Positions 1 to 45,207 of a stretch of DNA of 45,207 bases are shown piece by piece. Made by a program: the position numbers and the translations under genes. The notes under the pieces are model-generated. The model worked only from the letters and a program-made list of their open reading frames with translations. It was not told where the DNA came from and did no database searches. The stretch comes from an uncultured Rubritalea sp. (GTDB taxonomy: Bacteria; Verrucomicrobiota; Verrucomicrobiia; Verrucomicrobiales; Akkermansiaceae), in assembly GCA_937132085.1 (NCBI GenBank), contig CAKZNV010000032.1, forward strand, positions 1 through 45,207, written 5' to 3'. Each line of letters starts with the position of its first letter. Position 1 is the first letter of the stretch.

Positions 1-46
1 AAGAGACTATGCTTGTCATCTAAAAGGAACGAACTAGAACTAATCT

Positions 47-733
47 ATGAGTAACCCTTACGAAACACCGAACACAAACCCTCTCGCACCTCAAGCCACT
101 GCATCGCATGCTGAACTAATCATTCCAGGCCTAGAAAATGCTGCATACCCTCTCAATGTATCGTTCAAAATCCTAGCCCTCGCTCCTCAGCTCAGTATCA
201 CGGATGCTACTGGAAAACCATTGCTCTACGTCAAACAAAAGCTCTTCAAGTTTAAAGAAAAGGTCGAAGTTTTCACTGATAAATCTAAAACCACACTCAT
301 TGGCACCATCAAAGCCAATAAAGTCCTCGACTGGTCAGCACGCTACTTCTTCGAAACTCCAACAGGTGCACAGATCGGCTCAGTAGGCAGAAAAGGCATG
401 CGCTCAATGTGGAAAGCCAGCTACGAAACCTTTAACCCTGGTGATGAGACTCCTGATTACAAGATTTCAGAAGAAAACCCATTCGCTAAAATCATGGACG
501 GACTCATCGGTGAAATCCCTATCGTAGGCTTCGCGTCCTCCTACCTTTTCCACCCAAAATACGCAGCTACCAGTCACAGCAACGGCCAAGTAGTCATGCG
601 CCTCACTAAGAAGCCAGCACTCTGGGAAGGCAAATTCATTATCGAAAAATTCTCTGACCTCACCACCCCACAAGAGCTAAACCTCATCCTCTCCTACACC
701 ATGCTTCTCCTTCTTGAGCGAGCTAGAGGATAA
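47..733 (+). CDS. LURP-one-related / YxjI-like protein
   Basis: The product is 228 residues with no signal peptide or membrane segment, so it is probably cytoplasmic. The segment at residues 49-80 (ITDATGKPLLYVKQKLFKFK and what follows) has the pattern typical of LURP-one-related/YxjI-like proteins, which share a Tubby-C-like beta-barrel fold. The first 20 residues are rich in Pro, Asn and Thr and look disordered. The exact role of these proteins in bacteria is not settled, and I assign none. The ATG at 47 has no recognisable Shine-Dalgarno sequence upstream. The gene ends in TAA and is followed by an 83-bp gap before the selenoprotein pair, with no clear terminator between them. The family call rests on one motif region and is moderate. 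Confidence 0.55.
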   Translation: MSNPYETPNTNPLAPQATASHAELIIPGLENAAYPLNVSFKILALAPQLSITDATGKPLLYVKQKLFKFKEKVEVFTDKSKTTLIGTIKANKVLDWSARYFFETPTGAQIGSVGRKGMRSMWKASYETFNPGDETPDYKISEENPFAKIMDGLIGEIPIVGFASSYLFHPKYAATSHSNGQVVMRLTKKPALWEGKFIIEKFSDLTTPQELNLILSYTMLLLLERARG

Positions 734-816
734 AAAATGCCGAAATAGCATAAAAACTACATTAACCAACTTTTCATGGAATAAATCTCAGTATCAGGTA
801 TCCTACCTATTACGTT

Positions 817-1194
817 ATGAAAAGAACATACAAAACAATCCTCATGAGTGGAGCAGCTGCGATTTCCGTAGTAGCTCTCGCTTCATGTGGAGATAAACAA
901 GATAATGCAACAACTAGCCCAGACACGGCTCCAGTTGCTACAACCGACTCAGCTCCTGCTGTTGCTGCCCCTGCTAAGACAGAGACAGTCAGCCTAGAGC
1001 TTTCAGGACTCAAGTGAGCATCTGGTTGCCCACCGAAAGTGCAGTCTGCACTTTCAAAACTAGATGGAGTCACAGTAGATGATGTTACTAAAACATCCGC
1101 TAAAGTAACAGTAGACAGGTCTAAAGTCAGCGACGAACAAATCGTCCAAGCTGTCACCAATGCAGGCCATGGCTACTCCGCCACAGTTAAATAA
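817..1194 (+). CDS. HMA/MerP-like lipoprotein, predicted selenoprotein (Sec67)
   Basis: Read through the TGA at 1015-1017, this is a continuous 125-residue protein ending in TAA. Residues 1-24 are a lipoprotein signal peptide with lipobox LASC (Cys24). An Ala/Thr/Pro-rich linker follows, then one heavy-metal-associated domain at about residues 57-125. The metal loop reads GLK-U67-ASGC71-PPKV, where MerP and related domains have GMTCxxCP. Stopping at TGA would remove nearly the whole domain, while the part after it is intact and ends in the typical NAGHGYSATVK. The TGA is followed by a SECIS-like hairpin. A paralogue 24 bp downstream has TGA at the same site. HMA domains bind soft metals such as Hg or Cu through the loop, so a surface-anchored metal-binding or redox role is inferred. 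The metal and partner are unknown. Confidence 0.85.
1015..1055 (+). promoter_or_regulatory. SECIS-like element of first HMA gene (TGA plus hairpin)
   Basis: The in-frame TGA is at 1015-1017. A perfect 9-bp stem follows, GAAAGTGCA (1035-1043) pairing with TGCACTTTC (1047-1055), closed by the loop GTC (1044-1046). The loop G lies 27 nt after the TGA. This is within the window of roughly 16-37 nt known for bacterial SECIS elements, which need a G at the start of the apical loop. The loop-proximal part GCA-GUC-UGC is close to the GCA-GGUC-UGC of E. coli fdhF. The bulged U of the E. coli helix is absent. The element lies inside the coding region, as bacterial SECIS elements do. Confidence 0.85.
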
Positions 1195-1218
1195 TTCAAC
1201 CAGCTAACCTAAAGAATA

Positions 1219-1548
1219 ATGAAAAATACATTATCACTCGCACTAGCTGGCGCCATTCTGATTACTGCGCCAGCATTGATCTCATGTGCTACACCTACAG
1301 AAGCTGTTCAGGCTCTTGATACCAACGCGAAAGTAGAGACAGTAAATCTAGGCCTCTCAGGTCTACTTTGAGCATCTGGATGCCCACCAAAAGTGCAGTC
1401 TGCACTTTTAAAAGTATCAGGAGTATCTAGTGCATCAGTCACTAAAACTACCGCCGCTGTTGTCATCGACCGCAACAAAGTCACCAACGCCCAGCTCATC
1501 AAAGCTGTCCAATCTGCTGGTGATGGCTTCAACGCCACTGTAAAGTAG
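1219..1548 (+). CDS. HMA/MerP-like lipoprotein, predicted selenoprotein (Sec51)
   Basis: Read through the TGA at 1369-1371, this gives 109 residues ending in TAG. The signal peptide ends in a lipobox, ALISC with Cys23. A short linker follows and then a single HMA domain at about residues 41-109, with the loop GLL-U51-ASGC55-PPKV. The domain is about 62% identical to that of the preceding gene by hand alignment, so the two are tandem duplicates. The longest identical run is the 13 residues from U to L that also encode the hairpin. The linker is shorter than in the first gene. The ATG at 1219 is 24 bp after the first gene's stop, and a strong terminator follows, so the two genes are probably one transcript. 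Function is inferred only as surface metal binding or thiol/selenol redox chemistry. Confidence 0.85.
1369..1409 (+). promoter_or_regulatory. SECIS-like element of second HMA gene (TGA plus hairpin)
   Basis: The TGA is at 1369-1371. A 9-bp stem pairs AAAAGTGCA (1389-1397) with TGCACTTTT (1401-1409) around a GTC loop at 1398-1400. The loop G is 27 nt after the TGA, exactly as in the first gene. The outermost pair is A-T here and G-C in the first copy. This double change keeps the helix, although one side changes Ser to Leu in the protein. Over the 45 nt starting at TGA the two genes differ at only three positions, while the flanking codons diverge much more. That pattern points to selection on the RNA. 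Confidence 0.85.
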
Positions 1549-1566
1549 CATCATAAATTCTCAAAA

Positions 1567-1600
1567 ACGGAACGCGTCCCCCCTCGTTCCGTTTTTTTTT
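1567..1600 (+). terminator. Rho-independent terminator after the selenoprotein pair
   Basis: ACGGAACG at 1567-1574 pairs with CGTTCCGT at 1585-1592 around a C-rich loop, and nine T residues follow at 1592-1600. It lies 19 bp after the stop of the second HMA gene and closes the two-gene unit ahead of priA. Confidence 0.9.
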
Positions 1601-1696
1601 GTGAATCAGAACACAAAGCTTTAACCTTTAACCTACTAGCTTTAACCTCGAATATTTCTCTTTCCCCGTCTCACATTATCCTCCACTCTCACTCCA

Positions 1697-3928
1697 ATGT
1701 CAGACAATACTCAGAGCATCTTTACCGCAGCCAAAGTCCTTATCGACGGCCCCTCTGAGCTAGTGTTCGACTACGCCATCCCAGAAGGCATTGGTGACGT
1801 CGTAGTAGGCTGCCGAGTCCGCATCCCACTGCGTAATAGAAACTCCACTGGAACTGTCCTAGAGATAGGCACCCCACCACAGAGCGATTTCACCCTCCGC
1901 CCACTTCACTCTCTCATAGATCCTGAGCCACTCATCACCCCTACGCTCATGAAGCTAGGACGCTGGCTGGCCGACTACTATAACGCTCCCATGGAACAAG
2001 TCATGCGAGCACTCCTACCTGAGTCCGTCCGTCAAGACGCCCACTCAGAGAAGACTCGTAAAGTAGTCGTCCTAGAAAACATGCCAGACGAAGAGGCTCG
2101 CCAGAAGCTTGCTAAAAAGGCACCCAAGCAGAACCTCATCCTCACACTCCTAGAAGCAGCCTCTGGACAAATAGCTCTAGCCGACCTAGGCGGAGGCTCC
2201 GTCACAGCTTCAGTAAAATCACTAGAGAAAAAAGGCTACGTCACCATGAAGCACGAAGCCGTGCGCCGAGATCCAGACGAGGACCAAGAGTTCATGGAGT
2301 CCTTTCCACTCAAGCTAAACCCTGAGCAAGACGTCATTCTCAAAGAAATCCTCAACCCCGAAAACACCAAACCATTTCTCCTCCACGGAGTCACAGGATC
2401 AGGCAAGACTGAAGTCTACCTGCAAGCCGTCCAACACCAGCTCGACCTCGGAAAATCCGCACTCATCCTCATCCCAGAAATCTCGCTCACCCCACAGACT
2501 GTGCAGCGATTTAAATCCCGCTTCGCCTCACTCCAGGACCAAGTCGCAGTCCTCCACTCCCACCTCTCACAAGGAGAACGATTCGATGAATGGCACCGCA
2601 TCCGTAAAGGCAAAGCACGCATCGTCATCGGAGCTCGCTCAGCCATCTTCGCCCCACTAACAAATCTCGGAATCATCGTAGTAGATGAAGAACACGAGAA
2701 CACCTACAAGCAAGAAACCTCGCCACGCTACCACGGCAGAGACATCGCCGTGCTCCGTGCCCACATGGAAAAGTGCGACATCGTCCTAGGCTCAGCCACC
2801 CCATCACTAGAGAGTTTCCACAATACCCAAACAGGAAAATACCAGCTGCTCAAACTCACCCTCAGAGCCGACCACCAGACCATGCCCATCATTCGTGTCC
2901 TCGACATGAAAATAGAAGCCCAAAAGCAAAAAGGCCGCATGGCTATCCTCTCTGACAAGCTCCGTCTCTCCATGGAGAACAAGCTCAAAAACGGAGAACA
3001 AATCATCCTCTTCCTAAACCGCCGAGGCTTCGCTCGTTCCCTCCAGTGCCCACCCTGCGGCCACGTTTGCGAATGCCAGCACTGCGCCATCCCACTCACT
3101 TACCACCGCACAGAAGAGCGACTCGTCTGCCACATGTGCGGCTACCAGTCCATCACCCCACGCAAGTGTCCATCCTGCGGAGACAAAGCGATCCGACTAC
3201 AAGGTTTCGGCACAGAAAAGGTAGAAGAAGTCATCAAGAAAGTCTTCCCCCAAGCCAGACTAGCCCGCATCGACGCTGACTCCATGCGCCGCAAAAACGC
3301 CCTGCGTGACACCCTGGCTAAATTCAAAGCCAACAAGATAGACATCATCATCGGCACCCAGATGATCGCTAAAGGACTACACTTTCCTAACGTAACCCTA
3401 GTAGGTATTCTCAACGCAGACCTAGGCCTCCACGTCCCAGACTTCCGAGCTGGTGAGCGCACATTCCAGCTCATCACTCAGGTCGCTGGCAGAGCGGGTA
3501 GAGGAGAGCTAGAAGGCGAAGTAGTCATCCAGACTCACACTCCACACTCACCGTCCATCCAGTTTGCTCGTCACCATGATTTCGAAGGCTACGCTGAACA
3601 AGAACTCCAATTCCGCAATCAATTCGGCTACCCACCCTTCTCCCACGTAGCCACACTAGGCACCCGCTCCACCCACGAGCGCAGAGCAGAATTCACCCTA
3701 GAGAATCTCCATAAACGCCTCAAAGCCTCCGTCCCACCACAGATAGAACTAGGCGAACCAATGCCCTCCCCTCTCACCAAAACTCACGGCCAATTCCGTT
3801 ATCAGCTAATGATCAAATCCACCTCGGCCAGACTCCTCTCCCATCACGTCCGAGCCATCCTAAAACAAACTCCCCCCCCAGAAGACGTAAATATCGTCTT
3901 CGACATGGACGCCCTGAGCTTTTTCTAG
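1697..3928 (+). CDS. priA: Primosomal protein N' (replication restart helicase)
   Basis: The 743-residue product has the full PriA layout. The N-terminal DNA-binding part covers residues 1-110. A superfamily 2 helicase follows with Walker A GVTGSGKT at 231-238 and DEEH at 330-333. A zinc-binding insert has four CxxC pairs (Cys451/454, 460/463, 478/481, 491/494), plus an extra Cys458. A second helicase lobe contains the GTQMIAKG and QVAGRAGRG motifs, and a C-terminal domain ends the protein. PriA recognises stalled replication forks, unwinds DNA 3'-5' and reloads the replicative helicase. The length is normal for the family. The ATG at 1697 has no Shine-Dalgarno sequence. It sits about 100 bp beyond the preceding terminator and is probably transcribed alone. 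The stop is TAG. Confidence 0.97.
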   Translation: MSDNTQSIFTAAKVLIDGPSELVFDYAIPEGIGDVVVGCRVRIPLRNRNSTGTVLEIGTPPQSDFTLRPLHSLIDPEPLITPTLMKLGRWLADYYNAPMEQVMRALLPESVRQDAHSEKTRKVVVLENMPDEEARQKLAKKAPKQNLILTLLEAASGQIALADLGGGSVTASVKSLEKKGYVTMKHEAVRRDPDEDQEFMESFPLKLNPEQDVILKEILNPENTKPFLLHGVTGSGKTEVYLQAVQHQLDLGKSALILIPEISLTPQTVQRFKSRFASLQDQVAVLHSHLSQGERFDEWHRIRKGKARIVIGARSAIFAPLTNLGIIVVDEEHENTYKQETSPRYHGRDIAVLRAHMEKCDIVLGSATPSLESFHNTQTGKYQLLKLTLRADHQTMPIIRVLDMKIEAQKQKGRMAILSDKLRLSMENKLKNGEQIILFLNRRGFARSLQCPPCGHVCECQHCAIPLTYHRTEERLVCHMCGYQSITPRKCPSCGDKAIRLQGFGTEKVEEVIKKVFPQARLARIDADSMRRKNALRDTLAKFKANKIDIIIGTQMIAKGLHFPNVTLVGILNADLGLHVPDFRAGERTFQLITQVAGRAGRGELEGEVVIQTHTPHSPSIQFARHHDFEGYAEQELQFRNQFGYPPFSHVATLGTRSTHERRAEFTLENLHKRLKASVPPQIELGEPMPSPLTKTHGQFRYQLMIKSTSARLLSHHVRAILKQTPPPEDVNIVFDMDALSFF

Positions 3929-3988
3929 GAGCAAGTTACTTGTTACCAGTTACCAGTCTCAACACAATGAAACCCCAGCACACTGCAA

Positions 3989-4080
3989 CACCCCGACCTT
4001 GAAGCAGTCAAACAACCAAAGCCTACGGATTCATCCCTAGGAACCCACCCCACCCGAAGCTCCCGTGCTGAAGGCACGGC
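3989..4080 (+). repeat. REP-like composite repeat, copy 1
   Basis: This intergenic element has three palindromic pieces that share a TGAAG or TTCA core. First is a degenerate CCGACCTTGAAGCAG part. Next is CCAAAGCC...CCCTAGG at 4016-4041. Last is CCCGTGCTGAAGGCACGGC at 4062-4080, whose CCGTGC/GCACGG arms form a tight hairpin. The same pieces recur in the same order and spacing at 7413-7503. No T-run follows, so it is not a simple terminator. The rest of the gap 3929-4189 is an AT-rich leader of speA with no clear motif. Confidence 0.75.
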
Positions 4081-4189
4081 TCTGCTCTGACTCAAATAAT
4101 CCGTGCTAAAAAAATCACTCCTATCGATTAAATTATCTTTTCATCCGTAATTATTCTCCATTTAATCACGCTATATCTAATCTAAAAAT

Positions 4190-6112
4190 ATGGGCGATTC
4201 TTTTACTACTTGGAATACCGACAAAGCCACCGCACTCTACGGCGTAGATGCATGGTCTAGTGACTACTTTAGCATCGCCGATGATGGTGATCTCCATGTT
4301 CATTTAAATGATGAAACTAGCGGAGAAAAAGCCACCGCAAGTTTACCTAAGATCATCGAAGGTATCCGTGAACGTGGACTAGACACTCCGATTCTACTAA
4401 GATTTCACGACCTGCTAGCCGAGCGTATCAGCCAGCTCAACAACGCCTTCAACTCAGCTATCCAAGAAACTGGCTACACTGGAAACTACCGCGGAGTCTA
4501 CCCGATCAAGGTCAACCAGCAGCAGCAAGTCATCGATGAAATCACTGAGTTTGGCAAACAATACCATTATGGACTAGAAGCCGGCAGCAAGCCTGAGCTA
4601 CTCATCGCACTCGCCCACATGCACGATCCTGAAGCCTTTATCATCTGCAATGGCTACAAAGATCAAGAGTTCATCGACTTAGCACTACAGAGTCTAAAGA
4701 TGGGTCTCCAGACCGTCCTCGTCATTGAAATGCCTAGCGAACTCGACCTGATACTCGAGCGCTCAGAAGCTCTCGGCATCGAACCCATCCTAGGAATCCG
4801 AGCCAAGCTCTCCACCTGTAACAACTCGCATTGGTCGCACTCCAGTGGTGAAAACAGCGTCTTTGGACTCACTACCAATCAGATTCTTAACGCAGTCGAC
4901 GTCCTCAAAGAAAAAGGCAAACTCCACTACCTAAGACTCCTCCACTACCACCAAGGCTCTCAAGTCCCAGACATCAGAGCTATCCGTGACGCAGCCACCG
5001 AGGCGACTCGTATGTATGTAGAACTCATCCGTGAAGGCGCTCCAATGGGATTATTAGACATCGGTGGTGGTCTGGGGATCGACTACGACGGCTCCCGCTC
5101 TAACAGCCACAGCAGTAGAAATTACGGTATAGCAGAATACGCAGCCGACATCATCGACGTCACTAAGACTGTCTGCGATGAAGCCGGCCTTGCCCACCCT
5201 ACTATCATCTCAGAATCAGGCCGAGCCATCTCCGCCTACTACTCTGTGCTCATTTTCAATATCCTCGACGTCAACAGCCCATCCGCTGACGCTTCACCAA
5301 ATTTCGTCCCAGAAAAGCTTCACCCACATCTCGTCAAACTAGCGGAAGTCGAAAACTACCTGACGGAAAAGAACATCCAAGAGTGCTACAATGACGCTCA
5401 CTATTTCCGCTCTGAAATACTCTCACTCTTCCGCCACGGCAATGTCTCACTCAGAGAAAGAGCCTACAGCAATGCCCTCTTCACCCGTATCATGAGCAAG
5501 ATCAGCGAACTAGCTGACAACATGGATGACGTGCCAGAAGAGCTAGCCGAAAACCCACCATTCCTGGATGTTTACTACGGAAACTTCAGCATCTTCCAGT
5601 CACTTCCAGACGCCTGGGCGATCGACCAGCTATTCCCCGTTATGCCTATTCACAGGCTAAACGAAAAGCCCACTGCCAAAGCCACTCTCGCTGACATCAC
5701 CTGCGACTGTGACGGCAGACTCGACAATTTCATCATCAACGGTGAGCACCAAAAGCACCTACCTCTTCACTCACTAAAAGACGATGAAGACTACCTCGTA
5801 GGCGTCTTCTTAGTAGGAGCTTACCAAGAGACTCTCGGTGACCTGCATAATCTGTTAGGCGACACCAACGTAGTCAGCATCGGCATCAACAACGGCAAAG
5901 TTCAATACCTCCGTGAACTAGCAGGCGACAAAATCTCAGACGTCCTTTCCTACGTAGAATACGATCCTAAAAACATCGTAGAGCGCTTCCGCCAACTAGC
6001 TGAACGCTCAGTAGAAGAAGGTAAAATCACCCCAGCTCAACGCCGAGAATTCATGAACAACTTCCGCGAAAACATAGAAGGCTACACCTACTTCGAATCG
6101 CCTAATGGCTAA
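4190..6112 (+). CDS. speA: Biosynthetic arginine decarboxylase
   Basis: The 640-residue protein converts L-arginine to agmatine and CO2 using pyridoxal phosphate, the first step from arginine to putrescine. It matches the SpeA type of fold-III decarboxylase. The PLP lysine is Lys108 in YPIKVNQ. It is followed by GLEAGSKPEL, the glycine loop DIGGGLGIDYDGS, and the ESGRAI specificity region. The length and the absence of a signal peptide fit the cytoplasmic biosynthetic enzyme. The ATG at 4190 lies in AT-rich sequence with no Shine-Dalgarno site. The gene leads a group with the carboxyspermidine dehydrogenase (80 bp away), nspC and speB. Together these cover the route to spermidine. The stop is TAA. 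Confidence 0.95.
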   Translation: MGDSFTTWNTDKATALYGVDAWSSDYFSIADDGDLHVHLNDETSGEKATASLPKIIEGIRERGLDTPILLRFHDLLAERISQLNNAFNSAIQETGYTGNYRGVYPIKVNQQQQVIDEITEFGKQYHYGLEAGSKPELLIALAHMHDPEAFIICNGYKDQEFIDLALQSLKMGLQTVLVIEMPSELDLILERSEALGIEPILGIRAKLSTCNNSHWSHSSGENSVFGLTTNQILNAVDVLKEKGKLHYLRLLHYHQGSQVPDIRAIRDAATEATRMYVELIREGAPMGLLDIGGGLGIDYDGSRSNSHSSRNYGIAEYAADIIDVTKTVCDEAGLAHPTIISESGRAISAYYSVLIFNILDVNSPSADASPNFVPEKLHPHLVKLAEVENYLTEKNIQECYNDAHYFRSEILSLFRHGNVSLRERAYSNALFTRIMSKISELADNMDDVPEELAENPPFLDVYYGNFSIFQSLPDAWAIDQLFPVMPIHRLNEKPTAKATLADITCDCDGRLDNFIINGEHQKHLPLHSLKDDEDYLVGVFLVGAYQETLGDLHNLLGDTNVVSIGINNGKVQYLRELAGDKISDVLSYVEYDPKNIVERFRQLAERSVEEGKITPAQRREFMNNFRENIEGYTYFESPNG

Positions 6113-6192
6113 CAAGATCAGAGTTCCTAAAACATAAGTCTTATCCCAGCAGTCCAAGAAAAAAATAATCAACCAATAACATCCTAAGTAAT

Positions 6193-7410
6193 ATGAAATC
6201 AACACTCATCATCGGAGCCGGTGGAGTAGGCCGAGTAGTCGTTCACAAGTGCGCTCAACTCCCTGACACCTTCGGAAAAATAACCCTAGCATCTCGCACT
6301 CTTTCCAAGTGTGATGCCATCGCAGCAGAAATCGATTACCCTATCGAAACAGCCTCAGTAGATGCAGACGACGTAGCTGCTACCGTAGCTCTCATGAAGC
6401 AAGTCAAACCTGATATCCTCATCAACGTAGCTCTCCCCTACCAAGACCTCACCCTCATGGAAGCTTGTCTCGAAGCTGGTGTCGACTACCTAGACACAGC
6501 CAATTATGAGCCAAAGGATGATCCAACTTTCTCTTACGAATACCAATGGCCCTACCATCAGAGATTTGTCGATGCTGGTCTAACAGCCTTACTCGGATCA
6601 GGCTTTGACCCAGGTGTTACCAACGTATTCTGCGCCTACGCTCAGAAACATTTCTTCGATGAAATCCATACCGTTGACATCATCGATGCCAATGCTGGCG
6701 ACCACGGACTACCCTTCGCTACTAATTTCAACCCAGAGATCAACATCCGCGAAATCACAGCCAAAGGTCGCTACTGGCAAGAAGGCGAATGGAAAGAAAC
6801 TGAGCCTCTCGCGGTCAGTCAGTCATTTAATTTCCCCCACCCAGAAGTAGGCGATCGAGACATCTACCTCCTCTATCACGAGGAAATGGAATCACTCTGC
6901 AAAAACCTCAAAGGCATCAAACGACTTCGTTTCTGGATGACCTTCTCACAGAACTATATCAATCATCTAACAGTTCTACAAAATGTCGGCATGACATCTA
7001 TCGAACCGAAGATGATCAACGGTGTAGAAATTTCCCCACTAGAGTTCCTAACACACGTCCTACCTGACCCAGCATCATTAGGACCACTTACCAAAGGCAA
7101 GACATGCATCGGCTGTGTCATCGATGGAGTAAAGGACGGCAAGCGTTTACAAAAATACATCTACAACATCTGCGATCACCAAGAAGCCTACGCAGAGACC
7201 AAATCACAAGCGATCTCCTACACCACAGGCGTCCCAGCAATGATCGGAGCTAAGATGATCCTCGAAGGTCACTGGAAAAAAGCTGGCGTCAACAATATGG
7301 AACAAAACGACCCAGACCCATTCATGGAAGCACTAAACGAATACGGACTACCCTGGCACGTAGTAGATGGAGCACCATTCTTAGAGCAGCTTCAAAAACA
7401 TAATCCCTAA
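6193..7410 (+). CDS. Carboxyspermidine (carboxynorspermidine) dehydrogenase
   Basis: The 405-residue protein belongs to the saccharopine dehydrogenase-like family. The N-terminal Rossmann motif is GAGGVG at residues 8-13, followed by a C-terminal dimerisation and substrate domain. Family members next to nspC condense a diamine with L-aspartate beta-semialdehyde, using NADPH, to make carboxyspermidine (from putrescine) or carboxynorspermidine (from diaminopropane). Here speA and speB in the same cluster supply putrescine, so carboxyspermidine is the likelier product. The plain lysine-pathway saccharopine enzymes are an alternative, but the context argues against them. The ATG at 6193 has no Shine-Dalgarno sequence. 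The stop is TAA, followed directly by a REP-like repeat. Confidence 0.9.
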   Translation: MKSTLIIGAGGVGRVVVHKCAQLPDTFGKITLASRTLSKCDAIAAEIDYPIETASVDADDVAATVALMKQVKPDILINVALPYQDLTLMEACLEAGVDYLDTANYEPKDDPTFSYEYQWPYHQRFVDAGLTALLGSGFDPGVTNVFCAYAQKHFFDEIHTVDIIDANAGDHGLPFATNFNPEINIREITAKGRYWQEGEWKETEPLAVSQSFNFPHPEVGDRDIYLLYHEEMESLCKNLKGIKRLRFWMTFSQNYINHLTVLQNVGMTSIEPKMINGVEISPLEFLTHVLPDPASLGPLTKGKTCIGCVIDGVKDGKRLQKYIYNICDHQEAYAETKSQAISYTTGVPAMIGAKMILEGHWKKAGVNNMEQNDPDPFMEALNEYGLPWHVVDGAPFLEQLQKHNP

Positions 7411-7412
7411 CA

Positions 7413-7503
7413 CACCGGCCTCCTGAAGGCAGAGAATATCCAAAGCCTAGGGCTTCAGCCCTAGGTCTCATACACAACACATATCCCGTGCTGAAGGCAC
7501 GGC
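7413..7503 (+). repeat. REP-like composite repeat, copy 2
   Basis: This is the second copy of the element at 3989-4080, again with three palindromes in order. They are CCGGCCTCCTGAAGGCAG at 7415-7432, CCAAAGCC...CCCTAGG at 7440-7465 (arms CCTAGGGC/GCCCTAGG around TTCA), and CCCGTGCTGAAGGCACGGC at 7485-7503. The last is identical in both copies. It starts 3 bp after the dehydrogenase stop and ends 7 bp before the nspC start codon, so it fills almost the whole intergenic space within the polyamine operon. Confidence 0.8.
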
Positions 7504-7510
7504 GGAAATC

Positions 7511-8662
7511 ATGTCCCACAGCGAAATCACCGAAATCTGCTACCGCAGCGAACTCCCTACTCCCAGTCACATTCTCCATAGAGGGCTGTTAGAGAGAAAT
7601 CTGAACATCTTAAATGACGTCCAGAAACGCAGCGGAGGCAATATCATTTTGGCATTAAAAGGCTTCGCCACGCACTCCACCTTTGACCAGATCTCAAAAG
7701 TCCTCAAAGGCACCACCGCTAGCTCGCTCAACGAAGCTAAACTCGGCATCGAAGAATTCGGCGGTGAAATTCACGTCTACTGTGTGGCCTACAAGCAAGC
7801 AGAAATAGAATGGCTATCCAGCCGAGCTCATCACATCAGCTTCAACAGCCTGACTCAGTGGCAGCAGTATAAAGACCTGCCCCACTCAGCATCCTATGGG
7901 CTGCGCATCAATCCAGAATACTCAGAGGTCGAAACTGCTATCTACAACCCTTGCAGAGTTGGCACACGCTTCGGGGTCACTGCTGACATGTTAGAAAACG
8001 TTGACCTAACTGGAATCGATGGACTGCACTTCCATACCATGTGTGAGCAAGGCGCTGATACTCTCGCCCGCACACTAGAGCATGTGGAGAAAAAGTTTGG
8101 TAAATATTTACACCAAATGAAATGGCTCAACATGGGCGGTGGTCATCACATCACCAGACCAGATTACGACACAGATCTGTTAGCAAAACTCATCAAGCAC
8201 ATGCGTGAAACTTACAATCTAACAGTCTACCTAGAGCCTGGCGAAGCCGTAGCGCTCAACACAGGATTCCTAGTCACCACCGTCCTAGATCGTTTCCAGA
8301 GTGGAGGCCAAGAAGTCGCCATTCTCGACACCTCCGCCTCTGCCCACATGCCAGATGTGTTAGAAATGCCCTACCGTCCAGAAATCATCGATGCTAGTGA
8401 GCCTAAGGAAAAGCCACACACTATCACTCTCGGCGGACTCACCTGCCTAGCTGGCGACATCATCGGTGATTACTCATTCGACCAAAATCTAGAAATCGGC
8501 GATCGCCTCATCTTCACCGACATGGCACACTACTCCATGGTCAAGAACACCACCTTCAACGGCATCAACCTACCCAGTATCGCCAACTACGATCCAGAGA
8601 CCGATACTATCCAACATGTCAAAGACTTCGGCTACGAGTCCTACCGAGATCGCTTATCATAG
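7511..8662 (+). CDS. nspC: Carboxyspermidine/carboxynorspermidine decarboxylase
   Basis: The 383-residue enzyme is a PLP-dependent fold-III (alanine racemase-like) decarboxylase. It removes the carboxyl group from carboxyspermidine to give spermidine. The PLP lysine is Lys50 in ILALKGFA. LHFHTMCEQ, the phosphate-binding MGGGHHI and EPGEA follow, all typical of NspC. The Cys of the C-terminal active-site half is probably in LTCLAGD. The ATG at 7511 lies 7 bp after a REP-like hairpin, so any ribosome site would fall within the repeat. A GGAAA stretch at -8 is the only Shine-Dalgarno-like sequence. speB begins 22 bp downstream. The stop is TAG. Confidence 0.95.
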   Translation: MSHSEITEICYRSELPTPSHILHRGLLERNLNILNDVQKRSGGNIILALKGFATHSTFDQISKVLKGTTASSLNEAKLGIEEFGGEIHVYCVAYKQAEIEWLSSRAHHISFNSLTQWQQYKDLPHSASYGLRINPEYSEVETAIYNPCRVGTRFGVTADMLENVDLTGIDGLHFHTMCEQGADTLARTLEHVEKKFGKYLHQMKWLNMGGGHHITRPDYDTDLLAKLIKHMRETYNLTVYLEPGEAVALNTGFLVTTVLDRFQSGGQEVAILDTSASAHMPDVLEMPYRPEIIDASEPKEKPHTITLGGLTCLAGDIIGDYSFDQNLEIGDRLIFTDMAHYSMVKNTTFNGINLPSIANYDPETDTIQHVKDFGYESYRDRLS

Positions 8663-8684
8663 TAGCAACTTCAAATTTCAAATC

Positions 8685-9533
8685 ATGCAGCATTTCTTAT
8701 CATCAGAGTTCCCTCAATCTTCACCACAAGACGCCCACTTTCACATCATCCCAGTCCCACTAGAGGAGTCAGTTTCCTACGGGGAAGGAACCTATCTAGG
8801 ACCAGCGGCCATACTAGAGTCATCTTATCAGCTAGAAGCTCACGACGGCACCTCTTACCCTGGAGAACTAGGTATGCACACTGCTGATGCAGTCGACTGC
8901 ATAGGCGATATTCAAGCATCATTCAAGCGGATCGAAGATGCCTGCACACCTGTTTATAAAGCCGCTAAAATCCCTATTATTCTTGGAGGAGAGCATTCAC
9001 TGAGCATCGGACCTGTTAGAGCGCTACATAAGCTTCGCCAAGACTTCGGAGTCGTCCAGATAGATGCTCATGCTGACCTACGTGATAGCTACGAAGACAG
9101 CCCACACAGTCATGCATGCGTCATGCGCCGTATTCACGAGCTAGGCATCCCCATCTTCCAGATAGGAGTTAGAAACCTCTGCAAAGAAGAGATAGACTAT
9201 CGAGCAGAGCACAACATCCCCTACTTAGACGCCAGAGAAATCTACCAAAAAGGAATTCCAGCAGATCTCTTCCCAGCAGATTTCCCTAAAAACATTTACC
9301 TCAGCTTCGACGTAGATGGTCTAGATGCCTCCCTCATGCCAGCTACTGGAACCCCAGAACCAGGCGGACTCAACTGGTGGCAAGCCTTAGAGCTCTGTGA
9401 AAAAGCAGCTCATGGCAGAAAAGTGTTAGGTATAGACATCGTAGAATTAGCCCCACAGCCAGCCCTCCACTCCAGCAGCTACACAGCCGCTAAGCTGACC
9501 TACGCCCTAATGGGAATAGCAGCTAGATCATAG
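8685..9533 (+). CDS. speB: Agmatinase (agmatine ureohydrolase)
   Basis: The 282-residue ureohydrolase splits agmatine into putrescine and urea at a binuclear manganese site. All metal-binding motifs are present: GGEHS (His104), DAHADLRD (Asp127, His129, Asp131) and SFDVDGLD (Asp209, Asp211). The frame is open upstream into the end of nspC. I chose the ATG at 8685 because it begins at the usual distance before the first family segment and does not overlap nspC. Arginase and formiminoglutamase share the fold, but the speA and nspC neighbours favour agmatinase. The gene ends in TAG, only 18 bp from the convergent MATE gene, with no convincing terminator between them. Confidence 0.93.
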   Translation: MQHFLSSEFPQSSPQDAHFHIIPVPLEESVSYGEGTYLGPAAILESSYQLEAHDGTSYPGELGMHTADAVDCIGDIQASFKRIEDACTPVYKAAKIPIILGGEHSLSIGPVRALHKLRQDFGVVQIDAHADLRDSYEDSPHSHACVMRRIHELGIPIFQIGVRNLCKEEIDYRAEHNIPYLDAREIYQKGIPADLFPADFPKNIYLSFDVDGLDASLMPATGTPEPGGLNWWQALELCEKAAHGRKVLGIDIVELAPQPALHSSSYTAAKLTYALMGIAARS

Positions 9534-9551
9534 AAGAACTCATTCTTTTCT

Positions 9552-10958
9552 CTAAACCACAGCCTCAGTCCATTTCCCTCGGAAGTGGACGATGACAAAG
9601 GTCACGGCTTGCACGGCGATGTCTAGAGTCATGATATACCAGATCATTTTCAGATCAGCGCCAAAGTAATTTACCATCACGGTCAGCAGAGCGACTCGGA
9701 AAATCAGCATGATTGAATAGGAATAGAACATGACTGTGCCTGTGGCGCCTGAGCCACGCATCGACATTTTCATCACCATTGCTGTGGCGAAAAACGGCTG
9801 AGCCATGGCTACGATCATCACTAGCGAAATAGCTCGTTCCGCCTGAATACCTCCACCCGGACTCATCAGGCCGATCAGACCTTCCGCCGAGAAATAGATA
9901 ATAATTCCCATGCTCCCCATCAGAACGACTGCGATTCTCCAGCATGCCTGCACTGACTTCATCGCCATTTCTTTAGAGCCTGCCCCTAAATATTGCCCAG
10001 CTAGAGTTGACGCGGCAGTGCCTAGTGCGAAGCCTGGCATGAAGCTCAACGACTCCACCTGAATAGCCAAGCCATGAGAGCCGATCAGCCCATCATCGCT
10101 CGATCCAATCTGTGTGATCAGTTTAATTCCATAAGCGTGAATCGCCCACATCCCGAGGATCTCGATCAGCTGCGGCACACCCACTCTGATGATCCTTCTG
10201 CTAATAGCGTAGTTCCATTTGAGCCATTTGCGTTTGAGAACAATGGAGTATTCCGTAGCATTCTTAGGAAAGAGCCTCCAGACAGTGATCAGCACACCCA
10301 CTGACCATCCAATGACCGTTCCATAAGCTACACCAGCGATCCCGAAACCTAAATGCACAGCTAAAACATAGCTCATTATACCATTAATGGCATTCACCAC
10401 CACCATCGCAAAAAACGGCGTCCAGGTGTCACCCGCTCCACGAAAACAGGCGTTAAGCACAAAGATAATTCCACTCAATGGAGCAGAAAATGCGATGATA
10501 GAAATATAGGTATTGAGGAAGCCTTGCGCCGTTTCATTTAACCCAAAAAACTGACCTAACATAGGAGTCATTAGCCAGAGCAGAGCGCCTGACATAACAC
10601 CAGTCACGATTCCCAATGTGAACGACTGCCCCACTGCTTCATTCGCTAGCTTATAGTTCCTAGCTCCGAATGCTCTAGCTACCAATGCCTGCGCACCAGT
10701 AGCGATTGCCCCCTGCATGATCATCATGAGCCAACCCATATACATGACTAGCCCCATCATATCCATCATGGCGCTTTGCTCTGCACCTTGGGTGATATTT
10801 CCAGCTATCACACGGTCCACAAAGCTCACCGTGACGCCTAAAATGTTCTGCAAAAATGGCCACAATGCTAGAGCCAAAATCTGCTGATTAAGGCTTAGAC
10901 CAGTGAGTTTACCTCCTAGGTCTATATGCTTTGGCGCATCTATTTCAGTTTTAAACAC
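9552..10958 (-). CDS. MATE family multidrug/Na+ antiporter
   Basis: The 468-residue integral membrane protein has about twelve hydrophobic segments in two similar halves and reads as a MATE (NorM/DinF-like) exporter. It begins with a short cytoplasmic tail ahead of the first helix (LALALWPFLQNILGVTVSFVDRVIAG). Paired segments such as GAIATGAQALVARAFGARN and ALGTAASTLAGQYLGAGS are the equivalent loops of the two halves. MATE proteins export cationic drugs or metabolites in exchange for Na+ or H+; the substrate cannot be read from the sequence. The start is GTG at 10958, because no ATG lies before the first helix and an in-frame TAA sits just upstream. The gene follows a small gene 20 bp upstream, probably in the same transcript. 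The stop is TAG. Confidence 0.9.
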   Translation of the reverse strand: MFKTEIDAPKHIDLGGKLTGLSLNQQILALALWPFLQNILGVTVSFVDRVIAGNITQGAEQSAMMDMMGLVMYMGWLMMIMQGAIATGAQALVARAFGARNYKLANEAVGQSFTLGIVTGVMSGALLWLMTPMLGQFFGLNETAQGFLNTYISIIAFSAPLSGIIFVLNACFRGAGDTWTPFFAMVVVNAINGIMSYVLAVHLGFGIAGVAYGTVIGWSVGVLITVWRLFPKNATEYSIVLKRKWLKWNYAISRRIIRVGVPQLIEILGMWAIHAYGIKLITQIGSSDDGLIGSHGLAIQVESLSFMPGFALGTAASTLAGQYLGAGSKEMAMKSVQACWRIAVVLMGSMGIIIYFSAEGLIGLMSPGGGIQAERAISLVMIVAMAQPFFATAMVMKMSMRGSGATGTVMFYSYSIMLIFRVALLTVMVNYFGADLKMIWYIMTLDIAVQAVTFVIVHFRGKWTEAVV

Positions 10959-10978
10959 TCTAATTTTTTATCTAACAG

Positions 10979-11275
10979 CTAATCTCCCAATAGAGATTGA
11001 GCTACTTGTTTAAGTTCTTCATTCATCGAGACTCCACTGGCTGGCATCGGCTTGCTAGCTCGGTGATACCAGTAGCTCGCATTACCGAGATCCCCTTCTT
11101 CTCTATGCAGCAGAGCATGTATCCATGACGCGGCTGGCTCAGGTAGCGACTCTACTATGTCATGCGCCTGCTGCCACTTCCCAGTGCCAGCTAACCAGAG
11201 ACAATGCTCAGTTTCGTTATCAAATTTCGGCTGATTGTTAGACTCTACAGCAGCAAGAAGTTCAGATGCATTCAT
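10979..11275 (-). CDS. Small hypothetical protein ahead of MATE gene
   Basis: The 98-residue soluble protein has no family I recognise. It has helix-rich text such as CLWLAGTGKWQQAHDIVES followed by WIHALLHREEGDLGNASYWYHRA. That resembles a single TPR-like helical pair, and similar small proteins of this pattern occur in Verrucomicrobiota. The frame is open further upstream, but that part is Cys- and Arg-rich and overlaps the divergent OsmC gene, so it is unlikely to be coding. The ATG at 11275 is used here. A GTG two codons earlier (11281) has a GGAG five bases upstream and is a real alternative. The gene lies 20 bp before the MATE gene and is divergent from OsmC. The stop is TAG. Confidence 0.65.
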   Translation of the reverse strand: MNASELLAAVESNNQPKFDNETEHCLWLAGTGKWQQAHDIVESLPEPAASWIHALLHREEGDLGNASYWYHRASKPMPASGVSMNEELKQVAQSLLGD

Positions 11276-11358
11276 CCGCACAGTTTCTCCATCATATCGA
11301 TTTGGTCTAGTTCTAATTTTTACATTGTGAGTAGAGGACGATTTTGCCAGCATACAGC

Positions 11359-11769
11359 ATGATCGAAATTTCAATAGACTACGCAGGCGAACTCCGCTGC
11401 ACTGCCACACACACACCATCTGGCAACTCTCTCGACACTGACGCACCATTGGATAACAACGGTAGAGGCGAGACATTTTCACCTACAGATCTAGTCGCCA
11501 CAGCACTGGGAAACTGCATGGCGACCATCATCGGTCTCGTCTCTGAGAGAAAAGAACTCTGTATGAAAGGGCTCCACCTCAAAGTCGAAAAACACATGTC
11601 AGAGGACATGCCTCGCAGGATAGCCAAGCTGCCTGTGCGCATCGAAGTCCCACTAGCTGAAGATTCAAAATACAAAGACCTCATCATCAATGCAGCCCTC
11701 ACCTGCCCAGTGCACCAGAGCCTTCACTCCAGCATCGAAATCCCTATCACTTGGGTTTGGACAGCATAA
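11359..11769 (+). CDS. OsmC/Ohr family peroxidase-like protein
   Basis: The 136-residue protein has the OsmC fold with both catalytic cysteines in place: Cys53 in ALGNCMAT and Cys116 in LTCPVHQSL. OsmC and Ohr proteins reduce organic hydroperoxides with these thiols in the cytoplasm. FSPTDLVATALGNC is the typical helix carrying the first Cys. This is a YhfA/OsmC-like member rather than a clear Ohr. Some OsmC-like proteins elsewhere use selenocysteine, but both positions here are ordinary Cys codons. A TTG at 11344 could extend the frame by five residues, but the ATG at 11359 is preferred. The gene lies 33 bp before the aldo-keto reductase and is probably co-transcribed with it. The stop is TAA. 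Confidence 0.88.
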   Translation: MIEISIDYAGELRCTATHTPSGNSLDTDAPLDNNGRGETFSPTDLVATALGNCMATIIGLVSERKELCMKGLHLKVEKHMSEDMPRRIAKLPVRIEVPLAEDSKYKDLIINAALTCPVHQSLHSSIEIPITWVWTA

Positions 11770-11802
11770 ATCATTTTATCTAACACCCAACACCGAACCA
11801 TT

Positions 11803-12789
11803 ATGCCAGAATACACAGCAGACCCAAGCCGCTACGACGGAAGAATGACCTACAATCGATGTGGCAGAAGTGGCCTCAAGCTCCCCGCTATCTCTCTAGG
11901 TCTGTGGCACAATTTCGGTAATGTAGACGACTACTCTAACTCCCGTGAAATCCTACGTTACGCATTCGATTCTGGCATCACCCACTTCGACCTAGCCAAC
12001 AACTATGGCCCACCTCCGGGATCAGCTGAGGAGAACTTCGGCAAAATGTATCTACAAGATTTTCAGAATCATCGTCACGAACTCGTGATCTCCACCAAAG
12101 CTGGCTACCTCATGTGGGATGGCCCCTATGGAGAATGGGGATCTCGAAAATACATCCTCAACTCGCTTGAGCAATCGCTCGATCGCATGAATATCGACTA
12201 CGTGGATATTTTCTATCACCACAGACCAGATCCAGACACTCCATTAGAAGAGTCCATGGGCGCTCTCGCTACCGCTGTCCAGCAAGGAAAAGCACTCTAC
12301 GCCGGCATCTCTAACTACCCAGCAGACAAAGCCGCTGAAGCGTTTAAAATCCTCAAAGAGATGGGAACACCTTGTCTCATTCACCAACCTAGATACTCAC
12401 TGTTAGACCGCTGGATAGAAGACGGACTTACTGATGTGTTAGACGAACACGGAGTTGGCTGCATCACCTTCTCACCATTGGCTCAGGGGCAGCTAACAGA
12501 CAGATACCTAGACGGAATTCCAAAAGACTCACGAGCTGGCAAGAAAGACGGCTTCCTCCAAGAATCACAAGTTCAAGAGAACCTCAAAAAAGTCAGAGCC
12601 TATGCAGACATCGCTAAAGACCGAGGCCAGAGCCTAGCTGAAATGGCACTAGCCTGGACACTAGCCAACCCAACCGTGACCTCCACACTCATCGGAGCCA
12701 GCAGTGTCAATCAGCTTAAACAAAACCTTGGCTGTCTCAATAACACGATTTTCAGTGATGATGAAATCGCTAAGATCAATGCTATTTAG
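11803..12789 (+). CDS. Aldo-keto reductase, YghZ/Gpr type
   Basis: The 328-residue NADPH-dependent reductase has the (beta/alpha)8 aldo-keto reductase fold. The catalytic tetrad is visible as Asp63 (THFDLANNYG), Tyr68, Lys99 (ISTKAGY) and His140 (YHHRPDP). The N-terminal YNRCGRSGLKLPAISLGLW and the long loop around YLMWDGPYGEWGSRKY match the YghZ/GprA subgroup, which reduces L-glyceraldehyde 3-phosphate and methylglyoxal in E. coli. A detoxification role here is inferred from the family. The upstream neighbour is the peroxidase-like OsmC gene, which suggests a shared stress function. There is no Shine-Dalgarno site before the ATG. The stop is TAG. Confidence 0.9.
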   Translation: MPEYTADPSRYDGRMTYNRCGRSGLKLPAISLGLWHNFGNVDDYSNSREILRYAFDSGITHFDLANNYGPPPGSAEENFGKMYLQDFQNHRHELVISTKAGYLMWDGPYGEWGSRKYILNSLEQSLDRMNIDYVDIFYHHRPDPDTPLEESMGALATAVQQGKALYAGISNYPADKAAEAFKILKEMGTPCLIHQPRYSLLDRWIEDGLTDVLDEHGVGCITFSPLAQGQLTDRYLDGIPKDSRAGKKDGFLQESQVQENLKKVRAYADIAKDRGQSLAEMALAWTLANPTVTSTLIGASSVNQLKQNLGCLNNTIFSDDEIAKINAI

Positions 12790-12981
12790 GTAATCTACAC
12801 TAGTGCTAGTTATGCCTGCGGAGCTATACAGAATGAACTGAATTTCTATCTGTTTCTTACTCAGAAAATCTTACAACGGCTTTCAAAACTATTGTTAGAA
12901 GAGAAATTCTGTAAATTTTGTCTAATTCTGCAAAATTCTGTATCAAAAAGTCCCTAGCTTGATCGCCTAGTTCTGTTCCAT
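12790..12981. other. Convergent intergenic region with short direct repeats
   Basis: This AT-rich gap lies between two convergent genes. It contains three copies of AATTCTG (12905-12911, 12924-12930, 12934-12940). I see no gene, no clear hairpin with a T-run, and no known binding site. Confidence 0.4.
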
Positions 12982-14049
12982 CTACTCCACGATCTGAGCC
13001 TTAGGTATTCTTGGGAAGTCCCCTGAGAATAATGCCACTGTGCGTTTACCTAATTTAGTCAGGCTAGCAGATCCGCCAGTTCCTGATAGTAGACCTTTGG
13101 TGTAGTAGCGGTGATTTGATTTAGTCGGCTTAACGTAACTGATGATTGGTCCGCTGACTTTACGTTTACTTGGAGTAACAGCTAGTGGGAAACCTGATGA
13201 AGCAAAGCTAATCTCCCAAGAAGGCGTATCGATAGAGTGATCACCTTTTCTGATCCATGGATAGCGAATAGCTAGATCAATCGCTTCTTTACGTGGCACA
13301 GTGACCTTAAAGTAGACCGGAACTTTAGTGATGAAATCTGTAATCGTCATCGACTTATTCTTATTCGCTCGGATCAGGAGTTCAGCCACATTGAGACCAT
13401 TCATGTTAAGACCATTATAGACTCCATGCTTGTTGACTGAGCCGAAGTAATGCGCATGCCAGTCAGAGAAATCTGAGTTTGTCATTACATTGAGCTCTAG
13501 ATGTAGATGCGCTCTCTCACGGTTTAAGCCTGCTCCAGTGTAGCCCATCTTAGCTATCACTGAACCTTTATTCACTGGCTGCCCGACTTCACAAGAAATA
13601 GAATCTAAGTGAGCATAGATAGAGTAGAACTTACCAGTGCCCCAATCATGCTCCAGCACGATATAGCGTCCATAATTACTATTGCCAGAGACTTTGCTTG
13701 TGTGAACGACTTTGCCTTTTGCAATGGCTTTAATTAAGTCTAAAGGGCGTCCAGCTGAGTCTCTTTTTAGAGGTCTGATATCAATTCCTTCATGGAATTT
13801 AGTAGCGATCACCCCTTCATCAGTTCTTCTCAGTGTTCTCACATAGCCATACTGACCTGCAGTCCAAGGCTTCGATTGTTTGCCTTCGAAATTCCGAGAA
13901 ACATACATGTAAAACTTCTGCGGTTCACTTCCAAAGATGTAGCGATTCTCAGTCGGCAGATCGACATTGAGAGGCTTTTGAGCAGAGACAGTAGTGGCAT
14001 TGAGGACAAGGCACAGAACTACCATGGATAAATGAAACATAGTTTTCAT
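12982..14049 (-). CDS. Secreted M23 family metallopeptidase
   Basis: The 355-residue protein starts with a signal peptide (MKTMFHLSMVVLCLVLNA, cleavage near VSA-Q). The LytM/M23 zinc peptidase domain lies at about residues 78-195. Its motifs are complete: HEGID (His86, Asp90), YAHLD (His147) and HLHLE (His181, His183). M23 enzymes cut peptide bridges of peptidoglycan, so a periplasmic wall-remodelling role is expected. The C-terminal 150 residues match no domain I know and may anchor or regulate the enzyme. A small secreted gene 42 bp upstream on the same strand is probably in the same operon. The stop is TAG. Confidence 0.9.
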   Translation of the reverse strand: MKTMFHLSMVVLCLVLNATTVSAQKPLNVDLPTENRYIFGSEPQKFYMYVSRNFEGKQSKPWTAGQYGYVRTLRRTDEGVIATKFHEGIDIRPLKRDSAGRPLDLIKAIAKGKVVHTSKVSGNSNYGRYIVLEHDWGTGKFYSIYAHLDSISCEVGQPVNKGSVIAKMGYTGAGLNRERAHLHLELNVMTNSDFSDWHAHYFGSVNKHGVYNGLNMNGLNVAELLIRANKNKSMTITDFITKVPVYFKVTVPRKEAIDLAIRYPWIRKGDHSIDTPSWEISFASSGFPLAVTPSKRKVSGPIISYVKPTKSNHRYYTKGLLSGTGGSASLTKLGKRTVALFSGDFPRIPKAQIVE

Positions 14050-14091
14050 ACGGTGATAAAATGAGTGGAGAAAAAGTGAGGCTGGCTAAAA

Positions 14092-14610
14092 TTACTTCTT
14101 CTTTTTCTTCTCGGCCTTGATGCGCTTCTTCCAATCTTTCTTCTTTTCACCGATTTTCGGCATAATCGGATTCACGTAAGCGAGGAAATTAGGATCAATC
14201 CCTCTCCAGATCGTGATCACACGGCCATCCACTTGCTTATCAATAAAGAGCATATCGACAACTTTTCCGTTGATGTTGGCTACGATGTAGCGACCTTTAT
14301 TCTGTGCCGCTAGCATGCTGAGACGCTTAGCTGCGACTGAGTTTAGCTGCAGGCTCACTCCGTATTGGCCGTCTGGGTGTGGAGAAACAAATGGATAGTA
14401 TGCGATGATATCCTTAGTAGAAATCGAAGGAACCTTTTGAATAAATCGCTTACCGAGTTGTGTTTCTACAGGCACTGCGAACTTCTTGCCCTCTACCCCA
14501 GTAGCTTCAAAGTGGAACGTGATGGAGATCGGTGGACGTTTTTCACCTTTAGCCTGTGCGGATATAGTAGAAAGGAAGCTTACTGTGAGAAGCATGAGAA
14601 AGATTTTCAT
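14092..14610 (-). CDS. Secreted hypothetical protein with lysine-rich tail
   Basis: The 172-residue product begins with a signal peptide (MKIFLMLLTVSFLSTISAQA). The middle part contains beta-rich text such as ISITFHFEATGVEGKKFAVPV and GKVVDMLFIDKQVDGRVITI. This looks a little like the secreted SecD N-terminal-like fold used in some substrate-binding regions, but I cannot name the family. The last 20 residues are almost all Lys and Glu. I used the ATG at 14610, because it places the signal peptide at the very start; an ATG eight codons earlier is possible. The gene probably leads the M23 peptidase transcript. The stop is TAA. Confidence 0.7.
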   Translation of the reverse strand: MKIFLMLLTVSFLSTISAQAKGEKRPPISITFHFEATGVEGKKFAVPVETQLGKRFIQKVPSISTKDIIAYYPFVSPHPDGQYGVSLQLNSVAAKRLSMLAAQNKGRYIVANINGKVVDMLFIDKQVDGRVITIWRGIDPNFLAYVNPIMPKIGEKKKDWKKRIKAEKKKKK

Positions 14611-14747
14611 ATCGACAGTCTGAATCATCCGCATTATTAGAAAAGCAAAAACTTTCAGAGTATTTACATACGTTTTGATAGGAGATAAATTCAGCGAGCT
14701 ATTTTTATTGCCAGCTAGTGGATAGCCGTTATTTTACCTAAGAAACT

Positions 14748-15641
14748 ATGACTGATTCAGGAGTGACACGAGATATTGCAGTGGAGGTGAGGAACCTAGT
14801 GAAAAGCTATAAATCTTCCTTTAAAAGGCAGACATTCCAAGCAGTAGATAATGTATCGCTACAGATTGAGAGCGGAGAAGTCTACGGACTCATCGGTCCT
14901 AATGGATCTGGCAAATCAACTACAATGAAGGCAGTGCTAGGACTCATTAGCCCTACCGCTGGCTCTTGCCGGGTATTCGGAGCTGACTCCACTCGTGTCG
15001 ATGCTCGTAGTGAAATCGGCTTTCTTCCTGAGAATCCTTACTTTTACAAACACCAGACCTCAGCTGAGACACTGAGATTCTACGGTAAGCTCTGTGGTAT
15101 CCGTGGCAAGAAACTCACTAACAAAGTAAACGAACTCCTTGAGCTAGTCTCACTAGAACATGCTCGGGATCGTCGATTAGGCGGATATTCTAAAGGAATG
15201 CTTCAGCGTGTAGGACTAGCCCAAGCTCTCATCCAGGAACCACAGCTACTAATTCTTGACGAACCAACAGCCGGAGTCGATCCGATTGGTTCTAGAGAAA
15301 TCCGTGACCTCATCCTAAAGCTAAAGTCTCAGGGAGTGACGATCTTCCTCTGTTCGCATCTATTAGAACAAGTGCAGGAAGTCTGCGACCGAGTCGGCAT
15401 CATCTTCGAAGGCAAGATGGTCAACGAAGGCACACTAGAAGAACTAACTGAAATAAGGAATCAGCACGAATTCATCATCAAAAACGCAAGCCCTGCGCTA
15501 GTCCAAGACATAGAAGACCTGATCGCCAACAATCAGCAAGCTGAGGTTGTGCGTAGCGGCAAGCCTAGATCATCGCTAGAAAAACTCTTTATTGATACAG
15601 CAAATGAACAAAAGCATAACAAGAAAGGAAACAAATCATAG
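14748..15641 (+). CDS. ABC transporter ATP-binding protein (ABC-2 type exporter)
   Basis: The 297-residue cytoplasmic ATPase has Walker A GPNGSGKST at residues 50-58, the signature YSKGM at 147-151 (a variant of LSGGQ common in ABC-2 ATPases), and Walker B with D-loop ILDEPTAGVDP at 169-179. The C-terminal 70 residues resemble the regulatory tail of NatA/CcmA-like exporters. It powers the permease encoded two bases after its stop, and the third gene of the operon follows directly. The substrate is unknown; gliding-type and polysaccharide exporters use ATPases like this. The ATG at 14748 is preceded by a 113-bp AT-rich gap that may hold the operon promoter. The stop is TAG. Confidence 0.92.
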   Translation: MTDSGVTRDIAVEVRNLVKSYKSSFKRQTFQAVDNVSLQIESGEVYGLIGPNGSGKSTTMKAVLGLISPTAGSCRVFGADSTRVDARSEIGFLPENPYFYKHQTSAETLRFYGKLCGIRGKKLTNKVNELLELVSLEHARDRRLGGYSKGMLQRVGLAQALIQEPQLLILDEPTAGVDPIGSREIRDLILKLKSQGVTIFLCSHLLEQVQEVCDRVGIIFEGKMVNEGTLEELTEIRNQHEFIIKNASPALVQDIEDLIANNQQAEVVRSGKPRSSLEKLFIDTANEQKHNKKGNKS

Positions 15642-15643
15642 TT

Positions 15644-16561
15644 ATGATCATTCCACGTAAAACATCCTTCATCTCGCTCCCAAGGATTTCAGTCATCGCT
15701 GGGCACACATTCACCCAGCTGGTTCGGATGAAAGTCTTCTACTTTCTCATCATATTCGCAGTGCTTATTTGGGCGCTAAAGCAATTCGTGTTGGGAACCT
15801 TCACTGGCGGAGACACCGCTTCTGAGCAGCAGTTACGACTACTGAAAAGCACCAGCTATTTTGCGATGAACCTTTTCTCAATCGTCATGGCTATATCTGC
15901 CACAGCCCTCCTCATACCTAAAGATATTGAGGATCGAACTCTCTACACAATTCTATGTAAACCCGTGCCTAGACTCGATTATTTAATCGGTAAACTACTC
16001 GGAGTCCTTTTGCTGATCTTTGTCTCGCTCATCTTTATGGATCTCCTTCTGAGCGTCATGTTACATTATAATACACAGTCACTCATAGCTTCAGAGATCA
16101 GTCTTATGGGCGCAGGAGGTAATTCTGAGGTCTTGCAAGAACGCATCACTACTCTCAATGCACATGGCCTCACGAATAACATCCATTACGCAACTCTGGT
16201 GATATTCTTCAAAGCGGCAGTCATCGCATCAGTAGCTCTACTCATTTCTACGTTTTCCACATCTACAATCTTCACTCTCATACTGACTATCATCATCCTG
16301 TTGATAGGAATGATCCAAGCGGATGCTAGAGAACTCATTCTTAAAGCTAGTGAACGTGGGGAAACTTCAATCATCTCTAAGCTCTCAATGTTTATAGTGC
16401 TTGTATTCCCAGATTTCCAACTCATCAGTGTCGATGATGGTGTGATCGATGGCAAGATAGTGCCTAAACTTACTCTCTTGAAGATCACTATAGTTTCGTT
16501 TTTCTATGTGGCTCTTTATACGTCACTTTCATGGTTTACCTTCCGCAAAAAAGAATTCTAA
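15644..16561 (+). CDS. ABC-2 type permease
   Basis: The 305-residue membrane protein has six hydrophobic segments. The first is at VFYFLIIFAVLIWALKQFVL and the last at TIVSFFYVALYTSLSWF. The stretch KDIEDRTLYTILCKPVPRLDYLIGKLLG, between helices 2 and 3, is the typical ABC-2 loop. It follows the ATPase gene by two bases, so the two are surely translated together and form one exporter. A large loop between helices 4 and 5 (SLMGAGGNSEVLQERITTLN) probably faces the periplasm. The substrate cannot be inferred. The next gene starts one base after the TAA. Confidence 0.9.
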   Translation: MIIPRKTSFISLPRISVIAGHTFTQLVRMKVFYFLIIFAVLIWALKQFVLGTFTGGDTASEQQLRLLKSTSYFAMNLFSIVMAISATALLIPKDIEDRTLYTILCKPVPRLDYLIGKLLGVLLLIFVSLIFMDLLLSVMLHYNTQSLIASEISLMGAGGNSEVLQERITTLNAHGLTNNIHYATLVIFFKAAVIASVALLISTFSTSTIFTLILTIIILLIGMIQADARELILKASERGETSIISKLSMFIVLVFPDFQLISVDDGVIDGKIVPKLTLLKITIVSFFYVALYTSLSWFTFRKKEF

Positions 16562-16562
16562 T

Positions 16563-17528
16563 ATGAAGAAACCTTGGATTAATAGCATCATCATTCTCTG
16601 CGTCTTGCTTATCACGGGATACGCTAGGCTTAGCTTTGAGCAGAAGCTAAATGAGGAGATGTTAGAGCTGAAGCTAATCCCCAAGTCGTATGATATGGAT
16701 ACGAGAATAGCTCTGAAACAAAAAAGTTTTGCAGCAGGCATTGGTAGTCTAAGACCTACTATTGCAGCGTTCATGAACGTAAGCGCATCGAATGATCACT
16801 CTAAGCAAGACTGGCAGAGTCTAGAGAGCAAATTTAACGACATCGTTTTACTAGATCCGCACAATCCATACTACTGGGAAACAGGCTCATGGCACCTCGT
16901 GTCCAATGCTTCAGCTAGTAGCCGAGATGACGAAGAACTACCTGAAGTAACTCGTAGAAAACTCTACCGCCAATACATTAATAAAGGCACGGAATTTATT
17001 GATCGAGGAATCCAGATGAATCCAGATAGTTGGCAAATCGCCTCTCTGAAAGCAAAACGTTATGCCAACAAATACAGGTTACCCGACTTTGACAAAGCCG
17101 CTGACGAATATCTCAAGCTAAGCAAAATGCCAAATGTCCCCAGCTTCCGGAGAGATCTCTTCAAACGCAAAGCCCTCTATTGTCTAGCCAAGGTTCCTGA
17201 CAAGCACCAAGAGGCCTACGACCTAGCCTACAAGCTTTATCAAGATCCCAATAACAGAGTCCCTTCACTACTAAATGCATTATGGATTGGCCAAAGCCAC
17301 CCTCTTAACAAAGTGAAGCATCGCTACTCACTGCTAGACATCTACAAAACTCAAAACAGAGCCTACAAATGGTTAAGAGTAAAATGGATCGGATCGATAC
17401 GCCATAAAGACGAAGCCATGTATGGAGTAGAAAAGACCATCCGAGGATTAGAGCAAATATTACTCATCCCCCAGCCCAATAGAGTGTTCCCGACACAAGC
17501 TCTCAAACCAATGTTCATTCCTAAGTAA
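16563..17528 (+). CDS. TPR-like membrane-anchored protein of the ABC operon
   Basis: The 321-residue protein begins with one transmembrane segment (INSIIILCVLLITGYARLSF). A helical region follows with TPR-like spacing, for example FNDIVLLDPHNPYYWETGSWHL, YINKGTEFIDRGIQMNPDSWQIASLKA and AYDLAYKLYQDPNNRVPSLLNALW. This suggests a protein-interaction scaffold facing the periplasm. The open frame reaches back into the permease gene, but the ATG at 16563, one base after the permease stop, is clearly the start. Tight coupling makes it a third component of the exporter. I do not recognise a named family. The stop is TAA. Confidence 0.75.
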   Translation: MKKPWINSIIILCVLLITGYARLSFEQKLNEEMLELKLIPKSYDMDTRIALKQKSFAAGIGSLRPTIAAFMNVSASNDHSKQDWQSLESKFNDIVLLDPHNPYYWETGSWHLVSNASASSRDDEELPEVTRRKLYRQYINKGTEFIDRGIQMNPDSWQIASLKAKRYANKYRLPDFDKAADEYLKLSKMPNVPSFRRDLFKRKALYCLAKVPDKHQEAYDLAYKLYQDPNNRVPSLLNALWIGQSHPLNKVKHRYSLLDIYKTQNRAYKWLRVKWIGSIRHKDEAMYGVEKTIRGLEQILLIPQPNRVFPTQALKPMFIPK

Positions 17529-17556
17529 GGAATCTTCACACAGTCTTCTATAACAC

Positions 17557-17587
17557 AAAAAATCTCTAAGTTTGAGCTTAGAGATTT
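17557..17587 (-). terminator. Terminator of the gene at 17627-18469
   Basis: AAATCTCTAAG at 17560-17570 pairs with CTTAGAGATTT at 17577-17587 around a 6-nt loop. On the minus strand this is followed by six T residues (A-run at 17557-17562). It could also work weakly for the plus-strand gene ending at 17528. The layout closely resembles the terminator at 18600-18630. Confidence 0.85.
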
Positions 17588-17590
17588 GGG

Positions 17591-17640
17591 TTAACTTTCA
17601 GATTTCTCAACTGTAGTTTCAGCTACTTACTCTACTTTAA
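17591..17640 (-). repeat. Copy of the 3' end of the 18658 gene lying beyond a stop codon
   Basis: On the minus strand, after the TAA of the 17627 gene, the same frame continues VAETTVEKSES and then TAA at 17591-17593. The gene at 18658 ends QVAEAPAEKSEG-stop. By hand alignment the two 47-bp segments differ at seven positions. The TAA lines up with the CAA (Gln) codon of the other gene. A similar hairpin terminator follows both. This is a duplication or gene conversion of a gene end, now cut off by a one-base change. Confidence 0.75.
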
Positions 17641-18469
17641 GCAGCTCAGATCCAACTTTCATTTTCATGATCACTTTACCTGCTGCACCATCTGGAGTTA
17701 CTGTTAGATTCATATTCATAGCACTCTTTCTTAGTTGTCCTAGTTCTACGTCAAAATGTATCGTTCCTGAAAGATCGGTTGCCTTAATCATCATGTCTAT
17801 ACCTTGTTGAGTCACTTTAGTATCTGCCATTTTTCCTGTGAATGACATTTTTGCGATCTTACGTCCGTTTTCCACAACGATTTCATCTAGATTCACATCA
17901 TATGTAATGTGTAGCTCTTTATTCATTCCTGGAAGTGGGCTCGTTACTTTTGACAGCCATGTATCACCTACTTTCACTTCTCTATTAGGCAGGAGTGCCA
18001 CTTGCTGAGTTATGTTAGACTCTAGTTCTTTTTTGCTCATCCCTGGCAGATTTTGCTGCTCTTTTGGAATTCCCTCAACCTCTAGAAACTTGCCAGCCTT
18101 ATCATATACCGCAGTGAACTGCATTTTGAGAAGCTTATCCATTTCAACTGCTAGCCGAGCATCGTTGCCCTCTTTTTTAGAGGAATCATAGGTCATTTCT
18201 TGGCCACCTCCTATGATGTGCATTTTCACTCTACTTACAGAGCTAGATACTCCAGTGCCTTTTTTATGTGCAGCAGCTTTACCCGCACTTGTTATTTCCA
18301 TGGAAGTGTCAGTTACAGCTGAAGCCATATCCATCCCCATCTTCACTGTTTGCTTAGTGTGGTATGTTTTGCCTTCTTGCCATTTGAGTTCTATTTTAGC
18401 TGATTGTCCCATAGCTGAGCTAGAAACAATGAGACCTACAACTGCGCTGAATAAATGTATAAATTTCAT
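17627..18469 (-). CDS. Secreted DUF6263-like protein
   Basis: The 280-residue product has a signal peptide (MKFIHLFSAVVGLIVSSSAMG, cleavage near AMG-Q). The mature part begins KIELKWQEGKTYHTKQTVKMGM. It has many short beta strands, with phrases such as VKVGDTWLSK and YDVNLDEIVVENGRKIAKMSFTGKMADTK. This pattern is typical of the uncharacterised DUF6263 family of secreted proteins in PVC and Bacteroidota bacteria. No catalytic residues stand out. The stop codon TAA is followed by an in-frame remnant of another gene's C-terminus (see 17591-17640), so the present end may be recent. The gene is monocistronic, with its own terminator. The family assignment is from memory of the pattern and moderate. 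Confidence 0.7.
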   Translation of the reverse strand: MKFIHLFSAVVGLIVSSSAMGQSAKIELKWQEGKTYHTKQTVKMGMDMASAVTDTSMEITSAGKAAAHKKGTGVSSSVSRVKMHIIGGGQEMTYDSSKKEGNDARLAVEMDKLLKMQFTAVYDKAGKFLEVEGIPKEQQNLPGMSKKELESNITQQVALLPNREVKVGDTWLSKVTSPLPGMNKELHITYDVNLDEIVVENGRKIAKMSFTGKMADTKVTQQGIDMMIKATDLSGTIHFDVELGQLRKSAMNMNLTVTPDGAAGKVIMKMKVGSELLKVE

Positions 18470-18599
18470 AATATTAGATGTTAGTTAGTCGCAACATAGG
18501 TCTTTATAATAAATAAGACAAGCGTTTCAGTCTACATAACAAAAACCTGTTTACTTCCTATGGGAAAATTAAGCTCTTAGCCAAATGCCTTCAAAGCAC

Positions 18600-18630
18600 A
18601 AAAAAGCTCTAGGTATAAACCTAGAGCTTT
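18600..18630 (-). terminator. Terminator of the gene at 18658-19503
   Basis: AAAGCTCTAGG at 18603-18613 pairs with CCTAGAGCTTT at 18620-18630 around TATAAA. On the minus strand the stem is followed by a run of T residues (A-run at 18600-18605). It is a standard rho-independent terminator. Confidence 0.87.
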
Positions 18631-18657
18631 TGGATAAATGATTATATGAGGCTCTGG

Positions 18658-19503
18658 TTAACCTTCAGATTTCTCAGCTGGAGCTTCAGCTACTTGCGCA
18701 ACTTCTTTTTTCTCTTCAGAAACTGGTGCAGCAGGAGCTTTCTCTTCTACTTTTTTAGCTTCTTCTTTAGGTGCTTCTGATTTTTCTGAGGCTTTAATTT
18801 CCTCTTTCTTATCTTCAGCTTTGACTTCAGTCTTAGGTTTTCTTGGAGGTCTTGCAGCTCTTTCTTCCTTAGCTTTCTGTCTGTCCGCTTTGGCTTGCTT
18901 TGCTGCTTTCTTAGCCTGTTCCTTGTCTTTCTTAGCTTGCTCTACGCGGCGGTGATCTTCTTCTTGGAAGATCTCTGCAAGTCTGAAGCTGCGCTTAGTA
19001 AGGTCTTTCCCCTCTTTGTCACCAATGAGAGCTAGGCCTTCTTCAGCTACTTCAGCGAGGAAGATTTTCTTCGCTAGTTTCGCTATTTTTGATGGATCTA
19101 GAATTACTTCCTGACGCTTATTCGCCTGAGGTTGATCGTTAGTCTTTCTCCCTCTGCGTCCACGACGGTTCTGTGTATTCTGTCCGTTTTGATTGTTGTT
19201 AGACTTCTTATTCTGTTGTGAATTTTCCTCTGTGCCTTTATCTGAGTTCTGCTTATTAGCTTCAGATTTATTGTCAGACTGTGGAGCTGCGTTCTCAGAG
19301 TCGTTACTCTCAGACTTATTAGTGCGAGTATCTCTCACACCTTGCTTAGGCTCTTTCTTTGCAGGCTTGTTCGGCTTTTCGTTAGTGTTCTTGGCTTGAG
19401 CTTCATTCGAGTTTTCGTTAGATGAAGCTTTGTCTTTAGTTTCTGCTGCTGGCTTAGCTGGTGCTGAGACTGGCTCGCTAGCAGGCGTATTTTGTTCGCT
19501 CAT
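18658..19503 (-). CDS. Low-complexity charged protein, unknown function
   Basis: The 281-residue protein is largely low complexity. Residues 1-130 are rich in Asn, Lys, Gln, Ser and Glu and include an Arg-rich patch (NRRGRRGRKTN). A short ordered-looking part lies around residues 132-185 (EVILDPSKIAKLAKKIFLAEVAEEGLALIGDKEGKDLTKRSFRLAEIF, quoted here as an unbroken region only by position: EVILDPSKIAK to RLAEIF). A helical Lys/Ala/Glu-rich tail with repeated KxxKEE-type text follows. There is no signal peptide. The Arg/Gly patch and Lys-rich repeats would suit RNA or DNA binding, but this is inference. The last 12 codons recur beyond the stop of the next gene downstream on the minus strand. 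The stop is TAA. Confidence 0.7.
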   Translation of the reverse strand: MSEQNTPASEPVSAPAKPAAETKDKASSNENSNEAQAKNTNEKPNKPAKKEPKQGVRDTRTNKSESNDSENAAPQSDNKSEANKQNSDKGTEENSQQNKKSNNNQNGQNTQNRRGRRGRKTNDQPQANKRQEVILDPSKIAKLAKKIFLAEVAEEGLALIGDKEGKDLTKRSFRLAEIFQEEDHRRVEQAKKDKEQAKKAAKQAKADRQKAKEERAARPPRKPKTEVKAEDKKEEIKASEKSEAPKEEAKKVEEKAPAAPVSEEKKEVAQVAEAPAEKSEG

Positions 19504-19794
19504 TTTTTAATCGATCGCTGTCTTAATTTATGACGGCAATATTGTTAAATTTTTACCATTTTGATTAAGAAAAGAGGCGCTAAAGCTGCTTAATCTCTAC
19601 TCTCATCAAATGATCTTGTTTGTTTATATGAATCATCAATTTTCTAGTCACAATGTATAACAGAGCAATTAATGACGGTTCAAAATCGCATCATTTCAGC
19701 TAGTGTAAAGGCAATTTTCAGATTATCTCATACTAGCCATTTAATAAATTATCTCTTTTATTGAAGAATTTCCACAATCTGTATAATTCGCCGC
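19504..19794. promoter_or_regulatory. Divergent intergenic region with a likely leaderless promoter for pepP
   Basis: This 291-bp AT-rich gap separates two divergent genes. A perfect TATAAT at 19782-19787 has TTGAAG 15 bp upstream (19761-19766). TATAAT ends seven bases before the pepP ATG, so transcription would start at or next to the start codon, and no Shine-Dalgarno site exists. I see no other gene or hairpin in the gap. Confidence 0.55.
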
Positions 19795-21084
19795 ATGCGA
19801 TACGAACAAATTGACAATTCATTATTTAAAGATAACCGCGCAAAGTTGGCGGAACATCTCAAGCCCAATAGCATCGTGGTAATTCATTCCCATGACATTT
19901 ACCCAGTGAATGCCGATGGAGAGGTGCCATTCCAGCAACATGCTGACCTACTCTACCTCACCGGCGCTGACCAAGAGGAGTCCGTGCTCATCCTATACCC
20001 AGATGCAGCGAATAAGAAAAATCGTGAAATCCTATTTGTAAGAGAGACCAATGATCATATCGCCATTTGGGAAGGTGAAAAACTCACTAAAGAATCTGCC
20101 ACAGAGGTTTCAGGTATTGAACAGATCCAATGGTCTAGTCAGTTTGAGACAGTATTCAGACAGCTCGCGGTAGAAGCAGATAACATCTACCTCTCTACCA
20201 ATGATCACCCAAGGCTGAATAATCCAGTGGAGACTAAGAACGATCGATTCATCAAGCAATGCAAAAAAAGCCTTCCTCTACATAATTTCGAGCGCCTATC
20301 CCCTATCATGCATCTTCTCAGATCTCACAAGCATCCAGTAGAAATCAACATCATGCAGAAGGCATGTGACATCACAGAAAAAGGCTTTCGCAGAGTGCTA
20401 GGCTTCATCAAGCCTGGAGTCGGTGAATGGGAAATCGAAGCTGAACTCATCCATGAATTCACTAAAAACAAATCAAAAGGCTTTGCTTACACTCCGATCA
20501 TCGCCTCAGGTAAAAATGCCTGCGTCCTTCACTATATCGACAACAGCTGTGAAGTAAAAGATGGTGAAATCATCCTCATGGACACAGCAGCCGAGTATGC
20601 CAACTGGAATTCTGATATGACCCGTAGTGTCCCAGCTAATGGAAAGTTCACAGATCGCCAGAGAGCTGTTTATGATGCTGTTCTCAGAACTCTTCGCTAT
20701 GCAAACACGATCCTTAGACCAGGTCTTCTACCTAATGACTATCAAGCTAAGGTGCGTGAATTCATGGAGACGGAACTCATCCAACTCGGACTAATCGATG
20801 CTGAAGAAGCTAAGAAACAAGACACATCTAAGCCACTTGTCAGTAAATACTTCATGCACGGAACCTCTCACCACATCGGAATAGCTGTGCATGATGTCTC
20901 AGTCCAAAATACTCCATTCGCAGTAGGACAAGTCCTCACGATCGAACCTGGTATCTATATCCGTGATGAGGATCTCGGTATCCGACTTGAAAACTGTGTA
21001 GTCATCGGAGAAAACGAAAATATCGACCTCATGGAATCCATACCAATCGAAGCTGACGAAATCGAAGCTCTAATGGCGAAGTAA
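19795..21084 (+). CDS. pepP: Xaa-Pro aminopeptidase (aminopeptidase P)
   Basis: The 429-residue enzyme has the two domains of aminopeptidase P, the creatinase-like N-terminal domain (about 1-150) and the M24B pita-bread domain (about 180-425). The five metal ligands are visible: Asp263 and Asp274 (MDTAAEYANWNSDMTRS), His355 (HGTSHHIG), Glu384 (IEPGIYI) and Glu399. It removes an N-terminal residue when proline is second, using two Mn ions in the cytoplasm. Its length matches E. coli PepP. The ATG lies directly after a TATAAT box, so the mRNA may lack a leader. It converges with aroB, and one terminator serves both. The stop is TAA. Confidence 0.95.
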   Translation: MRYEQIDNSLFKDNRAKLAEHLKPNSIVVIHSHDIYPVNADGEVPFQQHADLLYLTGADQEESVLILYPDAANKKNREILFVRETNDHIAIWEGEKLTKESATEVSGIEQIQWSSQFETVFRQLAVEADNIYLSTNDHPRLNNPVETKNDRFIKQCKKSLPLHNFERLSPIMHLLRSHKHPVEINIMQKACDITEKGFRRVLGFIKPGVGEWEIEAELIHEFTKNKSKGFAYTPIIASGKNACVLHYIDNSCEVKDGEIILMDTAAEYANWNSDMTRSVPANGKFTDRQRAVYDAVLRTLRYANTILRPGLLPNDYQAKVREFMETELIQLGLIDAEEAKKQDTSKPLVSKYFMHGTSHHIGIAVHDVSVQNTPFAVGQVLTIEPGIYIRDEDLGIRLENCVVIGENENIDLMESIPIEADEIEALMAK

Positions 21085-21112
21085 TTTTCAACCAGAAGAA
21101 TTCAAACTTTTA

Positions 21113-21145
21113 AAGCATCCAGCCTAAGCAGCTGGGTGCTTTTTT
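21113..21145 (+). terminator. Terminator after pepP, abutting the aroB stop
   Basis: AAGCATCCAGC at 21113-21123 pairs with GCTGGGTGCTT at 21131-21141, with one G-U pair, and a T-run to 21145 follows. The aroB stop codon overlaps the T-run, at 21144-21146, so aroB transcripts read straight into the hairpin. The A residues before the stem make it plausible in both directions. Confidence 0.85.
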
Positions 21146-22223
21146 ATTTCCTAAGTGATTCAATCGCTTCAACTAGATCGTCTACTGTAATATCTGACGA
21201 AACGAATGCGCTGCCAAGCTTATCCAGAAGAACGAATTTAATAGCACCGCTCTCAAACTTTTTGTCACGAGTGAGTTTTTCAAGAATTGTCTCCGTTTTA
21301 ATATCATCTGAAAGTGTGAGAGGTAGAGAAAATTGTTCAAGTAATGAGATGATGCGGTCGCCATCGCTAGTGCTTAGGCCAGCGTGCTTCTGCGAAAGAT
21401 AGACTGCCGCCTTAGTGCCTAGCGAGATCGCCTCTCCGTGAAGAAACTGACCATAAGGAACTGATGCCTCGATACCGTGACCAATAGTGTGACCGAAATT
21501 TAACAAGGCACGCGTGCCGCTTAGCTCCTGCTCATCCTCTTCTACCACACGTGCTTTAATAGCTATATTACGAGCGATGAGATCTGCTGGTGGGGTATTC
21601 TTGTCAGGATCTAGCTGTTCTAGATCATCAAACATTGCAGAATCTCTGATCGCGGCATGCTTAATCACTTCAGCGTAGCCTTCTTTATATTCTCTACTCG
21701 GTAAAGTATCTAGTAGCTCAGGATCTACTAACACGAGCTTAGGCTGATGGAATGCTCCAACGAGGTTTTTACCTTCTGCTATATTGACTCCAGTCTTACC
21801 ACCTACTGAGCTATCCACCTGCGCTACGATGGTAGTAGGAACCTGAACAAACGGGACACCTCGGTAAAATACTGAGGCCACAAACCCAGCCAAGTCCCCT
21901 ACTACTCCACCACCGAGAGCGATGACAAAAGACTTTCGCCCATGCCCAGCCTGAGTCATTTCACGACAGAGCAGCTCTACGTTCTGCATCGACTTAGATG
22001 CTTCACCAGCAGGCACAATGTGCTGGCTAACATTCAAACCAGAATTACTGAGAATCTCTAAAACACGCTCCAAGTAATGACCAGCAACAGTAGCATCAGT
22101 GATCAATGCACAATGGCTACCTAGGTTCAAACCAGAAATTCTCTCACCTAGAGTGGCTAAGATTCCGTATTCACAGATCACTTCGTAAGATCGCTCAGAT
22201 AGTTGGACTTGGACTAAATTCAT
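21144..22223 (-). CDS. aroB: 3-dehydroquinate synthase
   Basis: The 359-residue enzyme carries out the second step of the shikimate pathway, converting DAHP to 3-dehydroquinate with NAD+ and a divalent metal. Diagnostic motifs are GGGVVGDLAGFVA, PTTIVAQVDSSVGGKTGVN and FGHTIGHGIEA, which carries metal-binding histidines. The length fits the family. The frame is open two codons further to a TTG, but the ATG at 22223 gives the usual start. The gene converges with pepP and ends within the shared terminator. It diverges from the zinc-ribbon gene at 22373 over a 149-bp AT-rich gap. The stop is TAA. Confidence 0.96.
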   Translation of the reverse strand: MNLVQVQLSERSYEVICEYGILATLGERISGLNLGSHCALITDATVAGHYLERVLEILSNSGLNVSQHIVPAGEASKSMQNVELLCREMTQAGHGRKSFVIALGGGVVGDLAGFVASVFYRGVPFVQVPTTIVAQVDSSVGGKTGVNIAEGKNLVGAFHQPKLVLVDPELLDTLPSREYKEGYAEVIKHAAIRDSAMFDDLEQLDPDKNTPPADLIARNIAIKARVVEEDEQELSGTRALLNFGHTIGHGIEASVPYGQFLHGEAISLGTKAAVYLSQKHAGLSTSDGDRIISLLEQFSLPLTLSDDIKTETILEKLTRDKKFESGAIKFVLLDKLGSAFVSSDITVDDLVEAIESLRK

Positions 22224-22372
22224 AGCCAAGGAACTAATCTAACACGAAGATTAAGTAAATCCTCAATTCATGCTGGAAAAATAAAATCGAACGATTAGTC
22301 TCCTAACTATACTAACAATTAGAAGACACGCTCTCTAGCCATCTTCGTCATTACTTTACTTTAATATATTTC

Positions 22373-23986
22373 ATGGAAAAAATCCAAATCAAGTGCACAT
22401 CATGCGATCAGAAATTTGCCGTTTCTGAATCCTATAAAGGAAAAATGGTCGAGTGCGGCGCCTGCGATCATCGCTTTAAAGTGGAAGGCTCTGCAATAAT
22501 GAGACAGAAGCGCAAGTATTATCCTGGTGAGAAGTCTGCTCTCAACGTGAACGAATTTAACAAAGCTAGCGACTCAGATGACACCACACGTAAGCCGGCG
22601 GCTCCCGTGAAATTTGAACCAGCAGACTACAGCCAATTTCCATCTACTAACTACGCAGCCCCAGCGAGCCCTCGTAGAACGGTTGCTATCGTGATCGGAG
22701 CTGTGCTCATCATCCTGATCATCCTTTTATTTTTATTTGGAGGCAGAGCTGATGGAGCGCTTCAGGACATCAATGATACCAAACGCTTACTACTAGCTTG
22801 TTTCATCGCGGTCCTAGGGAGTAGCTTGATCATGTATGGGTCTAGAAGAAAAAAAAGAGGCATGCTTCTTTCCCTATTACTTGGTGGCAGCTTGGTAGCA
22901 ATGCCATTCATCTTCCGCGAGACTCTCACTCCAGAGCGAGTTTCTGATACAGAAGTATTAGGCAATGATGATGAGGTCGAAAAACCAATCTCTGAAAACG
23001 ATATAGAAAAAGCCTACGCCGACGACATTGGCTATCATGAGGTCATTCGCTTAAGAAAAAAGGCTGCAGAACAAGACCTAGACCCTACTATTGTTAAAGC
23101 AATCGTGCTCAAAACTGTTGGTCCACACATTGATACGATCCAGTTTTACCTAAAAAATAAGCTACAGCTTGATAGCGTGCCATCTACCTACACCATCGGA
23201 AGGAAACTAGATAATAGACCGATCATACTCATGATCTTTGATAGTGAAGCAAGCACCGAGGAGATTCTGAGTATTGTTAAAAGATTTGGTTCACCAGAAC
23301 CAATGAATGACATGCGCTCTGACCTTGGAGTCATTGAGGTGGGTGTAGATCACAGACAGTTTGCCAGCCAAGATGCTAATATCCTCACAAACGAAGAAGA
23401 CCCCAACTACTTCATGGCTAACTACATAGAACTTAACAGCATGGATCGCACTAAGCAACTTGAAGCAATCAAACGCTTAAACAAAACCAAAACTTCTTTA
23501 GGTAGACGATCTGATATTGCCACTCGCCTCGCCAGCATGATCTCTGAAAACGACAAAAAGTTATCTACAGAAGCGATCAAGACTCTCAACAAGTGGACCA
23601 TGCCAGCCTATGACTTAGATGGAATCGTATTCGAATATGCCAAGGTATTATCCCCTAAGGAAACTCTAGACATAGCTGTCATGGACTACCTCGTAGATAA
23701 GCAAGTAAAAGGCTGCAGCAGTATTCTAGCAGAACAATGGTTACGCCCTGCTGGCAACCTACGTTGGGAAGATCAGATACTCAGAGCAAAGAGCGAAGGA
23801 GAGCTCGCAATCATCATTGCTCTACCTAAAGCACCCGCTAATCATGTGAAATCTGCGGCGGCTATCCTCAAAAAAATAGGAACTGCCAAATCTATTCCAG
23901 TCCTAAGATCCACAGCATCAAAGCTCGATAAAGAGAATGCAAATTATTTGAAAGCTACTATTGACGAAATCAAATCTCGTCAGTAG
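22373..23986 (+). CDS. Zinc-ribbon membrane protein, unknown function
   Basis: The 537-residue protein starts with an MJ0042-type zinc ribbon (Cys8, Cys11, Cys28, Cys31; IKCTSCDQKF and VECGACDHRFKV). A disordered linker follows, then three transmembrane segments at about 103-124, 138-155 and 163-181. The C-terminal 350 residues are soluble and include helical repeat-like text (EAIKRLNKTKTSLGRRSDIA, AAAILKKIGTAKSIPVL) that resembles HEAT-type repeats. MJ0042 zinc ribbons are common at the N-termini of PVC proteins. The role is unknown. The stop is TAG, about 50 bp before tRNA-Leu. Confidence 0.75.
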   Translation: MEKIQIKCTSCDQKFAVSESYKGKMVECGACDHRFKVEGSAIMRQKRKYYPGEKSALNVNEFNKASDSDDTTRKPAAPVKFEPADYSQFPSTNYAAPASPRRTVAIVIGAVLIILIILLFLFGGRADGALQDINDTKRLLLACFIAVLGSSLIMYGSRRKKRGMLLSLLLGGSLVAMPFIFRETLTPERVSDTEVLGNDDEVEKPISENDIEKAYADDIGYHEVIRLRKKAAEQDLDPTIVKAIVLKTVGPHIDTIQFYLKNKLQLDSVPSTYTIGRKLDNRPIILMIFDSEASTEEILSIVKRFGSPEPMNDMRSDLGVIEVGVDHRQFASQDANILTNEEDPNYFMANYIELNSMDRTKQLEAIKRLNKTKTSLGRRSDIATRLASMISENDKKLSTEAIKTLNKWTMPAYDLDGIVFEYAKVLSPKETLDIAVMDYLVDKQVKGCSSILAEQWLRPAGNLRWEDQILRAKSEGELAIIIALPKAPANHVKSAAAILKKIGTAKSIPVLRSTASKLDKENANYLKATIDEIKSRQ

Positions 23987-24035
23987 TCTCCCGATGCAGT
24001 TCGGAAATCAACCAATTGATTTTCGATTTTTTAAG

Positions 24036-24119
24036 GCCACCGTGGCGGAATTGGTAGACGCCGCAGACTTAAAATCTGTTGTCCTTCGGGGCGTGCCGGT
24101 TCGAGTCCGGCCGGTGGTA
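24036..24119 (+). tRNA. tRNA-Leu (anticodon TAA)
   Basis: The sequence folds as an 84-nt class II tRNA. The acceptor stem is GCCACCG/CGGTGGT, with a G-U first pair. The D-arm contains TTGGTAGA. The anticodon arm is AGA-CTTAAAA-TCT with anticodon TAA. A long variable arm with a CCTTCGGGG hairpin follows, then a T-arm with GGTTCGAGTCC. The discriminator base is A at 24119. The CCA end is not encoded. The long variable arm and anticodon identify leucine. Confidence 0.96.
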
Positions 24120-24184
24120 TTTTATCTTATTTTTCTTTCCTTTTTAGGCATTTCCCTATTTTTTCAGTAAATTTTTTTTACATT

Positions 24185-25450
24185 ATGAATTCTCCTCTAA
24201 CAATAGCGGTCTGCGGATGTGGATCAAGGGCTAGAACCTACTCCAAAATAGCGATGTCCCTCAAAGGACGATATAAGTTAGTCGCTGGTGCGGATCCTAA
24301 TCTTGAGCGTGTAAATATCGTCAAGGCTACTTCTGAAAACCCTGATTTTAAATCATTTGAATCCGCAGATGAATTACTAGCTCAGCCTAAGCTCGCTGAC
24401 TTGATGATCATTGGAACCCAAGATGACTACCATCTTGAACCAGCAAAAGCGGCTCTCAAAAGAGGCTACCATTTGTTACTAGAGAAGCCTGCCGCTCAGA
24501 CTATCGAAGAGGTCATCGAACTCGCTCAGCTAGCGAAAAAGTATGATCGAAAAATCGCTCTCTGCTTTGTTCTCAGATACACTCAGTTTTACTCTCAAGT
24601 GAAAAAAATCATTGATGAGGGCAAACTAGGAGAGATCATTTCTATCAGAGCACATGAAGGCGTAGATCCTTTCCACCAAGCTCATTCATTTGTCCGTGGA
24701 CATTGGTCTAAGTCAGCTGATTCCACTCCGATGATCATTGCTAAATGCAGCCATGACACTGACATCATTAACTGGCTAGTAGACTCCCCTTGTAAATCCG
24801 TTTCCTCCATTGGTGACACTAAATATTTTCAGCCTGAAAGTGCACCAGAAGGTGCAACAATGCGCTGCACAGATGGCTGTCCTCATAGTGAGACATGCAC
24901 CTACAGCGCCTACCGATATACTACCGATAAGGAACGCTGGTTGACAATGGTTCATCCAGATCCAGATAAGGAGAAGACGACTGAAGAAATTGTTGATTGG
25001 ATATCTACCTCGCCGTGGAGCCGCTGTGTTTACCATTGTGATAATGATGTTGTCGATCACCAACAGGTCCTAATGGCATTTGACAATGGTGTATCAGCCA
25101 CACTTTCGATGACAGCCTTCGATGCAGGAAGAACACTGGAGATCTATGGCACTAAAGCCTCTCTCCGTGGTGGTGACGCCATCAAGAACCAGTTCGATAC
25201 TGACATCGTCTTACGCTATCATCATGATGAAAAATTAGAAAAAATCATCTTTCCTGAACTAGAAAATGATGGCTATGAAGGTCATGGTGGTGGAGATTAC
25301 GGACTCATGAATGAGTTGGATAAAATCATCGCAGGTGAAGCTTCATCTTCCGCTCTGATAGAAAATGCTATCGAAGGACATCTCATCGGCTTCACTGCAG
25401 AAAAATCAAGACTCCTAGGTGGCCAACAGGTCAAGCCTCAACGAGCATAA
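24185..25450 (+). CDS. Gfo/Idh/MocA family oxidoreductase
   Basis: The 421-residue NAD(P)-dependent dehydrogenase has an N-terminal Rossmann fold (VCGCGSRARTYSKIA, residues 9-23) and the catalytic EKPAAQT motif near residue 101. A C-terminal beta-sheet domain follows. The family oxidises or reduces sugars and cyclitols, and the substrate here is unknown. A Cys cluster at about residues 228-240 (CTDGCPHSETC) is typical of one subgroup and may hold a metal. No signal peptide is present, although PVC bacteria often secrete such proteins. ABC-F follows 11 bp downstream, so the two may share a transcript. The stop is TAA. Confidence 0.88.
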   Translation: MNSPLTIAVCGCGSRARTYSKIAMSLKGRYKLVAGADPNLERVNIVKATSENPDFKSFESADELLAQPKLADLMIIGTQDDYHLEPAKAALKRGYHLLLEKPAAQTIEEVIELAQLAKKYDRKIALCFVLRYTQFYSQVKKIIDEGKLGEIISIRAHEGVDPFHQAHSFVRGHWSKSADSTPMIIAKCSHDTDIINWLVDSPCKSVSSIGDTKYFQPESAPEGATMRCTDGCPHSETCTYSAYRYTTDKERWLTMVHPDPDKEKTTEEIVDWISTSPWSRCVYHCDNDVVDHQQVLMAFDNGVSATLSMTAFDAGRTLEIYGTKASLRGGDAIKNQFDTDIVLRYHHDEKLEKIIFPELENDGYEGHGGGDYGLMNELDKIIAGEASSSALIENAIEGHLIGFTAEKSRLLGGQQVKPQRA

Positions 25451-25461
25451 ACACATATACC

Positions 25462-27351
25462 ATGGACATCTCAATTGCCAGCGCTTCAGAACTCTGCGTC
25501 TCATACTCATCTCAAGTCATACTAGACGGCGCAACATTGGCTATCCATGCTAACGAACGTATTGGCCTAGTAGGCAGAAATGGATGCGGTAAATCAACTT
25601 TTCTCAAAATTGCAGCCCAAGTAGAAGAGCCAGATTCTGGTGAGTATTCTACTAAACGTGGACTAGTCATTGGCTACCTCCCACAGGACTTTGAGCTAGA
25701 TAATGATTCTACAGTCATGCAGTCTGTGCTCACTGGAGCTCAACATATTCTAGACATGATCGATGAATATGATGCCTCTGACCCTTGCTCTACTAAGGGC
25801 GCTGAGCTGATGGACACGATCAGTCACCTCGATGGTTGGGGTCTAGAATCAAGAGCACAGTCACTACTCACTAACCTTCATGCTCCAGCTTCAGACCGTA
25901 TTATTTCTACACTCTCTGGTGGTGAAAAACGCCGAGTTGCTCTATGCAGAGCATTGCTTGGTGAACCTGAGCTTCTCATCCTTGATGAGCCGACAAACCA
26001 TCTAGACACTGGATCTATCGAGTGGCTAGAGGTATTCCTTTCTCGCTACACAGGCACTTGTCTCTTCGTCACGCACGACCGTTACTTCTTGGACCGCATT
26101 TCTACTAGGATCGTAGAGATCAAGGGTGGCAAATGTGAGTCCTATATGGGCAACTACACTGACTACATGCTGACACGTGCCGAGCGCATGCAGCAGGAAT
26201 CCGTGAACGAACACAAGCGTCAGAGATTCCTTAAGAAAGAGCTCGAATGGGTAAGACGTAGACCATCTGGTAGACGCACGAAGTCACGTGACAGAATGGA
26301 TAAGTATTTTGAAGTCGCTGATCAGGAAGCACCCGAAAAGGAGCTCGATATCGACCTCATCATTCCACCTGCTCCGAAGCTGTCTAACAGAGTTATCGAC
26401 TGTGAGAACATCACATTCCAAATGGGTGACAGAACTCTCTTCAAGAACCTCGACTTCAAGCTCGAAGGCGGTGAACGTATCGGTGTCGTTGGTAAAAACG
26501 GCATGGGTAAATCTACCTTACTCAAAACTATTCTCGGCAAGCTACAACCAACTTCTGGCACAGTGAAAATCGGCAGCCGAGCTGACATTAACTTTGTAGA
26601 TCAGGACCGACTTCTCATAGACGAGCAAAAATCTATCTTTGATGAAGTAGGCGAAGGTCAAGAATTTGTTAGACTAGGTGACGAGACTATTGGCCTGCGT
26701 CAGTATCTGAAGCGTTTCCTCTTCGATGACGACCGTATCAACACCAAGATAAACTTACTTTCTGGAGGTGAACGTTCACGTGTTCTTTTGGCTAAAATTC
26801 TCAAGCGTGGCGGCAATGTCCTCGTGCTCGATGAACCGACGAACGATCTCGACCTCAACACACTACGCCTACTCGAAGAAGCTCTGGTGAACTTCACTGG
26901 ATCAGTATTAGTAGTCTCACACGACCGTTATTTCCTCAACCGCGTCTGCACTGGTATCCTAGCCTTTGAAGACAATGGTGATCTTCACTTCCAAGATGGA
27001 TCTTACGATTACTATCTGGAGAAAAAGGTAGAGAGAGACAAGCTATACTCAGTGAAAGAACAGTCATTTAAAGCTGATAAAACTGAACCAGTAAAACCGA
27101 AAGGCACTGGCAGAAAGCTCAAGTGGAAAGAAGAACGTGAGCTAGAAACGATCGAAGAAGATATCCTCAATGCTGAAGAAGATGTAGCTCAACAAGAAGC
27201 TGTCATCGCTGCTCCCGAGTTCTATAATGATCATCCAAACGACTGGCAGGACTACAACGACAAGCTCAAGCTAGCTAAAGAAAACGTAGCCAAGCTCTAT
27301 AGTCGCTGGGAAGAACTAGAAGCTCTCAAAGCAAATTCCGCAGCTGGGTAA
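25462..27351 (+). CDS. ABC-F family ATPase (Uup-like)
   Basis: The 629-residue protein has two ABC ATPase domains in tandem and no membrane segment. Walker A motifs are GRNGCGKST (residues 38-46) and GKNGMGKST. Signatures are LSGGEKRRVALCRALL and LSGGERSRVLLAKIL. The linker between domains carries the RRRPSGRRTKSRDRMD basic patch. The C-terminal 90 residues form a coiled coil (KWKEERELETIEEDILNAEE), as in Uup. ABC-F proteins act on ribosomes, and Uup is also linked to transposon excision and DNA structure. The translation role is the safer call. It follows the oxidoreductase gene by 11 bp and converges with katA. The stop is TAA. Confidence 0.9.
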   Translation: MDISIASASELCVSYSSQVILDGATLAIHANERIGLVGRNGCGKSTFLKIAAQVEEPDSGEYSTKRGLVIGYLPQDFELDNDSTVMQSVLTGAQHILDMIDEYDASDPCSTKGAELMDTISHLDGWGLESRAQSLLTNLHAPASDRIISTLSGGEKRRVALCRALLGEPELLILDEPTNHLDTGSIEWLEVFLSRYTGTCLFVTHDRYFLDRISTRIVEIKGGKCESYMGNYTDYMLTRAERMQQESVNEHKRQRFLKKELEWVRRRPSGRRTKSRDRMDKYFEVADQEAPEKELDIDLIIPPAPKLSNRVIDCENITFQMGDRTLFKNLDFKLEGGERIGVVGKNGMGKSTLLKTILGKLQPTSGTVKIGSRADINFVDQDRLLIDEQKSIFDEVGEGQEFVRLGDETIGLRQYLKRFLFDDDRINTKINLLSGGERSRVLLAKILKRGGNVLVLDEPTNDLDLNTLRLLEEALVNFTGSVLVVSHDRYFLNRVCTGILAFEDNGDLHFQDGSYDYYLEKKVERDKLYSVKEQSFKADKTEPVKPKGTGRKLKWKEERELETIEEDILNAEEDVAQQEAVIAAPEFYNDHPNDWQDYNDKLKLAKENVAKLYSRWEELEALKANSAAG

Positions 27352-27385
27352 AACTACCCCGGCTCCGAAATTTTACTGAAAGTTT

Positions 27386-28846
27386 CTAGCCATTGTAAGC
27401 TGAGAGATCGACACCGATTGCCTCAGCGAGTCGTGTTCCATACTCACGATCAGCTCTGAAGAAATTACAGACTGCTCTCGCTTTGATGCCTTCGTTCTCT
27501 ACGCCATCGAAGCTTCCCGCTAAGTTGGAAATAAGTCGATCCTGCTCCTCAGGACTCATAAGACGATACAGATCTCCTGCTTGGGAGAAATCATCCTGCG
27601 CATAGTCTCTAGCCTGTGTTCCAGTAGATCCAGAGACAGCCAATGGTGTGGGATTATGCTCTGGCGCTTCATGAACATTGTCGAAACTGTTAGGCTCATA
27701 ATTTGGCGCATCCTCTGCTGCTCCATCATACATAGCTCCGTCACGTTGGTGATTAGCTGCTTCTCTAGCCATGTAAGGACAGTTGACTGTTATCTGAGCG
27801 AAATTAGCCCCAAGTCTATAGCGGTGCGCATCAGCATAGGCAAATAATCTACCCTGGAGCATCTTATCCGGACTAGGCTCAATTCCAGGGATCATATTGC
27901 TCGGAGCGAATGCCGCCTGCTCAATTTCTGCGAAGTAGTTTTTAGGATTACGATCTAACACGAGCTTACCGATGGTGCGACATGGGTAGTCACTATGTGG
28001 CCAAACCTTCGTCACATCAAAAGGATCAAATCTGTAAGTCGAAGCCTCATCCTCAGTCATCACTTGGATCTGCACCTCCCACTCAGCAGTCCCACCATCT
28101 TTGATCGTATCAAATAGGTCTCGCGTAGCGTGATCCGGATCATTTCCGACCATCGCTGTAGCTTCTTCTGCTGTGAAGTTTTCAATACCAGCCTTCGTTT
28201 TAAAGTGGAACTTCACCCAAACACGATTGCCCTCAGCATTCACCATGGCGAAAGTGTGACTACCATAACCATTCATGTGACGATAGGACTTAGGAGTTCC
28301 TCTGTCTGAGAATAGAATCGTGACCTGATGCACCGACTCAGGTGAATGACTCCAGAAATCCCACATCATCGTCGCATCCTTACAGTGTGTCGCAGGATGG
28401 CGCTTTTGAGTATGGATAAAGTCAGGAAATTTCAATGGGTCACGGATAAAGAATACTGGTGTGTTGTTACCTACGATATCCCAGTTTCCCTCAGGTGTAT
28501 AAAATTTCAACGCAAAGCCTCTAGGATCTCGTTCAGCGTCTCCACTACCTGACTCACCACCAACGGTAGAAAATCTGAGCAAACACGGTGTGCGTTCCCC
28601 TGCTTTACTAAATGGCAGAGCCTTGGTCAGATCCGATAGGTCTTCGGTAATTTCTAAGTAACCGAATGCGCCTGCCCCCTTAGCATGCACCACACGCTCA
28701 GGAATACGCTCACGGTTGAAATGTGCAAGCTTCTCTAACAGATGAACATCTTGCATTAAAACAGGGCCATATCGCCCTGCTGTTTGTGAATTCTGATTGT
28801 CTCCTACGGGAGCTCCTTGTGCTGTGCTTAATACTTTTTTGGACAT
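27386..28846 (-). CDS. katA: Catalase (clade 3, small subunit)
   Basis: The 486-residue heme catalase converts hydrogen peroxide to water and oxygen. The catalytic His54 is in RVVHAKGAGAFG and Asn127 in IVGNNTPVFF. The heme-binding Tyr337 lies in RLFAYADAHRYRLG. The length of about 490 residues marks the NADPH-binding small-subunit clade. It is divergent from an OxyR gene with a 70-bp spacer, the classic arrangement for peroxide induction. There is no clear Shine-Dalgarno site before the ATG at 28846. The stop is TAG. Confidence 0.97.
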   Translation of the reverse strand: MSKKVLSTAQGAPVGDNQNSQTAGRYGPVLMQDVHLLEKLAHFNRERIPERVVHAKGAGAFGYLEITEDLSDLTKALPFSKAGERTPCLLRFSTVGGESGSGDAERDPRGFALKFYTPEGNWDIVGNNTPVFFIRDPLKFPDFIHTQKRHPATHCKDATMMWDFWSHSPESVHQVTILFSDRGTPKSYRHMNGYGSHTFAMVNAEGNRVWVKFHFKTKAGIENFTAEEATAMVGNDPDHATRDLFDTIKDGGTAEWEVQIQVMTEDEASTYRFDPFDVTKVWPHSDYPCRTIGKLVLDRNPKNYFAEIEQAAFAPSNMIPGIEPSPDKMLQGRLFAYADAHRYRLGANFAQITVNCPYMAREAANHQRDGAMYDGAAEDAPNYEPNSFDNVHEAPEHNPTPLAVSGSTGTQARDYAQDDFSQAGDLYRLMSPEEQDRLISNLAGSFDGVENEGIKARAVCNFFRADREYGTRLAEAIGVDLSAYNG

Positions 28847-28916
28847 AGATAGGTTTTAACAGATTTCATTTGATACACCTAACACTATCTATCTATACTA
28901 ACCATAGCTTAAAACT
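28847..28916. promoter_or_regulatory. Divergent katA-oxyR control region
   Basis: The 70-bp spacer holds inverted copies of an ATAGAT-like motif. On the katA side it reads CATAGATAGG at 28844-28853. On the oxyR side it reads CTATCTATCTAT at about 28887-28898. OxyR sites are built from ATAG/CTAT half-sites, so this is a plausible OxyR operator covering both promoters. The spacing does not match the E. coli consensus exactly. Confidence 0.5.
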
Positions 28917-29786
28917 ATGGAAATAAACCAACTCATTTACTTCAGGGCGCTACACAAGCAAGGCAGCTTCGCCAGAGCGGCTGAGTTTTGCTCGATCTCT
29001 CAACCATCACTTAGCACACAGATAAAAAAACTAGAGCTAGAACTCGGCGAAACTCTATTCACACGATCACGAAAAGGCTGCAGTCTCACAGGTGCTGGCC
29101 TAGTCTTCTGGGAACAAGCACAACAGATTTTACAGAACTGGGAAGACACCATTCAGCTCTTCAGTAAGCGCACTGAAATTCATAAAAAAATTCTACGAAT
29201 TGGAGCCATCCCAACCATTGCTCCCTACATCATCCCTCAGAATATTGATCGATTAAAAGAGACCATCCCTGATATCAACATCGACATTTCAGAAGACAAG
29301 ACAGCGGAACTCATTCATAAAGTCCTCAATGGAGAAATCGCATTTGGTATCTGTAGCAATCTACCATCCATCCCAAGCGGTATTCAGGTAGAGCTATTAT
29401 TTAAGGAGCCTCTCATTACGATCATGCCGCAGACTCCACACTATGCTAAAATAAAACGACTCAACGAACTAGAGAATGATAGTATGATCCTCCTCAAAGA
29501 AGGACACTGCCTTAGTGATCAGACTGTGAGTCAGTGCAGAGCGATCAATCTTAACTCAATTGGCAACACTAGATGTGAAAGTATCGAGACTCTAGTCGGT
29601 CTAGTAGAATCGGACTTAGGTTATGGTATTATTCCCAAAATGGGCCTTCGCCATTATCGCAATCGTAATGTGCGGATCGCTAACAGCAAATCCACTAAAC
29701 TAGAACGTCAAATCAACATCATTGCACGCTCGGATAAAACATTCGATGCACAAGAAAAGCTCTTCATTCAATCAATCATGCCTTAA
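28917..29786 (+). CDS. oxyR: LysR-type peroxide sensor OxyR
   Basis: The 289-residue LysR regulator has the N-terminal winged helix (LIYFRALHKQGSFARAAEFC) and a C-terminal sensing domain. The peroxide-sensing pair is present: Cys198 and Cys207 in EGHCLSDQTVSQC, with the same nine-residue step as Cys199/Cys208 of E. coli OxyR. Peroxide forms the disulphide and activates target genes. The adjacent divergent catalase is the obvious target, and oxyR often represses itself. Its TAA overlaps the stop of the convergent lipoprotein gene by two bases. No Shine-Dalgarno site is present. Confidence 0.94.
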   Translation: MEINQLIYFRALHKQGSFARAAEFCSISQPSLSTQIKKLELELGETLFTRSRKGCSLTGAGLVFWEQAQQILQNWEDTIQLFSKRTEIHKKILRIGAIPTIAPYIIPQNIDRLKETIPDINIDISEDKTAELIHKVLNGEIAFGICSNLPSIPSGIQVELLFKEPLITIMPQTPHYAKIKRLNELENDSMILLKEGHCLSDQTVSQCRAINLNSIGNTRCESIETLVGLVESDLGYGIIPKMGLRHYRNRNVRIANSKSTKLERQINIIARSDKTFDAQEKLFIQSIMP

Positions 29787-30988
29787 TTAGACGCTAAACT
29801 CTTCCAGCAGGATTCATCTTTCACCCAAAATTGGCTGGCTAGGTTCAACTCTTTCATTTTTAAGTCATAAACTTGATTAGCTAAAGTAAATTCCTTTGCT
29901 GACAGCTTGTCAATTTTAGCTAATTCCAATTCTTTTGCCTTAATACTTTCCTGTAATACTTTTAGCTCTCGCCAATTTTTAAGCATCCCACGCACCTCTT
30001 TCCTCATAAACTCCTGCTCTTTTGATTGATTCACAATAAGGTCCATTTTTTGTGCAGAGGCTTTCAACTGATCCACACCCAGTGAACTTTTGATCATCCC
30101 TAAGCCAGGCAGCTCAGGCTTAGCCTTCTTATGGTCTGCCTTAAGCTCTTTGACCAGATCCGTAGAGTGATCAAGTAGCATCCAGCGATTATGATCTCCA
30201 AATTTCGGATCATTGACCGTTCTATAAAAAGGCATAGATTTCTGCTGATTCTTGAACTCCACATCATAGTATTCAGCATCAAAAAAGTCTCGCACCCGGT
30301 TCAACCAAGCTTCGCGTTGCTTTTTATAACTAGCCACATTCTTCTCAAACGGTTTGATTAATGGCTTGTGCTCAGGAAGCAGCTCTTTTACTTCAAGTTC
30401 CTTTTCATACTTGGAGATCACCTTGTTCTTCTCATTGAGCAGATGATACTCACGAAACAGTTTGTGTAACTTCACTTTTTCCTCACGTGAAGAAGTCTCG
30501 GCACTAATTGCTAAAGAAACTCTACTCCATTCCTGTGTCGTCATTGAGTGCGATACATTCTTCAAGTTGGTCAGTGATTCAAACTGCTTTGGCACAGCCG
30601 CTATAGGACTTTTTATCACTGACGCTATCTCAGAAGGACTGAAAGTAGTTAGCACTGTCTCTCCTAGATTTTTACGTAGTTCATTGGTGAAGCTTTTCAC
30701 GACTCCCTCTTCTGACTCCGCTTGCTCCTTGTCCAAGATCGATTTCCGATACTTCACATTACGCTCCTTCATCAGCTCAGAAGCTTCAGCCCAGCTGAGC
30801 TTTATTTTCTTAAAGGGTGACTGTGCATTGATTTCTCTTGAATAGCTATGTCCTTGCAAGGACAGCTGAGTATCTAGCTTCTTTTGCACCTGCTGTGGTG
30901 CACAGCTGCTAAAGAATGCACTAGCTCCCACAATGCTAACACTTCCTGCATATTGAATCAATTGACCTAGATTAGTGAAACCTCTCAT
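29783..30988 (-). CDS. Coiled-coil lipoprotein, unknown function
   Basis: The 401-residue protein has a lipoprotein signal peptide with lipobox FFSSCA (Cys at about 29). Long helical stretches rich in Lys and Glu follow, with a coiled-coil tail (LKVLQESIKAKELELAKIDKLSAKEFTLANQ, at about residues 345-375). LSWAEASELMKERNVKYRKSILDKEQAE, near residue 64-92, resembles the first helices of TolC-type efflux proteins. However, the rest lacks the TolC repeats, so I leave it as unknown. It may sit at the outer membrane facing the periplasm. The gene is alone, downstream of a terminator, and its TAA overlaps the oxyR stop. Confidence 0.65.
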   Translation of the reverse strand: MRGFTNLGQLIQYAGSVSIVGASAFFSSCAPQQVQKKLDTQLSLQGHSYSREINAQSPFKKIKLSWAEASELMKERNVKYRKSILDKEQAESEEGVVKSFTNELRKNLGETVLTTFSPSEIASVIKSPIAAVPKQFESLTNLKNVSHSMTTQEWSRVSLAISAETSSREEKVKLHKLFREYHLLNEKNKVISKYEKELEVKELLPEHKPLIKPFEKNVASYKKQREAWLNRVRDFFDAEYYDVEFKNQQKSMPFYRTVNDPKFGDHNRWMLLDHSTDLVKELKADHKKAKPELPGLGMIKSSLGVDQLKASAQKMDLIVNQSKEQEFMRKEVRGMLKNWRELKVLQESIKAKELELAKIDKLSAKEFTLANQVYDLKMKELNLASQFWVKDESCWKSLASN

Positions 30989-31038
30989 AACTCTTCAAAT
31001 ACGCTTACTAAATTAGTAATCTTTCAAAGCCTAGGCAT

Positions 31039-31108
31039 AAAAAAAAGCGACCCGTTTGATCATCCACTGGAAAAACCCAAAAACCAGATGGAACCTCAAT
31101 CGGATCGC
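31039..31108 (-). terminator. Large imperfect hairpin plus T-run
   Basis: On the minus strand a stem of about 24 bp with several mismatches (5' arm 31108-31084, 3' arm 31070-31047) surrounds a 13-nt T/G loop and is followed by eight T residues (A-run at 31039-31046). It lies about 120 bp beyond the stop of the CAP-domain gene and probably ends the minus-strand operon. It is longer than the other terminators here and may have another role. The rest of the gap 30989-31225 holds nothing I recognise. Confidence 0.65.
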
Positions 31109-31225
31109 CCTATCGATTAACTCGATATAAAAAACTTACAAAATATCCAAAATTCAGCAAGACCGAAGTCCAGGTTAATTTAAAACAGATGTTTTATTAA
31201 TCGCTGAGACTCAGATCAAGAATGA

Positions 31226-32653
31226 CTAAAACAGCTTCACTAGATATTGCTTTTTCAAGCCGCTACCAACGATACGAACCAAGTAATAACCTTTCTTAGT
31301 GATCGGGCTGCTCTCTGGTTCAAACACGACATTGTTACGATTCACATTAGTATAAGCTACAGGTAGTTTACGACCATCTGGCTCCTTAGAAAATGAAGGC
31401 AATCTATCCTCTTTCTTATTCAGCTTCCAGACCTCGACTTTTACATTCGCAGGCACTGGACCATCTACTATATAATAGCTCCATCCATTACCATGCAGGT
31501 ATTTTATAGGGTAGAAACCATGCCCTGGATATGAGTAGTTTTTCCTGCCCTCTCTAGCGGATTGATCTAGAGAATACATCGCCGAGTATGCCCCCACAAT
31601 GCCAAAACCGGTCTTACCCATCTTAGGGTTGAGACACCACATACGGTGACCTCTCGCAGCCCTATTGTTAGCTCCGGAATCGTTCATATACTGCATCACA
31701 CTATTTTCCATAGTCAGATTCCCAGAGTTCATTGCTAGGTTACATTTATCAGTAGAATGACCAAAATCATGTGAAAGCTGTCCTTTTTCCTTACAAATCC
31801 CAGCAGCATCTTCTGCCGCCTTAATCATAGCTTGGCTAGCCTTTACATTATACGGCACACTACTCAGATAACGGTAAACATTAAGGAGATTAACTGCATC
31901 CTGCACTTTTCTAGAGACTCCAGCTGGAGCCTTTCTTGCAGAAATCTCACGGATCATATTTCGGATCTCCTTTTCTTCCTTCGTTGATGCCACTATATCA
32001 TTATCGCTATCACTAGAACCACCATTGTTAGATGAATGATTGGCAATAGGTTTATCCAATAGCTGCCCCCTCAGTTTAGTCTGAGCAACTCCAGCAGACC
32101 TCTCATAGAAACTAATCTCTAGCAGTTGAGGTGATTTACCATAATGTGCAGATAAGATTAAAATACACTTATCGAATGCCCAGCCGATGCGGACCTGTGA
32201 AACATCGCCCATCTTGGTCGAGACCATCACCTTGCCATTGACACCTAGCTTAGCGTCTAAACTGCTCTTCCATTTTGAAGCTTCAGTATCAAAGACCTTC
32301 TTAGACATCCTTTGAGAGTCGTCCTTGCTCACTAACTCAAAGTTTAAATTAACCAGAACACCTTGTTCTTCTATTAATTTAACTGCACTAACCTTTTCTC
32401 CCCAAAGCTTCAAATCTTCATCACGATACTCCAGCCAATTATCTTCCTCTTCCCAGTCAAAATACTGAAATTTATTAGAAAACGTAGTCGCATTAGACTC
32501 CCAGATCTTGTCATTAGCAGTCAGAATAGAAAGCTCTGAAGCGTCACTATTAACCACTAAACCACTCATAACCGCTGACACAGTGAGCGTTGCGGCGAAA
32601 AAGCAGTTCTTGAAATTTGTTAAACAACTATAGGTCATTCCTTTAAGATGCAT
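31226..32653 (-). CDS. Secreted CAP (SCP/PR1) domain protein
   Basis: The 475-residue product begins with a signal peptide (MTYSCLTNFKNCFFAATLTVSA just inside it). The N-terminal 200 residues match no family I know. A CAP domain follows at about residues 245-400. It contains LLNVYRYLSSVPYNVKASQAM, LSHDFG, MENSVMQY and GHRMWCLNPKMGKTGFGI, the last close to the CAP2 signature. A beta-rich C-terminal part follows. Secreted CAP proteins have varied and often unknown roles. The frame is open to a TTG at 32662; the ATG at 32653 is preferred and one at 32638 is possible. The rapA gene lies 48 bp upstream on the same strand. The stop is TAG. Confidence 0.82.
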   Translation of the reverse strand: MHLKGMTYSCLTNFKNCFFAATLTVSAVMSGLVVNSDASELSILTANDKIWESNATTFSNKFQYFDWEEEDNWLEYRDEDLKLWGEKVSAVKLIEEQGVLVNLNFELVSKDDSQRMSKKVFDTEASKWKSSLDAKLGVNGKVMVSTKMGDVSQVRIGWAFDKCILILSAHYGKSPQLLEISFYERSAGVAQTKLRGQLLDKPIANHSSNNGGSSDSDNDIVASTKEEKEIRNMIREISARKAPAGVSRKVQDAVNLLNVYRYLSSVPYNVKASQAMIKAAEDAAGICKEKGQLSHDFGHSTDKCNLAMNSGNLTMENSVMQYMNDSGANNRAARGHRMWCLNPKMGKTGFGIVGAYSAMYSLDQSAREGRKNYSYPGHGFYPIKYLHGNGWSYYIVDGPVPANVKVEVWKLNKKEDRLPSFSKEPDGRKLPVAYTNVNRNNVVFEPESSPITKKGYYLVRIVGSGLKKQYLVKLF

Positions 32654-32701
32654 CAGATTCAATTCTATTCCAGAAAAAAAATATAACTCAAAAATAGTGG
32701 C

Positions 32702-35422
32702 TTACTCCTGCCAAATTAATCGCAAGCTATCCAGCTTTACTGTGGCATTTCTAAGCGCTGTTTCTAGCAACTCAATACGTTCAGCAAAACCATCAATTTC
32801 TTGTTGAGTCACTAAACCATTCACTTTTGCTAAATCTTGGAGTCTGCTCATCTCAGCTTCCATCACAGATCGCATCTTTCGAACACTTTGCTCAGTCACG
32901 TTTTTCGTTAATGCGTCAGCTAGTTTTTCAGATTCAGCTAACATCGCAGGGACCAGCTGATTCCTCACCACGTCTTTCTGAATGAGTTTTCTCAGATCTC
33001 CTTCTTCTAGCTTCGCTGTCCTCATCGCATTATCCCCGCTGACATCTTTTAAACTATGATTCACAGCCACTCTGATAGGTCTAGTATTCAAATAACAATC
33101 TAGACCTAAACTAGCTGGAGCGATGCTTTCGATCACATAATAAGTCTCCAATAGAACCCCCTTATCGCCTCCTCTTTTCCAAACTCCAAAACTCACATTA
33201 CCAGCACCACTATTAAGGAACACCTCCAGAGCGCTCCGCACAATAGGATGATCCACGCTCATAAAGGTCATTTCTTCACGGCTTAATGCCACATTACGAT
33301 CAAAGGTCACAGACATGCCTTCATCAGGGATTTCACCTGCTAAATCAGTCACCATGTTGCCTCTATTTAAGAGATAATTCCTACTTCCTAAATCCTCAAT
33401 AGTCACACCAAAGTGATCTAACAGACGCAAAACAAACTTCTGGAATTTACGATCATCGTCCAGAGTTCTGATACCATCTATCATCGCTTCAGCTTCGTTA
33501 GACCTGAATGAATTTAACGCCAATAGCTTCTCCTGTCCGCCCATCAGCTTAGCCTTCAGCTCCAGCATCTTCTTATGACACCTTTCGTTAAATTGCCTTA
33601 ACAAGACCTCATCGAAATCATCTTGGAGTTCCTCTAGCTCAGGTTGAAACTCACGATACAGCTGAGTAGCACCATGCAAGCTATGCTCAAAGGCATTAAG
33701 CCCATCGTGATACCAAGTCGCCAATACTTCACCAGATGAGCCCTCTAGATAAGGAACATGAATATTAATCTCTCCTGTCTGGCCGATACGATCCAATCGT
33801 CCGATTCTCTGCTCTAGCAGCTCGGGATCTTCTGGTAAATCATACAGCACAAGATGGTGAGCAAACTGGAAGTTTCTTCCCTCGCTACCAATCTCGCTAC
33901 ACAACAAAATCTGAGCTCCTTCTTCATCCGCAAAGTAAGCCGCGTTTTTATCTCTCTGTAGTAAAGTCAGACCCTCGTGGAACATCGCTACATTGATATT
34001 TAGACGATCACGCAGCTGCTCAGAGAGCACTTCTACCGTTGAACGTTTCTTAGCGATAAGTAGAATTTTTTCATCATCTAGCTCACGCACTAAAAGTTCC
34101 AGCCAATCTAATAAATCATCCGTTGGCGACAAATAGGCTGTCCTCACAGGAAAGCCCTGTAGGTGGTCTCGGGTGTTGCGGAACATCACTCTGCCTGGTC
34201 CGAAGCTGTCTAATACATCTTCTAACAGTCCGCCTCTGACAGAATCATCTCCATCCGCTAAGGCATCTAACTTCTCCAGCACTCTATCCGATGAAGCGCA
34301 GCGTTTTTTAAGATCTGAGATATCACGTTTCGTCAGCTTCTTCTCTTCTTGAAGTTTTGTAGCTATTTTGGCTACACTTTCATAACTCTCACTCTCGGCT
34401 AAATAGCTTTTCATATCGCTAAATCGCTCAGAGTCTAGCAGCCTGAGTCTAGCAAAGTTCCCCTCAGGACCTAACTGTTCTGGAGTCGCTGTAAGCAGAA
34501 TCAATGCCTCAGTCTTCTTCGCCAATGCTTCTACTAATTCATATTCAGCACTGACTTCTTGTTCAGACCACTCTAGGTGATGCGCTTCATCCACGATCAA
34601 CATATCCCAGCCAGCTTCTACTAGCTGCGCCGAGCGCTTCTCATGATTTTCCTGCTCTGTTAGGAAGCCAAGATTAGCAATAACTAACTGACTATCTAAA
34701 AATGGATTCACCTCATTGTGCTCCTCGATAGCGAGACAGCGATCTTCATCGAAGATACTAAAGAGCATGTTAAAGCGTCTTAGTAGCTCTACGAACCACT
34801 GGTGAACTAAGCTCTCTGGCAACAAAATTAGAACTCGATCAGCTTTCCCTGTTAGATGCAAACGATGCATGATCATACAAGCTTCAATCGTTTTACCAAG
34901 TCCCACTTCATCCGCTAGAAGCACTCTTGGCTTAAGACGTTTCGAGACCTCGCTAACGATAGACATCTGGTGTGGAATTAGATCCGTTCTACTACCCGTG
35001 AAGCCTCGCTGAGGACTACTTTTTATTAAATCTTCTCTAAACAGACCTTCTAGGCGTAGGCGAAACTTACGTTCGTGATCCATCATCCCTGACAGTAATC
35101 TATCCTTAGGTTTATTGAGCGACATACGGTCATTCAGCTCACCTTCTTGGAGTTCACGCCCCTCAGTCACATAGATGACCACATTATCAACATGCTTCAC
35201 CTTCTGAATGATGAAAGTCTCATCTGTGTGTGAGGTAATTTCATCACCTACAGAGAAAACGACCCGTTTCAACGGAGCTGTCTCAAGCGCATACATTCTC
35301 CGTTCCTCTACCGCAGTAAAAAGAACTTCCACCACAGATGCTGTTACTTCTAGCACCACTCCTAAGCCTAATTCAGGCTCAGATTCACTCATCCATCTCT
35401 GCCCCGCAGTTATATCTAACAT
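32702..35422 (-). CDS. rapA: RapA-like SNF2 helicase (RNA polymerase recycling)
   Basis: The 906-residue protein matches RapA (HepA). It has N-terminal Tudor-like domains (about 1-95), a SNF2 motor with DEVGLGKT at residues 171-178 and DEAHH at 278-282, a helicase C domain (SEIGSEGRNFQFAHHLVLYDLPEDPELLEQRIGRLDRIGQ, by position near 510-550), and a long C-terminal region. RapA binds RNA polymerase and helps it recycle after termination. The length is close to E. coli RapA (968). The ATG at 35422 is used; a GTG lies one codon earlier. A TATAAA sits five bases before the ATG, so a separate leaderless transcript is possible besides read-through from the AsmA-like gene 24 bp upstream. The stop is TAA. 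Confidence 0.92.
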   Translation of the reverse strand: MLDITAGQRWMSESEPELGLGVVLEVTASVVEVLFTAVEERRMYALETAPLKRVVFSVGDEITSHTDETFIIQKVKHVDNVVIYVTEGRELQEGELNDRMSLNKPKDRLLSGMMDHERKFRLRLEGLFREDLIKSSPQRGFTGSRTDLIPHQMSIVSEVSKRLKPRVLLADEVGLGKTIEACMIMHRLHLTGKADRVLILLPESLVHQWFVELLRRFNMLFSIFDEDRCLAIEEHNEVNPFLDSQLVIANLGFLTEQENHEKRSAQLVEAGWDMLIVDEAHHLEWSEQEVSAEYELVEALAKKTEALILLTATPEQLGPEGNFARLRLLDSERFSDMKSYLAESESYESVAKIATKLQEEKKLTKRDISDLKKRCASSDRVLEKLDALADGDDSVRGGLLEDVLDSFGPGRVMFRNTRDHLQGFPVRTAYLSPTDDLLDWLELLVRELDDEKILLIAKKRSTVEVLSEQLRDRLNINVAMFHEGLTLLQRDKNAAYFADEEGAQILLCSEIGSEGRNFQFAHHLVLYDLPEDPELLEQRIGRLDRIGQTGEINIHVPYLEGSSGEVLATWYHDGLNAFEHSLHGATQLYREFQPELEELQDDFDEVLLRQFNERCHKKMLELKAKLMGGQEKLLALNSFRSNEAEAMIDGIRTLDDDRKFQKFVLRLLDHFGVTIEDLGSRNYLLNRGNMVTDLAGEIPDEGMSVTFDRNVALSREEMTFMSVDHPIVRSALEVFLNSGAGNVSFGVWKRGGDKGVLLETYYVIESIAPASLGLDCYLNTRPIRVAVNHSLKDVSGDNAMRTAKLEEGDLRKLIQKDVVRNQLVPAMLAESEKLADALTKNVTEQSVRKMRSVMEAEMSRLQDLAKVNGLVTQQEIDGFAERIELLETALRNATVKLDSLRLIWQE

Positions 35423-35446
35423 CACTTTTTATAAATTATTTAAAAA

Positions 35447-37057
35447 CTAAAATGGAGAAAATGGGATCTTAGGTAGTTTAGGAATTATCCCTCCCTCATT
35501 TTCCTTTTCACCCTTCTCTTCTTGCTTAGGATCTTCATCCTTCTCCACATCTTTTTTAGGGTTAGGTCCGAAGATCCCTCCTATTGCATCAATCCCGTCT
35601 TGAATACCTCCAGCCGCATCCCCCTCTAAGAGTTTACCACTAGCTTCGGCTATTCCACCCACTGCTTTCATTGCTGATTTCACAGTCTCAGGACTAATGA
35701 CTTCACCAGTCATCTCTTGAGCAACCTGAATCATCCTCATTCCAGCTGCTGCGATGAGTCTGTCTGTTAGATCCTCTTTTATATTATCAATAGTCCCGCT
35801 TATTCTTACCTGAGTCCAGTTTAGGTTATCCTTACCTCGCTTGAAAACTAGGGTCTCTGCTCCAGGGATACTTCTTAAATTCTTAGCAGGCAGACCGACA
35901 TTAAACAAACCATCCAGCTTGCGACCATCGATCTCAAGATCACCTTCGATACGCACGACTCCATCAGCTACCAGGGAAATATTCTTCAGATCGATGACAT
36001 CCTTAAACTTCTCAAAATCGCACTCAAATGTCTGAAACTCGATTCGGCGATACTTTTCATTGGCTAGGTAGTAAGCCACTTTATCCAGCACAGGCAAAGC
36101 AGTCAGCTCACCATTCTTTATTTTCAAATGACCAGTAATCTTAGGTTCATCACCCGCACCCGGACGCACCATTAGGTCTGCTTCCACATCACCTTTTAGC
36201 TTCTTCTGCCAGTCATCTGGGAAGACATCCTTACATTTCAACCCACTGAGTTTGCCAGTAAGATCATAGCGGCGGTAGGCAGTTTCACTCAGATCTAAAT
36301 CACCAGTTAGCTCCAACTTCCCACTACCGAAAATGCTAAGTATGGCTTTATTGATATAGATGTTCTCACCACTTTGCTTAATTTTAGCTTCCTCAAGATA
36401 CGCAGTTTTCAGGAAATCCAATGGAAGATTAACATAACCATCTTTTGCAGTGATATTGAACACAGAGCCATCAGCCTCCACCTCTGCTCTTAGACTCTCG
36501 ATGCTGTAATCACCACTATTCGTATGAACTTTTGCATTGATCGATGTCACCTTAGCATCATTTAACTCTGCTTCTTCAGGGATCAGGCTTTCTAAGAAAC
36601 TCTTTTCCTTCTTCTCTCTGATAAAAGGAACAAAATCTTTTGTTAAATCTACCTCGGCAGTGACCTCACCAACTCTAACATTCTCTAAAGTAAACTTATC
36701 TCGTTTGATAAAATCTACATCCACATCGAGTTCAATATCTTTCACTATAACCGATTTTACTAATCCATTACTAGTTGCCGTGAAACCACTATTGCTTCCA
36801 CTCATGCCATCCCACTTAAACTTCTCAAACTCACCTTCACCACCTAACTGATCACCTACTTGCAACGAGACTTCTTTACGAAAATCCTCACTGTGCAGGA
36901 AGGCTATCGCCTGCTTGTATCCGTAAATACCTAAACCCAGAACCATTACAAAAACACCTAACAGAACCTTCCACCAAAGATTTCTTTTCTTTGCTCGTTT
37001 GATAGTCTGTTCTCTCTTCTGAGATTTACTTGATTTACGCTGGCGCCTCCTTGACAT
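35447..37057 (-). CDS. AsmA-like membrane-anchored protein
   Basis: The 536-residue protein starts with a very basic cytoplasmic tail (MSRRRQRKSSKSQKREQTIK). One transmembrane helix follows at about residues 28-46, then a long beta-rich periplasmic part. Phrases such as GSGKLELTGDLDLSETAYRRYDLTGK and GVVRIEGDLEIDGRKLDGLFNVGLP are typical of AsmA/TamB-like proteins, which bridge membranes and move lipids. A Gly/Ala amphipathic stretch and a Lys/Glu tail end the protein. The frame is open to a GTG at 37108, but the ATG at 37057 puts the basic tail directly before the helix. It heads a minus-strand group with rapA. The stop is TAG. Confidence 0.7.
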   Translation of the reverse strand: MSRRRQRKSSKSQKREQTIKRAKKRNLWWKVLLGVFVMVLGLGIYGYKQAIAFLHSEDFRKEVSLQVGDQLGGEGEFEKFKWDGMSGSNSGFTATSNGLVKSVIVKDIELDVDVDFIKRDKFTLENVRVGEVTAEVDLTKDFVPFIREKKEKSFLESLIPEEAELNDAKVTSINAKVHTNSGDYSIESLRAEVEADGSVFNITAKDGYVNLPLDFLKTAYLEEAKIKQSGENIYINKAILSIFGSGKLELTGDLDLSETAYRRYDLTGKLSGLKCKDVFPDDWQKKLKGDVEADLMVRPGAGDEPKITGHLKIKNGELTALPVLDKVAYYLANEKYRRIEFQTFECDFEKFKDVIDLKNISLVADGVVRIEGDLEIDGRKLDGLFNVGLPAKNLRSIPGAETLVFKRGKDNLNWTQVRISGTIDNIKEDLTDRLIAAAGMRMIQVAQEMTGEVISPETVKSAMKAVGGIAEASGKLLEGDAAGGIQDGIDAIGGIFGPNPKKDVEKDEDPKQEEKGEKENEGGIIPKLPKIPFSPF

Positions 37058-37167
37058 AATGTGAAACCTAGCCTTTTTTTCTAATCTCTCAAGGTTTCTT
37101 CTCGCCACAGTGGATATTTTAATGTTTTTGTAACCTTATCTAATTAACCACTTATAGCCTTAACATC

Positions 37168-39144
37168 GTGCTAGAATTAAAAGACTTCTGTTTCTCAATT
37201 GATAAAGACGGCGAACCACTAAACCTGGTTGACCGTGTGAACCTCTCTATACCGTCAGGCCACTTCATGGCTATTGTCGGTCCATCTGGGTGTGGTAAGA
37301 CCACCCTCCTTAACACTATCGCAGGTCTCAACGAGATCTCAGAAGGTCAAATCTTCTGGAATGGTCGTGACCTGGAAGAAGATGGAGACTTAGACCCAGC
37401 GGAACTCGGCTACGTGCCCCAGTTCTCCATCGCCTACGAAGAACTCACTGTCGATGAATCTATCGAGGCAGTCACCAAGCTCCGTGTGAAAACACGTGAC
37501 CTCGATGATTTAGACCTCAGGATCGATCGAGTTCTAGAAGAAACTGGACTCGCTCCGATCGCTGATCGCCAAGTCAAGGTTCTCTCAGGTGGGCAGAAAC
37601 GTCGCCTAGGACTAGCGATGGAGCTCGTCACTGACCCTACATTGCTACTCTGTGATGAGGTCACGTCAGGACTAGATCCTAGATCTGAAAGAGACATCGT
37701 TCGCAGACTGCATGACCTTTCTCGTAGTGAAGGCCGCATCGTCATCTCAGTCACCCACTCTCTCGCTCACCTAGAGCTTTATGATTCTATTCTTGTGCTT
37801 CATGAAGGCAGAGTTGCCTATCATGGTCCGCCAGCTGGGCTCACTCACTATTTCTCAGTAGAAGATACTGAGGAAATCTACCCACGTCTCGCTAAGCAGG
37901 ACTCTAACAAGTGGCGTAAATCTTGGGAGAAGCACAGCAGCACCTATTATGAAAAGATAGAAAAGACCCGTCTTAACCTTATTGAAAAAGGTGAACTCCA
38001 CGTCCCTAAAGAACTGATTAAGGTCAAAACGGACAACGCAGCATCTGGGCAGATCAATATCGAAGATGAAGACATCATCGATACATCAGAACTAGAAGAA
38101 GCTGTTCCTAGCAAACGTCAAAAGCGCAGCAAGAGTAAGCACAAAAAGATGGATGAAAGCGCTCCTCTAGATCTCGACTCGATTGACGACGAAGATGCCG
38201 AAGAGCAAGAAGATTTCATCATCGAAAATCCAGATCCAGTTCGCACACCAGGTGTGCTCAGCCAGTTCTGCACACTATTAGCCAGACGTTGGAAGATTTT
38301 CTTCCGTGATCGTGGCCAGGTATTACTCCAGATCTCAATCATGATCTGCTTCCCTATTCTAGTCATCCTCTTTGCTGAGCAAGGAAATGTAGAACTCAGA
38401 AAGTTCTCAGAAACTGGAATGGAATTCACAAAGGATGCGATGGAGACAACCAAAGCTATCACTACGAACAGAGCCAATGTTGGAGGAGCTGTTTCCGGAA
38501 TCATCATGTTCCAGATCATCCTGCTCGCCCTCATGGGATCTAACAATGCTGCCAGAGAGATCGCCGGTGAACGTAAGATCATGGAGAAAGAGAAGTTTGG
38601 AGGTGTCAGCCCCGTAGCTTATCTTGCCAGTAAAGTCGTCTTCCTTTTAGCCATTATACTCGTGCAATCACTCATCATGGGGATCGCCGTAGAGCAAGCA
38701 TGGCAGTTCAAAGGACCAGAGAGTGACCCTACTAGCTATCTTGATCACTTTAAATTCCTCGTGCTCATTAACTCAGCAATGACATTCATCTGTCTCGGTA
38801 TTTCATCACTGATGAAGACATCTGAACAAGCATCCCTACTCTCGATTTACCTCGTAGGTTTCCAGCTACCACTATCAGGTGCAGTTCTTGCTCTTCCTGA
38901 AACTGTTGGAATGGTCACTCGTCCATTCATCTCAGCTTACTGGGCATGGTCAGGTAGTATTTCCTCGCTAGACACTGGTTACTCACAGGCGATCAAAGCT
39001 GTAACCAATACACCACTGAACCTAGCGCATAACAATGACGCTCTCGGCATGGGCAATTTGTGCACCATCGTGCTCTGTGCTCAGATAGCCGTCGGACTCA
39101 TCGCAGCATACATCGGCATCAAGCGCCATCAATGGGAACACTAG
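37168..39144 (+). CDS. ABCG-type half transporter (ATPase fused to permease)
   Basis: The 658-residue protein has the ATPase first and the membrane domain second, as in ABCG half transporters. Walker A is GPSGCGKTT at residues 38-46, the signature LSGGQ at 139-143, and Walker B LLCDEVTSGLD at 160-170. An acidic and Lys-rich linker lies at about 275-355. Five to six transmembrane segments of ABC-2 type follow from about residue 395, with a GERKIMEKEKFGGVS loop. It probably exports a lipid or hydrophobic compound as a dimer. The start is GTG at 37168. The gene is divergent from the AsmA-like gene and is closed by its own terminator. The stop is TAG. Confidence 0.9.
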   Translation: MLELKDFCFSIDKDGEPLNLVDRVNLSIPSGHFMAIVGPSGCGKTTLLNTIAGLNEISEGQIFWNGRDLEEDGDLDPAELGYVPQFSIAYEELTVDESIEAVTKLRVKTRDLDDLDLRIDRVLEETGLAPIADRQVKVLSGGQKRRLGLAMELVTDPTLLLCDEVTSGLDPRSERDIVRRLHDLSRSEGRIVISVTHSLAHLELYDSILVLHEGRVAYHGPPAGLTHYFSVEDTEEIYPRLAKQDSNKWRKSWEKHSSTYYEKIEKTRLNLIEKGELHVPKELIKVKTDNAASGQINIEDEDIIDTSELEEAVPSKRQKRSKSKHKKMDESAPLDLDSIDDEDAEEQEDFIIENPDPVRTPGVLSQFCTLLARRWKIFFRDRGQVLLQISIMICFPILVILFAEQGNVELRKFSETGMEFTKDAMETTKAITTNRANVGGAVSGIIMFQIILLALMGSNNAAREIAGERKIMEKEKFGGVSPVAYLASKVVFLLAIILVQSLIMGIAVEQAWQFKGPESDPTSYLDHFKFLVLINSAMTFICLGISSLMKTSEQASLLSIYLVGFQLPLSGAVLALPETVGMVTRPFISAYWAWSGSISSLDTGYSQAIKAVTNTPLNLAHNNDALGMGNLCTIVLCAQIAVGLIAAYIGIKRHQWEH

Positions 39145-39159
39145 AACCTCACTAACTTT

Positions 39160-39188
39160 AGCCCTGCTGATTATCAGCAGGGCTTTTT
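39160..39188 (+). terminator. Terminator after the ABCG-type gene
   Basis: AGCCCTGCTGAT and ATCAGCAGGGCT form a near-perfect 11-12 bp stem around a single T, so in practice a small loop, and a T-run follows. It sits 15 bp after the stop codon. Confidence 0.92.
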
Positions 39189-39256
39189 CTTTGTAAAATA
39201 ATTAATGAATGTGTAACCTCCCCGCACATCACCCTTAAATTCTAACTACACACAAT

Positions 39257-39664
39257 ATGGCTCGCAGATCACGTAAGAAAAAAACTCAATCCAACCCTAC
39301 TCCAATGATAGTAGGCTCCATCGTAGCGCTCGCCCTAATAGGCGCAGCATTTATACTCCTTAAGCCTAAAGCTGGTGAAAGTTTGAAAAACCTACCACTA
39401 GATGTATATTATAGTGACCCTAGTTCACTCAGGGGATCTAAGTTTTCAGTCACTGGCCAAGTCGTCAGCAAACTAAAATATCAAGAAAATGTCGGCCAAG
39501 TGATACAGCTCAAAGTCACTGACGGAAGCCGATCAGAAGTTTTTGCAGTCATGGTTCCAGATGGTGTCGACGGTCCAAATATCGACCCAAACCAAAACTA
39601 CACTTTTAATGTCGAAGTAAAATCAGACAGATGGCTAGAAGCCAAATCTTATACAGATAGATAA
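39257..39664 (+). CDS. Membrane-anchored OB-like protein, unknown function
   Basis: The 135-residue protein has a basic N-terminus (ARRSRKKKT), one transmembrane helix at about 17-35, and a soluble domain of 100 residues. The segment LRGSKFSVTGQVVSKLKYQ...QVIQLKVTDG...VFAVMVPD has the strand pattern of an OB-fold, similar to tRNA_anti-like domains. No binding residues can be named. It lies 44 bp before the 39709 gene and may share its transcript. The stop is TAA. Confidence 0.6.
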   Translation: MARRSRKKKTQSNPTPMIVGSIVALALIGAAFILLKPKAGESLKNLPLDVYYSDPSSLRGSKFSVTGQVVSKLKYQENVGQVIQLKVTDGSRSEVFAVMVPDGVDGPNIDPNQNYTFNVEVKSDRWLEAKSYTDR

Positions 39665-39708
39665 AGATCTATCATCAATAATCAACCAAATCCCTACCGT
39701 TTAACATT

Positions 39709-41727
39709 ATGAAAAAAACACTACTTACTACCCTTATAAGCTCAGGTTGCCTACTCCCTCTCGGAGCTCAGGTCTTACCAGGTGCTGGATCCGGAAATAG
39801 CGCAGGAGGTGCATCTTCCAATAACAATAGTGTCTCCAACGACACTGTGAATAATTACGGTAAACAAGATGGCGAATCTACGCACGGTCAGGAAATTCCT
39901 ATCGTTGATCCTACTAACAAGACAATTGAGTTCCAAGGCCGTCAATACAGCCTTATGGACAACAACCTTGGTGGCCAGTTTGAAGCATTCCTTGCGACAG
40001 ATACATTTTCAGAGCTCTCTGCATCTGAATACCGTGCAACTATCGAGCAAATCCAAGACCTCATCGCTCCAAACCGCCAAGGTGGACCAAACCTTAAAGC
40101 AGCCTTTGACCTACTAGAAAAAGCTTCTGAATACCCTGGCGATGGCAACATCTGCGAATCACTAGGAAATTCTATCTACTCTGCTCTTCTCACGAAACAA
40201 GGCATCGGCAGTAAAAAAGTGGCCATTTCTAGGCTAGAAAAAGAGAGAAAACTTCTCATTCGTAACATGGGCGTTCTTGAGAACAGAATCGGTGTCGAGA
40301 CATCCCAGCAGAGCAATCAAAAAGGCAAAAAAGGCCAAAAGCAAACTACTGGCCCTACATCCACAGAATACCTCATGATGCAAAAGCGTCTACTCCAGAT
40401 CGAAGTAGATATTCGTAAACTTAAGACTGAAGGAATGATAGATCTTACTCAATCTAAGATCCAATACCAAGCGATGATGGTGCAACTCTTCATCCAGCGT
40501 CGATTTGAACATGTTGTCATGTCTTCTAGATTCTACAGCCTCGTCTTTAAAGATGGTGACTCAAAAATGAGAATCAAAAAAGGCTCAGACACCGAAAAAT
40601 TCTTCTCAGAAGGTATCGGAGTCAACCCAACCGTTGCAGGGATGGACGCAGCAGCTAACGAAGCCATTCGTAAGGTGGAGACATTAGTAAGTGCATTTAA
40701 TAACAACATGGAGAACAAACGCCTCCATGCAGCCTCAGAACGACTAGTCGAAGCATACGCTATTGGAGAATTCCTCCCTGCTGTGCAAACGATCCCGATG
40801 AAGCCTAAAGGTCAAATCCAGCAATATGTGCAAGATGCTAACGACATGGTAAAAACTCTCCAAGCACGTGATTTAGAGCAAGGTGAAGAGCTCAATAACA
40901 GCCTCAAGAAACAAGCTGTAGATTATAACGCATCTGAAGCTAAATCTTACATCAATGCGATGAAGACAAAGTCTAAAGGAAGTGTCCGTGAAGCTAAAAT
41001 GGCTCTCTATCAGATGAAGTTAGCAACGACTGCTCAAGTTCGATATAACGAAGAGCAGAGATTTAAATCAGCGATGACAACAGCCACAGAAGCTTGGCCA
41101 TCTAACCCAGACTTGGACAAAATCGGTGAACAAATCGACAAAATCATAGACGATGGAACCAATGGCCAAGACCAGCTACAAATTGCACGAAAAGATTTCG
41201 ACAACTGGAAAAAAATCAAATCTTGGACAGCTATCTTTGGTGACCAAGAAAGATTAGGTGGTGCATTTGGTTTCTCACAAGCAAATGAAGATAAAGTGAG
41301 ACTGGATGAACTAAGAAGTATTATTAAAAATAAATTCGAAATCGTCAAAGCAATAGAACAAGCTGATGCCTTCAGTAAAAAGGGATTCCATGCTGCGGCT
41401 TGGGAGAAGATTCACCAGACTCAAAAGAGATTTGATGATGACATCGAGCTCTCCAATGCAATGGGCAAATACAGTAGTCTTGCTGCTGACTTTGCAAACC
41501 TCATCGCTAGAGCTCAGAAAATAGAAGACGACATGCCAGGCTCAGCTCAGGCACTCAACTACTACCTCAAAGCACAAGGCCTTAACTCTGACAGCATTTA
41601 TGCCAATGAAGGAATTGAGCGTATCTTGAACATCAAATTCAACAATGCACCAGTAAATGCCGATGAGCCAAATAGCGAGCCAAGCACTCCTGCTAGTGAC
41701 ACATCAAACGAAGACACTAATTCTTAA
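39709..41727 (+). CDS. Large secreted coiled-coil protein, unknown function
   Basis: The 672-residue product starts with a signal peptide (MKKTLLTTLISSGCLLPLGAQ). An Asn/Ser/Gly-rich linker follows, then a mostly helical body with a coiled-coil part around residues 178-235 (RLEKERKLLIRNMGVLENRI and onward). Near the end, AWEKIHQTQKRFDDDIELSNAM and ALNYYLKAQGLNSDSIYANEGI read as TPR-like pairs. The C-terminus is an acidic Pro/Ser/Thr tail. No enzyme motif is visible, and I do not know the family. It would be periplasmic or exported. A strong terminator directly follows the gene. The stop is TAA. Confidence 0.65.
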   Translation: MKKTLLTTLISSGCLLPLGAQVLPGAGSGNSAGGASSNNNSVSNDTVNNYGKQDGESTHGQEIPIVDPTNKTIEFQGRQYSLMDNNLGGQFEAFLATDTFSELSASEYRATIEQIQDLIAPNRQGGPNLKAAFDLLEKASEYPGDGNICESLGNSIYSALLTKQGIGSKKVAISRLEKERKLLIRNMGVLENRIGVETSQQSNQKGKKGQKQTTGPTSTEYLMMQKRLLQIEVDIRKLKTEGMIDLTQSKIQYQAMMVQLFIQRRFEHVVMSSRFYSLVFKDGDSKMRIKKGSDTEKFFSEGIGVNPTVAGMDAAANEAIRKVETLVSAFNNNMENKRLHAASERLVEAYAIGEFLPAVQTIPMKPKGQIQQYVQDANDMVKTLQARDLEQGEELNNSLKKQAVDYNASEAKSYINAMKTKSKGSVREAKMALYQMKLATTAQVRYNEEQRFKSAMTTATEAWPSNPDLDKIGEQIDKIIDDGTNGQDQLQIARKDFDNWKKIKSWTAIFGDQERLGGAFGFSQANEDKVRLDELRSIIKNKFEIVKAIEQADAFSKKGFHAAAWEKIHQTQKRFDDDIELSNAMGKYSSLAADFANLIARAQKIEDDMPGSAQALNYYLKAQGLNSDSIYANEGIERILNIKFNNAPVNADEPNSEPSTPASDTSNEDTNS

Positions 41728-41755
41728 TCGATAAATTTAACTATTAATATCTCAA

Positions 41756-41789
41756 TACCTGTGGTTGTTTCAACCACAGGTATTTTTTT
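41756..41789 (+). terminator. Terminator directly abutting the next start codon
   Basis: ATACCTGTGGTTG pairs with CAACCACAGGTAT around a TTT loop (41756-41782), and seven T residues follow at 41783-41789. The ATG of the next gene begins at 41790, with no space between. It ends the 39709 transcript and may also control the 41790 gene. Confidence 0.9.
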
Positions 41790-42434
41790 ATGAAAATTTC
41801 ATCCATTCACACACTGCTTTCGGTCACAGCCCTAATTTTCTCTGGTCTGACTACTGCTGCGGACTCGCTAGACGACTGCATCAAAACACTCAACTCCGAG
41901 AAGGTGACAATTATAGACTACAAGCAGCAGTATAATCTGCTCAAGAACGATAAGACGGTTCCTAGATTAACAGTAAAACTCCTATTCGTGATTCAAAGTC
42001 ACCTAGATAACAACGAGCGAAGAAATAGAGTGGCTGAACTCACGGAAACTCTCGCAACTAACAAAGAACGAATCCTGGAAGCCAGAGTGACACTCTACAC
42101 AAAGGCTACTGAAAAAAATAAACAATTAGCAACCAATTTACTAGATCTATTCAAAAAGTTAAATGATCGTCTAAAAGCTGAAAATATGGCCTTACTCAGT
42201 AACGACGATCTCCATCAGCTCTATCACGAGTGCTTGATAGAATACGCATACCGAGGAGAAACTAAGCTCCTCACACTTGCGGCTAAATACTATCAAACCA
42301 TGATGAAACCAGTTGAAAATAGGTTAATCCTTAAACCAGAATTCATTTTGAAAATGGAAAAAATAAATCCTGATTACTTCCCACCAGCTAGCCTAAAAGA
42401 GCTCATAGACACTTCATCAGCTAAGCTTAAATAG
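41790..42434 (+). CDS. Secreted helical protein, unknown function
   Basis: The 214-residue product has a signal peptide (MKISSIHTLLSVTALIFSGLTTAA, cleavage near TAA-D). The mature part is helix-rich, with text such as VAELTETLATNKERILEARV and NLLDLFKKLNDRLKAENMAL. No family or catalytic residue is recognised. The ATG directly follows the T-run of a strong terminator, so expression would need read-through or an internal start. No Shine-Dalgarno site exists. The ECF sigma factor gene is 79 bp downstream. The stop is TAG. Confidence 0.6.
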   Translation: MKISSIHTLLSVTALIFSGLTTAADSLDDCIKTLNSEKVTIIDYKQQYNLLKNDKTVPRLTVKLLFVIQSHLDNNERRNRVAELTETLATNKERILEARVTLYTKATEKNKQLATNLLDLFKKLNDRLKAENMALLSNDDLHQLYHECLIEYAYRGETKLLTLAAKYYQTMMKPVENRLILKPEFILKMEKINPDYFPPASLKELIDTSSAKLK

Positions 42435-42513
42435 TTCGTAAAACATACGATTTCGTGCATACTTAATTTCTAACATACTTTTTTTAAACAATTTTCAGAA
42501 GAGAGACCGCTTA

Positions 42514-43107
42514 ATGGATGAAGAACAGAAAATAATGACTATCGCTAAAGCTAAAAACGTTAATAGCCCTATGACTCCTTGGCGAGAATGGCTGAACGAA
42601 CACGGCTCAAAACTACTTCTGTTCGCTCGACAACAAACTAGATCAATTGCCGACGCTGAAGATGTCCTACAAGACTCTTTAGTAAAGCTAGCAAAGAAGG
42701 AGGCTGAAGGCACCTTCGATGGTGGCCAAGCTGGTTGGTTACCCTACCTTTACACCAGTATTCGTCGTTGTGCTATTGACCTAGGAAGAAAAGAAGACAG
42801 ACGCGGCAAGCGTGAAGAAAAAGTAGAATCAGACAGACACATCCACACAGGTGGCATCATGGATCCCTGGTTCAACTCAGACTCAGCTGACGATGAAACA
42901 AGAAACTACCTAGAAAACGCACTAAAAAAATTACCACCAAAATACGCCACCGTGATCACCATGAAAATCTGGGGAGAACAAACATTCGCAGAAATTGGCA
43001 AAAATTTAGACATTTCACAAAACACAGCCGCCTCTCGGTATCGCTATGGACTTGAAGCCCTCAAGAAACACCTAGCAAGTATCAGACAATCCGGCGACAT
43101 CCTTTAA
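42514..43107 (+). CDS. ECF-type RNA polymerase sigma factor
   Basis: The 197-residue protein has sigma region 2 at about residues 30-92 (LLLFARQQTRSIADAEDVLQ and onward) and region 4 at about 133-185 (LPPKYATVITMKIWGEQTFA, then the helix-turn-helix IGKNLDISQNTAASRYRYG). There is no region 3, so it belongs to the ECF group, which directs RNA polymerase to a small set of promoters. It lies 33 bp before a membrane protein that looks like its anti-sigma factor. GAAGAGAG before the ATG is one of the few Shine-Dalgarno-like sequences in the window. The stop is TAA. Confidence 0.9.
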   Translation: MDEEQKIMTIAKAKNVNSPMTPWREWLNEHGSKLLLFARQQTRSIADAEDVLQDSLVKLAKKEAEGTFDGGQAGWLPYLYTSIRRCAIDLGRKEDRRGKREEKVESDRHIHTGGIMDPWFNSDSADDETRNYLENALKKLPPKYATVITMKIWGEQTFAEIGKNLDISQNTAASRYRYGLEALKKHLASIRQSGDIL

Positions 43108-43140
43108 TCAATTTTAATAACCACCACCATAGTTAATATC

Positions 43141-43680
43141 ATGCCAGACAAACTCAATACAGAACTCCAAGCCTTAGAAGCTCAGCTATCTAATATCTCA
43201 GCAACAGAAATGCCTGAAGATATGATAACTCGTATGGAAAACGCGATGATTAACTGGGAAACTCACCTACCAAGAGAAGAAAAAATTGTGCCTTTTGCTG
43301 AATCAGTATCAGCACCCGCTTCTGCGACTACGTTCCAGAAAACAAGTTCTAAGTTTAATACATGGGGAGCAGCAGCTGCTGTAGCACTAATCGCTACGAC
43401 TAGTGCTCTGTTCATGTCTGGCAATGATCCTGAAGTCACTAATACGAACTCATCAGTCGCTAGCAATTCTGTTATTGAGGAACAGCCTGAGCGCTTCAGC
43501 CACAATATTACTAACGCTTCTAACGAAGGCATCACCTACGCAGGCCAAGACCAAAAACCATACAGAGTGTTCCGTTTCGAATACACTAAAGAGGTCGAGT
43601 CTGTTGATGAAAATGGTAACACAGTGATCACTCAGGAACCCGCTGTTGAAACAATTCTCATCCCTATCGAATCTAAATAA
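43141..43680 (+). CDS. Putative anti-sigma factor (membrane protein)
   Basis: The 179-residue protein has a cytoplasmic N-terminal part with an acidic helix (LNTELQALEAQLSNISATEM). One transmembrane segment lies at about 75-93 (WGAAAAVALIATTSALFMSG), followed by an extracytoplasmic part of 85 residues. This layout and its position right after an ECF sigma gene suggest an anti-sigma factor that holds the sigma at the membrane. No zinc-binding HxxxCxxC motif of the ZAS type is present, so the call rests on context. A secreted PDZ gene follows. The stop is TAA. Confidence 0.6.
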   Translation: MPDKLNTELQALEAQLSNISATEMPEDMITRMENAMINWETHLPREEKIVPFAESVSAPASATTFQKTSSKFNTWGAAAAVALIATTSALFMSGNDPEVTNTNSSVASNSVIEEQPERFSHNITNASNEGITYAGQDQKPYRVFRFEYTKEVESVDENGNTVITQEPAVETILIPIESK

Positions 43681-43771
43681 TTCACTACCTTTCTATTACT
43701 TAAACAAATCTCCTTAGCCATAACGCTATATCTAACGAGAAACATAAACTAATCATACCTATATACTTCAG

Positions 43772-45103
43772 ATGAAATTCAACAAACATATTGCCACTGT
43801 ATCCACTGTGATTATTGCGACGGTAGCATCCGTCTCCGCAATAGAAAGAAGCGCACCTGCAGCACAGCCTAAAGAAAAAGCGAATAAGGCTATTCCTGCT
43901 CCTCGAGTTTTACCAAATGCTGCTCCCGCCAATGAGCAAATGCCTCCTCTTAACGATGCTGCTCCTCTAGATATGCCCCAAGTAAACGGCTTTAGACCAT
44001 TCCTAGGCGTTGCTGGATCTCCAATTACAGAAGCCTTAGCTGCTCAGTTAGGTCTTGAGAACAATGTTGGAATCACTCTTGATACGATCGCCCGCAATAG
44101 CCCAGCATCTAAAGCTGGACTCAAAAAGCACGACATTATCACAACTCTTGCAGGCAAGGACATCAGAACTCAAGAAGACCTCAGAAATGCTGTCCTAGCT
44201 CATAAAAACGGCGATAAAGTAGAACTTAAATACATTACTAAAGGCGAACAAAAAGTGATTCAAGTCGAACTAGGCAAAGCTGCCAAGGTTCCTCGTGTAG
44301 CTGGTCCTGCTCCAGTTCTGCCAAAAGACTTTTTCGACAAATTCCCTCCTGAACAGAGAGAAAAGATAAAGGAAATGATCGAAGGTAATCTCAAGAACTT
44401 TCATGGACTCGAAGGCTTTAGACAATTAAATCCAAAAGATCTAGAAGGATTTAATGATAAGCCTCAAATGTTCCACTTCCAGTTCGACGACCTTCTCAAA
44501 GGTGTTCAGGGCAATGCTAACGGTGCCGCTCAAGGTAGACTCATGATGATGGATGCTAACGGCAGCATCACACTAAAATCTGCTAAAGAAGGCAAACTAC
44601 TAGAACTCAGAGACAGAACAGGTAAGCTACAATACTCTGGCCCATTCAACAATGAGGCAGACAAGCTAAAGGTTCCTGAGGAATTTAGAGATCGCATCAA
44701 ACAACTCGACCCTAAAAAAGCACTAGGAAAAGCCAACATGATGACACCCGAGCAACTAATGAAGATGCTCGGTGATGACATGCCAAACTTGCCCTTGCTT
44801 AATGAACTTCGCCTTCGTGAAGGTGGCGCTGGAGAAGGTAAAGCTCTTAGGTTTCATCTTAACTTAAACCAACAAGGCAATCCATCACTCACTGATCCAA
44901 TCACAGGAAATACCTATAAGCTACTTAAGACTAAAGAAGGATTCGATGTTGAGGCATTAGACAGCGACAAGAAGCTCTTGTTCTCAGGTCCCTACAACTC
45001 AGAATTCGACAAGAACAGTGTTCCAGAAGAGTTCAGACCACACTTCGACAGCCTAAAAAACCTAGGAAACGGAAAACCTCTAGAGTTTAAATTCGGACAG
45101 TAA
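43772..45103 (+). CDS. Secreted PDZ-domain protein with internal repeat
   Basis: The 443-residue product has a signal peptide (HIATVSTVIIATVASVSA), an Ala/Pro-rich linker, and one PDZ domain at about residues 76-168 (FLGVAGSPITEALAAQLGLE to VIQVELGKA). No protease domain is present. The C-terminal 250 residues hold two similar segments: residues 285-312 (KLQYSGPFNNEADKLKVPEE and onward) and 401-428 (KLLFSGPYNSEFDKNSVPEE and onward). PDZ domains bind C-terminal peptides. Next to a sigma/anti-sigma pair it could sense misfolded envelope proteins, by analogy with site-1 protease systems, but it has no protease itself. A terminator follows 27 bp after the TAA. Confidence 0.82.
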   Translation: MKFNKHIATVSTVIIATVASVSAIERSAPAAQPKEKANKAIPAPRVLPNAAPANEQMPPLNDAAPLDMPQVNGFRPFLGVAGSPITEALAAQLGLENNVGITLDTIARNSPASKAGLKKHDIITTLAGKDIRTQEDLRNAVLAHKNGDKVELKYITKGEQKVIQVELGKAAKVPRVAGPAPVLPKDFFDKFPPEQREKIKEMIEGNLKNFHGLEGFRQLNPKDLEGFNDKPQMFHFQFDDLLKGVQGNANGAAQGRLMMMDANGSITLKSAKEGKLLELRDRTGKLQYSGPFNNEADKLKVPEEFRDRIKQLDPKKALGKANMMTPEQLMKMLGDDMPNLPLLNELRLREGGAGEGKALRFHLNLNQQGNPSLTDPITGNTYKLLKTKEGFDVEALDSDKKLLFSGPYNSEFDKNSVPEEFRPHFDSLKNLGNGKPLEFKFGQ

Positions 45104-45129
45104 AAAGAAACTTTTTTCATGCATTAGTA

Positions 45130-45168
45130 AAGCCACCGCTGCATAGCTGCACGGTGGCTTATTTTTTT
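45130..45168 (+). terminator. Terminator after the PDZ gene
   Basis: AAGCCACCG pairs with CGGTGGCTT, with an inner TGCA/TGCA pairing, and seven T residues follow at 45162-45168. It closes the sigma/anti-sigma/PDZ group. Confidence 0.9.
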
Positions 45169-45207
45169 AGGGGCATAACTAGCTTACAATTTAATACTTG
45201 CGTTCTA

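Follow-up and report, generated by a model that had tools for sequence, protein, structure and literature searches.

Does an in-frame TGA in the metal-binding loop of a small exported protein stand for selenocysteine (Sec), and, if it does, what would such a residue do there? The question is raised by two adjacent genes in a 45,207 nt stretch of DNA from an uncultured Rubritalea sp. (GCA_937132085.1, contig CAKZNV010000032.1, positions 1-45,207, forward), which was analysed as a whole, is called the window throughout and supplies the coordinates used below. We think it probable that both products are genuine selenoproteins, made by hairpin-directed decoding of UGA and exported as lipoproteins, in which a UxxxC pair most likely captures a soft metal. 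The features on which the argument turns are as follows.

817-1194, forward strand: selenoprotein gene 1, with a lipoprotein signal (LASC), a linker and one MerP/HMA-like domain with the motif G-L-K-U-A-S-G-C
1015-1017, forward strand: Sec-TGA of gene 1, codon 67
1035-1055, forward strand: SECIS-like apical hairpin of gene 1, GAAAGTGCA-GTC-TGCACTTTC, starting 17 bases 3' of the TGA
1219-1548, forward strand: selenoprotein gene 2, with a lipoprotein signal (LISC) followed by one MerP/HMA-like domain, motif G-L-L-U-A-S-G-C
1369-1371, forward strand: Sec-TGA of gene 2, codon 51
1389-1409, forward strand: SECIS-like apical hairpin of gene 2, AAAAGTGCA-GTC-TGCACTTTT
1567-1600, forward strand: probable intrinsic terminator for both genes, ACGGAAC ... 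GTTCCGT followed by a T run, found by eye

The Gene Pair

The two genes lie in tandem on the same strand, separated by 24 bases, and each ORF contains exactly one in-frame TGA, beyond which the frame stays open to a TAA in the first (product of 125 aa) and a TAG in the second (109 aa). The initial annotation had described adjacent paralogues with a TGA at the position of the metal-loop Cys and intact frames beyond it, and this is confirmed at codons 67 and 51; the domain identity of about 62% that it gave is 62% as measured here, against 47% over the whole length. Lipoboxes are recognised by eye in both sequences, LASC in protein 1 and LISC in protein 2, and on this motif both proteins are predicted to be exported and lipidated. 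Of 84 relatives, 47 fit a loosely defined lipobox pattern, and many of the other 37 resemble plain signal peptides by eye. The terminator scan, which has a loop limit of 8, reported no terminator; the stem seen by eye downstream of gene 2 has a loop of 12.

Selenocysteine Machinery and the Use of TGA

Whether the genome has selB and a tRNA-Sec had been set beforehand as a test of the selenoprotein reading, and the window's own genome (G000; 4,456,563 bases) holds both, together with SelA and SelD. The tRNA-Sec, at 58.3 bits against a gathering score of 47, is reported by ARAGORN as tRNA-SeC with anticodon TCA, SelB scores 305.6 bits (cut-off 242.25), SelA 502.6 bits (cut-off 267.9) and SelD 373.4 bits (cut-off 125), and SelD has an in-frame TGA of its own and reads GGUASK.

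A changed code or a suppressor tRNA that makes TGA an ordinary amino acid (Trp, Gly or Cys) would also keep the frames open, and TGA is indeed rare as a stop: in a G000 sample of 403,807 bases it ends 15 of the 249 ORFs that reach 200 aa (TAA ends 155 and TAG 79), and in the window none of the 29 ORFs of that length. Yet a general code change in G000 is ruled out by those 15 stops and by the ORFs of 120 aa or more that result when TGA is treated as sense: of these 303, 247 contain no TGA, 30 have one and 26 have more than one (many of these 26 looking by eye like chance frames). The full Sec machinery of G000, the Cys that homologues have at the TGA position and the hairpin that follows the TGA in 29 of 30 domains (both set out below) also stand against this explanation, which we regard as extremely improbable. 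TGA in this Rubritalea-type host is recoded, with no general reassignment.

Among the one-TGA ORFs of the G000 sample are three that encode thioredoxin-fold proteins, all likely selenoproteins: one with WUGPC (L242:6908-7954, forward strand, contig C183) and a neighbouring pair with WUPPC (L253:7989-8573 and 8707-9306, forward strand, contig C154).

Conservation of the TGA Among Relatives

Searching 142 genomes (the window's own included) with protein 1 yields 52 match rows in 37 genomes, and 30 of these rows, spread over 22 of the 142 genomes, carry a single TGA, always at the same motif position, which is more than chance. One of them is a third TGA-bearing copy in G000, on contig C131. The motif reads G-[LMV]-x-U-x-x-x-C in 29 of the 30 TGA-bearing domains and UGGC in the remaining one (G116). 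Homologues were to be checked for a Cys in place of the TGA, and they have it: 15 of the 22 TGA-free rows were read and all 15 carry a loop Cys, as do the solved structures aligned to the family. TGA-free Cys homologues from the same genus and family are mostly two-domain GMTCxxC proteins.

A SECIS-Like Hairpin and Constraint at the RNA Level

The hairpin 3' of the TGA, present in 29 of the 30 TGA-bearing domains, has up to nine pairs and a three-base loop and begins 17 bases after the TGA, and four stretches covering the two window copies fold with z of -2.5 to -3.0. In gene 2 the outer pair is A-U where gene 1 has G-C, a compensatory change. The hairpin and motif figures given here come from the set found by protein similarity and not from the DNA pattern set described below. 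For the hairpin, 27 of the 30 domains were aligned (A1), leaving out L059 and L068 (identical over 60 bases) and L073 (different spacing); a second alignment (A2) holds 28 of the 30, without L059 and L068. Across the 27 copies four pairs (GTGC/GCAC) are invariant and the loop-closing pair is AU in 20, GU in 4 and GC in 3, with no failures, and the two outermost pairs are broken in 15 and 17 copies. The percentage paired and the covariation score, the latter open to inflation by kinship, each exceed 500 of 500 shuffles; the number of further pair types was equalled or beaten in 134 of 500 shuffles and that of pairs changed on both sides in 27 of 500, and neither stands out.

Codon choice within the hairpin arms is fixed. 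In the 28 of 30 domains counted (all found by protein similarity, without L073 and one duplicate), the Val codon of the 5' arm is GTG in 28 of 28, compared with 77 of 390 Val codons elsewhere in these genes, and the Ala codon of the 3' arm is GCA in 28 of 28, compared with 139 of 512 Ala codons elsewhere; p-values of this test overstate the effect because the sequences are related. Protein-level constraint alone is insufficient as an explanation. A covariance model finds three strong sites in G000 (65-73 bits), all of them family genes, with the next at or below 21 bits. In 30 chosen loci it finds five Sec sites at 64-73 bits, all from its own training set, and does not match the Sec outlier L073 (G116); TGA-free homologous loci reach at most 17.1 bits and L174 reaches 24.4 bits. 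The uniform SECIS-like element, RGTGC-RGKYY-GCACT, is usable for annotating family genes.

The DNA pattern TGA-N9-TGY-N8-RGTGCRGKYYGCACT, run over genome contigs, gave 84 stretches with 89 matches, 87 of which are in-frame members of the UxxxC HMA family (a few are cut by contig ends), and these 87 are evidence for spread only, because the pattern itself fixes the TGA-to-Cys spacing and the stem. The two exceptions are L126 (Nereida) and L174, on a contig labelled Acidobacteria, which has no HMA domain upstream. Their records carry the names Verrucomicrobiota, Planctomycetota or Candidatus Poribacteria, and in some cases only "bacterium".

These data bear on the possibility that the TGA is an ordinary stop, or that the genes are pseudogenes or contain sequencing errors, so that the downstream frame is a relic. 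TGA does end the 15 long ORFs of G000 counted above; against this reading, a single TGA occupies the same motif codon in 30 domains from 22 genomes and at the 87 of 89 pattern sites, synonymous sites in the hairpin are constrained and its pairs show compensatory changes, and at one locus of an uncultured Rubritalea sp. (L108) a single frame encodes two HMA domains, both having a TGA followed by a hairpin. The conserved TGA position and the codon constraint in the hairpin rule out a chance TGA or a pseudogene, and we give this explanation almost no weight. Reading the TGA as Sec, the product of L108 is expected to contain two.

Distribution and Co-Occurrence With SelB

Of the 22 TGA-bearing genomes 20 have SelB over the cut-off, compared with 39 of the 120 others (Fisher p 2.8e-7, a value that ignores kinship). 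The TGA-bearing genomes in which SelB was not found over the cut-off are G007 and G116, and both have a tRNA-Sec near 60 bits; no tRNA-Sec match at E <= 1e-7 was found in four SelB-positive TGA-bearing genomes (G008, G072, G078 and G083). Among genomes chosen by hand for their named loci, 11 of 12 have SelB over the cut-off, or 10 of 11 new ones since G004 is a repeat; the Poribacteria genome of this set (G500) has no SelB over the cut-off. In Rubritalea profundi SAORIC-165 (L240; G004 C1:1020000-1024000), which carries one copy of the TGA family, selB extends over two reading frames, a split in this assembly that is either a real frameshift or a sequencing error.

Machinery, Cys homologues, the hairpin, a TGA form in several phyla and co-occurrence with SelB thus support the selenoprotein reading put forward in the initial annotation, and that both window genes are selenoprotein genes is strongly supported; the recoding signature, like the machinery, the fold and the conservation, was established by computation. 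With it the bacterial selenoproteome gains a large family that is easy to recognise, in phyla hardly mentioned by the selenoproteome papers searched. The family is easily missed, because annotation that takes TGA as a stop would end its proteins before the second ligand.

Fold and Relation to Known Families

With the TGA read as Cys, the window proteins match PF00403 (HMA) at 23.2 and 22.4 bits, both just under the gathering score of 24.8. In a set of 44 members (A3: the two window proteins and 42 picked among the 85 pattern matches listed), PF00403 matches 42 at E <= 0.001 (best 6.3e-15) and NF041115 matches all 44 at that threshold (best 2.6e-17). In a model of protein 1 (Sec as Cys) the elements follow the order beta-alpha-beta-beta-alpha-beta and 64 of 125 residues have pLDDT >= 90. 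Among solved structures the model matches oxidised MerP best (1osd, E 1.1e-5, 41% identity), with 1afi also found; a profile search of solved structures returns metal-binding domains of copper ATPases and MerP. In alignment the TGA falls on the first Cys of the MerP/HMA motif, and the loop is one residue longer, UxxxC as against CxxC. From fold and alignment it follows that Sec sits at the site of MerP's first Cys, which we take to be its first Hg-binding Cys, with an extra residue before the second.

MerP carries a CxxC motif and is encoded in the mer operon. Like the window proteins it consists of a single exported HMA domain (TIGR02052), but the window pair has UxxxC and no mer gene was found near it, and TIGR02052 scores it at 40.1 and 33.5 bits, with a cut-off of 92.55. 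A plasmid search returned 12 records, all below 60% identity; among the 8 of them listed, plasmid merP matches at 41-45% identity over 59-65% of the protein, and 7 of these 8 are annotated merP. The best NCBIfam match of both window proteins is NF041115 (UxxU_metal_bind), at 45.3 and 46.3 bits with a cut-off of 95. It likewise describes an HMA-like domain with Sec in the metal loop, but it has two Sec, in UxxU, where the window proteins have one, in UxxxC. The C-terminal HMA part of NF045683 (MerT_CopZ_Se) matches at 29.5 and 25.3 bits with a cut-off of 375; by its name NF045683 is a fusion with a MerT-like transporter, whereas the window proteins are stand-alone exported domains of 125 and 109 aa. 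Membership in TIGR02052, NF041115 or NF045683 was considered and rejected since the scores fall far below the cut-offs, and the nearest NCBIfam models are far under cut-off for all four family proteins scored.

Selenoproteins with related domains also appear in the literature. Table 2 of the Global Ocean Sampling (GOS) survey lists "Mercuric transport protein MerP" selenoproteins with 2 sequences and 0 Cys homologues (PMC2398784); the two come from one sample and the table gives no motif. A 2026 inventory of prokaryotic selenoproteins counts 119 families or subfamilies (PMC13188914) and, in its available text, includes NF041115 (entered in Table 1 as "putative mercuric reductase", UxxU), a MerT-type protein, a cation ATPase with UxxC and CopZ-type 2Fe-2S proteins. 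The cation-transporting ATPase E1-E2 selenoprotein (TIGR01525), listed there, is a Sec-containing metal transporter too, but it is a P-type ATPase with UxxC. A UxxxC HMA lipoprotein was not found in the available text of that inventory (PMC13188914), a UxxxC HMA family is not named in the available portions of three further papers (PMC12013277, PMC9312934, PMC4807772), and none was found in the literature searched as a whole (open-licence papers, supplements excluded).

Selenoproteins of the HMA fold are therefore a kind already known, from NF041115, NF045683 and the GOS MerP entries, and the suggestion that a surface lipoprotein with a Sec metal site would be unusual is corrected to that extent. 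What sets the family apart is the UxxxC motif, the mostly single exported domain and, for the window pair, scores far under the cut-offs of the known models.

Duplication and the Origin of Selenocysteine

No clear Cys orthologue emerged when 288 and 387 genomes of the phylum were searched, the matches being mostly long frames, such as P-type ATPases to judge by length. One genome without SelB over the cut-off (G318) encodes an exported single-domain CxxxC protein, which we considered as the missing Cys form; we do not claim that status for it because the tree groups it with other Cys domains. This tree, of 132 domains and 72 columns, is weakly resolved. In it the Sec rows do not form one clade, and their distribution takes four changes, two of which are forced by starred branches; a single origin of Sec is unsupported because the rows are split.

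G003 has two adjacent copies, and in the tree window protein 1 pairs with the first of them (99/83); protein 2 lies inside the same Rubritalea group as protein 1. This placement suggests a duplication that predates the split of these Rubritalea-group species and postdates the fixation of Sec. The initial annotation had left open whether the genes duplicated before or after the TGA was fixed; the order was most likely fixation and then duplication, because copies across the whole Rubritalea group carry the TGA.

Gene Neighbourhood and Candidate Function

The genes next to the pair in the window are a LURP-one-like ORF (under cut-off) and PriA; neither lies beside any other family copy in the loci compared, in a search that recovers both in the window. 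Around 87 distinct sites we collected 485 neighbouring ORFs, with a minimum of 70 aa and with spurious frames among them, and found no common metal-related partner. The largest neighbour cluster is an antisense frame of the family gene itself; other clusters, to judge by eye, resemble housekeeping genes from closely related organisms. Three motifs that do match in a control sample (P-type ATPase, HMA and WCxxC) occur in 0 of the 485 neighbours. Motifs of MerA and multicopper oxidase match neither in the 485 neighbours nor in the control sample, and that search is uninformative because the control gave no match either. At the level of genomes, MerA exceeds its cut-off (454.45 bits) in 0 of 142; sub-threshold matches at E <= 1e-90 occur in 83 of the 142, the best at 416.5 bits, and the TGA-bearing genomes G104 and G116 have MerA matches of 411 and 410 bits. 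A role of the UxxxC family in a mer operon is disfavoured.

We propose that SelB and tRNA-Sec would decode the in-frame UGA as Sec, with the hairpin that starts 17 bases past it directing the insertion, and that the products would be exported and lipid-anchored at the lipobox Cys. Each anchored protein would then display one MerP-like domain whose loop presents a selenol (Sec) and a thiol (Cys) as UxxxC, and this pair may capture a soft metal ion (Hg(II), Cu(I), Ag(I) or similar) in the envelope much as the CxxC of MerP would, with Sec as the stronger ligand. Surface placement and a metal site are what we infer for the window proteins from lipobox and fold, and metal binding at UxxxC, as well as the candidate metals, is argued by analogy with MerP; among putative roles, soft-metal capture in the envelope is the likeliest.

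An alternative accepts the selenoproteins but takes UxxxC for a redox couple that forms a reversible selenenyl-sulfide; the proteins would then act in the envelope as small thiol/selenol oxidoreductases or as scavengers. The 2026 inventory (PMC13188914) notes a likeness to redox proteins for many predicted bacterial selenoproteins, other TGA proteins in G000 have a thioredoxin fold with WUxxC, and the absence of metal-transport motifs nearby and of MerA over its cut-off in all 142 genomes is in keeping with such a role. The fold, however, is that of MerP/HMA and not of thioredoxin, the HMA ligand loop (G-x-x-U...C) is kept in 30 of 30 domains, and UxxxC is a wider spacing than the usual UxxC; we consider the redox role rather unlikely.

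Preferring soft-metal capture, we advance only tentatively, and with some doubt, the wider idea that this is a separate family, present in at least three phyla, which has kept Sec over Cys because the UxxxC pair forms a high-affinity soft-metal site in the envelope. If true, a trafficking or scavenging domain would use Sec to bind metal and not for redox catalysis, in organisms where a bona fide mercuric reductase was not found. The question that the family poses is that of Sec as a soft-metal ligand outside enzymes.

Outlying Members

Three loci deserve separate mention. L073 (G116, contig C43) is an outlier with UGGC, thus UxxC spacing, and a different downstream RNA, and possibly represents a separate origin of Sec in the HMA fold. 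L170, labelled Akkermansia muciniphila, carries a family member near-identical to that of L130 (a Pedosphaera MAG, "Baikal-deep"), and its label is probably wrong. L122 (the same as L070 around 3148-3406; Verrucomicrobia MAG-85) encodes a signal peptide and two HMA domains with a TGA and a hairpin each, and its linker contains two further in-frame TGAs, giving four in the frame.
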